From: Xanthostigma xanthostigma
Lineage: Eukaryota; Arthropoda; Insecta; Raphidioptera; Raphidiidae
Reading direction: 5' to 3'
DNA length: 64,000 nt
Assembly (NCBI GenBank): GCA_963575645.1
Contig: OY754466.1
Span: 18,640,001 to 18,704,000, forward strand
In this document: positions 1 through 64,000 of the stretch, piece by piece
Layout: the number at the start of each line of letters is the position of its first letter
Position numbering within the stretch: the stretch's first letter is position 1
Made by a program: the position numbers and the translations under genes
The notes under the pieces: generated by a model
The model's input: the letters and a program-made list of their open reading frames with translations, nothing else
What the model was told of the DNA's origin: nothing
Database searches by the model: none

Positions 1-832
1 GTATTTTTGGAAACTTTTCTCGATATTGGAACTAGTTTTAGAATTTTGGAACTGATAACTAAAATATCGAAACCTGTTCTGGAATTGAGAAAGGTCCGAT
101 ATTCGAGATCCTACATCATCATCAAAAAGGAGTCTCCCTCGTTTATATCGTTTATATCTTTATTGCGTGCTCTCAAGCGTGTGGAACTTTTTTTGTTGTT
201 GTCATGGTTACACTGCAACAGGGTTTCGTAATGTCTTTCCGTCAGAAGAATCCTATTCAGTCGACGTACGAAAAGAAGTTTCATTTCCAAAAAAATTTCT
301 TGTCCATGCTGACGTGCATCGAGAAAAAGGCGTTTTGTGTTTCGTGGCTACTTTTTTACTATTCAGGCAAATATTAAAAAATCTTTGACCTTTGCAATTG
401 CTTTTTTGTAGGCTGGTACCTACTTTAAAATTTTTTTTTAATTAAATTAAGTTAGCTAGACAAGTTCTGAAGAGATATTGCTATAAGTTAACCGAATATG
501 GCCCAGTGTTCATATTATTATATTTATAGTATAGCGTTAAAATTCGTAGGGGCCAAGGCGTGACATCGGTTTCATCACTAAAATTAAGCAAAAAAAAACC
601 TGTTTTTTAACTTAAATTTCGTAACTTTTATTGCAGATTAAAGCAGCTCTCGTGGACCCACAAAATTTGTTGTATTATTTACGTTCTGATTCATTTTTTT
701 TTATACATACATTGGAATTATTTTTAGTTACTCTCATTAAACGCATATGATCTTAGTTGTCTAGCGTCTGTAATGTACAATTTATATATCTATATTCATT
801 TCCTCAGTGAACTCTTTATAAACTAGTCAACG
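1..832. other. Intergenic AT-rich stretch, no gene seen
   Basis: Two short open frames run through 7-388, but they have no splice-consistent neighbours and no recognisable motif. The rest is homopolymer-rich AT sequence. I see no promoter, RNA gene or clear repeat boundary here. Confidence 0.5.
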
Positions 833-1016
833 AATAACGACTGAACCGATTTTAATAAAAACTATATGGGACAAATTCGATAGCATTCTGAACAAAATGG
901 CATCGAAATTTTTTTAATCAAGTGACAACTGGCGGAGTTATCGCGGAACATACGCAAAAAAAAAAACAGAAACACACGCGTCGAATTAAAAACCTCTTTT
1001 TTTTGAAGTCGGTTAA
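833..1016 (+). repeat. Retroposon-like 3' tail (dispersed insect repeat)
   Basis: The block runs from 'gactgaaccgattttaataa' through an A-rich stretch to 'gaagtcggttaaaaa'. An inverted, related tail is seen near 29660-29710 ('accgacgaaaaacaaaaacg', 'ggaggaggttctcaagtcga'). The phrase 'gaagtcggttaaaaa' ending in an A-run is typical of the 3' ends of non-LTR retroposons dispersed in moth genomes. That assignment is from memory, not a search. No coding part is attached. Confidence 0.45.
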
Positions 1017-1092
1017 AAAAACTGTGATGCTGATGTTTCCAATTTGCATTTATTGCTTATACGTTTCGGAAGTTTTATGCCATCTTCGGAGC

Positions 1093-1725
1093 CATGGGTG
1101 TATCTAGGGAGGGGAAGAGGCGGGAAGCCCCCCCCCCTTGGATTTTGTAGGCTTACGTACTGTTGTCAATAAAAGTAATGTTACAATCGCGTTACGACTT
1201 ACTTTATAGTATATATTATGCGCTAACTTTTGAAAAAACCGCGGTAAAAAAACGTGCAAGAACAGAAATGGCGACGGGAAAAACAAATCTTTTGTTAGAT
1301 TAATCAAAGATATTATAATACCAATATATAAAGCTGAAGAGTTTGTTTGTTTGTTTGGTTGAACGCGCTAATCTCAGGAACTACTGGTTCGAATTGAAAA
1401 AAAAATTTTTGTTCGATAGTCCATTTATCGAGGAAGGCTATAGGCTATATAATATCACGCTACTACCAATTGGAGCGGAACATCAATGAAAAATGTTGCA
1501 AAATGTAACTCAAAATTCGTCCGTCCGACAAAAACTTTTGAACGGTAACTCCGATCATCATGAAATTTGGACACAACATTAATCTCGGTAAACTACGTGC
1601 GTATTCATGTCTCTCCCCCCATTCGTTCTTTTGCACTCAGGTGAAATCGGACGGGAGCGCTAGTAATTAATAAGAGTTAAAAATTTCTTACCCCCCTCCA
1701 GGGCCAAAAGCTGGGTACGCCCCTG
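1093..1725 (+). mobile_element. hAT-type MITE, 8-bp target duplication
   Basis: The left end reads CATGGGTGTATCTAGGGAGG and the right end, reverse-complemented, CAGGGGCGTACCCAGCTTTT; about two thirds of the first 15 positions agree. The element is flanked by the exact 8-bp duplication ttcggagc at 1085-1092 and 1726-1733, the length expected for hAT superfamily transposition. It has no transposase. A short Helitron (1315-1663) sits inside it, so the hAT insertion is the older event. A truncated relative starts near 36815 (CAGAGGCGTACCCAG). Confidence 0.8.
1315..1663 (+). mobile_element. Short non-autonomous Helitron (no tRNA module)
   Basis: The head resembles 'ctaatatataaagctgaaga' followed by a (TTTG)n run. 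The body contains 'aggaactactggttcgaa' and 'aaggctataggctatataat'. The tail 'ggtgaaatcggacgggagcg' ends in CTAG followed by T. A decayed 3' hairpin and CTRR end before a T fit Helitron transposition between A and T. This is the ~350-bp form of a family with six other copies in the window (7257, 17425, 21422, 25033, 25530 and 49438). Its 5' TC is mutated, so the start is approximate. Confidence 0.75.
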
Positions 1726-1833
1726 TTCGGAGCTCTAATAAAAATAAAGAATATGAAAGATAAAAAGAATTATTATTAGACATAACTTAATTTGGAATTA
1801 CCGATATATAAAGCTTTCTTTAAAATACAATAT

Positions 1834-2119
1834 TATGTAAATTTTGAAAATAATATATGGATGATGGTACGAAATTTTAGACGCGTGAGCTAACTCACAC
1901 TTGTTCGGTTTTTGGTAGGAACGCCTTTGCGTCTTCCAGTTTTTATTCACTTAAAAATGATTGCTATTTACGTATGTAAATTTTGAAAATAATATATGGA
2001 TGATGGTACAAAATTTTAGACGCGTGAGCCAACTCACACTTGTCCGGTCTTTGGTCAATTGGTAGGAACGCCTTTGCGTCTTCCAGTTTTTATTCACTTA
2101 AAAATGATTGCTATTTACG
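1834..2119. repeat. Tandem duplication, ~139-bp unit, two copies
   Basis: The unit beginning 'tatgtaaattttgaaaataa' at 1834 recurs at 1973. It carries 'ttagacgcgtgagc' and 'ggaacgcctttgcgtcttcc' in both copies and ends in 'gattgctatttacg'. The second copy holds a short extra 'gtcaattg' segment. The copies are nearly identical, so the duplication is young. No coding potential is seen. Confidence 0.85.
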
Positions 2120-2575
2120 GGATGGCGAATGTGAATATTATATATATTTTGTTAAATTAACCATTTACAAACTATTAACTAACTATAGATATTTGGTTTG
2201 ACCTTGAAATAAGTTATAAATAATAGACATGCAATCATTTTTAACTTCCCGCTATTGAATTTTTTTTAATAATACAGCGCTGTCAACGAACGTGCACGAC
2301 ACGGTAACAAAAAACTGCGATATCACTGATCTCAATATAGTGGATAGCCCCTGTACAATGCTTGGAAGTATTGGGGTTTTGACATAACACGATATGATAT
2401 CTGGCGGCTGAAATTTGGTATTCAGAAATTTTAAGAGTTCTAATGGGTCATAATATACCAATGCGATGTGACATAATGATTAAAACATCCGCCAGCGAGT
2501 TTTAAAACTCACACGAGTCGTACTACCATTACGCACGAGGTATATAATATACCTCCTGCGTAGTGTTATAAAGGT
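2120..2575. other. AT-rich spacer, no gene seen
   Basis: No convincing ORF is present. A short minus-strand frame at 2252-2461 has no recognisable motif or splice context. Confidence 0.45.
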
Positions 2576-3288
2576 CCGGGAGGTGTTGTCAAAATTTATT
2601 AGTGATTTATCTCCGACTCAAATGTAATTGATTGAAGAGTTTAACCATTACTCTGTTCGAAATCGAAAGTCAGTCAGCGCTCCCGCGGTGGGTGTGGGCG
2701 TGGGAGGCTGTGAAACTCGTCGGAAAAACTATGAAAAAAAGTGATAAATCTGCTGATGAAAATTTGTTAGATTGTAAATAATTGATGATTAAACGTGAAA
2801 ATACTCGTCAGTCACTTTCCCGACGGCGGAAACATCGTCAGTCAGAGGTTTGAAGCCTTTAAAAGAATATCAATTGCTCAGTGTTTGAATTTAAAATCGA
2901 TATTTTCAGAACGAATAGTAGGAACTAAAACATTCTATTCCTACTATTCGTTCTGAAAATATCGATTTTAAATTCATACACTCAATTGATATTCTTTTAA
3001 AGGAAATCATTCATGACTGACGATGTTTCCGCCGTCGGGAAAGTGACTGACGAGTATTTTCACGTTTAATCATCAATTATTTACAATCTAACAAATTTTC
3101 ATCAGCCGATTTATCACTTTTTTTCATAGTTTTTCCGACGAGTTTCACAGCCTCCCACGCCCACACCCACCGCGGGAGCGCTGACTGACTTTCGATTTCG
3201 AACAGAGTAATGGTTAAACTCTTCAATCAATTACATTTGAGTCGGAGATAAATCACTGATAAATTTTGACACCACCCCCGGATTAGAA
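2576..3288. repeat. Long foldback (inverted repeat), arms ~345 bp
   Basis: The sequence from about 2576 to 2923 is reverse-complementary, with few mismatches, to 2938-3288. The loop is only about 14 bp (2924-2937). The arms contain a GC-rich core ('ctcccgcggtgggtgtgggc' and its complement near 3155-3175), which is unusual for this AT-rich window. No ORF is present. Such a structure could be a foldback transposon or MITE, or an inverted duplication. Transcribed as one RNA it would form a ~345-bp hairpin. Confidence 0.9.
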
Positions 3289-3752
3289 TGTTACCGTGAA
3301 GATTACCACGAAAAGTACTTAACTTACCGTAATATTTGCATGTCTATAAGTAACCTAGCGAATGTTCTTGAAATATTCGTGGTAACTTTCACGAGAACAT
3401 TCGCGAGGGATCCGCATTCGCCGTGCGTACAAAACCGATATCCGCTAACCGCTATCCACTATATTCAGATCAAGGTGCGGTATCAAAAAGACGCACCCAG
3501 GTGCTCTAAAACTGGTTGTAAAGTCGTATACTTGTTTCCTCTAAATTTCTAAACACTGCCTGGCTGTGTTGTGGTTGCGTCTTTCCTCCAAGTTCACGGC
3601 TAATAATATATCCACAGACATTTTTTGTTTGTTCTCTTTATAGTGGTATGACGGGGATTCCCAGCCGAGCGTTGACGTGCTCTCAACAGACATTAAAGAA
3701 TGTAGGATCTCCAATATTAAAACTGTTTGTAATGTATTAACTGCTTACTAAA
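3289..3752. other. Spacer with short palindrome, no gene seen
   Basis: A short inverted repeat occurs at about 3357-3403 ('cgaatgttcttgaaatattc' against 'cacgagaacattcg'). The rest is unremarkable. The plus-strand frame 3340-3552 has no recognisable domain. Confidence 0.45.
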
Positions 3753-4940
3753 GTGACCTGTGCGAATTATTCGCACTAAATAAGTATAATAATTATCACT
3801 TTACAAAATTATTTTTTAAATATGATTGCAGGTATTCAATTCGTTTCTAATTTTGCACACTGCTTAGGTATAACGTTCTTCTTTTTGTTGTATTACAATA
3901 TGAAGCTCAGATGACAGATCGAAGAAATATTTTACTAAAATTGTCATATAGAGGCGCAAGTAGCAAAAGCGTTGAGCTAAGCCGTCAGATGGCATCATGC
4001 AGCATTGCTGTGACGTTGTTCAGCGTTGCTCGCTGTTTCAAAATTAAAACCGTCAGATGGCAGTATGCAGTATTGTGTCCGTTGTATTACAATATGAAGG
4101 TCAGATGACAGATCGAAGTGTTGACGTTGTTTCAAAATTAAAGCCGTCAGATGGCAGACGTTGTTCAGCGTTGCTGTATTTTAATTAATTTACAGAAACG
4201 AAAGCAATAATGTATTTTTTAGTTGTCGATGTCAGTAGAGCAAGCAATTATCTGTATAATGATATATAATTTATGTGGAGTAATTGTGAGGTTTTTTTTC
4301 TAAAAAGGGAGGCAAACATCTTAAACCTTAGCGTATTAATATATACTAGTGTGACCTGTGCGAATTATTCGCACTAAATTCATAACTATAATAATTATCA
4401 CTTTACAAAATTATTTTTTAAATATGATTGCAGGTGTTCAATTCGTTTCTACTTTTGCACACTGCTTATAACGTTCTTCTTTTTGTTGTATTACAATATG
4501 AAGCTCAGATGACAGATCGAAGAAATATTTTACTAAAATTGTCATATAGAGGCGCAAGTAGCAAAAGCGTTGAGCTAAGCCGTCAGATGGCATCATGCAG
4601 CATTGCTGTGACGTTGTTCAGCGTTGCCCGTCAGATGGCAGTATGCAGTATTTACAATATGAAGGTCAGATGACAGTCGAAGTGTTGACGTTGTTTCAAA
4701 ATTATATCCGTCAGATGGCAGACGTTGTTCAGCGTTGCTGTTAATTAATTAATTTACAAAAACAAAAGTAATAATAAATTTTTTAGTTGTCGATGTCAGT
4801 AGAGCAAGCAATTATCTGTAAAATGATATATAATTTATGTGGAGAAATTGTGTGGTTTTTTCTAAAAAGGGAGGCAAACATCTTTAACCTTAACGTATCT
4901 ATTAATATATATGATGATTATAAATTAGAGCGAAAGTCCG
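3753..4940 (+). repeat. Tandem duplication, ~598-bp unit, two copies
   Basis: A unit beginning 'gtgacctgtgcgaattattc' at 3753 is repeated from 4351. Shared landmarks in order are 'ttgcaggtattcaattcg'-like, 'gatgacagatcgaagaaa', 'tagaggcgcaagtagcaa', several 'ccgtcagatggca' sub-repeats, and 'gatgtcagtagagcaagcaa'. The open frames in each copy (3911-4108 and 4428-4673) share their N-terminal sequence but diverge after indels, so they are not conserved as coding. The 'ccgtcagatggca' motif recurs within each unit. Confidence 0.85.
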
Positions 4941-5097
4941 TAACGGGTTATGAACGTATTAATCTATAAATCTATCTATCTATATAAATAAAAATGTGAA
5001 TGTTCGTTTGTTCAAAACCTTAAATCTCCGAAAGTTCTTTACCGATTGCTTTGAAATTTTGATACAACGTTGTATTCGAATAAACTGTGTTTTTATA

Positions 5098-5845
5098 AAA
5101 GGTGAGTCAGACCACCCGTACCGGTCGTTTTATTCGAAAACAGTTAGTCGTAGTTGTGTCAAAAATCTGTATTATAAAAGCCCTAATGAAGAATCGAGTG
5201 GTGATATTTTTTCCCCCGGAAATGTCGGCCTCCCTATTAGTTTGCTCCGGAATGTTCAGAACTCCGGAATTTTAAATGGCACGATAGGTCGAAAGTGGTA
5301 TTGTTGAAAAGATCTTTAAAAAATAAGCACGTTTGGTAAGACATTTTGAAATTATTAAATTAGGTAACTGTTATAATAACGAACTTAATTTTAAAGGTCG
5401 GCATTTGAAATCTAGTTACCTAATTAAACAATGTGACAATAAGTTTTCAATAATTGCATTTGTTTTTTTTTTGTCGGAAAATACTTAGAGGTGTACCTAC
5501 TCATAGCATATCTAGAAGAGCTCACTTTAGAAGTAAATGGAAGACAGTTTAAACATTAATTGTGACATTGTTTAATTAGGTAACTAGATTTTAAATATAA
5601 ATGCCGACTTTTAAAATTAAGTTTGTTATTCTTACATGTTAATTTAATAATTTCAAACGAATACTACTTAACAGGGGTGGCAGTAACAAAAAAAAAATGT
5701 CTTACAAAACTTACTTAATACTTATTTTTTAAAGATCTTTTCAACAATACCACTTTCGACTTATCGTGCTATTTAAAATTCTGGAGTTCTAAACATTCTG
5801 AAGCAAAATAATAGGGAATCCGACCTTTCCGAAAAAAAGCATGTT
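5098..5845 (+). mobile_element. Mariner-like foldback MITE, degraded copy
   Basis: It begins 'ggtgagtcagaccacccgta' and ends with the inverted version of its own internal sequence ('tccgacctttccg' at about 5840). The arms include 'cctaatgaagaatcgag', 'aaagtggtattgttgaaaag' and 'tctagttacctaattaaaca'. The intact sister at 45254-46123 shows that the terminal CAGGGT and the last ~40 bp of the right arm are lost here. No ORF spans it. Confidence 0.8.
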
Positions 5846-5859
5846 TTTTTAAGAACAGC

Positions 5860-6048
5860 GCCTATTGTTGGACGTTAAAACACACGCTATACTAAAAATT
5901 TTACGCCAATGGGAACGCTCGAAGTTGAATACAGCGTCATCTGTTGGACGTTAAAGCAACACACGCTATATTAAATATTTTAAGGCAATGCGAGCGCGCC
6001 ATCTTTTGAACGTAATAGCAACACACGCAATACTAAACATTGCTCATG
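5860..6048 (+). repeat. Three tandem units of ~67 bp
   Basis: Three imperfect units begin near 5862, 5932 and 5997. Each contains 'tgttggacgttaaa'-like, 'caacacacgctatactaa'-like and 'ggcaatgcgagcg'-like segments. The units grade from most to least complete. No coding frame is preserved. Confidence 0.7.
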
Positions 6049-6409
6049 CCGGACAGCGTGCTTTATAAGTAACAGCTGGTGTCACTTAGCATTTTCAATG
6101 TTGAATCGAATTGTCATAGCTTTCGATTTATTTTCATTTAATTATTTCGTGTGAAATTGCATTGGAATTAAGCTGTGTCGTTTACCATAACGTTCATTTC
6201 ATGAATATTATTATAGTTTATTTTTTCCGACTGTGCCACAGCGACGCGTGTACGGATACAGCTATTAATTGTAAACGCGTAATATATAAAAATGAGTTTT
6301 TAATAGGTACTTATAATAATATAATAAGGTAATATATTATTACGCTACGACCAATAGGGAATGAGTAATGAACGAAAATAGCTATTTGCACCTATTCTTT
6401 TCATCTATA
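6049..6409. other. Spacer, no gene seen
   Basis: AT-rich sequence with no supported ORF. The phrases 'tttataagtaacagctggtg' and 'gacgcgtgtacggatacagc' do not match anything I recognise. Confidence 0.4.
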
Positions 6410-6413
6410 TCAG

Positions 6414-6655
6414 TGATTCCCAAAGTGAGCGCTACCGTCCACTGTTGTGTCCTGGTGCATTTGGGGGCGATGCATTCTGTGATCAATAAATAATTTTATA
6501 ATTTCAAACTTCAATGTTTCTAATTTACACCTTTCTTTACTATATTTTACGAAAAAGGTAGAAACTTAAATACATATATCTTTCGGTTTATTTTCTATTA
6601 AGATTAAAAAAAAAATAATTTCCAGGGGGGGACGCTGAGAAATATTTTTTTCTGG
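6414..6655 (+). mobile_element. hAT-type 5' end fragment
   Basis: The start CAGTGATTCCCAAAGTGAGC resembles hAT terminal repeats of the 'cagtggttcccaaa' kind. A 3' end of that type (gtttgggaaccactg) is present at 18773-18787. No matching right end or 8-bp duplication is visible here, so this is a truncated relic followed by 'ttccagggggggacgctgag'. Confidence 0.45.
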
Positions 6656-6659
6656 AAAG

Positions 6660-6834
6660 GCGGCGGTAGGCAATCTCCGAAACGACTGTACCGATTTTGA
6701 CGAGACTTTCACTGACAGATAGCTGATGTGTTAAGGAGAAACTTAGACTACTTTTATTTTAGAAAAAAAAATACGGTACATTCAAATAGGGAAGTATTGT
6801 TACGTCTAGCAAAGCGGGCGGATATCAGCTAGTT
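6660..6834 (+). mobile_element. Helitron-like family B, 3' part
   Basis: It contains 'accgattttgacgagacttt', 'cactgacagatagctgatgt' and 'ttaggctacttttatttt'-like segments, and ends 'gggcggatatcagCTAG' followed by T. The same body occurs at 20270-20350 and 49270-49360. The CTAG|T end and dispersed nature suit a non-autonomous Helitron; the 5' end is missing. Confidence 0.6.
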
Positions 6835-7256
6835 TCACAATATAAGTGGCACAGTTTCTATGCATGGAGCATTATTTGATAGCCTCGCCGCTTCATTAAA
6901 CGAATCGTACTATATCGTTGACTCACCCTCTACTATTTCAGAACTCTGCATTATGCCATGTTGTAAACTGTCATGAATTATGGATAGAAAACCCCTGGTT
7001 TAAAGTGACGTCACGACAATTTTAATAAATAAAAATGGATATACACTTAGGCCTCGTATAACACGGTTTTATATAACACTATTTTATGTAACACGGATGT
7101 ATAAATTGTGGCATATTTTTTGTACAACCCGCTTTAGAAAAATAAATGAATTAAATAATATTATTTTGACAACCGATCTCGAAAAAGAGTAAAACATATA
7201 GAATTATTCTAAGTGATAACGATGATGAAAGAATGCTACATTATATTTATCTTATA

Positions 7257-7993
7257 TCTTATACTAATATATAAAGCAGAAGAGTTTGTTTGTTTGTTTG
7301 TTTGAACGCGCTAATCTCAGGAACTACTGGTTCGAATTGAAAAAAAATTTTTTGTTGGATAGCCCATTTATCGAGGAAGGCTATAGGCTATATAATATCA
7401 CGCTACGACTAATAGGAGCGGAAAATCAATGAAAAATGTTACAGAATGTCAGTCAAAATTTTTCACAATATACTTATATTCAGGTGAGATGCCCCAATAT
7501 TAGCGACACACTCATATAGTAGCTCGATTACCTCAGTCGGTAGAGCGCTCGACTCTTAATCTCAGGGTCGTGGGTTCGCGCCCCACCTCGGGCGAATATG
7601 TTTTTAATGTTTTTTTTTTTTATTTTCTTCATTGCTTTCTTCTAAGGCTATCATTTAAATTTATTTTAGTTTAATTTACGACTAATTAAAATTAAATAAA
7701 TCTAAATAATAGGTCATTTGAAAACTATTACAGTACCTATATATAAAAATAATTTTCCTACAGTGTTTTTAATTAAATATTTATTATATTTTATTAATTA
7801 TACAGTAATAATTGATTTAAATGAAATAATTATGACTTCAAAAAAATATTTTCATCAAAAATGGAGGTTTGAGTTTAAAATTAGTAATAAAGCATGGAAC
7901 TGCCGAAAACTGCAAAAAATTTGGACCCAACATTCATCTCGGTAAACCCCATTCGTTCTTTTGCACCCGGGTGAAACCGGACGGGACCGCTAG
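7257..7993 (+). mobile_element. Non-autonomous Helitron carrying a tRNA-Lys-like module
   Basis: It starts TC ('tcttatactaatatataaag') after an A and ends 'gggaccgCTAG' before a T, as Helitrons do. Just inside the 3' end is a hairpin of the form CCCGG-gtgaaa-CCGGa, preceded by 'cattcgttcttttgcac'. The body shares 'gaactactggttcgaattga' and 'aaggctataggctatataat' with the 350-bp family members. It also has a ~390-bp insert containing a 73-nt tRNA-like sequence (7522-7594), T-runs, and AT-rich DNA. Copies at 17425-18029 and 21422-22142 have the same layout. Confidence 0.85.
7522..7594 (+). tRNA. tRNA-Lys(CTT)-like pseudogene inside a Helitron
   Basis: It is exactly 73 nt. The D-arm loop reads 'agtcggta', the anticodon loop CTCTTAA puts CTT at 34-36, and the T-arm GTGGG-TTCGCGC-CCCAC is perfect. 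The acceptor stem pairs at 6 of 7 positions counting one G-U. The anticodon stem is mostly broken (only 30-40 and 31-39 pair). Box A is altered ('ttacctcagtcgg') while box B is nearly canonical. A T-run follows within 15 bp. It is probably not a functional tRNA but a pol III-type module of the element. Confidence 0.75.
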
Positions 7994-8345
7994 TTTATTT
8001 ATATATGACTTTTTACATCAATAAACTTAATATGAACATATTAAAAAAGAAGAAAAAAGAGAAGACTATACAAAAAAAGAATAATAAAGAAGAATATACA
8101 AATATCCATATATAAAATACATAATTACGATTAAAAGAAATTATAACTATTATTAAAGTTTTTTTTCCAATAAATATGTAAATTTATATGAAAAAAATAA
8201 AGTACATATTTATATAAACTATCTTCGATTTTTTTTGGAACGCAAACCCTAATTTTGTATGAACTTCAAACCTTGTAATAACACGGATTTATATTACACG
8301 AGGTTTTTGTGGAACCATATAACCGTGTTATACGAGACCCGAGTG

Positions 8346-9709
8346 TATATAATTGTTTAATCGCATTTAAGATTTATGTAAATACGTAAAAATGCAGCTT
8401 AAATCGGAAAACAACAAATTTTATTTAAAGTGTGCGTCAGTAATGGCCTTGAAAAATTCTTTCAAGATTATTTTTAGATTCTTCCAAAATTTTTTGTAAT
8501 AATATTTTTCTGTTTTCCTTATAAGATTTTACGTCTGCATTTAGAATTCTTCAACTTTTATCCTCAATTAAAAAAAGTCAAGATCCGGTGGTTACATATT
8601 TTTATGGTTATAAAACAATGCTGTTTATGTACTATTAAATGCTGCCACATAATCAACGTATTAAAATAAGAAAAAGAGTGTGTATTTTACACTACATACT
8701 ACAGAAGTAAAACTTCTATTCCAGATTCACATCCACGATATGAATAGCTTAAGTACCTATCTATATACCTAATAAATGAATGATACCTGACTAGCTGCGA
8801 ACCAGGATTCGCTCGGGTCAAAATTCTGTGCGGATACTATTTTTTAATTGCAGGTAGAGTGTGTGATTGGTTTGTATTAATATTAATATAGAAAAAGTAT
8901 ATTTTTTGGCAAAGAGAATAGATATAGGTATTTATTTCGATCAAGTCTACCGTATGGACGCGTCTTATATAAACCGTGAAAAAAATGTTTTCTCTGGCTT
9001 TAGCGTTCGGGCAGATTTCAATGGATGTAATAATTCAATACGTATAAACAGTTGAAAGCAGATTTTTTATGCAAAACAAAAGAGGTAACAGAAATGACAT
9101 CACACCGCATACATAATGAATCGTCACTGAAAAAACAAAAATGCAAAACCACTTCACCAAATTTATTCACACTTCGAATTTATTTTGTTTCATCAGTAAA
9201 GACAGTATTTTGCACAGTCGATTTGAATTTATGATTTCGAATTAACGCATACCATTTTAAATTTTACTTTTAAACTTTTTTTAATTGTTAAAAATACGCA
9301 GATTGTGAATTATTAGCCGCGATCGTTGATGCGTCGTTGTATTAGTAGAACCTTGATAATTCAAACCTTGATAACCGCAAAACCTGTGTAAATTAATAAA
9401 GTTTTCTCTTCCCTTCCCCATTGGGCTCTGAAATCTCTTTTACATAAAATATTAAACACGTCCGATTTTAAACGAATAATTGAGCATTATTGACCCTCAG
9501 CATCAGTGTTGCCAATAATGCATTACTATTAATAAAACATTACTTCGTGATTATAATTTTTTTTCAATTTAATAATCCTGAAATCTGCAGAACTTTGGTT
9601 AAAAACTAATAGTCCCAAAAATGTGCATTACAGATTATTTCAAGTTGGTAACTTTTGTGGAAATCTACTAAAATTGATCAACAGAAATTAAAATACCTAT
9701 ATGTATCTA
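8346..9709. other. AT-rich intergenic stretch, no gene seen
   Basis: Short plus-strand frames at 8867-9055 and 9052-9234 are low-complexity and lack motifs or splice partners. The phrase 'tgaatgatacctgactagct' followed by 'cgaaccaggattcgctcggg' near 8770-8818 looks like the reverse end of a Helitron-type repeat. Nothing else is supported. Confidence 0.4.
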
Positions 9710-10204
9710 CTGTTTAACCTCTTGATAATGTTCTTCGTTATAGCGATAAACTCCATATAACGTAGACATTTTTACAATCTGGTTGGTTTACCTTAAAATT
9801 CATACATTAATCTCTCTTTATAGCGCAACAGCCATTCTCTATTACGAAGAAAATTGTTCATATTTAGGCGTCAGCAAATATTTACAGACGTATAAGGGGA
9901 CGATTCTGAACAATCACCAACTATTCAACAAGCACTTGATGCCGCCTTTATCGAAAAATTCCTATTGTTTAATGAAGTTGATTCCACCACATCCCAAGTC
10001 ATGCATAAGATAATTAATATAAAATTAAAAAACAAATATTGGCATAGCAAAAAACTTCAGGCAAAGTTAACAGACTATGTGTTAGGAATAAACTAATTAG
10101 GTGAATTTCGGTTATTTTTCTTTCTCCCCTCCATATAACGAGAAATTTTTATAACGAAAAATAAAGCTCGGTTCCTTGAGATTCGTTATAAAGAGGTTAC
10201 ACTG
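9710..10204 (+). mobile_element. Tigger-like TIR element, ~495-bp deletion derivative
   Basis: The termini CTGTTTAACCTCTTGATAAT and, on the other strand, CAGTGTAACCTCTTTATAAC match a second copy at 60283-61281. Both ends are flanked by TA. Subterminal 'ttcgttata...aactccatataacg' repeats are also shared. The interior retains the last ~65 codons of a transposase-like frame (9899-10096). Both copies in the window have lost the same central part, so they descend from one internally deleted master. Confidence 0.8.
9899..10096 (+). pseudogene. C-terminal transposase remnant (pogo/Tigger-like)
   Basis: An open frame of 65 codons runs to TAA at 10094-10096. It starts with an acidic DDSEQSP-type segment, then SPTIQQALDAA, and ends KLQAKLTDYVLGIN. 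The last part resembles the 'QTxLTDFF' type end of Tigger/Jerky transposases (recalled, not searched). The copy at 60540-60596, read on the minus strand, encodes a matching SEPSPSIQQALDDAK stretch. That supports real descent from coding sequence. The N-terminal DNA-binding and catalytic parts are absent. Confidence 0.6.
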
Positions 10205-10729
10205 TATTTCAAATTCTGTTGATCATTTTCATTCAATTTTTGTTGTTCTTCTAAACTTGATCAACTAAAATCGCATTGTGAGAACTGGCCTTTAGGACCG
10301 ATCTGTATAATATACATATAATTCGCTCACATGTGAGCGTATTACACAGCTGCAGTTGTGTAGTAGTACGCTGCGTGTATGTTATATATACATTTTGCGA
10401 GGGGGTATACATTATATGCTTTTACACAAATTTGTTTTGAAATTTTCAAACACACAATGTTTACGTGATTAATGCAGGTGATTGTGCCAGCTCTTGAAAC
10501 GCCAACCGCGGGCTCAACTCTCGGCTTGAATGGAGGAAAATTGTTAGAGACTCGTGTTATCTGTGCGAACGTTCGTCCGTCAAATGTTGACGCGCCACCA
10601 ACATAATATATCATGTGTTTCAAAATTTCTCAAATTTCTCAGCTGTTAATTTTGTTTTACATTAGACAGTAAAGGGCATAGACATGTTTGTCAAAGGATA
10701 TATAATAACTTACCTTTTGATCATAGATA
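10205..10729. other. Spacer, no gene seen
   Basis: A minus-strand frame covers 10342-10623 but shows no known motif. An 'attcgctcacatgtgagcgt' palindrome lies near 10320. Confidence 0.4.
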
Positions 10730-10737
10730 GTTACAAT

Positions 10738-11544
10738 CAGTGCTGGATTAACCTATATAAGCAAAATAAGCAACTGCTTAGGGCATCACGTCTCAGGGGA
10801 CACCAGAAGTACAGAAATTAAAAATAAATAATAATTTCTTTTTGAAAATGAAAACGTAATGTGATTTTATAAACAGTCAAATTTTCAATGAGAGCAATAA
10901 TTGTAAAATTCGATTTTATCCTTAAAATTCTATGCTTTTTAACTTTTTTCTATAAATTTTAAACTTATGGCATTCACAATTTGAATTTTTTTTATGAACT
11001 TAACATGACACAGAAAGATAATATTAGAATTATTTTAGAGATGAGTGCCCATTGGCTGTGTGCAAGAAGCCTATTAGCGCCGCTAGTGGGTAATAGAGAA
11101 TTATTGAACTAACTTTTTATGGAAATCGCGACATGTTTCTATGGTGATAAGTCAAAAACTTTAGTTGGTCATGATGTGTCAAAAAAAATGTAATAACGAA
11201 AACTGATGTTAATTTGTTTACACTGACAGCGGAACGTCAAATTAGGGCGCCAATGGTCTTTATTTTACTTAAATTGCCATCAGCGCAACAGCCTGGAACA
11301 CAACAAGCCTTTCCAGATCGCTTAGTTTTCCTATGTTTTCTTTGTAATTAAAAAACTTTATAAAATTATAACTACTTTCACTTTTAATAAACATTGCTCA
11401 CTGACATACGGAAAATTGGAGTTCGAAGTTTCCCCTAGTGCTCACCACAAACGCTTGCGTCGAAAAATTTGTAACTCCGCCTCCGTGCACATAGCCCATA
11501 GGCAAGAAATGCTTATGGCATCAAGGAGTCTTAATCCGGCACTG
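10738..11544 (+). mobile_element. hAT-type MITE with exact 8-bp duplication
   Basis: The left end CAGTGCTGGATTAACC and the right end (reverse-complemented CAGTGCCGGATTAAGA) agree at 13 of 14 first positions. The duplication gttacaat is exact at 10730-10737 and 11545-11552. There is no transposase. A second element (about 11046-11503) is nested inside it. Confidence 0.88.
11046..11503 (+). mobile_element. MITE nested in the hAT element
   Basis: About 450 bp starting 'cccattggctgtgtgcaaga' and ending 'gtgcacatagcccatagg', so the ends are imperfect inverted repeats. It is over 90% similar by eye to 33437-33875, sharing 'gacagcggaacgtcaaatta' and 'aacacaacaagcctttccag'-type segments in order. 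The open frame in the 33.5-kb copy is disrupted here, arguing against coding function. The superfamily is not assigned. Confidence 0.7.
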
Positions 11545-11552
11545 GTTACAAT

Positions 11553-12205
11553 AAGTTTAAAAGCTCTTTAAACTTATGTTTAATTGCTGTCTCGATGAAT
11601 TCTTTGGGAATCCCAGTTAATTATATTGTATTTGACACTATTTCTTATTTCTAGATATACAGGCTGATTTTTAATTTGATTCCCGCTCCCCGGATGTCCT
11701 TAAAAAGAGGACAAATCCGGGGAAATCCGGACGGATGACAACCCTACATATAGGTCTCATTGAGATAGTAGTAGTGACAGGCTGTTTCAAAAATAGAAGC
11801 GGAAAAAGTCCACAAACCAAATGAGTTTTGAGAAAACAAATGAAAAAGTTTTATTAGGAAAATTGTTACGCCGCTAAAGCATTTTTTAAGTTGATTCTTC
11901 TGTTTTAACAGCATGTAGAAATCAAATATTTCATGTAACTTTTTTATCAAAATTTAAAACCGAAAGAGAAACGGGCTTTCAAATTTTTCATAAATTTTAA
12001 AGCACATTCGTGTACCTTTTAAGGAAGGGCGCCCAACGAGACCCTATTACTAAGCCTCCGTTGTCCGTCCGTCCGTCTGTCAGCGGGCTGTTTCTCATGA
12101 ACCGCATTAGGTAGAAAGTTGAAATTTTCACAGAGTATGTATTTTTATTGCCACTATAACAACAAATACAAAAAATATTTTTTTTTCACACACAATACCT
12201 ACATA
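11553..12205. repeat. Spacer with lepidopteran-type repeat relic
   Basis: The segment 12030-12120 reads 'cgagaccctattactaagcc', 'tccgtccgtctgtcagcggg', then 'ctcatgaaccgcattaggta'. This is the inverse of a repeat I know as widespread in moth genomes ('acggttcatgagatgcagcc' recurs at 38881). The 11640-11730 part has 'aatccggggaaatccggacg'. No gene is seen. Confidence 0.5.
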
Positions 12206-14118
12206 TCTATATATATAAAAATACATGCCACTTTTCGTTGTAATTTTATAACTCAAGAACGGGCTCACCTATCCAAACCAAGTTTTGAGGCTTTGTTCGG
12301 ACTATTTAGTAGATGGTTTATGTGAAGTTTGCACAAAATCGGTCGAGTGGTTCTTCATTAATCTCATTTTTTGTAACAAATATCTATAAAAATTAATGCC
12401 AAGATATATAAAAAATGTGATAAATGAAGAACCGCTCGACCGATTTTGTGCAAACTTCACATAAACCATCTACTAAATAGTCCGAACAAAACCTAAAAAT
12501 TTGGTTTGGATAGGTGGGCCCGTTCTTGAGTTATAAAATTACAACGAAAAGTGGCATTGATTTTTATAGATATTTGTTACAAAAAATGTGATAAATGAAG
12601 AACCGCTCAACCGATTTTGTGCAAACTTCACATAAACCATCTACTAAATAGTTTGAACAAAGCCTAAAAATTTGGTTTGGATAGGTGAGCCCGTTCTTGA
12701 GTTATAAAATTACAACGAAAAGTGGCATTTTGATTTTTATAGATATAGATGCCACTTTTCGTTGTAATTTTATAACTCAAGAACGGGCTCACCTATCCAA
12801 ACCAAATTTTTAGGCTTTGTTCGGACTATTTAGTAGATGGTTTATGTGAAGTTTGCACAAAATCGGTCGAGCGGTTCTTCATTTATCACATTTTTTATAA
12901 CAAATATCTATAAAAATCAATGCCAAGATATACATAAAATGTGATAAATGAAGAACCGCTCGACTGATTTTGTGCAAACTTCACATAAACCATCTACTAA
13001 ATAGTCCGAACAAAACCTAAAAATTGGGTTTGGATAGGTGAGCCCGTTCTTGAGTTATAAAATTACAACGAAAGTGGCATTTTTTAAAAATCAATTTTTT
13101 GACGTATGAAAATACTTAAATATTGTAAGTAGGTTTTGAATTTTATACAAACAATGAAACAATTGTTTTCAAAATATTATGACAGTTAATCTTTAATTAC
13201 TATCCAAGTGAGACTTAAAATAAATACGTATTTGAAAGAAAGTTAAAAACCATTATTATTATAGGTGAGTAATTTTAATAAATAAATTATTAACCTAAAT
13301 TTGAAGCGAAAGATGCAATATCATAGATCAAGATGACGGCGAATCAGTTTTACAAGTACCGGCAAGTGTTTTAAAGACCAGTTATCCACGAATACTTTAC
13401 GCTATTTTTTTTCGAGCAAGACGGCGCAGCCGGAGTGAACCCTCGAAATAGAGCAAGTGTTTTAAAGACCAGTTATCCACGAATACTTTACGCTACTTTT
13501 TTTCGAGCACGACGGCGGAGCCGGAGTGAACCCTCGAAATAGAGCAAGTGTTTTAATGACCAGTTATCCACGAATACTTTACGCTATTTTTTTTCAAGCA
13601 CGACGGCGCAGCCGAAGTGAACCCTCGAAATAGAGCAAGTGTTTTAAAGACCAGTTATCCACGAATACTTTACGATATTTTTTTTTCGAGCGCGACGGCG
13701 CAGCCGGAGTGAACCCTCGAAATAGAGCAAGTGTTTTAAAGACCAGGTATCCACGAATACTTTACGCTATTTTTTTTTCGAGCACGACGGCGCAGCCGGA
13801 GTGAACCCTCGAAATAGAGCAAGTGTTTTAAAGACCAGTTATCCACGAATACTTTACGCTATTTTTTTTCGAGCACGACGGCGCAGCCGGAGTGAACCCT
13901 CGAAATAGAGCAAGTGTTTAAAGACCAGTTTTCCAAGAATACTTTACGCTATTTTTTTATTGACGTATGCAGTCATATATATTTCCATACACACATATAC
14001 GCACATATATATTTTAAAATAGCTAGCAATTAATAAAATAGATAGATAGATAGATGTTCCAATTAAGTTTTTTTATTATTTCACTTTATACGTAGCGAAG
14101 CACGTACAGGGCCGCTAG
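12206..14118 (+). mobile_element. Helitron-like element with inverted sub-units and minisatellite
   Basis: It begins TC ('tctatatatataaaaataca') after an A and ends 'gtacagggccgCTAG' before a T. The first ~880 bp hold five ~165-190-bp units with 'cttttcgttgtaattttata' and 'gaacgggctcacctatccaa' in alternating orientation (+, -, -, +, -). The middle has a seven-copy ~92-bp minisatellite (13362-13950). The 3' part has a TAGA run and 'tacgtagcgaagcacgtaca'. No Rep/helicase frame is present. Confidence 0.7.
13362..13950 (+). repeat. Minisatellite, seven ~92-bp units
   Basis: Each unit contains 'caagtgttttaaagaccagt', 'tatccacgaatactttacgc', a T-run, then 'cgagcacgacggcgcagccg' and 'gagtgaaccctcgaaataga'. 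Units start near 13362, 13452, 13545, 13634, 13726, 13819 and 13910. They differ by few substitutions; the last is truncated. The 'ttcgagc...ccctcgaa' edges make each unit partly self-complementary. Confidence 0.9.
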
Positions 14119-14566
14119 TACTATATATACACAAACCGCAACAACGTTCACATTAACAGTTCTAATACAAAACAAGCGTCCGCTAACGGTGCGTTTATAC
14201 AGCAGTATACTCGAACATTTATTAAAATACAATTATGAGAACTTTCGTATACAGCACGGTACAACCGCTAGGCTATCAGATATAGCCACTGTATACAGTA
14301 CAGTTCGGGTAGTCCATCTGAAATCTTTACAGTTATACACTTCGTAAACTGACCGCGACCTATGTCTATATATGGAGACAACAGTTTTCCAATGACAATG
14401 CGGGAAAAATCTTCGAGACTCGATTCCCGTGATGGATGAACTATTTACATACCTACAAGTTTGTATGGAACCCTTGATGACCGGTTTTTTTAGCTTAGAA
14501 GTTATGGATTTTAAAAGTTAAAGTTTCGCTAAATTCACCAAAAAATCTTGTCCGCAACATCTAAAC

Positions 14567-15007
14567 TAGTGATGGGAATAAATCGAGATATGATAATCGA
14601 TTCATTCGATTATTAACGAGATATCTCGATTGTAATATACAATTAATTCATTTTATTATGAATCTGTTTACTAAAACCTTAACTACCCAATCGAATGACT
14701 ACTAAAATTAATCGAATGAATGCATGTATCGGAACGGAACACTACGAAACGCTACTACTACATACTACTGTAATAATCGAGATTCGAGAGAGAACAGAGT
14801 AGCCGATCAACACTACACACAAGTTGTGCTGCAGGGAACCGAGCGAGATAGATACTACTAATGTGTGTTGTGATTTGTGAGATAGATACTACTAATTTTG
14901 TAGTATCTCGCTCGCAAACTACTAAATTAGTAAAATGTTTCGATTATGGCAATCATTCGATTACTAATGTCGAGATTATCGAAATATCTCGATTATTCCC
15001 AACACTA
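14567..15007 (+). mobile_element. hAT-type MITE with exact 8-bp duplication
   Basis: The left end TAGTGATGGGAATAAATCGA and the right end (reverse-complemented TAGTGTTGGGAATAATCGAG) form the TIR. The duplication atctaaac is exact at 14559-14566 and 15008-15015. The body is rich in 'tcgattattaacgagatatc'-type motifs. No ORF is present. Confidence 0.9.
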
Positions 15008-15015
15008 ATCTAAAC

Positions 15016-17070
15016 CAAAAGAGAATACAGACGTTGCTCATTGAAATCAGCATACTTTTTTTCTACTAACAATCTCAATTTGAGAAATGTATTAAAATTT
15101 TTAATAAACATATACGATTTTTTTAGGTGCTTACTAACTTTTTTTCGGACAATCTATATAGGTACGTCACAATTTTATAGAAGTGACATCATTCCAAGAA
15201 CAGGGCTCTTTGATGAGGGGAGGAGGAGTAGCCGTGGTGAATAGCAAACTGGGTTATGTATACATACTCAACTTGCAAACGTTCCACAGCCCCCTTCCCC
15301 TGCAAACCTCCGCCCCTCGCTGCTTAGTGAAGATATTACATTAAAAACAGTTTCACAAAACTTGTCTTTTTCCCTATTCAACTTGTATAGAGCTCAAACA
15401 TTGAAATATGTAATTGCATTGCAGCTTTCATTGAAATAAAGAAAAAACTAAAATAACAAAATTGCTTTTTCTTTAAACGTGAATCACACAGCAATCTGTT
15501 TTTAGGGTTTCGTACCTCAGAATGAAAAAAAAACGAAACCCTTGTCTGTCTGTCCGTCAAGGCCCTTTTTCTTAAGAGCGGCTAGAGATATCAAATTGAA
15601 ATTACTATCAAATACTAAGATCTCAGCTCCATAGTTTTGTAAAAATTTCAAGCTTCTAACTCAATGCAATGGAAAGATATGGTCTTTAAAAAAATTACAG
15701 CATTTGATACTGACCCAATAACTTACTCATCAAAAGCTATAGGGTATTACCCGTAGATTTAGTATCTTCAAGTGTATCTCATAGTACATGTAAACGAACA
15801 AATCCGACAGTTATTACTTTCTAATTTTATGTGGAATTTTTACGTGTCATTAAGTTTGCCAATGATTGCAGCATTGTCAACAAAGTAATTGTTAAATTGC
15901 TATAATGGCCTACGGAACCCTCAGGGCACAAGTTTAAATCTTTAGAAAGAACAAAAATCGGATTCATAAAAGAGGTCCGCATTGGATGTCCGTTTGCGCG
16001 TGTATGTCCACGCGACCGCTCCGCTTCTCCCACTTGTTACCAGACCTCCTACGACCAATAACAACATTGATCCCACTACGGGTGTTCGGAATATGCCTGA
16101 ATGACAACTCAAGTAATAAGAAGCCTAATTAAAGGCAATTAACTCAAAAATTATTTTAAGTAGTAAAATAAAACATAGCGTATAACATTTTTGGAATCAT
16201 AAGAAACATTTTAAAAAAAGTTTCATAAAAATTCATCAAATAGTTTTCAAGTTAAACCCGTTCAAACATACATACATACATGCATACGAAGAATTTTGTA
16301 TAATAGTGTTTATAGAGGTTTCTTTTATAGCGTTCATTTTAGGAACAGTAAAACACCACCCTGTATACTAATTTGGCCCGAAGCTTCGTATTGTTTTGTA
16401 CTGCAAGTTAAAGCCAAGTGAGAACACTTGCTTCCACTGGTTTTTATTGTTAGACACAAAGACGTGAGATCATCATAACAACCCCTGGCCCGTCTAAGGG
16501 TTAAATCAACTCTGCTCAGAGTGTGATGTACACCAGTACCCCGGCTTGCGTTGATTCTGTTTATCTGTAACTCGAGTTAGTTTAAAAATCGACTATCAGT
16601 TATTCGATTATTCAAGCGAAAAATGCTCAACAAAATTCAAGTTAATTTTTCTGATCACTGGACAACTGTTGAATCGAGCCTCGAGATAGATTTAAATTCT
16701 GAAAAAGGTTTAAGAAATTTGCATGATGCAAGTAACCTACACGGAGAAAAAGTCCAAACTTCTAGCTATCGAAATATGTTTTTTTTTTGTAATATTTAGA
16801 AGTGAAACTTCTGTAATCGCGTTTTGTACTTTTACGGTAGAGTAAGTCAGACCGTTAAGGATCACATGCTATTATTTCAAAGCATCCATTTTTTAACAAC
16901 TCTTCACCATCGAGAGGTTCCTGATTTCATCATCGGGTTGAAGACATGAAAATATTGCATTGAAATCGGAACTGCGTAAAGTTTCAAGTCGATATGTTCA
17001 AAGATTTTAAACGCTATCGACTTGAGTTGTAGAGCGTCTCTATTTCACAAAGATTTGCGCGAAGCGGGTT
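15016..17070. other. Intergenic stretch with dispersed repeats, no gene seen
   Basis: The stretch 15505-15570 has 'agggtttcgtacctcagaat' and 'acgaaacccttgtctgtctg', a palindromic repeat common in moth genomes. A possible partner at 15908 reads 'ctacggaaccctcagggcac'. The rest (15.0-15.3, 16.0-17.0 kb) has no supported ORF or splice structure. Confidence 0.5.
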
Positions 17071-17300
17071 TTTTTTTTGCTGCCGAATAAACGGACTCTA
17101 CGACGAGTGTAGAACGGAGTCAAATAGGGAGTGTGGTACTGCAGGGTGGCAATAGTTGGACGAGGAGGGGGCGGGAGAAGGCAGCGGGATGCCAAGGGGG
17201 GTGGCAGTGCTTATACAACCTCGCCGCGCTGTTGCTGCTGAATGGGGCGCATAAAAGATTCGCTCGAGCGGTTAATTAGGCAAAAATATCATCGTTATCT
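17071..17300. promoter_or_regulatory. GC-rich non-repetitive island, candidate enhancer
   Basis: This is a local GC-rich block ('gacgaggagggggcgggaga', 'tcgccgcgctgttgctgctg') in otherwise AT-rich DNA, seen only once in the window. It carries a 'gcataaaa' site and a TAATTA core ('cggttaattagg') near 17270, both of homeodomain-binding type. An open frame (17242-17505) runs into a Helitron and is probably fortuitous. Regulatory function is inferred from composition only. Confidence 0.25.
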
Positions 17301-17424
17301 CGGGCTCGCGCTATACGAATGCTTTAACGTTATTCTCAGTACGCATGCGTGCATCAAAGAACAGGCCAGGATCATGTTTTATATAATATGTAAGAAAAAA
17401 ATCCAAAGTGTATTATATTTTATA

Positions 17425-18029
17425 CTAGCGGTCCCGCCCGGTTTCACCCGAGTGCAAAAGAATGAATGGGGAAGGAAGGGACATGAGTACACACATTTAT
17501 CTTAGTTTTGCCGAGATGAATGTTGTGTCCATGATCGGAGTTACCGTTCAAAAGTTTTTGTCGATAAAGAGCAGTATTTAAACTTTTTTTAACTAATAAT
17601 TTTTTTAAAATGAATTAAATAAAATTAAAATAAATTTAAATGTAAGCCTTAGAAGAAAGCAATGAAAAAAATTTAAAAAAAATAAAAATATATTCACCCA
17701 ACGTGGGGCTCGAACCCACGACCCTGATATTGACAGTCGCATGCGCTACCGATTGATCTACCTGAGGTTCTGTTCTTTCATCACTAATATGAGTATATCT
17801 AGTTAGTGCATTTTACATGAATAGAAGCTTATTTTTGAAATACTTTTTGCAACATTTTTCATTAAAGCTCCGTTCCTAATGGTCGTAGCGTAATATTATA
17901 TAGCCTATAGCCTTCCTCGGAAAATGGGCTATCCAACAAAAAAAAATTATTCAATTTGAACCAGTAGTTCCTGAGATTAGCGCGTTCAAACAAACAAACA
18001 AACTCTTCAGCTTTATATATTAGTATAGA
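17425..18029 (-). mobile_element. Helitron with tRNA-like module, minus orientation
   Basis: Read on the minus strand it starts TCTATACTAATATATAAAGC after an A and ends CTAG before T. The subterminal hairpin arms CCCG(A)G...CCGGG lie just inside the 3' end. 'gaacgcgctaatctcaggaa' and 'cctatagccttcctcg' mark the shared body. The insert holds a 73-nt tRNA-like sequence at 17695-17767. The 5' TC and 3' CTAG are both intact. Confidence 0.85.
17695..17767 (-). tRNA. tRNA-like pseudogene inside a Helitron
   Basis: It is 73 nt on the minus strand. The T-arm GTGGG-TTCGAGC-CCCAC is perfect and box B is canonical. The anticodon loop is CTGTCAA (position 34-36 now GTC), while the acceptor stem no longer pairs. 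Aligned with the copy at 7522 it is clearly the same tRNA-Lys-derived module with a mutated anticodon. T-rich DNA follows on the minus strand. Confidence 0.7.
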
Positions 18030-18143
18030 TTAGCTATTGTGTCCATCATTATTACAATATTAAAAAAAAAATCGCAGGTACCTATATGTGAACAATCTAA
18101 TATATTTTTGTTCACAAACCTGCAATTTTTTCTTAATATATTT

Positions 18144-18287
18144 AGACACATAAGAGAAATTGCAGAAGCCTGGCTTGAACGTTATACAATGAATTTCAGT
18201 CAAGACGCAACATTAACTGGTTTTATTTATTTGATAGCTATGGAAATCATTAATGCCTTACAGAAAACCATTCCTCCTGCGGTGTAA
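18144..18287 (+). pseudogene. Possible orphan coding fragment
   Basis: An open frame of 47 codons, ending TAA at 18285-18287, follows a weak acceptor-like 'cttaatatatttag'. It reads RHIREIAEAWLERYTMNFSQ, then a hydrophobic FIYLIAMEII and ends KTIPPAV. The amino-acid composition looks coding rather than random. I do not recognise the family, and no 5' partner exon was found. It may be a fragment of a mobile or viral-derived gene, or chance. Confidence 0.25.
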
Positions 18288-18419
18288 ACGTTTGAGAATG
18301 TTCCATTTTATTTTTGTCCTTTTAAGTTGGTCAGTATTTTCCATTTTATCACTAAATACCTACTATTGTTTTCATAAAACTCTAATAAGAAAAATCCTTG
18401 AGAGATAATTCTGGACCTA

Positions 18420-18545
18420 CTGTAGCTCTGTTCCAACCTCTCTGAGAAGGGTATTACTGAACCGTCACAGCCATCCTGTTCCAAAACCTATACAAACAGT
18501 TTTTTGTTTTAGCTACTGCGCATGACTGTAGAGTGATGGAAACAG
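18420..18545 (+). mobile_element. Fragment of a 150-bp TIR MITE
   Basis: It contains 'agctctgttccaacctct', 'gaaccgtcacagccat' and 'tactgcgcatgactg', matching the intact MITE at 34463-34616. The right terminal repeat is missing here. Confidence 0.6.
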
Positions 18546-18689
18546 GAAGGGTGTGTATTTAAGAACTCCCTTACTTATCTTTGTGGGTGCCTACTTTATA
18601 AAACGAATATATTTTCCAAAGACTGATAGTATGGATAGAATGATTATATCTATGAAAAACTCCCTTTTAACATTCTTAGTTTTTTTACT

Positions 18690-18787
18690 CAGGGTTCATG
18701 GGAAAGTTTTGACTATGAACGGGGGTCCGTGGGCAAGTTTTGACTATGAAAAGGGGTCCGTGGGACAAAAGAGTTTGGGAACCACTG
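18690..18787 (+). mobile_element. hAT-type 3' end fragment
   Basis: It holds two tandem ~40-bp units ('gggtccgtgggcaagttttg', 'actatgaa') followed by 'gtttgggaaccactg', a typical hAT right end. No left end or 8-bp duplication is visible. Confidence 0.45.
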
Positions 18788-19082
18788 ATGTAATTGATAA
18801 AACATAGATAAAAGTAGAAATGACACAATTCAAGTCGGTTGTATTTGATGTTATCAATAATAGATATAGATACAATAAAATGAAATTTGAAATGAGCAGG
18901 GCCAGTTTCCACCCGACACTTTATTACTTTCCTTTTTCTCTGAACCGAGATTTGCTAATGTCGCAGATTTGTCAATTTATTGCAGCCAAATTACCATGAA
19001 GACCACATGAGTATTATTTTCAATGTATGTCAGATCTTACCGAATTAAATATAATTTTTTGTCCCTTGGCGACCTAAACAAG

Positions 19083-19363
19083 CAAGGGCGTAGATTTTAT
19101 ATCTTTCTGGGGGGGGGGGGGGTAAATAAAAAAAGTCAATATTTTTTAAGTTTTATTAATATCACACAAGAATAATCACAAAAGGGGTGCTAAGCAAAAT
19201 ATCAATTTCCAAACCAATTTTACAAATTTTTTTCTCGAAAAGTGTTTCTAAATTTTATTTTTTTAGTTAAAAATTCGTATTATTTTCAGTTTTATTTTTT
19301 TATTATTATGATCCTGGGGGGTAATTACCCCCTTTACCCCCCCCCCCCCTATCTACGCCTTTG
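19083..19363 (+). mobile_element. hAT-type MITE, imperfect 8-bp duplication
   Basis: The left end CAAGGGCGTAGATTTTATAT and the right end (reverse-complemented CAAAGGCGTAGATAG) form the TIR. Long G and C homopolymers lie just inside. The flanks taaacaag (19075-19082) and tggacaag (19364-19371) agree at 6 of 8. A 5' part of the same family is at 50885-50980. Confidence 0.75.
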
Positions 19364-19935
19364 TGGACAAGCGCGTTTCACTGTTTCACATAGCTTGAGT
19401 TATATTGTTTGTTTGTTTTCGGGGAGGGGGGGTTCTTAAAAATGTTTATAAAAATGTGGGACAATCCTATCAAAAATTCTACTTGCAAGTTCGAGTCCAC
19501 ACCTGATTCTCTTTTTTTTGTATGAATACATCAATACACTACACATAATGGTTGAAACTCTTCTACATTTCAGGTAAATAGGGAAAAATGGCGATCTCAA
19601 TTACGAACTCCATAAATAAATATAATGTATGTACTATCTGTATATTTCAGTGAATTTTATTTTTTTATAGTTGAATGCGAAATATGAATAAAAAACATTT
19701 GTATAGATTCACGTCTAAAGAAAGAAGATTTATATATTTTAAAGTGTGACGCTCATTGCGTTACGATTTTTAGTACTTGTGTTTCCATCTAGTTTTGGCA
19801 GATAAATTACTATAGTTTATTATTTTTTTTTCATCAAGCATAGATAAAATAGCCACATTGTTTTTATAGCTATATTTTTGTTTTGTCGATACTTATAAAT
19901 AACATGCTAACGAGACATTAATCTGTAGAATAATC

Positions 19936-20450
19936 TATCTATACAAATAAATAAAATTGAAGTGTCCATTTGTAATATAAGTATTACATATTATATACTT
20001 AGTAGGATTCTCCTGTGTCTCTATATATAGTAACGGATTACAAAATCCACATACTGCGAGAGTAGTTTTTGAATTATCAGACCTTTGCTCAATTAATACA
20101 AATATATAAAATCGTAACTTAGACTGTAATTGAACAGTATTAAAGTAATGTCAAAATAACAGCTTTTTACTAAATGCATAAATGAAAATATATATTATAT
20201 ATAGTATATTACTTACTTATAACAAAAAAACAGTTTTTAAAGTTTTTGTCTCTCTGTTTGTTCCGGCTAATCTCTTAAACGACTGGACCGATTTTGACGA
20301 GACTTTCACTGGCAGATAGCTGATGTTATAAGGAGTAACTTAGGCTATAAATAAAAAAAATAAGAAAGTTTGTTCATAAACTCTGAGAACTGAACAAACA
20401 TTTTTTGTTAAATTTCTCGTGGACGAAGACGCGGGTAATAACATCGTTAT
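19936..20450 (+). mobile_element. Helitron-like family B copy
   Basis: It runs from 'atctatctatacaaataaat' through 'aaattgaagtgtccatttgt', 'acgactggaccgattttgac', 'ctggcagatagctgatgtta' and ends about 'gacgaagacgcgggtaataa'. The same order is seen at 49113-49364. The 3' CTAG is not preserved, so the boundary is approximate. Confidence 0.6.
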
Positions 20451-20925
20451 AATAATTATCCTTAATTTTTATACCACAATACTAACTCGCTGTTTTCTCG
20501 TGTCTGCAAAATCTCGACACTAGGGTTCTATTTGATCTCAAATTTTGGGACGAGAAAAATTGTTTAGTTCGGTTAGTTATTTTTTTTTTTCGTTTTGAAA
20601 TTTCATCGATGGAAAGATTGCGGAGTTATAAGGCTGTGATGTACGGACAGACGGCCATGACGAAATTACAAGGGAATCGTTTTTTGTCATTTCAGTACGG
20701 AACCCTAAAACGAATATAAATCAGATCAGTAGTAGAACTATAAGCGTACTAACGGACAAACAATATTGATAGACAGGGGTACTATTGCACAATTCCTGTT
20801 TATATTTTATAGAAATTAAATTTGTCGATTGAAATTAGTAATAACTATCCGTAACATTGCAAGCGAAGCGAAAAACGCGGTAATTAAAGGCTAAGCATGT
20901 TTAATAATAACATTTCAGCGTATAA
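20451..20925. other. Spacer with lepidopteran-type repeat relic
   Basis: 'gtacggacagacggccatga' and 'cagtacggaaccctaaaacg' near 20640-20715 belong to the same dispersed repeat class as 15505-15570. No gene is seen. Confidence 0.45.
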
Positions 20926-21421
20926 AGTAAAGTCCGCTGCACACGAGTCTCGTTTTACAGCTAGAATCACTGCTGAGATTTGAGTTGACTGACGCGCGGT
21001 CACAAGATAGATTACAAAATTAGAACCGGCGCTATTTTTCGTGCTAGTTTCTCTACTTGTTTTGAGCAAGAGCCAATCAGGAAACTGTATCTTGTCACGT
21101 GGGCGACATGGATAAACGCCCACAAACACGGCGTCATAGTGTGTGTTGGTGTTCTGTTCAGAGACAATAAACGTTCACTTTTGTTAACACTCGAACTATC
21201 ACTGCGCGTGCACCAAACACATTTACAAAGCAAGCTTCAATACACGCATCTTATGTATGGAGGGTAGAGGGTAAAAATGAAAATGTGTCCATCTGAAAGC
21301 GTCAAATAACAGTTCAAAAAGTGACCAGAATGGCGCTAGTGTAGAAAAAGTATTAATGTAAACTTAGCAGTTGTAGACGTAGTGAAGTGTGCTGAAAAAA
21401 AAAATTTAATACTAACGGTTC

Positions 21422-22142
21422 CGCCCGGTTTCACCCGGGTGCAAAAGAATGAATGGGGAAGGAAGGGACATGAGTACGCACATCCATCTTAGTTTACCGA
21501 AATGAATGTTGTGTCCAAACTTCAGAATGATCGGCGTTACCGTTCAAAAGTTTTTGTCGTTAAAAAGCAGTATTTATACTTTTTTTAAGTAATAAATTTC
21601 TTTTAATATAATAAATATTTAATTGAAAACACTGTAGGAAAATTATTTTTATATAGGTGCCTATAGTTGTAACAGTTTTCAAATGAGCTATTAATTAGAT
21701 TTATTTAATTTTAATTAGTCGTAATAAAATTTTAAAAAATTGAAATGTAAGCCTTAGAAGAATGCAATGTAGAAAATAAAAAAATATATATATATTTGCT
21801 GACGTAGGGCTTGAACTCTAGACCCTGGCATTAAGAGTCTTACACTCTACCGATTGAGCTATCCGGACTTGTATACTTGGTGTGCTAATATTGCAATATT
21901 TAGTTAAGGCATTTCACCTGATAATATTTGTCGGACGGACTAATTTTGAGTTGCATCTTACAACATTTTTCATTGATGCTCCGCTCCAATTGGTCGTAGC
22001 GTAATATTATATAGCCTATAGCCTTCCTCGATAAATGGGCTATTCAACAAAACAAAAATGTTTCAATTCGAACCAGTAGTTTCAGAGATTATCGCGTTCA
22101 AACAAACAATCAAACTCTTCAGTTTTATATATTAGTATAGAT
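21422..22142 (-). mobile_element. Helitron with tRNA-Lys-like module, minus orientation
   Basis: Its minus-strand start is TCTATACTAATATATAAAAC after A; its 3' end reads GTTAG|T (one mutation from CTAG). The inside hairpin is CACCCGGGTGAAACCGGGCG. It shares the AT-rich insert with the 7257 copy, including 'acagttttcaaatgagct' and 'tgtaagccttagaag'. The module at 21796-21868 is described separately. Confidence 0.85.
21796..21868 (-). tRNA. tRNA-Lys(CTT)-like pseudogene inside a Helitron
   Basis: It is 73 nt on the minus strand. Box A 'tagctcaatcgg' is near consensus. The anticodon loop CTCTTAA gives CTT. The T-arm is degenerate ('tagag-ttcaagc-cctac') and the acceptor does not pair. It is followed by a T-rich stretch. 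It is the same module as at 7522, in a differently decayed state. Confidence 0.7.
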
Positions 22143-22144
22143 AG

Positions 22145-22751
22145 TAAAAAAACTGTTCTAGTTCGTGGTGGAAAATATTTCTTTACAATAGTAAAACGTT
22201 AACAAAATAAATAAACAAACAAACTGAAAGTTCTTCTCTATAACGTAACAGAAACAAAACAACAATAATTCTAACTAATAAAATAAAAGAATAAGTAATG
22301 AAGAATACAAAGTCACTATTTATGTACACGAAATATTTACAGCACAGGAACACACCAACATTTATTTAGCACACTTATTTATTAACTATATAAAAGAGAT
22401 TATTTATGTTAAACTATTTATTTCACGCACTGTTTGTTGATTGTTAACTCGATGAAACACACTGTATGACTGCCTTGCGACTGAGCTATTCCGTGGTTTA
22501 TATATGTGCTGGATCTTTCTTTCCTTTCTTTCATTCATTGTTGTCTGGAATTTGGCAACAAAGCCCTTTTTACCTACGCATATTGTTAGAGCAACAAGCC
22601 GACTGTTGTTACTCCACAACAATCTGTGTATCATTGTTAGAATGACGAGCCGATTGTTTTTAGACAACAATCTGTGTGTCATTGTTAGAATGTCGAGCCG
22701 ATTGTTGTCTCACGAAATCCTTTGTCGTCGCAACGGGGAGTGTGTAACAAT
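22145..22751 (-). mobile_element. LTR-like repeat (candidate solo LTR), minus strand
   Basis: On the minus strand it starts TGTTACACACTCCCCGTTGC and ends near 'aactagaacagttttttt'. A sister at 41910-42553 begins TGTTACTCGCTCCCCGTTGG and ends GTTACA. Both contain three to four tandem ~37-bp units with 'acaacaatcggctcg' and 'taacaatgac', then 'aataaataagtgtgc'-like sequence resembling a poly(A) signal. TGTTAC...TTACA termini suggest an LTR. No clear 5-bp target duplication is visible, so this is tentative. Confidence 0.45.
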
Positions 22752-23093
22752 ATTTTTGGCGACTAGAGTAGTTAATATATTCACAGTAAATAAAGCCTCG
22801 ATCACTTACGTACTCAAACATTATTTGGTAAACATAACCTATAAAATCATCAGAGGAAATTGACACTCTTCCAACGGTAGCGCCATCTTAATTTCATTCT
22901 TTTTGACGGACACTTTTCATACACAGAGACGGTTCTCCTCTACCTCTACACTCCATAATCTTGTGAAGCAAACACATAAAAACCATCGCGAAACTCGGTG
23001 CCAAAGCACGCTTGAAACCTAGCAGCCAAATCCGTAGCAAAGATCTAGCGGCAAAACCAGCCTCGTGTGCAGCGGCCTTAAAAGCCGGGCGGA

Positions 23094-23785
23094 TTATTAT
23101 AGATAGTTAAAAGGTTGCATGCGTATGACGGTACACGGCATCAATAGAGCTCATTTATGAATTAATAATCAACGATCAACAATCAACTGTTACTGTATAA
23201 ATATCCGCAATCAGAAGCTCGTTTAAATTAGACCGATGCACGATATTAATGTTGGTGTACATTGTCAGACTTGTTAGTGTTCTATTTTATCAAAGAGAGG
23301 TAACGTGGACCGTGTTTGGGTACAATAACGTTTACTTTTATACAGTGGGGTCGCGGAATCGGGAATTTGTTCTGGATATAAGAACGAAAAATTTGGTATT
23401 CGCTGCTAGTCTAGTTCACGTATTCCTTTTTGATGAATTCCAGTTCTCCTTCACCGAAAATTATGATCATTGTGTCATTCGATTCGGAATGACATCTAGA
23501 AACTTTTTGAAATAATTGAAGTGGGGGACGAGAAAATTGCAAAAGCTATAGTAAAAAAGAGGGGTTTGTTTTTTTGCGAATATCTCAAAAACTATTCCAG
23601 ATATCTGAAATCACAAAAAATATTCTGAAAGAGCAGGAAATTTCTTACATAAAGTCCCACCTCCAGGACCTCTATCACCAATATTTCAAACTTTAATTTA
23701 GAGGGGAAAAGAGGGGTAATTTTTTTTTATTTTTTATTCAAGCTAAAATACACAAAAAAATTCCAGCCAATTGGGCGACGAGACC
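23094..23785. other. AT-rich spacer, no gene seen
   Basis: The plus-strand frame 23249-23515 has no motif I recognise. The region 23520-23760 is A/T-rich with 'gaggggaaaagaggggtaat'. Confidence 0.4.
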
Positions 23786-24338
23786 ATTCCAACTTCCAAA
23801 ATGTTGACATTTGATTATAATAAAAAAAACAAAATTTCTGATATCGCGTGAGGTGACGCGGTAATGGCTAGTATTCAATATGATATTAACTATTCGTTGT
23901 CATGGTTACCTTCCTAGTATAAACAAAAGAGCGGATGATTTTTTTTATTTTCAAAATATTTCCGAAACTATAAAGTTTAGAAAAAAAATTTTTTTACAAA
24001 ACTTTCTTGAAAAAATAAATAGAATAATAAGCCGTTATGAAAAGTATACCATTATTATATAAAAAAATACCGTTTTAGCATATATCTCTTCTGCACATGC
24101 GCCGATTTTCCTCAAAAACAATAGGGCTCTTCATATTTGCATACCAAATATCCTCCCAAAATTTGGTTTCAATCCGTTCATCCGTTTGACCTGTATCGTG
24201 TTCACAGACAAACATAGTTTTTTCCAAAAATATGTTTTTTGGATTCGGGGGACCTTAAAACGGAAAGATATTGTAAAATTTTTGAAAAGTGATTTTTGAC
24301 CTAAACTAGTATCTACCATTGTTGTGGGTTGGAATGGG
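23786..24338 (+). mobile_element. TIR repeat family 'CCATTCCAAC', intact copy
   Basis: It runs from CCATTCCAAC at 23786 to GTTGGAATGG at 24329-24338. Shared landmarks are 'gttgacatttgattataata', 'gcgtgaggtgacgcggtaat', 'tcttctgcacatgcgccgat' and 'aaaacaatagggctcttcat'. Other copies are 28238-30740 (split), 38660-39360 and 57937-58434. No ORF is shared between copies. The superfamily is unassigned. Confidence 0.7.
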
Positions 24339-25032
24339 AAAAATATATACCAATGATTACGTAAGCAAAGGGGGGAGGGGTAAGAGCTTCGCTTACTTTT
24401 GTTGACAAGGGGAAGGGGGTGTCAAAAATTACTAAAATGCTGCTTACGTAATACTGGAATGGCTCCTTATCAATTTTCAAATTATAAAGGTTTTGACCGT
24501 TTTGTATTTCCAAAGGGTTTGGAGCTGAAAAAAAGTGGTTGCATGCTGTCAGAAGGGAAAAAGCGCGTTTTCCTATAAAAACCAATCATAACTTAGATAT
24601 GATATGTAGCTCTATACCTGTTGCCATCTATGTTACGTTTCTCATGTGCCCATTTCCATTGGGCCCATGCCGCTATATAATATATCAAAAACTCATTTCC
24701 TTATACCTATAAGTTCTCGTTCACGGTGTAAACGCAGTTCAGAAAGAAGGCGTCTACGGTGTCATATTATGAATTCGTCAGTTAAAGCTACGAAGCTTAG
24801 AGAAAGCTTGTGTCGTTATATTATTTATGTGTGTATTGTATAATGTAAACACGCTGGAAGCGGTGGTAATTTCCCACACAAATGGCGCACTGATTGCCTG
24901 TGATTTGAGGCAAGCGTCGCCAACGCTGTTTCAATTTGCAGAAATTAGACCCCTAACGAGACTATTACATGTATCATACAAACTGTAAATACCCAACATG
25001 CACTGCGGCATCGTTCATAATCTATACTAAAG
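24339..25032. other. Spacer, no gene seen
   Basis: It includes an inverted pair 'attacgtaagc' (24357) and 'gcttacgtaat' (24441) around G-rich 'aaggggggaggggtaagagc', probably a small MITE. The rest holds no supported ORF. Confidence 0.4.
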
Positions 25033-25210
25033 CTAGCGGTCCCGCCCGGTTTCACCCGGGTGAAAAAGAACGAATAGTGAAGGGAGGGAGATGAGTACAC
25101 ACATTCATCTTAGTTTACCGAGATGATTCGGCAGTTCCCTGCTTTGTTACTTTATTTTACTCAAACCTCTATTTTTAATGAAAGTATTTACATGTAATGC
25201 TATGTGTCAT
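25033..25210 (-). mobile_element. Helitron 3' fragment, minus strand
   Basis: CTAG (complement) is at 25033-25036, followed by 'cggtcccgcccggtttcacc' and 'cgaatagtgaagggaggg'. The next 85 bp ('cggcagttccctgctttgtt') match the insert side of the tRNA-bearing Helitron at 7257 (inverse), so this is a truncated tRNA-class copy without the tRNA. Confidence 0.7.
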
Positions 25211-25529
25211 CTAGTGTCGAATAAATATAAATGTAAAGAGATGTGTACTGCAAGCAGGGGTTGGTGGCATAACGGTGAAAATTTAAGGTTATAAGTATTT
25301 TTTTAATGGCAAATCATAAAGAAAATAAAAAAAAATGTTTGTTCAAAAAATGGAAAAAAAATTATAGAGAGGGGCACCCTTATCACCTAGGCGAATAAAA
25401 AATAGCCTACGACCTATTCTCAGACCTACCAAGTATACACAAAAAATTTCATAAAAATCGGTCAAGCCGTTTCGAAACAGTTCGATAACAAACACTGTGA
25501 TACGAGATTTTTATACCTATATAATATAA
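25211..25529. other. Spacer, no gene seen
   Basis: AT-rich with 'agaaaataaaaaaaaatgtt' and 'aaaatcggtcaagccgtttc', the latter a phrase frequent in insect repeats. No ORF. Confidence 0.4.
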
Positions 25530-25888
25530 TTATATATAGATATAAAGCTGAAGTGTGTTTGTTTGGTGGAACGTGCTAATCTCAGGAACTACTGGTTCGA
25601 AATGAAAAATTTTTGTTTGTTGGGATAGTCCATTTATCGAGGTAGGCTACAGGCTATATAATATCACGCTACGAGTTACGACCAATAGGAGCGGAGTATC
25701 AATGAAAAATATTGCAACATATAACTCAAAATTTGTCCGTCCGACAAAAACTTTTGAACGGTAACTCCGATCATCATGAAATTTGGACACAACATTCATC
25801 TCGGTAAACTAAGATGAACGTGCGTACTAATGTCCCTCCCCCACATTCGTTCTTTTGCACCCGGGTGAAACCGGGCGGGACTACTATA
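25530..25888 (+). mobile_element. Short non-autonomous Helitron
   Basis: It has the '...agctgaagtgtgtttgtttg' head and the 'aggctacaggctatataata' and 'gtccgacaaaaacttttgaa' body. Its 3' hairpin and tail 'cgggtgaaaccgggcgggac' are intact, but the terminal CTAG is mutated to CTAC. It is the 350-bp form without tRNA. Confidence 0.75.
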
Positions 25889-26243
25889 GTGATTTATAAA
25901 ATAAGCGAGAAATTGATTGATACGTATAGCCCTTTGAGTATTATAGAGTTATGGAGTGTCGCAGTCATTGCCTTTTTTTTGTCATAGAAGTAGGGTTTGA
26001 TAACTCAGTTGTAAACCGGTTCAAAGATCCGACTTCGACAGAAGATCTGCCGGGGCCGACTCCCTTCTTTTTGACGCGACGATTCAACGTTTCAGTTAAC
26101 TACTCAGTGAAACATTTAACACAGAGAAGTAGGTATACTCAATACCTACACCTGACATTTCTATAGCAGAGTCAGAACAGCTCTATATACTGTTCTGAGC
26201 TAAGGTTCTGAGGAATCAGTTCTTGCATTGTTGTATCTCTCTC
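25889..26243. other. Spacer, no gene seen
   Basis: The plus-strand frame 25951-26166 has no recognisable motif. No repeat boundary was identified. Confidence 0.35.
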
Positions 26244-26526
26244 CAGCCCCGGATCTAGGTGGGGGCAAACCGGGGCACCCGCCCCGGGAGCCAGTTTCAG
26301 GGGACGCCAAAATCATAATAGAATATGGTTGAAAACCACACCCAATCTGTCCTTTTTCCGATTTACTCAATCTGCTTGTTTTCTGACGGTTTCCCGTTCA
26401 CGAAAAATGCCAACCATTATATATTTGTAGGGTTTTTTTTTAAGTAATTTATCTCAAACGCTGGAGAGAGGGGGCGCCATTATCAAGTTTCTGCCCCGGT
26501 TCGAAAAAATCCTAGATCCGGGGCTG
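26244..26526 (+). mobile_element. hAT-type MITE, 8-bp duplication
   Basis: The TIR CAGCCCCGGATCTAGG is perfect at both ends (16 bp). The flanks tctctctc (26236-26243) and tctttgtc (26527-26534) agree at 6 of 8. The interior contains 'ggcaaaccggggcacccgcc', and no ORF extends through it. Confidence 0.8.
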
Positions 26527-26541
26527 TCTTTGTCTGTAGTC

Positions 26542-26960
26542 TTAAGGCCGCTGCACCCGAGGCTAGAAACGCTGCTAGATTCCTTGCTAGATTTGCCTAC
26601 TAGTTTTCTAGCGCTGGTTTTCTTGATTGCTGTTATGCGTGCTCGCTTCACACGAAACGTATTTTCAAGCTAGTTTTGCGAATAAACTTGGTGCGCGCGC
26701 AGTGATAGTTCAACACAGAGCGAAACGTGTCTGTTATCTTACTAAGCAAAATGACGCCATGTTGGTTTGTGGGCGTTTGTTCAAGTCGCCTACGTGACTA
26801 GATACTGCTTCCTTATTGGTTCTTGCTCATACACAGTGGCGGACATAGCAAGAAAAATAGCCCCTGTTCTAATTTTAAAACCTACCTTGTAAGCTAGCAG
26901 ACGAGCCCACAGTGACGTCATTTCCTGAAAGTTCTCGGACATAAAACGCCTCGTATTTTG
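26542..26960 (+). mobile_element. TTAA-bordered element, 5' part
   Basis: TTAA plus GGCCGCTGCACCCGAGGC marks the left end. The body 'ccatgttggtttgtgggcgt', 'tgctagatttgcctactagt' and 'cacagtgacgtcatttcc' recurs at 51540-51730 and, inverted, in 20930-21240. The right terminus was not located. Confidence 0.5.
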
Positions 26961-28237
26961 AATACTATAATATAAATTACTGTTACGTTTTTATGTTACG
27001 GTGAATGTGAACGCTGCACATTTCCGTTCATTGTAATCGTAAGCCCTTAAGCCTGTTTACATTATCCGTTAATTCAAGGGGGTGTTTACCCTACAGTTAT
27101 ACGCCAATTAACATATCATTTTGTTTCATTGTTACATTGCAATTTTACATTATTCTCTGCAGAATATCATCATATTGTGTATTTATCTACTATTTGTTAA
27201 TACTAATGTTTGATATCTAGACACGCGGCCAGTGTGTCAAGCCAAGAAAAAGGAAGCAGCAGCCGTGCATTATATTACACGAACCATTTGGAGCCACTTT
27301 TGACCCCTTAATAACTCAAAATATATTTAACACAAACACATGAAATTTGGTTTATTTGTTAAAATTCCTTAGATTAACTGGAACCCCAAATTTCATAAAT
27401 ACAGCTCAAACGGTTATTGAGATACTAACGTCTAAAAATCGGCATTTTTATCACTGACTGACTGACTAATTGACTTACTGACATATAGATCTAAAACCTA
27501 ACCCAATCCAGATGACCTAGAAAGTTGAAATTTGGCGTCCAGCTGGGTAAGTGTGTGTATACAAAGAAAAAAATCAGGAAACAGTGATTTTTTAAGATTT
27601 GAAACATTTTCTAAGTAATCGATTTCTATTATCTAATATACCTAACTGTAACTATACAGCGTAAACTCAGGTGTAACAATGCCAGCTTATATTAGGAGTA
27701 CTATACATTTTTTTTCTCTCTTTCTTTAATTTGTTATTTTACATAAACTATAGGCATTGCATAATAAGCTGACATTGCTAAAAAATTATAATTAACCTTT
27801 GCTTTTTCAAAAAATTAAAATACACAGTTCTCCCTTCGCATTCAAAGATCACGTTTAAAATAAAATAGATAAAAATTAATTTTCAAAAGTAAAATTGTTA
27901 AGATCCAAGGCATCAATACAAGAAAAAGTGTGGCCAAATCCTGTTTATCCGGCACGCTTCAAAACAAACAGAATTAAGATAAATGATAATAATTTCTTTA
28001 CAAAAAGTAATGATATCCCCTAAAAAACATTAATGTTAAAAAAGGGAGCCAAGTTCAATATTAAGAATATGCGTGGTTGTTTATTCCCGCGGCATTGAGT
28101 ATAATATGTCCATTTTTAAGACTTGCGGGAATTTTAAATCAAACACTGAATATTTTATATTAATTTCGAGTATAAGATGTACTTGAATTTTGGAGGCAAT
28201 TTTTGAGGAAAAAATTCCAGCCAATTGGGTGACTGGA
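26961..28237. other. Intergenic stretch with dispersed repeat, no gene seen
   Basis: 27290-27600 carries a dispersed repeat ('ttaataactcaaaatatatt', 'actgactgactaattgactt', 'gttgaaatttggcgtccagc') of a kind common in moths. 27660-27780 includes the inverted pair 'caatgccagcttat' and 'ataagctgacattg'. No ORF is supported. Confidence 0.45.
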
Positions 28238-28605
28238 CCATTCCAATTTCAAAAATGTTGACATTTGATTATAATAAAGAAAATAAAATTTTGATATCGC
28301 GTGAGATGACGCGGGTAATGGCTAGTATTCAATATGATATTAACTATTCGTTGCCATGATTACCTACATAATATGTTCACGTCATGTAAAAATTAATCAA
28401 AGCATGCCTAACTAGTTTATTTCTGACAGATCTGCAAAACAAAAAACCGGCTGATTTTTTTTTATTTTCAAAATATTTCCGAAACTACAAAGTTTAGATA
28501 AAAAATTCAACAAAACTTTCTTGAAAAAATAAATAAGTAGAATAATAAGCCATTATGAAAGGTTTACTATATTAATTATTATATAAAAACCACCGGTATA
28601 GCATA

Positions 28606-29140
28606 CTTAAAAAAAAAACTTCGGAGAAGTAAAAACTTCGTTCTGTGCTAAATTCAAAAACTTGAGGCGACTGATCTTAAGATTATAACTTAAAAAAAAA
28701 GAATTTCGAGGCAGACAAGAAATTGAAATCAAGCTCGAAATTCTGTGCGTAAGACGTCGAAAAAAAATGAATTTCGAGGCAGACAAGGAATTGAAATCCA
28801 ACCTTGAAATTCTGTGCTTATAAAAGCTACAAGAGCAACAGCAAAAAAAATGCAAAGACGGTGTTCGCATAACTCCTTTAGTTATCACTAAAAAAACGCC
28901 GTCTGTGCACTTTTTTTTGCTGTTGCTCTTGTAGCTTTTATAAGCACAGAATTTCAAGGTTGGATTTCAATTCCTTGTCTGCCTCGAAATTCATTTTTTT
29001 TCGACGTCTTACGCACAGAATTTCGAGCTTGATTTCAATTTCTTGTCTGCCTCGAAATTCTTTTTTTTTAAGTTATAATCTTAAGATTCAGTCGCCTCAA
29101 GTTTTTGAATTTAGCACAGAACGAAGTTTTTTTTTTAAGA
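28606..29140. repeat. Foldback element, arms ~245 bp
   Basis: The left arm (about 28606-28858) is nearly perfectly inverted at 28900-29140. The spacer is only about 40 bp. Each arm carries two direct sub-repeats containing 'gaatttcgaggcagacaag' and 'cgaaattctgtgc'. Both strands show related frames (28607-28957 minus, 28960-29298 plus) because of the symmetry; they are not evidence of a gene. Confidence 0.9.
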
Positions 29141-30181
29141 TTTCACGTCTTTTTCCAAAGTGTGAGACATTATTTTTATTTTTCCTCCAAAATAAACATA
29201 TGTGCATTTTTTATATTGTTGTATTTAAATGCAATAAAAGTGTTCATATTGTTGTATTTAAATGCAATGAATCTCCGAAATTAGAATATGTATTGTAAAA
29301 AACAACACGATCCTTACTCCATGCAACTGTGGTTTCGAGCGCGTCTCTCATGTATTTTGTTAAATAAGAAGTAACAATCAAAAGTCGGTTATAGAAATTG
29401 CAATAATCGACTTTTGATTTTTACTTCTCATTTAACAAACAGTACTACAAAAGTGCATTTATATTTTGCCGCGTAGTCCAGTGCTGCCGCGGTGCAACAC
29501 CTAGTGGTGCAATCATAGGTAAGGTGGTGCAATCGGCTCATCACACCTCCATGCGAATACCATGACATTCAATTTGTAAACAATCCATGTGAAGTCTATT
29601 AAAAATAAAAATGAGCTATAACAAGTCTATGCTCTGTAATACATGATTCTTTTTTATTAACCGACGAAAAACAAAAACGGAGGAGGTTCTCAAGTCGACG
29701 CGTATATATTTTTTTTTTTAGTTTTTTTTATTTTTATTTATATTCATTTGAAATATGGATATTCTTGAAGATTCCATGAAGGCACATTTTGAAGGCATGA
29801 AAAAAAAATCAATGAACAAGGCCCACCATTAAAAATACAAATTTTTTTTCATATCATTTGTAAAATACTTATTTTGCATTAAAAAAAGAAGTTTCACTTC
29901 GTAATCTTTTCACTTTTTAATTTTTGTTGCACTTTTTATGATAAATATGTTTTTTAATAAATTAATTTATTTAAATCTAACTTCAATCATATATTTTGTT
30001 ATTTTTTAATAAAAGATTTGACGAGTGAATTTTTCAAAAAACAAGAAAATAAAAAAAATTAAAAATTAAAAAAGAAATTAAAATATATGAGAAAAAAATT
30101 GAGAAAATAAATTAAAAATAAAAAAAACAATTAAAAACATAAAAAAATTAAAAATTGAAAAAAAAATATTTCCAATGATTC
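29141..30181. other. Interior of the 1.87-kb insertion
   Basis: It contains an inverted pair near 29369-29430 ('agaagtaacaatcaaaagtc' and 'gacttttgatttttacttct'). A 'gtggtgcaatc' doublet lies at 29510-29540, a retroposon-like tail at 29655-29710, and strongly A-rich DNA follows. No gene is seen. Confidence 0.4.
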
Positions 30182-30256
30182 TGGCGGGAATCGAACTCAA
30201 GACCCTGTTATTAGTTATTACTAGCCTACGTCGTAACCCGCTCGTCCACAGGCACT
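30182..30256 (-). tRNA. tRNA-derived, pol III-like head (SINE or tRNA relic)
   Basis: On the minus strand the order is a box A-like 'tggacgagcgggt' and a box B-like 'ttgagttcgattcc', about 50 nt apart, ending 'cgccagaatcattgg'. This is the layout of a tRNA-derived SINE head. The cloverleaf is not convincing and the isotype is unclear. It lies inside the 1.87-kb insertion, next to poly(A)-rich sequence. Confidence 0.35.
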
Positions 30257-30842
30257 CACACAGTATAAGCTGTTATTATGGTACAGAAGTATATATGGGT
30301 GATACGAAAAATCGGTCCTATGAAAGTCACGTGGTCACAGAACTATAAAACTTGGAAACTTGCTTCATATACACGGCGTTATATGGGACAAAGGCAAAAT
30401 CAATGTATAAGAATACGCTAGAGATTCGTTGGCATTTAGCACAGAAAAGAATCTCTAGCGAGATTCTTCGATATCTCTTCTGCGCATGCGCCGATTTTCC
30501 CCAAAAACAATAGGGATCTTCATATTTGCATACCAAACATCCTTCCAAAATTTGGTTTCAATCCGCTCATCCGTTTGACCTGTATCGTGTTCACAGACTA
30601 ACAGACGCACAGAGTTTTTCCAAAAATATGTTTTTTGGATTCGAGGGACCTCAAAACGGAAATATATTGTAAAATTTTTGCAAAGTGATTTTTAACCTAA
30701 ACTAGTATCTACCATTCCCCACTTATGGGTTGGAATGGTAAAAGTGCGACTTATAAACCCTTATCTCTGCTTATAGTCCGTAAAACATTGTACCTACGTC
30801 ATTCACCATAATATTAAGGTCGGTGTAGATACCGCTATCTTA

Positions 30843-31235
30843 GGCCGTGTTCAGATGAGGCGTTTTACGCGCGAGTCCACTCGCGCGTTGACACTCGCGC
30901 GTACTCGAGATACTAGAGCTACATATATCCCGTCCAGATGCATACGCGCATTTCGTAACTCGCGCGTAAAACGCGTGCAATGAGCGGGACTCTCGCCGCG
31001 CGAGTCGAGATACTCGGGTGCCAAATGCTACGTCCAGTGCTACGCGCGAGTCCGTTGCGATGTTTCGATCGAGGGTATCAAGCCACAACACAACCGCTGT
31101 TTCCGAGTCCATGTTTGTAACTGGCGCCACACCGAGCTCAGCGCAGAAACGCGCGTTAAACGCGGTATCTGAACGCAATAGAAATTGAAACGCGCGAGTG
31201 GACTCGCGCGTAAAACGCGTCATCTGAACACGGTC
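30843..31235 (+). mobile_element. CpG-rich PIF/Harbinger-type MITE, TTA duplication
   Basis: The TIRs GGCCGTGTTCAGATGAGGCG and (complement) GACCGTGTTCAGATGACGCG extend inwards through 'ttttacgcgcgagtccactc' to ~47 bp. The flanks are TTA at 30840-30842 and 31236-31238, the 3-bp duplication typical of PIF/Harbinger. The minus-strand frame 30840-31223 is open throughout (127 codons) but spans both terminal repeats, so most of it is not protein-coding in origin. A short central MDSETAVVLWLD stretch could be a transposase N-terminal relic. Confidence 0.8.
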
Positions 31236-31238
31236 TTA

Positions 31239-32296
31239 GGTAACCAAGATTTAACTCGAATTTATGTAAATAAATTTAAAAGTGGTCGACCACAGGTGGG
31301 TGGTCGGGAAACGGCTCCTTTACCCTGCGGAGTCGGCTATGTATGAAGGACTGTGTGTAGGAGACGGCGAGCACAATTTTCAACAATACTCGACTATCGA
31401 CTGCCATTAAAGGTTCAATAAGTTCGAGAGTTCGAGTGATTTGGAATGCATTTTGTAAGGACATTGGTTAAACTTTAACAGCGAACAAGTTTTTGCTGCA
31501 CCGACAAATCGACCGGTAATTTGGTTTCCACAAGTTTCGTTCCTGAATAGTAGGGTAAAGGAAGATAAGTTGGTGATACGCACTAATAGGCATGATGACA
31601 GATTTTGAAATCCAGTTCTATAATGTAGGTACACGTCTACTATTTCCGAAAAAAGCATTAAAAAAATTTAGTTTTTTTCAAAAAATCTATAATTTTTTAA
31701 TTTGCAGTGCGTTGTTTTTTTTAAGAAATATACTAAGAACCGTTTTCGAGATATTCTGATGGAATGTACTCGTCTTCTTTATACTTGGTATATGTTCATT
31801 GTCCAGCATGTTAATTATGCACATTTTGATTGTTAATATCTCGTTTCACAGACGGTGAAATAATGTCATTTTTTAAATTAAATATAAAGCACTTTTATTA
31901 ACCTTATATTTTAATTTTATTAAATTCAATTAAAGGCGTTTTACTACCTTAATACGTTTATTGATCATTTTGTTAAACTATCTATTTGAATTATCATTTT
32001 AATAAAACAAATATTCAGTCTTTAAGAAACGCATTTTTTCCATTTATTTTATCAATATTGGGTTTCAAAGAGACCTCAGATATTTTTCAAGAAAGTAAAA
32101 AAATATCAATTCAGAGTGATTTGAACAAAACAAATATTTTTCAAAAAACTGAAAATTTTCTCAAAGCTTCAAATTTATAGTCAGAGTACCCGTCGGCAAA
32201 AATTTTATTGATACATTCTCTCCCCAAACTTTGTATATGGCTTCATTAGGCCTAGTCTGACACCTATTTCCTCTATGACTTTTCTTGATTTTGGGG
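31239..32296. other. AT-rich spacer, no gene seen
   Basis: Open frames at 31276-31464 (minus), 31407-31658 (minus) and 31986-32180 (plus) are short and without known motifs or splice context. The sequence is AT-rich, with 'aatatctcgtttcacagacg' near 31838. Confidence 0.4.
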
Positions 32297-32635
32297 CGTT
32301 TTCCCTCTAAAGTTTCCGAAAAATGTCGTTTTGACGACATGTAAAAAATTTATAGATACCTCCTGTTTGTTTTTTAATTGGATAGCTTAAAAACTTCAAC
32401 CAAAACGCTAAAACAATGTTCTCTGACAAATAACATGAACCATTTAAAATGTCTGACACCTCGAATATGTCGAACATATTCGAGGTGTCAGACATTTTAA
32501 ATGGTTCATACTATTTGATTTTAGCGTTTTGGTTGAAATTTTTAAGCTATCCAATTAAAAAAACAAACAGTATCTATAAATTTTGACATGTCGTCAAAAC
32601 GACATCTTTCGGAAACTTTAGAGGGAAAACGAAAT
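32297..32635. repeat. Foldback, arms ~165 bp, no spacer
   Basis: The arms meet at a perfect palindrome centred near 32468 ('cgaatatgtcgaacatattcg'-like, flanked by 'gacacct' and 'aggtgtc'). They extend outward through 'accatttaaaatgtctgaca', 'cttaaaaacttcaaccaaaa' and 'gtcgttttgacgacatg' to 'ccctctaaagtttccgaaa'. Small indels separate the arms. No ORF. Confidence 0.88.
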
Positions 32636-33139
32636 TTTCGTCTCAACTACAATCACAAAAACTGTATTTAATTCAGATAGATTTTGTAAATTGTAGACGC
32701 TCGACACCGTGAACATCCTTAATTTAATTTTGGACAAGCCTAGAAGTAATCTTCTCTTTATTTGAAATGCATGTAGGCGCTTACGTGAATGGTGGCGGTG
32801 ACGGGTCTTTTTGTGGTGGAGGTGGCGGGTGAATAATAATGGCGAAGGCGTCGGGTCGACGGTTTTCATTGTGGCACTTGCAGTGGCTGTGGCAAAAACT
32901 TCACTTACACTTCCGTCCCATGTCGTCGCCTCTATAATTCAATTATTCGACGTTACTGTCGCCCGAGTTTGTTTTACAATCCCACTTTAATGTTCGTTAA
33001 ATTGTCGACTAAACTGAAACAAAAGCACGCTCGAGCGCCAATTAATGTCTGTGAAGCTGTCCGGTCGATTTGCGGATTACCCAGAGTATTTTTTTTCTCA
33101 GTAATGAAAAGAGAATGCACTGTCGATCGTATTATGTAA
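32636..33139. other. Spacer, no gene seen
   Basis: It includes G-rich 'gaatggtggcggtgacgggt' (32789-32808) and a minus-strand frame at 32618-32869 with no known domain. It may be old repeat sequence. Confidence 0.35.
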
Positions 33140-33147
33140 CTATAGGC

Positions 33148-33436
33148 CAGGCCTGGGCAAATGGCGGCCCGCAGCGCAATTTTATCCGGCCCGCGAAGCA
33201 TTTTAGAAAAATAGTAGCGGAAATAGAATGCGGGAACCTTTTTTTTTTGCTCTCCAAATGCGGAAATAGAATGTGAGGACCTTTTTTTTTTTGCTCTCCG
33301 AATGCGGAAATAGAATGTGACGATCTTTTTTTCTGCAAATTTTTGGCCCGCGGTGAAATTTTCGTCAGCCATCCGGCCCACGGTCAAATTTTCATCAGCT
33401 ATGTGGTCAGCCGATCAAAAGATTTGCCCGCCCCTG
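33148..33436 (+). mobile_element. hAT-type MITE with exact 8-bp duplication
   Basis: The left end CAGGCCTGGGCAAATGGCGG and the right end (complement CAGGGGCGGGCAAATCTTTT) form the TIR. The exact duplication ctataggc is at 33140-33147 and 33437-33444, and belongs to the terminus of the neighbouring MITE, so this hAT element landed in that end. Inside are three ~45-bp direct units with 'gcggaaatagaatgtgagga' and 'tttttgctctccgaatg'. Another relative is at 47826-47930. Confidence 0.88.
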
Positions 33437-33875
33437 CTATAGGCTGTGTACACGAAGCCTACTAGCGCCTCTAGTGGGTAATAGAGAATTATTGTACTCA
33501 CTTTTTATGGAAATTTATGGTGATAAGTCAAAAACTTTTGTTGGCCATGATGTGTCAAAAAAAAAATGTAATAAGAAAAACTGATGTTAATTTGTTTACA
33601 CTGACAGCGGAACGTCAAATTAGGGCGCAAATGGTCTTTATTTTACTTAAATCGCCATCAGCGCAACAGCCCGGAACACAACAAGCATTTCCAGATCGCT
33701 TAGTTTTCCTATGTTTTCTTTGTAATTATAAAAAACTTCATAAAATTATAACTATTTTCACTTTTAATAAACATTGCTCACTGACATACGGAAAATTTGA
33801 GTTTGAAGTTTCTCCTGGTGCTCACCACAAACGCTCGCATCGAAAAATTCCTCCCTGCACATAGCCCATAGGAAG
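33437..33875 (+). mobile_element. MITE, sister of 11046-11503
   Basis: It runs from 'ctataggctgtgtacacgaa' to 'cctgcacatagcccatagg', imperfect inverted ends. The order 'gacagcggaacgtcaaatta', 'cgccatcagcgcaacagccc', 'attgctcactgacatacgga' matches the 11-kb copy. The long open frame 33517-33864 is not open in the other copy, so I treat it as non-coding. Confidence 0.75.
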
Positions 33876-34462
33876 ATACCAAAGTAGTAGCCAGTGATTC
33901 ATACATTTATTATTCACAATATAATATAAGCGACGCAATTTTTATGCGTGGAACGAGCATACTTTACATTTTTTTTTATTGCTTCGCCGCCCCATTGAAG
34001 GAACCATACTATAACATTGGCTCATTATCTACTATTTCTGAACCGTAGTATAGGTATCTTACTATACGTGTCTCGCAAATAATCCGCCATCTTGATCTTG
34101 TTCTTGATCTGCCAACTTATTTCAAAACTGCAGCCGTTAATTTATTCATTTCTGATGATGGAGTTTGTTGTTTTTGCTTGAATTCTATTGAAATTAATAC
34201 TCTAGGTGAACTGAAATGAAATAAAAACAAGTGCAATAAAAATAATTAAGAAAAAAAAATGAAGCGGCTTCAAAAAAGTAGTCAGAATGTCTCTATAGCT
34301 AGAGAGATGGCAACAAAGATGGTTATAAGGAACACTGGGTGGCAGAAATGCTTTTTTTCGTGTAGTCTAAGTCCCCCCGTCTACAAATCCGCTTAGTGGA
34401 GGGGGTCTAGCGCGTTGTGATACATCGCTGAGGTGCTTAAAAAATTTTAAAAGTCCTCTACA
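33876..34462. other. Spacer, no gene seen
   Basis: It has 'gcttcgccgccccattgaag' near 33980, a phrase also present at 6883-6897, and 'gtccccccgtctacaaatcc' near 34373. No ORF or splice structure supports a gene. Confidence 0.4.
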
Positions 34463-34616
34463 AGCTCTGTTCCAACCTCTGCGAACGGTAACGGAACCGT
34501 CACAGTCATGCGCAGTCGATAAAACGAAACTGTTTATGTCGGTTTTTGAACACGCTTTAGCTAGAGCGCATGACTGACGGTTCTGTTATCGTTCGCAGAG
34601 AGCTTGGAACAGAGCT
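34463..34616 (+). mobile_element. Short TIR MITE, ~154 bp
   Basis: The left arm AGCTCTGTTCCAACCTCTGC and the right arm (complement AGCTCTGTTCCAAGCTCTCT) continue into 'ggaaccgtcacagtcatgcg' on both sides. The flank 'aca' is repeated outside both ends. A truncated relative is at 18420-18545. Confidence 0.8.
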
Positions 34617-34629
34617 ACAATATCAACTA

Positions 34630-35912
34630 CAGTAGAACGCCGATTATCCGAATTAATTGGGACCGGGGTCGATTTGGATAATCGAAAATTCGAATAATCG
34701 GACATAGATTGGTAATAAAGAAAAACGAACTGTCACACATAGAATAAACTTTATTAAGTTTAACAAACACTAGCTTTCAACCATAACAGTTGAAATATAT
34801 CTGGACTCCAGCGAGTTCCAACTTCGACGTGTGCTGATACCATTGTAGCGTCTACACGGCAATTGTCACTCGCATTTTTGTATTCTTGCGTCCCCACAAA
34901 ACTTGTTTTTATTGAAAAATTACTTGGTTTTAATTTTTTATTCAACTCATGCGCGTTATTCATGTTTTATCATGCCTAAAAACCGAACCCTAAATAGCCA
35001 TTTACCGACTGGTGACAATTACTTGTCATAACTCAATGAAGATTCCTACTATAGCTCGGCCATTGTGGAGTAATGAAAATAAACGTAACTATTTTCTGAG
35101 TCGTAACGAAATAGTAGGTAACAACAACTCCGTCGTTACCCATTGAGACTAAAATTGAGAGGCCGAATGTTTTCGACATGGAGTTTATTCATAACATTGA
35201 ATCGTGCTGTTTGGTGCTGTTAGTATTGACAGTTTTTTTTAAACGCTTTATATTAGTTTGGGTTGTAACTAACTATGTATGTATGTATGCATGTAACGAA
35301 ATCTTTGAGCATAATTTTCACCAATTTCCCGAAGTCTGATTAATTTGAAACTTTGCATACGTATCAAGGACCGATGACAATGCAATAATTTGATAACAGT
35401 TTCCCATTATCCTTATTAGGACCCCCAGGATTAAAAAATTCTTTTATAGATCCTCAAACTAAAAAGTGAAAAATAAATATAGTTTAAAAAAAACTAAAAA
35501 ACACGCTTTATATCGAACTAAAAAGTAAAAAATAATTTTTTTAAAATAAGCTTAAAAAGCGTTGGGCGCTCGATGTACGAAAATGTGGAACAAAGCGCCC
35601 CACGCTTTTTAAGCTTATTTTAAAAAAAATATTTTTTACTTTTTAGTTCGATATAAAGCGTGTTTTTTAGTTTTTTTTAAACTATATTTTTTATAAAGAA
35701 ATAAATAGATATTTACAACATCTCATTAATAACAATAAATAAAACATGAATAACGCGCAATTGTTGAATAAAATTATGGGCGTAACTTGTAGGCTAAGTC
35801 ATGACCTGTCAGCGCGATGAATGACTTAGACTACTAGTTACGCCAATAACTATTATATTACGCTTAGGACCGATTCGGATAATTGGCGATTCGGTTAATC
35901 GGCGTCCTACTG
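34630..35912 (+). mobile_element. Tigger-like TIR element
   Basis: The left terminus CAGTAGAACGCCGATTATCC (after TA at 34628-34629) and the right terminus (complement CAGTAGGACGCCGATTAACC) match at 18 of 20. The style is that of pogo/Tigger TIRs. The right TA is mutated (tc). The interior is disrupted by a 454-bp insertion (35241-35694), and no transposase is readable. An inverted partial copy lies just outside, at 36005-36483. Confidence 0.7.
35241..35694 (+). mobile_element. 454-bp insertion with microsatellite head and palindrome tail
   Basis: The inverted partner arm (36005-36483) is continuous, so this segment is a later insertion. It starts 'aaacgctttatattag', then (GTAT)n at about 35276, and ends with a ~230-bp palindrome (35460-35690) whose edge is 'tatataaagcgtg'-like. 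The GC-rich core at 35558-35610 reads 'gttgggcgctcgatgtacga'. A longer relative in reverse orientation is at 36930-37612. A microsatellite beside one end and a palindrome near the other resemble non-autonomous Helentrons, by inference. Confidence 0.6.
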
Positions 35913-36004
35913 TCGTTGTATACGTAACGCTATATGAAGATTCGTGTGGCTGTTAACATACTGCAACAACCGTAACATAATAACCGCATTTACGTACGCG
36001 TTAC

Positions 36005-36483
36005 ATAATAGTTATTGGCGTAACTAGTAGTCTAAGTCATTCATCGCGCTGACAGGTCATGACTTAGCCTACAAGTTTCGCCCATAATTTTATTCAACAA
36101 TTGCGCGTTATTCATGTTTTAATTATAATGAGATGTTGTAAATATCTATTTATTTCTTTATAAAAAAAACTGTCAATACTAACAGCACCAAACAGCACGA
36201 TTCAATGTTTTGGTTTGAGGTTAGCCGGTTATGAATAAACTCCATGTCGAAAACATTCGGCCTCTCAATTTTAGTCTCAATGGGTAACAACGGGGAGTTG
36301 TTACCTACTATTTCCTTACGACTCAGAAAATAGTTACGTTTATTTTCATTACTCCACAATGGCCGAGCTAGTAGGAATCTTCATTGAGTTATGACAAGTA
36401 ATTGTCACCAGTCGGTAAATGGCTATTTAGGGTTCGGTTTTTAGGCATGATAAAACATGAATAACGCGCATGAGTTGAATAAA
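36005..36483 (-). repeat. Inverted partial copy of the Tigger-like element
   Basis: The 479 bp is reverse-complementary to 34937-35240 plus 35695-35857, with high identity. Landmarks are 'cataatagttattggcgtaa', 'gtctaagtcattcatcgcgc', 'aactccatgtcgaaaacatt' and 'taacgcgcatgagttgaat'. It has no TIR of its own. Together with the first copy it makes a long imperfect hairpin. Confidence 0.85.
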
Positions 36484-36929
36484 CAACTATTTCGCACAAT
36501 ATAGTGGCTTCGTCAGACAAAAATCTCAAAATAATATTTAACATTTATTTACACCAATTAACGGCCAAATCTATTATTATATCGAAATATCTGCACTGTG
36601 AATAAATACACTTGTAGTTTCACATAACAGCTACCACCCTTTTCTTTATCCCGATGCTGCATTCAAGAGCTCTCGCACGGAGTCATCGCTCATCAATTCA
36701 TCAATGATAATGTCGGCTCAGCGTGAGTCTGTTTTTCAATAAACGAGCGCAACACCACTTGTCCGGTGACTTCTTTCAAAGCGTTTCAATTAAACACGTG
36801 CGCCTATTGTGTCAGAGGCGTACCCAGAAATTAAAATTAAGAGAGGGGAGGTTTTTTCACGAAAACCAACTAAAATCACCTGATGTAATTTATCGATTGA
36901 ATTTTCTTATCAGTTAAACTTTTTATAAA
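36484..36929. other. Spacer, no gene seen
   Basis: Only a hAT end fragment (CAGAGGCGTACCCAG near 36815) is recognisable. The rest holds no supported ORF. Confidence 0.4.
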
Positions 36930-37274
36930 TAAATATAGTTTAAAACTAAAACTAAAAAACACGCTTTATATCGAAATAAAAAGTAAAAAATATTTTTTTT
37001 AAAATACAATAATAAATAAAAAATACTAGTATTATTGTGAAAAAAGCGTGGGGCGCTTTGTTCCACATTTTCGTACATCGAGCGCCCCACGCTTTTTTCA
37101 CAATAATACTAGTATTTTTTATTCATTATTGTTTTGAGCTTATTTTTAAAAAAATATTTTTTACTTTTTAGTTCGATATAAAGCGTGTTTTTTAGATTTT
37201 TTAAACTATATTTATTTTTCAATTTTTAGTTCGATTTATTGTCAAAAATTTGCCGAAAAAAACAATTTTTTTTT

Positions 37275-37366
37275 CGGCGTGGACGGGATTAGAACCCACG
37301 ACCCGTGATTCCGAGAGTTAACGTCAGCGAAGACCCGTGCTTTAGACCGCACGGCTACCCGCTGTA
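37275..37366 (-). tRNA. tRNA-derived SINE-like head (class II-like)
   Basis: On the minus strand, 'gcgggtagccgtgcggtcta' resembles the D-arm/box A of tRNA-Leu/Ser, and 'gtcgtgggttctaatcccgt' resembles a T-arm/box B. The ~45 nt between them would be a long variable region. The ends do not form a clean acceptor stem, so this is probably a SINE head or tRNA relic rather than a working tRNA. Confidence 0.45.
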
Positions 37367-37434
37367 GTTACAGTGCTGGCATATTATACCACTATATAAA
37401 CCACTTGCTGTAGTCCAAATGGAGGTTACAAACA

Positions 37435-37585
37435 AACATACATACTTACATACATACATACATACATACATAACATACATAACATACATAACATACATAA
37501 CATACATAACATACATAACATACATAACATACATACATACATACATACATACATACATACATACATACATACATACATACATACA
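37435..37585. repeat. (CATA)n microsatellite with (ACATAACATAC)n middle
   Basis: It consists of CATA repeats, then eight or so 'cataacata'-type interruptions of ten bases, then CATA repeats again. The minus strand is open in all frames (MYVC-type repeats), which is an artefact. Confidence 0.95.
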
Positions 37586-37612
37586 AACTTACAAGTGAAG
37601 TTAATATAAAGC

Positions 37613-38659
37613 GTGTAAAAATTGAACATCCTTCATCATAAACGGCACTAAAATGAAGAAAATAATTCAATTTTGAGGTTGACTCCAATTTAACTTCTTA
37701 AACGTTTTTATGAACTTACTATATAATTGACGCTTACGTTAAATTAATTCAAGTATCTATATAAAAAAAAAGTGCGTCGGTTCGTGGACACACGACGGAA
37801 ACTTATATTATGCTCCATATGCACTTCATATTCAAATGTTTAAAATTTACGTCTACACAAAATAAAAACATTAATAATATATTAAAGAAAAAAACGATCA
37901 AGTGCGAGTCTGACTCGCACACGAAGGGTTCCGTACAATCGTACAAGATATGGGGACCGTGCGTGAAACATAGAGGCAGCAGCACTACTGCCGAAGTTTG
38001 CGCTCCCTAGTATCTAATTAATGAAGTAAATGGGATGATTTTATAATAGTCAACAATGAAAATTATTTGAAAAAATGGAAAAAATAAGAGTACGCATTTC
38101 AGCCTATAATTAATACTCGTGTACATGGAGAGAATAGCTTAAAAGCCGAAAAATAATATAATTTTGGTCATGTATATGATGTTGTAGAACGTTATTTAAA
38201 TGGGCAAGTTGTCATAACCGCAAAGTTGTACCACAAACAACTTGTGTCTAAAGTGTATAATGTAAAAATTACGCTATGTATAAATAATTTCTTCTTTATA
38301 ATATAATATTTTGTATAATATTAGCATTTTACTTTGTAATTTACTTATATTTTCGATAACTGAAAAGTAAACTGTCATTAATTTGTAATATAAATGCAAT
38401 TTTTTTATCCAAAGCCTGCTCTGAATATATCATTATATTTTGAATAAATGCTCCCATAAAATGGACATTTTTACAACCAGTTGGCGTGAAAATCACGAAG
38501 CTCGGTCCCCATAACCACCATGTGATTTTTAAATACTTTTGTAAAAGCTACAACAGCGGCGCTATAACAATATGTAACCAGTGGGAATATGCAAGTAATT
38601 CATGAATTACAAAGCACGAAATTTTACATAATACACCCCGGCGTTATTATATTATTATA
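37613..38659. other. Spacer with lepidopteran repeat core, no gene seen
   Basis: The palindromic 'gcgagtctgactcgcac' at 37903-37919, followed by 'gaagggttccgtac', is a hallmark of a repeat common in moths and butterflies. The frames around 37803-38010 are shadows of it. 38030-38650 is AT-rich without a supported ORF. Confidence 0.55.
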
Positions 38660-39360
38660 TTTTTTTTTACAAATGTAAATTAAAATAATAAGCCGTTTTG
38701 AAATAAATATATACCATTATATCAAAAACAACGTTATGGCATACTCTGTTGCGCATTCGCCGATTTTCCCCAAAAAAATTACAAAACTTTCTTGTTTGGG
38801 GGGTTTTTCATTATTTATTATTATAGCGGAAATATAGAAATACCTACACACTTCGTGAAAATTTCAACTCTCTACCTATTACGGTTCATGAGATGCAGCC
38901 CACTGACAGACAGACGGAAAACAAATTTTGGGAGGATGTTTAGTATGCAAATATGAAGAGCCCTATTGTTTTTGGGGAAAATCGGCGCATGCGCAGAAGA
39001 GATATATGCTATGACGGTGTTTTTATATAATAATGGTATACTTTTCATAATGGCTTATTATTCTATTTATTTTTTTAAGAAAGTTTCGTTAAAAAAATTT
39101 TTTTCTAAACTTTATAGTTTCGGAAATATTTCGAAAATAAAAAAATCAGCTGCTCTTTTGTTTTGTAGATCTGTTAGAAATAAACTAGTTAAGCATGCTT
39201 TGATTAATTTTTACATGACGTGGAACATAGTATGTAGGTAACCATGGCAACAAATAGCATATATCATATTAAATACTAGCCATTACCCGCGTCACCTCAG
39301 ACGATATCAGAATTTTATTTTCTTTATTATAATCAAATGTCAACATTTTTGAAGTTCACT
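38660..39360 (+). mobile_element. 'CCATTCCAAC' family copy, plus inserted repeat
   Basis: It contains 'cgcattcgccgattttcccc', 'gaaaatcggcgcatgcgcag' and 'aaatgtcaacatttttgaag'. The first ~220 bp are a rearranged duplicate that includes 'ttacggttcatgagatgcag', a known moth repeat phrase. The terminal repeats are lost here. The open frame 38966-39241 is not conserved in the other copies. Confidence 0.6.
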
Positions 39361-41274
39361 GCCAGCCCCAAGGTCTGCATTAAGAAGCGTAGTTTCAAAA
39401 ATTTTTAGTTATTAAATTTGAAGATTATATTTATTTATAAAAAGTTTTTCTATTTTGTAATTATAAGATCAATATATAAATCATACCATATGTATAGAAA
39501 TAATTGGAGAGTGTAGAGTATAAATATACTGTTCCAATTTGTGTTTCACCCTTTTATAAAGCAAAACACAACTTACAGTTGCATTGATATTGAATAAAAT
39601 ATCATAATGAAGGGCTGATAATTGGCTACTTTATACAAATAAATAGGCAGCACGCGAATCGATTACTTTGTAATTAGAACAAACCACGCACTCAAATTGA
39701 TTGGAAATAATGAACACTATTCTGGTTCCCCCTATTCGTAAATTTACATTCAAATACACGACGTACACTACTGGTCGGAAATCGTTTTCATCTGAACTTT
39801 TTCAAAATTATTTTCTTACAAATGACAAAAATTCGGGAACAGAGATAAGAAGGCAACGAAATTATTAAATATGATATTTTTGTAAATATTTTATTTAAAT
39901 AAATTATATAAGTAGTATTTTTGGATTAAGTAACCCTAATTATTATTTATTATACACATCATAATAATAATCATAATATGCCCTTTCATGCTATGTACAA
40001 ATATATAGTGAAATAAATAAGTTATTATTGTTATTAACAGTAACTAGAAAAACAGTGCCTGGCTAAAAATAAGCTATCATACATGACGTGTCTTAAATAT
40101 CTATGGTCACAAGGCATAAGCGATCATGTCAAATTAATCGTAATATTTATCTTTTTTTGCCACTTTTCTTTGCAACCAAATAAATAAAATTTTTTAGTTC
40201 GATCACTGAGCCGCGAGTACTAAACAAAGGAACGTTTTCATCAATAATAATAACGCTGACCTAACAAACAATTTGCACGTCGTTCATTGGTTCATTGTGA
40301 TGACGTCGTGATACGTCTATTGGCTGGACTGCTCGAATCAGAATACATCCAAACATAATAAGTGGATTTGGTAGCGTGCTCCCGTTTGACACTATTGCGT
40401 CTGTTATACAATAGTATAATCATGGACTATTATATACCTAACGTCATGAAATCTGTAACCAGGAGACCCAGCTCGAGCGTAGCGGTGGACCGATATCTGC
40501 CGCATAAACCAATATGGCGCAGCATACACGTTCATGGATTACATGTGTGTAAGTTAAACAACTTTGGTAACTATGGCAAAAACAGGTGGAAAGAACCGAA
40601 GTTTTCCCAGATAGTGATAACAGCGCCATCGGTTCGTCTCGAAACACGGCAAGCATATAGAAAGCTAGGTCTCTTGGTTACAGATTTTATGCCTAACGTA
40701 CAGGTTTCAGGGTAAATTTCACTGAGTTATTTACTAAACACTTATCATGTCAAAAAGTTAGATATACTGTTCGAAATAAACATCTCATTTTAATCTGACT
40801 CCAACTTGCGGTTTTCTTCTTCCTAATCTTTATACTGTATTTTAAACAGCATAAATATTAGCCAATAATTTTCATTTAGCGAGACAGTTTCACGAGTTTC
40901 CATGTGAACGTCTATAACCTTTCCCACCAGCAGATATTCTTCAAGCAATCCATAAACTTGCATTTCACAATCCATATTAGCACCCGTGGCATAGTTTTTT
41001 TGTAGACTTGTTATTAAAACTTTTACATTAAGTGCCTATTCCTGTTTTAACAACGCTATAATCTTTCCCACCAACAAATACAGTTATCACGTGAACATCA
41101 CTTGCTCTGTTTGAATACACAAAGTATATCTAGTTGATTATTCGGCTGCGTTGAGTTTCCGGCGACCGATTATAATCATCGCTATATCGGTTCACGGAAT
41201 AGAGTCTTCTTTGGTTACCAACTGTTAAACTTGCACAGCGCTGGTGTCTCTGCGTATCGCGGCGACGATAGCAA
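39361..41274. other. Region downstream of the homeobox gene, no further gene seen
   Basis: On the gene's minus strand this is 3' of the stop at 41275, so part of it should be 3' UTR. No consensus poly(A) signal was located with confidence. An ORF at 40362-40715 (plus) has no recognisable domain. Its start resembles 55998-56050 ('ttgacactattgcgtctgtt'), so it is likely a repeat. 39.4-40.3 kb is AT-rich. Confidence 0.4.
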
Positions 41275-41524
41275 CTAAAGCGGACAGCCGTGAACGTAAG
41301 TGACGTTTCGGAAGATCGCAGCCGCCGTCGTCAGGAAACTGCAGGGCGACTGAGATGCGTACGGTACGGTGAGAGTTCCCGGTGGACAGCACGACGACGA
41401 TACTGGATCGTTGTTGGCGCCGCCCCCGCCGCTCAACCCGCTCACTGAAAGTAACTCCTTTTCGACGTTCGCTTGATGACGCAACTGTTCGAGTCTTAGC
41501 TGGTTTTGTCGCTTCCATTTTGTT
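41275..41524 (-). CDS. BarH-related (CG11085/Bari-type) homeobox gene, terminal exon
   Basis: Minus-strand terminal exon, acceptor CAG at 41525-41527 after 'ctttta', stop TAG at 41275-41277. The first base completes the codon for R53 of the homeodomain. Then come T54 K55 W56 K57 R58 Q59, so helix 3 is finished here. The tail NQLRLEQLRHQANVEKELLS follows, then a glycine-rich patch (SGGGG), SSSCCPPG, and ends YVHGCPL. It encodes 82 residues after R53. The sharp GC rise and exact phase match to exon 44476-44878 confirm it. The continuation after the homeodomain resembles my recollection of Drosophila CG11085. Confidence 0.9.
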
Positions 41525-41909
41525 CTGTAAAAGAAACAGAGAACTTTACAATTCCGATTTGTGGGAACTGAGTCAGTTCGGCACGGTACGAAACAACTTG
41601 ACGAAAATAAAAGGCTCTAAACAATAAACTTAATTTTTTTTAAGTTTTTATTTAACCCTGCTTTGTCTGCCTGCTACAAATCTTGCAAGTCGACTTTGAT
41701 GCACTTCCGGTTATCTGACTGTGCTGAAATTTTACATACACGTGAAATTCCGATTATAATGCACTTTAACAATTTTATGTAGGTACTAAAAATTCAATAT
41801 GGCGGACGAGTTTTGTCAATGCAGTGGAACTCATGTTTTTTCAAATTCTACTCTATCCTCACTTCGTGGCTGCAGTCACAGTCCGATCAGTAAAAAACAT
41901 ATATCTAAT

Positions 41910-42553
41910 TGTTACTCGCTCCCCGTTGGGACGACAAAAAATTTCGTGAGAAAACAATCGGCTCGTCATTCTAACAATGACCCACAGATTGTTGTGAGAC
42001 AACAATCGGCTTGTTGTTTTAACAATGATACACAGATTATTATGGGACAACAATCGACTTGATTGTTCAAACAATAACAATATGCGTAGGTAAAAAAGAC
42101 TGGTGCCAAATTACAGACAACAATGAATACAAGAAAAGAAAAGAACTATCCAGCGGATATATATACCACCGCGATAGCTCAGTAGTCAGGCAGTAATACA
42201 TGTAACATGTGCTTCATCGAGTTAACAAACGACAAATAGTTGTGACATAAATTGAGAGTCAGTACCGTGAACAGTACTGAGGTAACTGCTGAGATCAAAT
42301 AACTATATATAGTTAATAAATAAGTGTGCCAAATAAATTTTGGTGTATTCCTGTGTTGTAAGTGTTTAGTGTACATAAATAGAGACTTTGTATCATTCAC
42401 TACTTATTCTCTTGTTTTATTAGTTAGAATTGTTGTTTTGTTTCTGTTACGTTATAGAGAAGTACTTTTTAGTTTGTTTGTTTATTTGTTTTGTTAATGT
42501 TTTTCAATTGTAAATAAATATTTTCCACCACGAACTAGAACAGTTTTGTTACA
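41910..42553 (+). mobile_element. LTR-like repeat (candidate solo LTR), plus strand
   Basis: TGTTACTCGCTCCCCGTTGG at the start and 'aacagttttgttaca' at the end. Four ~37-bp units with 'acaatcggctcgtcattc', then 'aataaataagtgtgcc' and 'ctgttacgttatagagaagt'. It is the sister of 22145-22751 in the opposite orientation. No internal retroelement sequence or clean target duplication is visible. Confidence 0.45.
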
Positions 42554-43479
42554 TAATAATTAACTTATATCAAGCAATAAGCATTATCTATTTACTCAAT
42601 GTGCTGTGAGTAAAAGCAACAAAGCGTATCGAAAATATATCTGCATCACTTTTTTTGAAGTAATTCCCTGATTTCTCCGAAGATAGGATTGGCGAGATAT
42701 CTCTCTTTCATTCTGATAAATTGTAAACAAAGCCTTTGACAGCTGTTAATGCAATAGACATGTCAAAACAGAGCAGTATCTATAATGCCTTTATCTATAA
42801 AGTTAGCCAATCAGAGCCAACGAGTTCTTATGACTTAAAAAAAGACAGAAATATATCTTTGCACCCTAATGATTAAATTTATTTCTATGCTCCGTATATA
42901 ATAATAGTATATGGCAAAAACCTTTATTAATTTGAGGTTAAACGTTATCAAACGTGTTTTTTCATTGGCTGCGCAGCGTAGAAGGAGACACTTTGCGTGA
43001 GAAGTAGGAACTAAAAACTTGAAAACACGTGAGTAAATTCAGTTGAAAATACACGAATCCGAATGTTTTTATTTTTCGATTCAACTATCAAAGGGATATT
43101 ATCTAAAATAATAATAATAATAATCTTATTCGTCAAATGTAGAATACAGATTTGACATGTCATTATAAAAATATCCAACGAAAGTCTCACTTTAAAAAAA
43201 AATTGGTTGTCTGTAAAGTCGGTTTACGGACGATAGTTTTACGTGATAACGTATTCCGCTCGAATATCATATTTAATAATACATAACCTAAATTTTAGTA
43301 GCTGTCAAACTTGGGCCGATCGTGCTTCTCTATCGCTTATACTGCGCTCTCGCTTGCACGCACAGGGTCAGGCGGAACGTTACGGCGTTACACTTTTTCG
43401 TGCGTGCAGCTGGCGTTTCATCAATTTATAAGACGTTATCACGTCAAAAATCGGTAACAGTATAAAACTCTCCTTTAAG
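42554..43479. other. Intron interior, no feature supported
   Basis: AT-rich, with a short 'aataataataataataat' run near 43110 and a GC-richer segment 43300-43430 ('cttgggccgatcgtgcttct', 'gcacgcacagggtcaggcgg') inside which no ORF is conserved. The GC-rich block could be regulatory; this is weak. Confidence 0.35.
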
Positions 43480-44445
43480 TAATGTTGTAAAAATCGATTT
43501 CTTAAAAGCAGCATAGTTTTTATTTCTAATATCTACGGCTAGTTTATTAAATAGTAGGTACTGTACACATAATATGTCCTGCGCTGCTTTCAAAAAAGGC
43601 GAGACGATGCTTCTCAACAGTAAGATTTCTTACATTGTAGTCATGGATATTAGATCTCTTAGTAGTCTTAGTTAAATCAGCATTATTATTATAAATATAT
43701 TCGAGATGTCAGTGGCACTCCAGAACGGTAACCCATACCTGGCAAAAGACAAGAATGATCCAAAGTAAGCGCTTCTTACCACATTAGAGCTAACAATGTA
43801 TTTTATTTGTCGAACAGAATAACATTGCCGACTGAGTTTTATCGCCAGCTGAGTTTTATGCTGTGACCAGCTGAGTTGCTTATCTATAGATGCATGCATG
43901 CAGTCAGCAGTGGTGGATATTTTTTATTATTATTATTATTAACGTGCGCAGCAGCTTAGGCTATATGCACGAGTCTAAGGTGGATATTTTTATTTTACAA
44001 TTTTGATAATTAAAACTGTCAGGACGAACTGTTTTACTTTTCCAAATCTTCTTGGTTTCCGGACTTGTATGCCGTGGTCCGTTGGTTTTACTACCAAGGT
44101 AAGGTAAGGTAGTAATACCAATGGACCACGGCATACAAGTCTGGAAACCAAGAAGATTTGGATCAACACCGGCCGTGAAAGCCTACACACTTGTTTTACT
44201 TTTAGCTGATCTAAAAAGAATACTCTTAGTTTTATTTGTGTTTAGAATTAGTTTGTTCATATTAAACCATGAATTTGCTAAGTCAAGAAGAGAGATGATT
44301 GCAGATATAGCATCTTGCATGAACGATCAGGGTCGTGTCGTCAGCATAAGATAAAAGCAAATCTGGATCAACTGCATGTTTATTTAAGAAAACGGAGAGA
44401 TCATTTAGATATAAAGAAGTTTCATAACGAAAGTTAAGAGTGTAT
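43480..44445 (-). pseudogene. Non-LTR retrotransposon reverse transcriptase relic
   Basis: On the minus strand, around 44300-44400, a frame reads NKHAVDPDLLLSYADDTTLI; YADD is the catalytic reverse transcriptase motif. Further along, at 43899-43672, comes DKQLSWSQHKTQLAIKLSRQ, then CYSVRQIKYI and AYFGSFLSFARYG, typical of the thumb region of Jockey/CR1-like LINEs in moths. A 'DYNVRNLTVEK' tail follows near 43640. The frame is broken and split by the inverted repeat at 44036-44163. It lies in the same orientation as the host gene. It is not functional. Confidence 0.8.
44036..44163. repeat. Inverted repeat within the LINE relic
   Basis: 'ccaaatcttcttggtttccg', 'gacttgtatgccgtggtcc' at 44041-44082 is repeated in inverse at 44121-44163 with one or two mismatches, around a ~40-bp centre with 'aaggtaaggtaaggtagt'. 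It separates the YADD part of the reverse transcriptase relic from the thumb part. Confidence 0.85.
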
Positions 44446-44474
44446 TAAAAAATGGCTAGAAATATTTTTGGTCA

Positions 44475-45251
<777 letters not shown>

Positions 45252-45253
45252 TA

Positions 45254-46123
45254 CAGGGTGAGTCAGACCACCCGTATCAGTCGTTTTTTTCGAAAACGGT
45301 TAGTCGTAGAGAGTTGTGTCCAAAATCTGTATCATAAAAGCCCTAATGAAGAATCGAATGGTAATATTTTTTCCCCCCGGAAAGGTTGGCTTCCCTGTTA
45401 GTTTGCTCCGAAATGTTCAGAACTCCGGAATGTTAAATGGCACGATAGGTCGAAAGTGGAATTGTTGAAAAGATCTTTAAAAAATAAGCAAGTTTTGTAG
45501 GACATTTTTTTTTTGTTACTGCCACCCCTGTTAAGTAATATTCGTTTGAAACTATTAAATTAACATGTAAGAATAACAAACTTAATTTTAAAAGTTGGCA
45601 TTTAAAATCTAGTTACCTAATTAAACAATGTCACAAATGTTCAAACTGTCTTCAATTTACTTCAAAACACTGCAGAGCTCTTCTAGATATGTTATGAGTA
45701 CCTGGAAGTATTTTCCGACAAAAAAAAACAATTGCAATTATTGAAAACTTATTGTGACATTGTTTAATTAGGTAACTAGATTTTAAATGCCGACTTTTTT
45801 GTTATTCTGACATGTTAATTTAATAATTTCAAACGAATATTACTTAACAGGGGTGGCAGTAACAAAAAAAAATGTCCTACAAAACTTGCTTATTTTTTAA
45901 AGATCTTTTCAACAATACCACTTTCGACCTATCGTGCCATTTAACATTCCGGAGTTCTGAACATTCCGGAGCAAACTATCAGGGAAGCCGACCTTTCCGG
46001 GGGGAAAAAATATCACCATTCGATTCTTCATTAGGGCTTTTATAATACAGATTTTTGAGACAACTCTCTACGACTAACCGTTTTCGAAAAAAACGACTGA
46101 TACGGGTGGTCTGACTCACCCTG
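45254..46123 (+). mobile_element. Mariner-like foldback MITE, intact copy
   Basis: CAGGGTGAGTCAGACCACCC starts at 45254 and its complement ends at 46123. TA flanks both sides (45252-45253 and 46124-46125). The whole 870 bp is nearly self-complementary, with arms of ~400 bp and a central loop around 45690 ('ctctagatatgttatgagta'-like). Small indels occur. The same family is truncated at 5098-5845. No ORF is conserved. Confidence 0.88.
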
Positions 46124-46589
46124 TATATAGCATATGTAAATCTACATTCGCCCGCGAGCATTAATTAAGCTTTGTTCAGACTTAGTGAGCCAAGCTAAGT
46201 GTTTCAAGTTAAGTACTTGAAAACGAGTCTTTCTCGCTTACTCGTTTTTTATATAGAATAATAGTTAGGTTTCACGCTGCGACGAGCGTCGTTATCTCTC
46301 TGATGTGTTAACGGCGTTGTTATTATATAATAGTGGAGCACTTGTCAAAACAGAAATTATTGTCTCAGTCATGTTTTTCTCTCCTCCGGGGCTGTGCCCT
46401 AATGATGATGCAACCAAATGCGTTTTGTTTTTCAGTCGCCGGCCGTGCACAAGATCTTTTCTCGTTAGCGACGATTAAAATCAATTACTATACGTAACAC
46501 CGCGTTTGATAAATGTTTTTTTAAGAGAAACTTTTTTTGCCACGGTAGGTTTATATTCCTGAGATTGAAAATAGTGTCACAATTTACGT
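46124..46589. other. Spacer, no gene seen
   Basis: It includes 'ctgcgacgagcgtcgttatc' near 46278 and G/C-rich 'tcctccggggctgtgccc' near 46383. No ORF, splice or repeat boundary was established. Confidence 0.4.
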
Positions 46590-46760
46590 ATGCTGTATAC
46601 TACGTTCATCGTGGACATAGAAGTGTCCACCGTAAACATAAATTGTCCACCGTAGAAATAAATGTTCATCGTGGACACGGTGGACATTTATGTCCACGGT
46701 GAACGCTTATATGTCTGCAATGGACACCTATGTTCACGGTGGACACTATTATGTCCACGG
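46590..46760 (+). repeat. Short imperfect tandem array, 'gtccac' units
   Basis: About eight imperfect ~20-bp units alternate 'gtggacataaa' with 'gtccaccgtaaa', giving a partly self-complementary array. It is the target of the hAT MITE at 46761. Confidence 0.7.
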
Positions 46761-47288
46761 TAGGGATGTCGAAAATGAAAAAAAATATCGATATTTATAA
46801 AAATATCAATATCGACGTCGATATATCGAGGAAAAATATCGATATATCGAGGAAAAAATATCGATATATCGGTCAAATTTTCAAAAGATTTTGCATTTTT
46901 AAAATAATAGTGTATTTAGCTTAATATTATCAATAATAATTTTTATACAAAATGTACATTATTTAATGTACAAAAATCTCAATAAAAATGAAAGTATTTT
47001 TACCAGTATTTCTTTTTATTAGGCAATAGATATAATAATTACAAAAATATCAAAAACTAAAAAGCTATCTTCAAACCAATATTTTTAAACCTATTTATTG
47101 TATTAGGCAAACCAGTATTTTGATTCTATAGTGACTTTAGTTACATAAATAAAAAAATTTATCGTTTTTGATACAATTTTCGATATTGGATATTTTGTAT
47201 CGATATATCGGATCAAAATATATCGGCTAAAAATATTGATGTTTTGAATTAAAAATATCGATATATCGATACTTTTTTAACATCCCTA
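46761..47288 (+). mobile_element. hAT-type MITE, 8-bp duplication with one mismatch
   Basis: The left end TAGGGATGTCGAAAATG and the right end (complement TAGGGATGTTAAAAAAG) form the TIR. The flanks gtccacgg (46753-46760) and gtctacgg (47289-47296) agree at 7 of 8. The body is rich in 'atcgatatatcgaggaaaaa'. No transposase is present. Confidence 0.88.
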
Positions 47289-47825
47289 GTCTACGGTTTC
47301 CCACAGTTAATAGATATATCTTAATATTTGAAAGATACGGTGAGTAAGTACCTATAATATTGCACATTAAGAAAGTAATTTTAAAATCTCTATTCAATGT
47401 ACTTATAAAAATTGTTCATGATATTGTAATTTGATTGTAGACAGATTTAATCTGAAGATGTACTTTACGAAAGCTGCTCATTAATTGAAAAGTGTTTTAA
47501 TATATTTTTGATATTTTTTGAATTGGTCTTTTCCATACATTCAACATGTATAAATATTTCTTAATTTTGTTATACATACTTATATTAATTTTTTTGATAA
47601 CCTATAAAGAAAACTTATAAGTAATTGTTTATAATTTTTTTGGCTTATTGGCATGTAATTTAAAACTATTTATAATAGCAATATGAAAAATTTTAAATGA
47701 ATATCGAATGACATTTTTTTCCCGTATATTGGTAAATCGCGATGACACTATTAAAAAAAAAAGTAGATCGCACCTACTAATAGGTTGGGCAGCTCTGGAC
47801 TATATAGACTATAGACTATAATAGA
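47289..47825. other. AT-rich spacer, no gene seen
   Basis: No ORF longer than about 40 codons with a motif. 47700-47760 holds 'ggtaaatcgcgatgacacta'. Confidence 0.4.
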
Positions 47826-47930
47826 CCAGGAGCGGGAAAATCTTTTGATCGCCGGGCCACTGCATAGCTGATGAAAATTTGACTTCGGGCCACAAATTTG
47901 CAGAGCAAAAAAAAAAATGTGAATCAAAAA
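47826..47930 (+). mobile_element. hAT-type MITE fragment (33148 family, inverse)
   Basis: 'caggagcgggaaaatctttt' followed by 'gatgaaaatttgacttcggg' and 'tttgcagagcaaaaaaaaaa' matches the inverse of 33300-33436. Only one end is present. Confidence 0.6.
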
Positions 47931-48829
47931 TTTTTTAATGACAAAAATTTTGTTATTGAAAAATTTTTGATTCAGAAAAAGTCGGAAAAAACTAATTGAT
48001 TGAATTGGAATTGAATGTTTTGTTAATATACTGTCTGAAAAATTGGTCGATAATTTTATTTATTGAGGAGTAATCAGACGTTAATCAAAGATTTGTATAA
48101 TAGTAAAAATTACATCAAAATTCGTACAGTGGTTCTCGAGATTAACTCGAACGGTAAGACAGACAGACAAAATGAGAACTTATGATTCGACTATGTAAAG
48201 ATAAAAATTCATACCGTCGCGGTCGTTATGGTCCTGAATTACGTCACCAAGCAGGTCTTTTATCATAAAAGATTTATGCTCCTGCATTTTTGAAAACTGT
48301 CAATTGTAGAATATTGCACAAAATTGTATCACTCCAATATATTATAATAATAATAATTATCTTTGCTCAGTCCATTGCGTTGTGAATTTTATATTAGATT
48401 TCATATTAAAAAAATGTTCATAGTAAACTACGATTTATAAATTCATAAACTTTTTTAAGGGTTTTTTCGTATAGGCTAACGTCACTACCGGAGTTCGATC
48501 CCGAAATCTCTTTTAAAATTACCTAACAAGAAATTTATTTGCCATCTTATTTTTCCAAATTAATTGTTAGTTAAAAAATCGGTTCAGCCGTTTTAACTGT
48601 ACGCGTGTTACAAAACAATGTGCCATACAAAGTGAGTGCACATATGCACTTCAGATATGTTGAGGTCGCGAAAAAAATTTGACGTAGCAATTTGGTAAAC
48701 AATTTTTTATACACGAACAAAACAATTTTTTATATAGAAAACAACAGTTTTAATAATAATATTTTATATAACAATAACGTTTAGTGTTATTTAAATTTGC
48801 GTATTTAAAATTGGCGCGCTTTGTAGACG
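47931..48829. other. AT-rich spacer, no gene seen
   Basis: The phrase 'attcgtacagtggttctcga' (48120) is insect-repeat-like. No ORF is supported. Confidence 0.4.
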
Positions 48830-49030
48830 GAAATGTATATAGAAGCGGACGTGACGTGACCGTATACGCGAATGTCGCGGTCGAATTAAAACGAACCTCA
48901 AGTTTGCGGAGCTGTGGCGCCGAAGCCCGGCCCACGTGGCGTCGTCACCTCATTATCCTTGTATAAAAGTCAGAAGGATGACGACACTATACAACTCCAG
49001 GTACGTGGAGCGACGTCCCACCCACACTCC
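48830..49030 (+). promoter_or_regulatory. GC-rich island with TATA-like sequence, candidate promoter
   Basis: A non-repetitive GC-rich block ('ggagctgtggcgccgaagcc', 'cggcccacgtggcgtcgtca') is followed by TATAAAAG at 48961-48968. About 45 bp on, 'acaactccag' meets a good donor sequence, GTACGTGG. This is the layout of an insect core promoter with a short first exon on the plus strand. No downstream exon was found. The CACGTG box lies at 48932-48937. Weak evidence. Confidence 0.3.
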
Positions 49031-49112
49031 CGGTACATTAGATGCGTTTATCCACAGGTTTACAAGGGACACTCGCGTTAAAAAGTTATACAGTCGGGAT
49101 ATCTATAGGTAT

Positions 49113-49364
49113 AGACACTAATATAGAGATATCTATATTGCAGAAAAATAAAATTGAAGTGCATGTTTAATGTCAAAATGACAGCTTTTTACTAACAGTA
49201 TATACTATATACGGTATATTTATAACAAAAAAGTTTTTGTCTGTCTGTCTGTCTGTCTATTGCGGCTAATCTCCAAAACGACTGGACCGATTTCGACGGG
49301 ACTTTCACTGACAGATAGCTCATTTTGCAAGGAGTAACTTAGGCTACTTTTATTTTATACTAGC
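49113..49364 (+). mobile_element. Helitron-like family B copy
   Basis: It holds 'gaaaaataaaattgaagtgc', a GTCT microsatellite (49229-49258), 'ggctaatctccaaaacgact', 'ggaccgatttcgacgggact' and 'taacttaggctacttttatt'. It is the same body as at 19936-20450. Confidence 0.65.
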
Positions 49365-50010
49365 TGCTCCCTGCGACTCCGCACGCGATATTGTGATTAA
49401 ACCGCGGTAGCGTCAACAGTATTCGAGTCTTCGGCTATCTATACTAATATATAAAGCTGAAGAGTTTGTTTGTTTGTTTGGTTGAACGCGCTAATCTCAG
49501 GAACTACTGGTTCGAAATTAAAAAAAAAATTTTGTTGGATAGTCCATTTATCGAGGAAGGCTATAGGCTATATAATATCACTCTACGACCAATAAGAGCT
49601 GAGCATCAATGAAAAATGTTTCAAAATAAGTATATAACTCAAAATTAGTCCGTCCGACAAAAACTTTTGAACGGTAACTCCGATCATCATGAAATTTTGA
49701 CACAACATTCATCCCGGTACACTATACTTAAGATAAACGTGCATACTCATGTCCCTCCCCCCCAATCGTTCTTTTGCACCCGGGTGAAACCGGGCGGGAT
49801 CGCTAGTATATTGTATATAAGATAAAAGCATATAGCCTAAGTTATCGTTTAAAACAGCAGCTGTAGATATGTCTGCAGTGAAAATCCCGTCAAAACCAGT
49901 CCAGTCGTTTTGGAGATATATAATATAAGGCTTCAACACTCCACTATATACCTATATACTTACTGTTGTCGCTACCCGTATTTCATCACAATCGCGGGCG
50001 GAGCCGCTGG
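49365..50010 (-). mobile_element. Helitron-like family B copy, minus, split by Helitron A
   Basis: On the minus strand the 3' end CTAG (49363-49366) and 'cggagtcgcagggagcagct' are at the left. The rest resumes after 49806 with 'tatataagataaaagcatat', 'ccgtcaaaaccagtccagtc' and 'gttttggagatatataatat'. The insertion is the intact Helitron 49438-49806. The right end near 'cacaatcgcgggcggagccg' is uncertain. Confidence 0.55.
49438..49806 (+). mobile_element. Short non-autonomous Helitron, intact
   Basis: TCTATACTAATATATAAAGC after an A; 3' hairpin CCCGG-gtgaaa-CCGGG and CTAG before T. It is 369 bp, with no tRNA module. It is nested in an opposite-strand family B element. This is the cleanest copy for defining the family's termini. 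Confidence 0.9.
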
Positions 50011-50285
50011 GAGTTCACAAATAATTTTAGAGTTTTCGTGGAAATAATAAAGTAAACATTATCATAACCAATCTTTATTTTTATTTTTTTTTTATTTTTA
50101 TATCAATCACATATTAATCAGTCAGTCTCTGGTATTTTAACTAATCATTAACTTATCATATTATTACCCCCCTTATTTCAAAAAGCACAAAAAAACAAAG
50201 TTACTTTTTAGTAAAAAGTATTTACCTGATAAATATGTTTAGGTAGGTACACAAAACAAAAAAAAACACTCTACCTATCATTTTA
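50011..50285. other. Spacer, no gene seen
   Basis: AT-rich with homopolymers; no ORF or repeat boundary identified. Confidence 0.4.
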
Positions 50286-50289
50286 AGAG

Positions 50290-50745
50290 CCCGTTTCCCC
50301 TGGTTTTCTCAATGCAATACAGTGGTCTGCGGTCCCGTATAAATCTGATCGTAAAACGAGAGATAAAATTATGAAAAATTATTTTTATGGAGATTAAGGA
50401 TCAATCTATGTCCCTATTGTACCATTTTTTTAATTTTTTAAGCAGAAAAATTTTTATAAAAATTTTAAAAACCGTAAAAAGTGTCTTTTAAAAGCATTCG
50501 CCATTAATTAACAAAGCAAAAAATGAAAAATTTGTTACAATACGGACATAGATTGATCCTTAATATAACTAGAAAAAAATATGCCGTAGCCTGTTTTCCA
50601 AAATTACGACCCAGTTTATACGGGAAGCCGTAGCTCTGCAATGAAAAAATATCGTAATATGTTGAATTGACTGGTGCTGTAACTACGGAAAGAACGGGTG
50701 TTTTTGAAATTATCATCTGTGCTGGCATGTGCCGTTAAAATTTAG
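50290..50745. repeat. Foldback/MITE-like inverted repeat
   Basis: 'taaggatcaatctatgtccc' (50397) recurs inverted at 50541-50562. Further out, 'gcggtcccgtataaatctga' matches the complement of 'acccagtttatacgggaagc' (50611-50630). The minus-strand frame 50504-50728 is a by-product. Arms ~170 bp, imperfect. Confidence 0.7.
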
Positions 50746-50798
50746 GGCTGGGTTGTATACTATATAGTGGTTTGATATATTCGTTGCAACGATTTTAA

Positions 50799-51750
50799 TT
50801 TAAAGTTCGCTGCATACGAGGCTGGATTTGCCGCTAGATTTCACTACTAGTTTTCTTAATTGCTATTATGTGCTTGCTTCACACAAGGGCGTAGATATTT
50901 TTTTTCTGGGGGGCGGGGTATAAAGCTAAAGAAATCAATATTTTTAAGTTTTATTAATAGGAACACCAAAACCAAACGACTAAACTAAAAAACTTTGTTT
51001 TGGGTAGAATTTGAAGAGCCAAAAAAAAGTCTTTTTCATATAGCCACACGGGTCTCGTAAAATTCACGTAATAATGCGGGACATTTCCTATAATACGGGA
51101 CACGGAACTTTAATGCAGGACTGACCAGGGGTATGAAACTCAATGCTATTCGAGCTTCTCTTATTTGTCTGAAGGAATAATTTTAATGCCAACATGATAG
51201 CATGAAAATAATGAAAATGTACTTTTGACGAACTTTTTTCAGTCATTGGCATCGCTGAAATGGCGCCAGCTCACCAAAGCGCATCAAAGCGGGAGTTTCA
51301 AAATTGTCTACTTATGTTATGAACAATATTATTTAATAAAAAAGGATAAAAAACTGTTCAATTCTTACAAAATTACAATTATAAGAGGAAATGTATTTTA
51401 AACATCAACCATTTTGTTCGAAACGTACTTGTTGTGACAACACCATTCCCAGGGCAGCTACGACACACACACCATTTTACACAGTTGGTATTAAAATCAT
51501 TCCTTGTCATTTAAGAGGTCACCTTGCCATCACACGAGACATCTTTACAAACACACACTATGTCATAATGTTTGTTTGTGGGCCTTTGTTCATGTCACCC
51601 ACGTTACAAGATACCGTTTCCAGATTGGTTCTTGCTCAGAGCCAGCAGATGACCTTGAAAGAACAATAGCCCCTGTACTTATTGTAATTTTGTGAGCTAG
51701 CAGGCGAGCCCACAGTGACTTCATTTCCAGCTTTGTACCAACAGAAGTCC
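50799..51750 (+). mobile_element. TTAA-type element, interrupted
   Basis: The left end 'taaagttcgctgcatacgag' and 'atttgccgctagatttcact' match the 26542 family. The remainder is at about 51415-51745 ('gtttgtttgtgggcctttgt'-like, 'gtgagctagcaggcgagccc', 'cacagtgacttcatttcc'). The 50885-51415 interval holds a hAT 5' part ('aagggcgtagatattttttt') and unassigned DNA. Confidence 0.5.
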
Positions 51751-52784
51751 AGCGTTTCAACATGGATTATCGCCGTGGAAAATAAACAAGATTACCTTTG
51801 TCAGCAGTACGTAAGAAAAAATGTAACATTGCCAAATATAATAGGTAAATATGTTATCTATAATACTTATTTTATTGATTTATATTGATATTTAACTTCC
51901 AATAGGAAGTTATTGTATTTAATAGTAGAAGAAAAATTATCTGAAAAGTCAAAACAGAAAAAAAATTTTGTCACAGCATAATTAAAATGGAAGAGATTAA
52001 TTTTACATCTATACACATAGAATATATTGAGAATTTTAATTATGAAGAGATAATAAAATAAATATGAATTCAAATAAAATTATGTACCTACATAATAAAA
52101 ATTCAGAATTAATGACAAAGTAAGAATTTTGAATTAAATTATTATGTAAATAATAAAACTGTTTTAATTACTATGGCACTAGTACAGGTAATAGAGAATT
52201 TTTTCTGCATTATCCTACAACTTTTTTTTGTTTTCTTAAATAGGTTCAGTATCACGTACTGACCCTAAGTGCACAAAATCCTTACAAATTAGGAGGGCGG
52301 AAGTGCCGCCATTATGACAAAAACCGTTTCAGCCTATATCTCCCTAACCTTGCACTTGAGGCGAAAAAAGGTAATAACCTTTATTGTAGATAAATAAATT
52401 TACTATCTTTTTTGTTCAATACTTTTTTTTGTATCACTTACCGTTTACGACTTATTCAACTATTACGATTTGTTTATTGACTTTTGGATCCATATCTCTT
52501 CTAATAATTGTTTAAACAATAAAATGCTAATGACTTAAGTTTTAAATCTACAAATTTTCTACAGCTTTTAATTCAAACTTTTTTTCTAAAATTAAGATTT
52601 TTTAAGTTATAACGCGCTAATGTCAAAAAACCTGTGCCTAGGCGCATGAGTGGACATAATAAAATAAGAATGAATTGTAATAAAATTATGTACATAATAA
52701 AAATTCAGAATTAAAAAACCAAAAAAATAAAGTGTGCATTCATTTTTTTAATTGATTTCTAGTAAATTAACTGATTTATTATTA
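51751..52784. other. AT-rich spacer, no gene seen
   Basis: The minus frame 51867-52073 is AT-rich and has no motif. 52255-52330 ('gcacaaaatccttacaaatt', 'aagtgccgccattatgacaa') resembles nothing I recognise. Confidence 0.4.
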
Positions 52785-52949
52785 ACTTCCCGCTTAAAAA
52801 AAAAAAAAAAATTTTTTTCAAAAATCGGGAAGTTATTGGTTTCACCCCGATTTTCGAAAATCGAGTTTTCGCCAGATATCGACGTTTTGAGGTCCTAGGA
52901 AGCTATTGAAACTATTTTGGCGATGATGTCCGTAGGTCTGTATGTGTGC

Positions 52950-52980
<31 letters not shown>

Positions 52981-53846
52981 AACCTTTTATATCTTTTGAA
53001 TGGAGTGTCCGACTGAAACGCGGCATCTGACGTGAACTTGGTGAACTTAGACTTCCTGAAAATTTGAAACGATTCGGCCCAAAAAATTTTGAGAAATCTT
53101 AAAAAAACAAGTTTCAAAAATTTTTTAAAATTTGTTTTTGTAAAATATTTTCTAAACTACTAAACCGATTAATTCCAAAATCTAATCAGCTCTTCTCCTT
53201 AACAAACTGCGTCGATTTCCGCAAACCGCATCAAAATCGGTTCATTTGTTCACGAGATACCGTGAACGAAAAAATCGTAAAAAAGTGTTTTTTAAAATGA
53301 CTCTTAAAATTGTTATCAGATCGATTTTTTTGTAATAAATTACTTTCTTAGGCTAAAAAAACTGCGTCGATCGCCGCAAACCAGATCAAAATTGGTTCAT
53401 TTGTTCATGAGATAACGTGAACGAAAAATTAGGAAAAAAGTAATTTTTTATAATTACTCGTGAAATTCTTATCAAATCGATTTTTTTGTAATAATTTACT
53501 TTCTTAGGTTAAAAAACTGAGTCGATCGCCGCAAACCGCATCAAAATCGGCTCATTTGTTCACGAGATATCATGAACGAAAAATTTGTAAAAAAGTGTTT
53601 TTTTTTTAAATTGCTCGTAAAATTCCTATGAGATCGATTTTTCTGTAATAAATTACTTTTTTAGGTTAAAAAATTGCGTCGACTACCGCAAATCGCATCA
53701 AAATCGGTTCATTTGTTCATGAGATATCGTGAACGAAAATTTCGTAACAGTGTTTTTTTTTTTTTGGGCTCGAAGAGCTAAAAAATAAACTTCTTGCTAT
53801 ATTTTATATATTTTTGAGCGTTTTGTACTCGAAAATAGCGGGAAGT
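52785..53846. mobile_element. TA-flanked TIR element with ~157-bp satellite units
   Basis: ACTTCCCGCT at 52785 and its complement ending at 53846 are both bordered by TA. The interior has a (GT)n tract near 52950 and four ~157-bp units (near 53207, 53361, 53518, 53678). Each holds 'gcgtcgatcgccgcaaaccg', 'cattcaaaatcggttcattt'-type and 'cacgagatatcgtgaacgaa' segments. No ORF. The array is an internal satellite of the element. Confidence 0.75.
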
Positions 53847-54829
53847 TACAGGGATGGCCTGCAGGGTCAAACTTCTTTTCAAATTTTTATTTATGCAACT
53901 GTATTAGATTCCATAGCTCATTCATTAGCTCATAAGTTGGCTAATAGTTGTGTCACTGTGGAGTAAAGAAACTCAGTCATAAATTAAATAATTAAATAAA
54001 TAATATATAAAACAAATAATGAAAGTCCTATATTTTTGCAACTTTAAAAAAATACTTTTTTTTCGAAAAAAAGGTGGCAACCCTAATTGTAACAAACAGT
54101 ACCTACTGTATTATAGTTATTATTATGAATATACAATACATTTTTTTCCATATTTTTGTGACATTTAACATAATTCTATTTTTTGTAAACTATTTCTTTG
54201 CAGATAAATTATATGTTGTAAAGTTTTGTAATTCTGGATATAAAATGAATATAGCACATCCCTATTTGATATCTGCAGTCTATACGTGTCTGTGTTAGTA
54301 TACTAACACATGTAATAGTATGTATATCACTATAACGAGGCATATAATAATTCGGTTCTCTTTGTCAATCCTTCTCACATGTGTGAAAGATAGAGAGAGA
54401 GCATTCAATTCTCATAGACCACAATAATTAGGTGTACTATTATGAATGGAATGTTTCAAAATGTTTCCTCACCACACGCCGCAAAATACAGCTTCCCCTC
54501 TGTGATCGGCAAACGGGCTCTTAAGAACAAAATTATTTCTTCTAAACTTTGGCCATTTTTTATGGTAGGTACCTACTTTTGTTAACGAACTACAATAAAA
54601 TAAAAATTAATAAGTAGGTATAGGTATACCTACCTACCAAATACAACAACTAAATAAATATTTTTAATGCAAAATAATACTTCAATCGAAAGTATATCAA
54701 AATAAAAATAGTTTTCTCTCAAAGGAAAAAAAAAAACGCGGAGCGTGGGGGCATAAAACTAAAAGACATTGCGACGCTCGCATGGTGCGCGGCTGAACAT
54801 GTCTGATTTCAGCGCGAAACCTCTTAAAT
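53847..54829. other. Spacer, no gene seen
   Basis: AT-rich. The plus frame 54074-54298 has a hydrophobic, low-complexity composition and no motif. 54.3-54.7 kb includes 'ttctcacatgtgtgaaagat'. Confidence 0.4.
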
Positions 54830-54932
54830 GTAGGTTCGGTTTCGGCCGGATGGCAGCCGAAACCGAAACTAAGCCGAAACCAGTGTTTTTGCCGAAACTA
54901 GGCCGAAACCGAAATTTCGGTCGGACACTACA
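54830..54932 (+). mobile_element. hAT-like end fragment
   Basis: 'ggttcggtttcggccggatg' and two 'aggccgaaaccgaaa' sub-repeats end with 'tcggtcggacacta', a hAT-style terminus (complement TAGTGTCCGACCG). No left end or duplication was found. Confidence 0.45.
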
Positions 54933-54939
54933 ACGATGT

Positions 54940-55065
54940 TATATAAAGTACTCCTCAGCGTCGGTCTGGATTCTGCAGAGAATGCCGGGGTCCGCGCGGG
55001 ACTTTTTCCGGTGGGCCGCCAGTTCGAATCTATTTTCGGCACAGAATGTCTCCAAAAGGATTTTT
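54940..55065. other. GC-rich island with open frame, candidate exon
   Basis: A non-repetitive GC-rich block ('gaatgccggggtccgcgcgg', 'ccggtgggccgccagttcga'). Both strands are open. The minus strand encodes ENRFELAAHRKKSRADPGIL and CRIQTDAEEYF and then stops; the plus frame runs through 54769-55110. No flanking GT/AG pair of the right phase was confirmed. It could be a stray exon, a transposon relic, or a regulatory island. The product is not recognised. Confidence 0.25.
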
Positions 55066-55489
55066 TTATTTCGTTTTAACAATTTACCTTCCCTAACCTA
55101 TATTAAATAAGTTGCCGCAATTAAGAAGTTTTTCTTATTTTTTTTACTCATCATACTCCCAGAAATTACTATATGGCGAAACCATTTTTGTAATACTTAT
55201 CTCTTTCTTTACGTCAACTTCAAATTGAATGTAGGTTGGGAAGGTGACTGTTAAACGAAGAGAAAAGTCGTTTTATCTTTTTGAGAAACATTCTGACTAT
55301 TTTTTAAGTCGATTAATTACCGTAAGTCACGCAACTCGATTCTATTAAAAAATTGATTTTTGTTGCTAATCAACTTTGAAAGTTCAAATATTTTATATTC
55401 GCTGAAATTTTTATAATCAAGAAATTAAGGTTTTTGAAAACTGATCAAAATACAATAAAATGATGTGTATTATGTGAGAGTCGTATTTT

Positions 55490-55700
55490 TTTGCACGGAA
55501 TGTACTCAGCCATTTTAAAGTGACAGCGCAGACACGGCCTGTAATTGGACAGAACGGTTACCGCATCTCGTTCGCCATTGGCACAGTTGGGCCTCCACCC
55601 CTCAAGAGCTGTGCCAGCGGCTCGCATTCCACCCTATTGGAGCTTTTAGGATATAAAGGCCAGAATTAATGAGACACTGTCTGTACATGCTCGGTAACTT
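55490..55700 (+). promoter_or_regulatory. Candidate promoter-like GC-rich segment
   Basis: Non-repetitive, with 'gttcgccattggcacagttg' (CCAAT on the plus strand), 'tccaccctattggagc', and 'ggatataaaggccagaatta' about 30 bp on. The minus frame 55445-55627 has no motif. A first exon was not identified. Weak evidence. Confidence 0.2.
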
Positions 55701-56327
55701 GCAAAGCTTATTAACTAACTTTCTCGAGTGCCTTTGAAAACATGAAAATTATGTATAGGCACTTATAAATGCGCTTCATCAACCGGTTTTTTATGCGCAC
55801 AAGAAAGCATGATGTGCGCATATATATCAATGCTTATATGGACATTAAAAAACCTTTGTGTTCGTACTTAAGTACCTTGGTAATTAATACAAAATAAAAC
55901 CCTTCACCTCCACCTTATACACCCGTTACTTACGCCAATATTTTTTTTTTAAATCGACTTGTAGGTATATAAGGTGTGTATTTGTGCATCAGTTTAAAAA
56001 GTGTTGACACTTTTGACACTATTGCGTTTGTTATACAAAAGTGTAAGATACACAGACCTGTTTAGTATTTCACTAGGACTCTCAACTCATGAGCAGGGGA
56101 ACGTAGTGCGTTTGTACTTAACGTGATATATATCTGAATTTGACACAGTTTGCTCTAGATCAAATTACGCACTTTTGGTAAACATAACGTACCTATACCT
56201 ATACTTTTCAGTTATCGGCACTAACTAATGTATCAAACACAATAAAGCAGCCGTGAAATAAAAATTCGAGGTAATACCGACTGTCATCAATCAGCATATG
56301 TGGCCCATGCATATATATCGTAGGTAC
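55701..56327. other. Spacer, no gene seen
   Basis: It contains the phrase 'ttgacactattgcgtttgtt' shared with 40388-40407, marking a dispersed repeat. No ORF is supported. Confidence 0.4.
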
Positions 56328-56890
56328 TAGTGATGTGCCGGATCGTTAAAAATGTATATCCGCGGATACGGATCTGAATACGGATTTTTGGTTTCAAGAT
56401 CCGCGGATACGGATACGGATCTTAACTTTCTTAGAGTACGCGGCGGTAAATATTGCACATCGACCTTTGGAAAGAGACTATCTGTTATGGGAAAAAGTTA
56501 TTGACCTCTTTAAGAGTTAACACTCATAACAGATTGTCTCTTTCCAAAGATCGATGTGCAATATCTCATTATAAAGATAGTTGATTTAGTATACCTTTGA
56601 GCTATGTACCTATGTCCTATACTATTAGTATGGTACTCACTACGATAAATGTTTGCAATATAAAGGTGTCAAATACGATTTAAAAAATTAAAAAATAATC
56701 TGAATGGAATTTAACAGGTTTTCATTATTACCTAATCACCTATATATATAAAATTTCATCTATATGAATTGAAAATTAATAAGGTAAAAGATCTGTAAAA
56801 GATTCGCCAAAAACTAACTGATACGGATACGGATCTTTCTTCTCCCTCGGAGTCGGATATCCGCGGATACGGATATCCGGCACATCACTA
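56328..56890 (+). mobile_element. hAT-type MITE with internal palindrome
   Basis: TAGTGATGTGCCGGAT at both ends, in inverse order. The interior has 'ccgcggatacggatacggat' units, and a palindrome at 56453-56562 ('ttgcacatcgacctttggaa' against 'ttccaaagatcgatgtgcaa'). The 8-bp flanks gtaggtac and ttatcaac match only partly, so the duplication has decayed. No ORF. Confidence 0.75.
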
Positions 56891-57936
56891 TTATCAACAC
56901 TGTAGTTCCCGATGTCACTAATAATTTTATAGCTATACTAGCACTGCACTTGTTATAAAAGTTCAAAGATACATTACGAACATATTCTTTTATTAACTGT
57001 ATGTTAAGTAAGTAGATTATGGAGAAGTTTTTGATTAAGTAAAAGTATAAAATACTGCAATCGACCATTTTAACTGAAACACCGAATGACGTCACGCCTA
57101 TGTAAGTAAATCAAAAACAATACCTAAGTATAAGAAGTAAATATAATCACCGTGTCGTTTGAATTTTTGTTGCGATCATTCACTTCTGCAACATTTAATT
57201 AGTTGGTTTGTTGTTTATTCGTGGTTTTGTGATACTTTATAACACTTATGTCATATAGGTTACTTTTGAGAGTAGTTAACTTGCAGCTAAAGAAAGCCAT
57301 ACTATTTTTACCACTATAAGTACCTACTTTTAAGAAAATATTTAATATAGGTGAATCATATCATTAAGTATATTTACATACCTATATCAACGAAATACCT
57401 CTACACCACATCTCTACACCCATAAATACATCTTATGTCATTTGTCACTTAGGTGTGACGCCACGAGGAGGCGTTAACAAATTACGTGAGGAGGGGGGAG
57501 AGGGGGGTCTCGGCAAATATCACTTAGTTTTTTTTCTGCAAGAAACAGTGTAAAATTGCGAGAAAACGGGGTTATAACTTATAAGTAAAATTAAGTTGAA
57601 TAAAAAGAATTAAGCAATTTATGTTTTTTTTTAAATAAATCCAACGCAATCAAGCACAGATTAAAGTGTCATGGCGTCCGCTTGTGATACCATGTCTAAG
57701 TGATTTTTCAGCTATAAATTAAATTAATCTGTCGTCATGAAGGTACGTTTGATTTTCATACTTTTACTGTAGAAATGGTACTAGCACGACTACGTTCTCA
57801 GTTGTTTTGTCTTACTTTTCGCACTAGTGCGAAATGGATTATTTTACTACCGCTATACAAGCATGAAAAGCAGATACCTAAGTATTTTATAGGCAGTCGT
57901 GCATAAACGAAATTTTGATAGGAAAGAAGTTTTACC
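56891..57936. other. Spacer, no gene seen
   Basis: The minus frame 56814-57095 overlaps the MITE end and has no motif. 57460-57530 holds 'gacgccacgaggaggcgtta' and a G-rich run, a phrase that looks like a dispersed repeat end. Confidence 0.4.
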
Positions 57937-58434
57937 ATTCCAACCCACACGTGGGGAATGGTACTATAGTTTAGGTCAAAAATCACTTTTCAAAAATTTT
58001 ACAATATCTTTCCGTTTTGAAGTCCCCTGAATACAAAAAACATATTTTTGGAAAATCTCTGTACGTCTGTCAGTCTGTGAACACGATACAGGTCAAACGG
58101 ATGAGCTGATCGAAACCAAATTTTGGGAGGATGTTTGGTATGCAAATATGAAGAGCCCTATTGTTTTTGGGGAAAATCGGCGCATGCGCAGAAGAGATAT
58201 TTTCTATAACGTTGTTTTTTATATAATAATGGTATACTTTTCATAACGGATTATTATTTTATTTATTTTTTCAAGAAAGTTTCGTTAAAAAAATTTTTTT
58301 CTTAACTTTATAGTTTCGGAAATATTTTGAAAATAAAAAATACTAGCCGTTACCCGCGTCACCTCACGCGATATAAGATATTGTATTTTCTGTATTTTAA
58401 TCAAATGTCAACATTTTTGAAGTTGGAATGGTCC
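57937..58434 (+). mobile_element. 'CCATTCCAAC' TIR repeat family, intact copy
   Basis: CCATTCCAAC at 57937 and GTTGGAATGG at about 58425-58434. The order of landmarks is the inverse of the 23786 copy ('gaaaatcggcgcatgcgcag', 'tcaagaaagtttcgttaaaa', 'gcgtcacctcacgcgatat'). No ORF is conserved. Confidence 0.72.
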
Positions 58435-58596
58435 CGTCGCCCAATTGGCTGGAATTTTTTTATTAATCTTAAAATAGTTTTAAAAATGTAATTACTTATT
58501 ACAAGTAGTAGTTTTGTAGTACATATATTTAAAATTTTTACGTTACAAATACAACTTCATTTTTTATACGACTTAAAAATAGTATATTACACATCT

Positions 58597-58803
58597 TAGG
58601 GAAGTAAAGTAAGAAATGTCTGAGATCACATATAATTGTTGGCCGAGGCGAAGCCGAGGTCAACAAAGATGTGATTTTAGGCTTTCTTACTTTACTTCCC
58701 GTGGTGTGTATACTATTTTTTTGCTCGACGTAGGCAGGAAGAGGCAACTTCGTTTAGCGCAGCGGGACGAAAGTTGACGCTTTCTGCCCGTCGAGCAAAA
58801 AAA
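58597..58803. repeat. Two adjacent palindromes
   Basis: The first has 'gggaagtaaagtaagaaatg' and 'tcttactttacttccc' as arms around 'tggccgaggcgaagccgagg'. The second has 'ttttttgctcgacgtaggca' and 'ctttctgcccgtcgagcaaa' as arms around 'ttcgtttagcgcagcgggac'. Together they cover about 200 bp. They resemble paired MITE ends. Confidence 0.75.
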
Positions 58804-60280
58804 GCAATTTATGCATTTTACACGAATGTTTTTAACTTGCTTACCTATCTACTTTCTTACATTAGTATACTGTTCTGCGCGACGTAAAACAGCAATTTTT
58901 TGAAAACTCTTTTTAATTAATCTTGACTTTATAAATATTTAAATAGTTTCGGGAAAGAAAACTATTTTATATCCCAACTGCCTGATGATGTCGATTGGTT
59001 CCTGAGAAACGCCGTTCCCTGCAGTTCTCTGCGGACTAAAAGCAGTTGAAGTACCGTAACCCTGACATGCAATTACACATAATAAAAAATCGTTGAATAT
59101 AAAGTATGTTCACTTATTTCGTTTACGAAATAACTTTTCTTTATATCTGCGGTTGCGAGGCCAAGTGGGCTATGTCATTTTATGAGAAAATAAAATGAAT
59201 GGTAACAGCGCGTTCGTGAGAGCGCTACACTAAATACAGAATATCTCTAATAAGTATCGAAACATGTGTTCTTAGATTATTTTACCAATAGTAATAATAG
59301 CTACTAGCCTAGTCGGCGAGGAAGTAAAAACATTAAAAAGTGCATTATTCGGGCACAGGCGAGATTATTGATGGAATCGCTTCGTTTTAGGGTGTAGTTC
59401 AACCCCCTAAGTTTGCTTACAAATTGTTGGTGTGCTTGATTTTATAATTGACAATTAGTGACGAAAATAGTGCTTTTTTCTCTATTTCCTTTAATATCTC
59501 CGTTCCTCTTGACTTTTAGTATGGCATATGCATTGAGAAAGTTGTTCCTTATGAAATTTCCTAAAAAATGAGCACTGACAGAGGTCGCTAAGTGCAATTG
59601 TTAACTTGCAAATAGCCCCGAAAGTTAAAAAAACACGTTTTTTTCACTATTTTTTTACTAAAAAATGACCGCACATAGATGGCTGAAAATTCTCAAAAAT
59701 GATGTCTATGTTGACAACGTGCATGAATAATTTTAGCATCATCGGTCAATTATTTCTCGAGTAATTAACGATCACTTTTTTTTGATTCCTTAATTGCAAA
59801 TTGCGCCATTTTTTTCACAAACGGGTTTCGCTGGTCGGACCAAGCCAGAAAAATCACAAATCCATTCAACTTTAGTATCCCGTTGGAATTTTTGAAAAAA
59901 ATTAATTCTAACCGATTTTATAACGATTTCTTTAGCGATACAAACGTATAAAACTATATAACTTTGGTGACTTGATATTCACAAAGGATAACGTATCAAT
60001 TTTACCTAAAATGAAAAAATACAATTAATTTTAATAGCTTGTTCATTTTTTGCGGGCTATCAAAGTATCTGGAGTGCAATAAAAAGTTCGAATAACTTTT
60101 TGATTTCAATGAAGACTTGAAGCACCGTCGCGTCGGCGGTGTGCAAATGTACACCAAAATCTCGCACTTCACCAGTTTTTGTAAATCAAATGACCACCCA
60201 CGGGCTTTGCTAAAAATCGACGTCCCTGCTGCTAACGCCGGGTAAATGTGGCTAATAAAATGTAAATTTATTGATTAAAG
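58804..60280. other. AT-rich spacer, no gene seen
   Basis: No ORF over 60 codons occurs here on either strand. 59440-59900 contains 'aatatctccgttcctcttga' and 'tttctcgagtaattaacgat', with no feature I can name. Confidence 0.45.
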
Positions 60281-60282
60281 TA

Positions 60283-61281
60283 CAGTGTAAACTCTTTATA
60301 ACGAAGCTCAAGGGACCGAGCATTTTTTATCGTTATAGAGAGTTACCGTTATATGGAGTGAAGAAAGAAAAACAACCAAATTAACAATAATCTTCAATGT
60401 TCTGTATAATCTCTTTATAACGAATTTTAAGGGACCGAACATTTTTTTCGTTATAAAGAATTTTCGTTATATGGAGGGAAGAAAGAAAAATAACCAATTT
60501 TCACAAAATTAATTTATTCCAAACACATATACTAACACATATATCTATAGTTTGGCGTCATCAAGTGCTTGTTGAATAGATGGTGATGGTTCAGAATAGA
60601 GATGCCACGAATATTCGGCTACTATTCGGTATTCGGCCTATTCGGCTACTTTTTTTAATATTCGGTATTCGGCCGAATGTTGCGTACTATTCGGCCGAAT
60701 ACCGAATATCAAATCATGGGGAAAAACGCACATATAACTCAAAAATATGCGATTTTTTCTTAAATAGTATTATTTTGTAAAACTTTTAGTGACCAAACAG
60801 TGATATTTTTTAGTAATAAGGACTATTAATAACACAATTTGATGTAACAATGAACAAATAATGCGTGTCGTGACACGGTCTAGTTGCGCAAATGAAACAA
60901 ATACGCCCGCAGCGTTGCTACCGCACGCTCCGTAATGGGACAAGTCGTAACCTGTCACCCGCGAAATGTACAAATAATAAGCCGAACATTCGGCCGCCGA
61001 ATATTCGGCGCTTCGGCCGAGAACATGACCGAATATTCGGTATTCGGTATTCGGCAAAATCACTATTCGTGGCATCACTAGTTCAGAATGGTCCTCTTTA
61101 TGTCTGTAAACATTTGCTGACGCCTAAATATGAATATATTTCTTCGTAATAGAGAATGGCTGTTGCGTTATAAAGAGGGTATTAATGTATAGGTTTTAAG
61201 GTAAACCAACCAAATCGTAAAAATTCGACGTTATAGGGAGTTTTTCGTTATAACGAAGGACGTTATAAAGAGTTTACACTG
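60283..61281 (-). mobile_element. Tigger-like TIR element, split by a hAT MITE
   Basis: CAGTGTAAACTCTTTATAAC at 60283 and its complement ending 61281, both beside TA (60281-60282 and 61282-61283). It is the opposite-orientation sister of 9710-10204. It retains the same transposase tail (60540-60596 on the minus strand, SIQQALDDAK). Without the nested hAT element it is about 507 bp. Confidence 0.85.
60597..61080 (+). mobile_element. hAT-type MITE with exact 8-bp duplication
   Basis: TAGAGATGCCACGAATA and (complement) TAGTGATGCCACGAATA form the TIR. The duplication gttcagaa is exact at 60589-60596 and 61081-61088. It is 484 bp, with 'attcggtattcggccgaat'-rich subterminal sequence. It interrupts the Tigger-like element after the transposase-tail segment. 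Confidence 0.93.
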
Positions 61282-61966
61282 TATATCGAAAAAATTGACA
61301 TAAATTCGACATAAACGATTTTGTCTTGAGACCGTGGAAATGTTGAAAGAATACGAATGTTCACAAAACAAAATTGGTATATTTGCATAATATTTGAAAG
61401 TTATTCTGAGTTGTTTTTAATGTAGATATGTATTCTGGGATTGCTTCAGGGGATCGCTTACAAACTTTTATAGCTAGCCTTATCTGTGCTTGAATCGTGA
61501 AAGCAGATAAAATTTCGAACTTAGTATCTAGTATCTACAACAATGATTGATGTACAAATGTTACAATAAAACATTTGTATTGAAATCAATCATTGTTGTA
61601 GATACTGAGTTAAATCGAAGTTTTGTAACAGTGTTTCTTAATTAATATGTATTGTTGTTTTTTTTTTATTGTTTGTAAGAATTTGAATAAGTAAGTAATA
61701 AGTACTTAATTAATTAATAATTTATTTTTTAGAACTAGCCATGATACCATCTTTCGGAATTTGTATAGTCAATATCTATTTTATCAGTAGAAGAGCTCAT
61801 GTATAAACTCAAACCATTAGTTGACGTTTGTGTAGTTGACTTTAAGTATCATAGATGGAAACATATAAACTCGATTGGCATTCGAAAAGCTGTCGCGTTC
61901 CTCCTATATCTATGCGTTGATCGCTGTCAAAAAGAAAATAACCTCAAAAAATTAATAAGCACAAAA
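61282..61966. other. Upstream region of the ANAPC15 gene
   Basis: A perfect-looking short hairpin occurs at about 61529-61605 ('tctacaacaatgattgatgt' and its inverse 'caatcattgttgtaga'). No TATA box or initiator was assigned with confidence. An in-frame open stretch extends upstream of the chosen start (61769-61966). An acceptor-like 'ctattttatcag' at 61787 might begin the exon. Confidence 0.4.
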
Positions 61967-62705
61967 ATGTCTTTTATATCTATACCAATGTTTCCTTCTT
62001 TGAAACCAAAACCAGTTGATACGTTATGGTTTAGTGTTGATTCTCCGATAGATGAAGAAAATGATATTTCACTCTTGGAACAGGAACATCAAACTAACGT
62101 AAGTTTATAAAGTTTCACATCATTGAAGTTTTTACATGTGCAAAAATAACTTACAAACGTATTGCATATTCTCCTTCGCAGGTAGACACAATTGCACAAA
62201 GACATCATGATATGGTACCATTAGGAAAAACGTTTTCAGAGGTAATATTTGCATAAAAGATTCTATGAAAATTTATTAGATCTACAAACTTATTTCATAT
62301 ATAAAAATATATACTTACGCAAAGTAGATTAGTGCTGTTAGAACTTAAAACTGCTGAACTGATCTATAGTCAGTAATACATAACTGAAGGATTTGGGTTA
62401 GAGAATTGAGTATTAATTTTCTTTGTTGTACGTTCCCTCAGTATTATTTTTTTTTTTCAGTTTGAAATATTCGAAAATTGAATGACCCGATTATTGATAT
62501 AATTTATTAAATGGTGAAGTATTTGTAGGATCTCAACGATACCGACGATGATGAGGAAGACGATGATAATGACGATGATGATGATACGGACAGCAGGGAT
62601 GAAGAAGACGAAGAGGATCTCGATATGGAAATATCGTATGATCGCAATTCACCTGTTGATGTTAACATAAGGATGGTTCAAGGTCCTGGCCATGGAGTTC
62701 GATGA
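61967..62705 (+). CDS. ANAPC15: Anaphase-promoting complex subunit 15 (three exons)
   Basis: The exons are 61967-62098, 62182-62241 and 62529-62705, all phase 0 with GT-AG introns; the stop TGA is 62703-62705. The 122-residue product is close to the family's ~121. Residues 8-25 read MFPSLKPKPVDTLWFSVD, followed by EENDISLLEQEHQ (30-42), IAQ, MVPLGKTFSE (55-64) and an Asp/Glu-rich tail (65-97). This is the order of the human protein (FPSL...TLWF, EQxHQ, LVPIGK, acidic tail). The start at 61967 has a good 'caaaaATGt' context; an upstream ATG at 61799 would add 56 unrelated residues. The subunit belongs to the APC/C ubiquitin ligase and promotes Cdc20 turnover and mitotic-checkpoint-complex release. 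I see no truncation. Confidence 0.9.
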
Positions 62706-63015
62706 GTGTTTATTATTTGTAAACGCATAGTACATTTTGATAATGTTTTTCTCGGCATTTGATAGGTGATGGTTAAAAATGAGTTTCAGTTTTTTTAACG
62801 GGATTCTATTGTTTCGACAAAAGAAAGAAATGCTATTTTTGTTTAATTTAAATTCGTCACTTATAACCACTGTTGTCGAGCGTGTGTAATTTAATTTGAG
62901 TAAAATACATTGTCGAAATCTAAGTACTGTTAGAATCCATAAAATACATTAATTGTAATTGCATTTTTTCATAAAATATTTATTGTACTTTTAAATTAAA
63001 ACTGTTTGAAATAAA
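62706..63015 (+). other. ANAPC15 3' UTR and poly(A) signal
   Basis: The stop is followed by about 300 bp of AT-rich UTR. AATAAA lies at 63010-63015 ('gaaataaattcaatttg'), with GT/T-rich sequence downstream. Transcript end by inference. Confidence 0.6.
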
Positions 63016-64000
63016 TTCAATTTGTTCAGAAATATTTGAAAAGGCTGTATTTACGTTTTAAAGATCGGACCATATCAAAATTTTTTTAGAGGATTTTAAC
63101 AGCAAATAAAATAAGTAATTTATCATCTTTGGCAGAACTAAAGTTTAATTTCTTTTTATTCTGTAGAAAATATGAAACAAAATTCAACGATCAAAAACGG
63201 GCAATATATTTATTTTAAATGAAAGATGTCAAAGTAGAAAGTATTATATTTATTAAAAAATAAAAATATAATAATGTTATCTTTTTTGTACGTTTTTTTT
63301 TTGCATAAAAGTGTTCATAAAAAAATAAAAATAATTTCCGACTTGACCAGAGAACATACACTTTTGACGTATCAGAGAACGTTTGCTATCTTTCTCGCTA
63401 CCATGGAATCGATCGCTATTTAAAGTGGGATGGCGCGATGTGTTCAAGTCAAATTTACGAATGTAATCGCAGTGTCCCCCATGTGATCAATTTGTTAGCA
63501 AGTGAAAGGTTTTTTATTTTACTGTCATTTTAAGTGAAACAGTGATTGTGTACGGAGTTTAACAAATTATTTTCGAACAAATATTAAACTTAATGCATTT
63601 CATTTATTTGTTGTCTGTGTAAAAGTGTTCTTTCAAAAATTTAACCTAAAAGAAAACAATATTTTGGAAGGTCAGTGTTCAGTTATTATTTTTCTATAAG
63701 AATAAAATAGTTATTAACAATCGATAGTACAAAACGACACGTTTGTTTTTTTTTAATTATAAATCACATCATCGAAGTGTTTATTAATTACGTATTATGT
63801 AACCAATTTTTGTCAGCTGTGCTTTTCCTATCTGCCATACAATTTTGACACATCGATTTTGACAATACGAATTGGAAACTTTTTTTCTAAAGTGTTTTAT
63901 TAGTTTTCAGTGTAGCTTTCTAATGATCTACAAAAGATAATGTTACGAAATAACTGAGCCGATGTAAATATAATACATCTATGTATAAAAAGCAAAATAG
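63016..64000. promoter_or_regulatory. Downstream intergenic DNA with a candidate promoter
   Basis: 63350-63560 is less AT-rich and non-repetitive ('gcgatgtgttcaagtcaaat', 'gtaatcgcagtgtcccccat') and has a possible exon edge 'agcaagtgaaagg|tttttt'. Its style suits a 5' UTR of another plus-strand gene beyond the window. No ORF is seen. Weak evidence. Confidence 0.25.

Follow-up and report, generated by a model that had tools for sequence, protein, structure and literature searches.

Helitrons bearing a tRNA-Lys-derived module that was probably captured once and amplified as a passenger

Among described transposable elements, HelibatN3 of Myotis and Helraiser come close to the elements analysed here: in the available text of the report (PMC4778049), they combine Helitron termini and a 3' hairpin with a captured promoter segment and a high copy number, and the same features are found in the present elements. 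The promoter taken up by HelibatN3 is that of a protein-coding gene, whereas the putative one described here is of the tRNA-internal pol III type (PMC4778049 for HelibatN3, in its accessible part). According to the same portion of that report, experiments with Helraiser show that bypass of the 3' hairpin lets a Helitron pick up the DNA next to it (PMC4778049). A tRNA gene has likewise been linked to Helitron sequence in Arabidopsis, where a tRNA-Cys cluster overlaps annotated Helitrons; that cluster is a local array, whereas the copies described here are dispersed and have clear ends, and three Helitron-finding programs gave no reliable prediction over the tRNA-Cys genes in the available sections of that study (PMC10701932). 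The tRNA-derived SINEs of Lepidoptera, as outlined in the accessible part of their description (PMC8010984), also carry a tRNA-derived module in a high-copy element, but the module reported here is not 5'-terminal, is followed immediately by a T-run and is associated with Helitron ends and no SINE tail. Helitrons are more abundant in Operophtera brumata than in Bombyx mori, as stated in the accessible text of PMC4558862. In open-access titles and abstract openings, no amplified Helitron with a tRNA gene was found, and a repeat-database annotation of such an element may exist.

The window, that is, the whole 64-kb stretch of DNA that was analysed, contains three long elements with the Helitron termini that the original prediction had assigned to them (below, a slash marks the element boundary). 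Copy 1 (7257..7993, plus strand, 737 nt) has the 5' end TCTTATACTAATATATAAAGC and a 3' hairpin followed by CTAG/T, and copy 2 (17425..18029, minus strand, 605 nt) has a TC start and a CTAG/T end. Copy 3 (21412..22141, minus strand), which represents the 21422 type, has a TC start as well, and its 3' end reads TTAG/T. The 5' ends of all three long elements consist of TC and a stretch like TATACTAATATATAAA, and in each of them a small hairpin precedes the 3' terminal motif. The boundaries first proposed for copies 1 and 2 were retained, and the 3' end of copy 3 was moved from 21422 to 21412. Short copies had been placed near 1315, 25530 and 49438, and the insert is indeed absent from each of them: they lie on the plus strand at 1315..1663, with the uninterrupted junction GTCCGTCCGACAAAAACTTTTGAACGG at 1519-1545, at 25530..25884, with approximate ends, and at 49438..49806, with an approximate 5' end. 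A BLAST comparison within the window also revealed a 3' fragment of the same Helitron family at 25033..25189 (minus strand), which corresponds to positions 588-737 of copy 1; this truncated fragment lies close to the short copy at 25530.

The window holds other repeats as well. Near-perfect long inverted repeats of fold-back or MITE-like appearance were observed at window positions 2856-3005, 12306-12477, 12691-12786, 28811-28950, 32427-32518 and 44057-44146. The miRNA matches at these six stretches all fell below the Rfam gathering score and were set aside.

Each of the three long copies holds a tRNA-like segment in the same relative place and orientation. In copy 1 this module occupies 7522..7594 (plus strand, 73 nt, anticodon CTT; T-runs at 7601-7605 and 7610-7621), in copy 2 it occupies 17695..17767 (minus strand, 73 nt, anticodon GTC), and in copy 3 it occupies 21797..21868 (minus strand, 72 nt, anticodon CTT); a T-run follows every one of them. 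Shared placement, anticodons and T-runs thus all agree with what had been claimed, but the proposed length of exactly 73 nt in each copy does not hold for copy 3. Lengths vary genome-wide too: 36 of the 40 copy 1-like copies and 23 of the 32 members of an older group have a module of 73 nt, and 17 of the 20 members of the 21422 type have one of 72 nt. Aligned with a sequence that we take to be the metazoan tRNA-Lys(CTT), the modules of copies 1, 2 and 3 are identical at 62, 61 and 56 of 73 positions, respectively. The whole 64-kb window was also searched against 4227 Rfam families, with matches recorded to E<=5. Of the three modules, only that of copy 1 matched the tRNA family RF00005, with 28.9 bits (gathering score 29, E 0.064); the other two gave no tRNA match at E<=5. 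A real tRNA gene in the window was rejected, since ARAGORN called none of the three modules a tRNA and Rfam gave no tRNA at the gathering score.

This layout is wider in the genome than is visible in the window alone. Among 42 copies, comprising 39 fetched relatives of copy 1 and the three copies of the window, the module had the same place and orientation in all 42, with lengths of 73 nt in 37, 72 nt in three, 74 nt in one and 59 nt in one. Ten module loci, that of the window copy among them, were fetched with wide flanks, and all ten are bordered by Helitron sequence on either side. A T-run of at least four residues occurs within 45 nt downstream of the module in 112 of 113 copies, at a median distance of 6 nt, and looks like the tRNA gene's own terminator. 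A 35-base signature that runs from box B through the 3' end of the tRNA into the T-run (up to two mismatches) occurs at 4,285 places, compared with 0 for a reversed-pattern control; the Helitron context of these places was not confirmed individually, and by its letters the signature should miss the 21422 type. Unrelated positions or orientations of the tRNA-like segments, or a lack of further such Helitrons, would have spoken against the original prediction, and neither was seen. The original observation of tRNA-bearing Helitrons is partly confirmed as real.

The genome-wide searches covered the readable part of an assembly of 623 Mb. First-look candidates, which are not the same as confirmed copies, numbered 5,048 with copy 1 as the query, 4,422 with copy 2, 6,250 with copy 3 and 2,550 with the short form. 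With copy 1, 40 places were scored, namely the window copy and 39 others at 87-93% identity. The 39 other places scored with copy 2 showed 94-96% identity, and the subfamily of copy 2 is the tightest and probably the most recently amplified one. The 40 scored main matches of the short form span the uninterrupted form. The 3' end CTAG/T was found in 35 of 40 young copies (copy 1 type), 16 of 20 copies of the 21422 type and 19 of 23 short copies; in a tRNA-rich old group it was found in 5 of 20, and the 3' match is missing in 13 of those 20 fetched stretches. A strict pattern for the 5' start, A/TC, was satisfied by 29 of 40 young, 10 of 20 21422-type, 12 of 23 short and 8 of 20 tRNA-rich old copies; in the remaining copies, TC is preceded by a base other than A, the end is degenerate, or the pattern found no match. 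The 3' hairpin (CCCGG-GTGAAA-CCGGG) has a 5-bp stem and a folding energy of -5.4 kcal/mol and lies 8 nt upstream of CTAG; that of the young form is weaker (-4.1 kcal/mol).

When the flanks of 59 fetched long and short copies were compared, four pairs showed some flank similarity over more than 100 nt and no pair was alike on both sides, indicating that these copies are independent insertions and not segmental duplicates. The elements form a large family of non-autonomous Helitrons. An autonomous partner with the same termini was not found; this result covers one of the 89 genome matches to Helitron_like_N, L132, whose ends differ. By eye, L132 (G000:C4:22516800-22523300, minus strand) contains an uninterrupted 1,560-codon Helitron-type reading frame, followed by repeats.

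How the module entered the family can be read from the junctions. In copy 3, the insert that holds the module spans 21560..21926 (minus strand, 367 nt), is bordered by CGACAAA on both sides (21927-21933 and 21553-21559), and consists of 58 nt, the tRNA and then 237 nt of AT-rich DNA. All 23 short copies have GTCCGTCCGACAAAAACTTTTGAACGG uninterrupted, with small differences allowed, and in all 20 copies of the 21422 type the insert is bordered by matches to GTCCGTCCGACAAA (left) and CGACAAAAACTTTTGAACGG (right). The left flanking motif was not matched by any of 20 old or 40 young copies; the right one was matched by 7 of the 20 old copies and by none of the 40 young ones, and it is the sole motif matched by copy 2. 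Because the junctions are altered in these other groups, the original junction was read from the 21422 type alone. All groups that were compared carry the insert at one and the same site, which argues for a single gain followed by spread. The proposal that the module was gained once thus holds as to the single event; it does not hold as to the size of the gained piece, which is about 367 nt and not 73. On the evidence of these junctions, the gained unit is larger than the 73 nt and comprises an entire tRNA gene with adjoining DNA. The 7-bp repeat could reflect microhomology at capture, or it could be the target-site duplication of another inserted element, and an internal insert like that of copy 3 would need a further step beyond the read-through described for Helraiser.

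The direction of this change could also be reversed, with the tRNA-bearing form ancestral and the short forms produced by deletions between the CGACAAA repeats. We regard such an origin as unlikely. Deletion between direct repeats could have produced the junctions, but, to judge from group majorities and junctions, the short copies resemble the tRNA-rich old group in their flank variants and not the only group that keeps both repeats, so that the deletions would have required more than one step.

The source of the captured tRNA was traced by a genome search with tRNA-Lys(CTT), which gave 40 scored places, the best 20 of which were fetched. Beyond the insert, Helitron sequence was present at 19 of these best 20, and the remaining one, L114, showed insert DNA only. 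ARAGORN called 17 tRNAs in the 20 loci (14 Lys-CTT, one Lys-TTT, one Asn and one Gln), and the Rfam tRNA family matched all 20 with 36.6-57.6 bits, values that belong to loci picked for tRNA similarity; the host Lys-TTT genes reach 74.5 bits for comparison. Apart from a single base in the anticodon stem, the majority sequence of the tRNA-rich old group is identical to tRNA-Lys(CTT), and it keeps 20 of 21 stem pairs. Since the 20 loci were picked by tRNA similarity, their closeness to the tRNA is no evidence of constraint, yet it fixes the ancestry. With a group majority only one base away from tRNA-Lys(CTT), the module very probably derives from a tRNA-Lys gene that was taken up together with its terminator, and the tRNA-Lys origin put forward for the module is borne out by the 19 of the 20 best matches that are Helitron-borne.

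In the readable assembly, tRNA-Lys(CTT) was found at 0 places within 0-1 mismatch, an absence that the N stretches make uninterpretable, and the donor locus was not found there. Four places have two mismatches, namely three Helitron copies and L114. At L114 (G000:C2:36419224-36420076, minus strand), a near-perfect tRNA-Lys(CTT) is followed by insert DNA; unrelated DNA begins about 37 nt before the tRNA, and there are no Helitron ends in the 853 nt fetched. L114 would be either a Helitron copy that has been truncated or a sequence more closely related to the donor.

Other tRNA-like sequences were noticed in the assembly. L133 (G000:C2:4642550-4643350) contains, at about positions 371-434, a lone tRNA-Lys(CTT)-like sequence outside Helitrons, which is degenerate (Rfam 43.8 bits), with an intact anticodon arm and a broken 5' acceptor side. 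Five tRNA-like matches at about positions 1490-1600 of L075-L079 have in common a different tRNA-derived sequence, and several of them also have a common downstream stretch; this sequence is perhaps the head of a SINE.

A tRNA-derived SINE, or another small element, might itself have jumped into a Helitron, in which case the insert would not be a captured gene. Such SINEs are common in Lepidoptera, as stated in the accessible part of PMC8010984, the 7-bp direct repeat around the insert of the 21422 type is what a target-site duplication would give, and L114 has insert DNA with unrelated DNA on the left and no Helitron ends. The copy 3 insert, however, does not have the layout of a tRNA-derived SINE: the tRNA is not at the 5' edge but is preceded by the 58 nt, the T-run comes directly after the tRNA, and the right edge has no simple-repeat tail. 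Moreover, nearly all of the best tRNA-Lys matches (19/20) and all of the widely flanked module loci (10/10) are in Helitron sequence. An origin by insertion of such an element is distinctly improbable in our judgement.

A question raised by the presence of a pol III module in so many copies is whether it has been maintained. Three groups were picked regardless of the module, with 40 copy 1-like, 20 copy 3-like and 32 older copies. The older group came from a search with the sequence that follows the module; of 39 other places, 35 were fetched, and L165, L173 and L184, in which the module is broken by a deletion, were dropped from the counts, which left 32 of the 35. Alignment columns with many gaps were removed, and the selection tests did not include the tRNA-rich old group, whose choice had been based on its module. 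The mean pairwise differences of flank and module were 0.056 and 0.079 in the copy 1-like group, 0.069 and 0.078 in the copy 3-like group, and 0.080 and 0.119 in the older group. In contrast, those of the tRNA-rich old group were 0.173 and 0.050, a trend in the opposite direction that is expected from choice by module similarity; this group lends no independent support either. The claim that the module has been kept is therefore not supported, as its divergence equals or exceeds that of the flanks in the samples taken without regard to it.

The putative promoter boxes were examined in the same groups. The ratio of shared variants (in at least three copies) to private ones was 15:14 in boxes A and B (23 sites), 38:36 in the rest of the module (50 sites) and 75:119 in the flanks, with p values of 1.0 for boxes versus the rest of the module, 0.22 for boxes versus flanks and 0.07 for the rest versus flanks; with 23 box sites this test has low power and would miss weak constraint, and the subfamily structure makes variants non-independent. 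Outside CpG, differences from the group majority in boxes versus flanks amounted to 5.3 versus 3.1% in the copy 1-like, 3.8 versus 3.8% in the copy 3-like and 9.1 versus 4.3% in the older group. Private variants per letter in boxes versus the rest of the module were 1.31 versus 1.41%, 1.30 versus 1.64% and 1.91 versus 2.86%, in the same order. Box B is consensus-like in the majority sequence of every group, where the copy 2 group is a single copy. An impression from three group majorities that changes avoid the boxes was removed by the older sample picked without regard to the module.

The tRNA features themselves change between subfamilies. The anticodon is CTT in 35 of 40 copy 1-like and 17 of 20 copy 3-like copies, and GTT in 28 of 32 older ones, which places the change to GTT in a source element; such a subfamily-wide switch from CTT to GTT in a transposon-borne tRNA can be seen, for example, in L155, L169 and L187. 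The stem pairs kept by the group majorities fall from 20 of 21 to 18, 16 and 14, with 15 in copy 2. In copies not chosen by module, Rfam recognized a tRNA in 12 of 20 copy 1-like (20 of 39 loci were used), 0 of 19 21422-type and 8 of 20 older copies (20 of 35 loci), and ARAGORN did so in 0 of 39, 0 of 19 and 5 of 20, respectively. The 21422 type was amplified despite having no recognisable tRNA, as was the subfamily of copy 2 despite an altered anticodon, its module being known from copy 2 alone.

These data bear on the idea that the pol III module is functional, such that TFIIIC/TFIIIB binding or transcription opens chromatin or helps replication or transposition and the boxes are selected in source copies. 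In its favour, box B is intact in the majority of every group and box A is near-consensus in most, private variants are slightly rarer in the boxes than elsewhere in the module, the T-run is kept almost throughout (112/113), and the subfamilies bearing the module are successful. However, as regards shared variants the boxes vary no less than the remainder of the module, outside CpG they differ from the majority as much as or more than the flanks, a box A change at a conserved C, TAGGTCAGTCGG, occurs in 9 of 32 copies of one old subfamily, and the short copies without the module were amplified as well; a functional module is accordingly very improbable. The suggested effect of pol III on the element did not find support, as boxes A and B show no extra constraint and anticodon and stems change between subfamilies. 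To judge from the letters, a pol III role of the module is not supported. With a T-run about 6 nt after the module, any pol III transcript would end at roughly tRNA size, well before the end of the element, and would provide no copy of the whole element.

Overall, these results point to a captured tRNA-Lys gene amplified as a Helitron passenger, which we consider the best reading and quite likely correct, and the interpretation offered in the original prediction is partly supported. A short Helitron would once have taken up host DNA with a tRNA-Lys gene, leaving the 7-bp repeat at the junction, either by Helitron capture during transposition or by repair; we infer that the gene was captured together with host flanks. 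The long form may then have multiplied by rolling-circle transposition, with transposase provided in trans by an autonomous Helitron. The tRNA would have been carried along as a passenger, decaying in thousands of places, so that one old subfamily still holds a nearly complete tRNA-Lys(CTT) and others hold GTT or GTC anticodons or have lost stem pairing.

There is a slim chance that, among the thousands of tRNA-Lys(CTT) copies carried by Helitrons, some act as live pol III genes. If they do, the transposon would seed new tRNA genes genome-wide, some of them with changed anticodons, and Helitron copies would supply part of the host tRNA-Lys(CTT) pool. A clear capture of a tRNA at thousands of copies would extend the known cases to an entire pol III gene, terminator included. 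Elements of this kind could lead to an overcount of tRNA genes when genomes are annotated, and the many tRNA copies of graded age would offer a natural experiment on pol III occupancy, silencing and the birth of tRNA genes.
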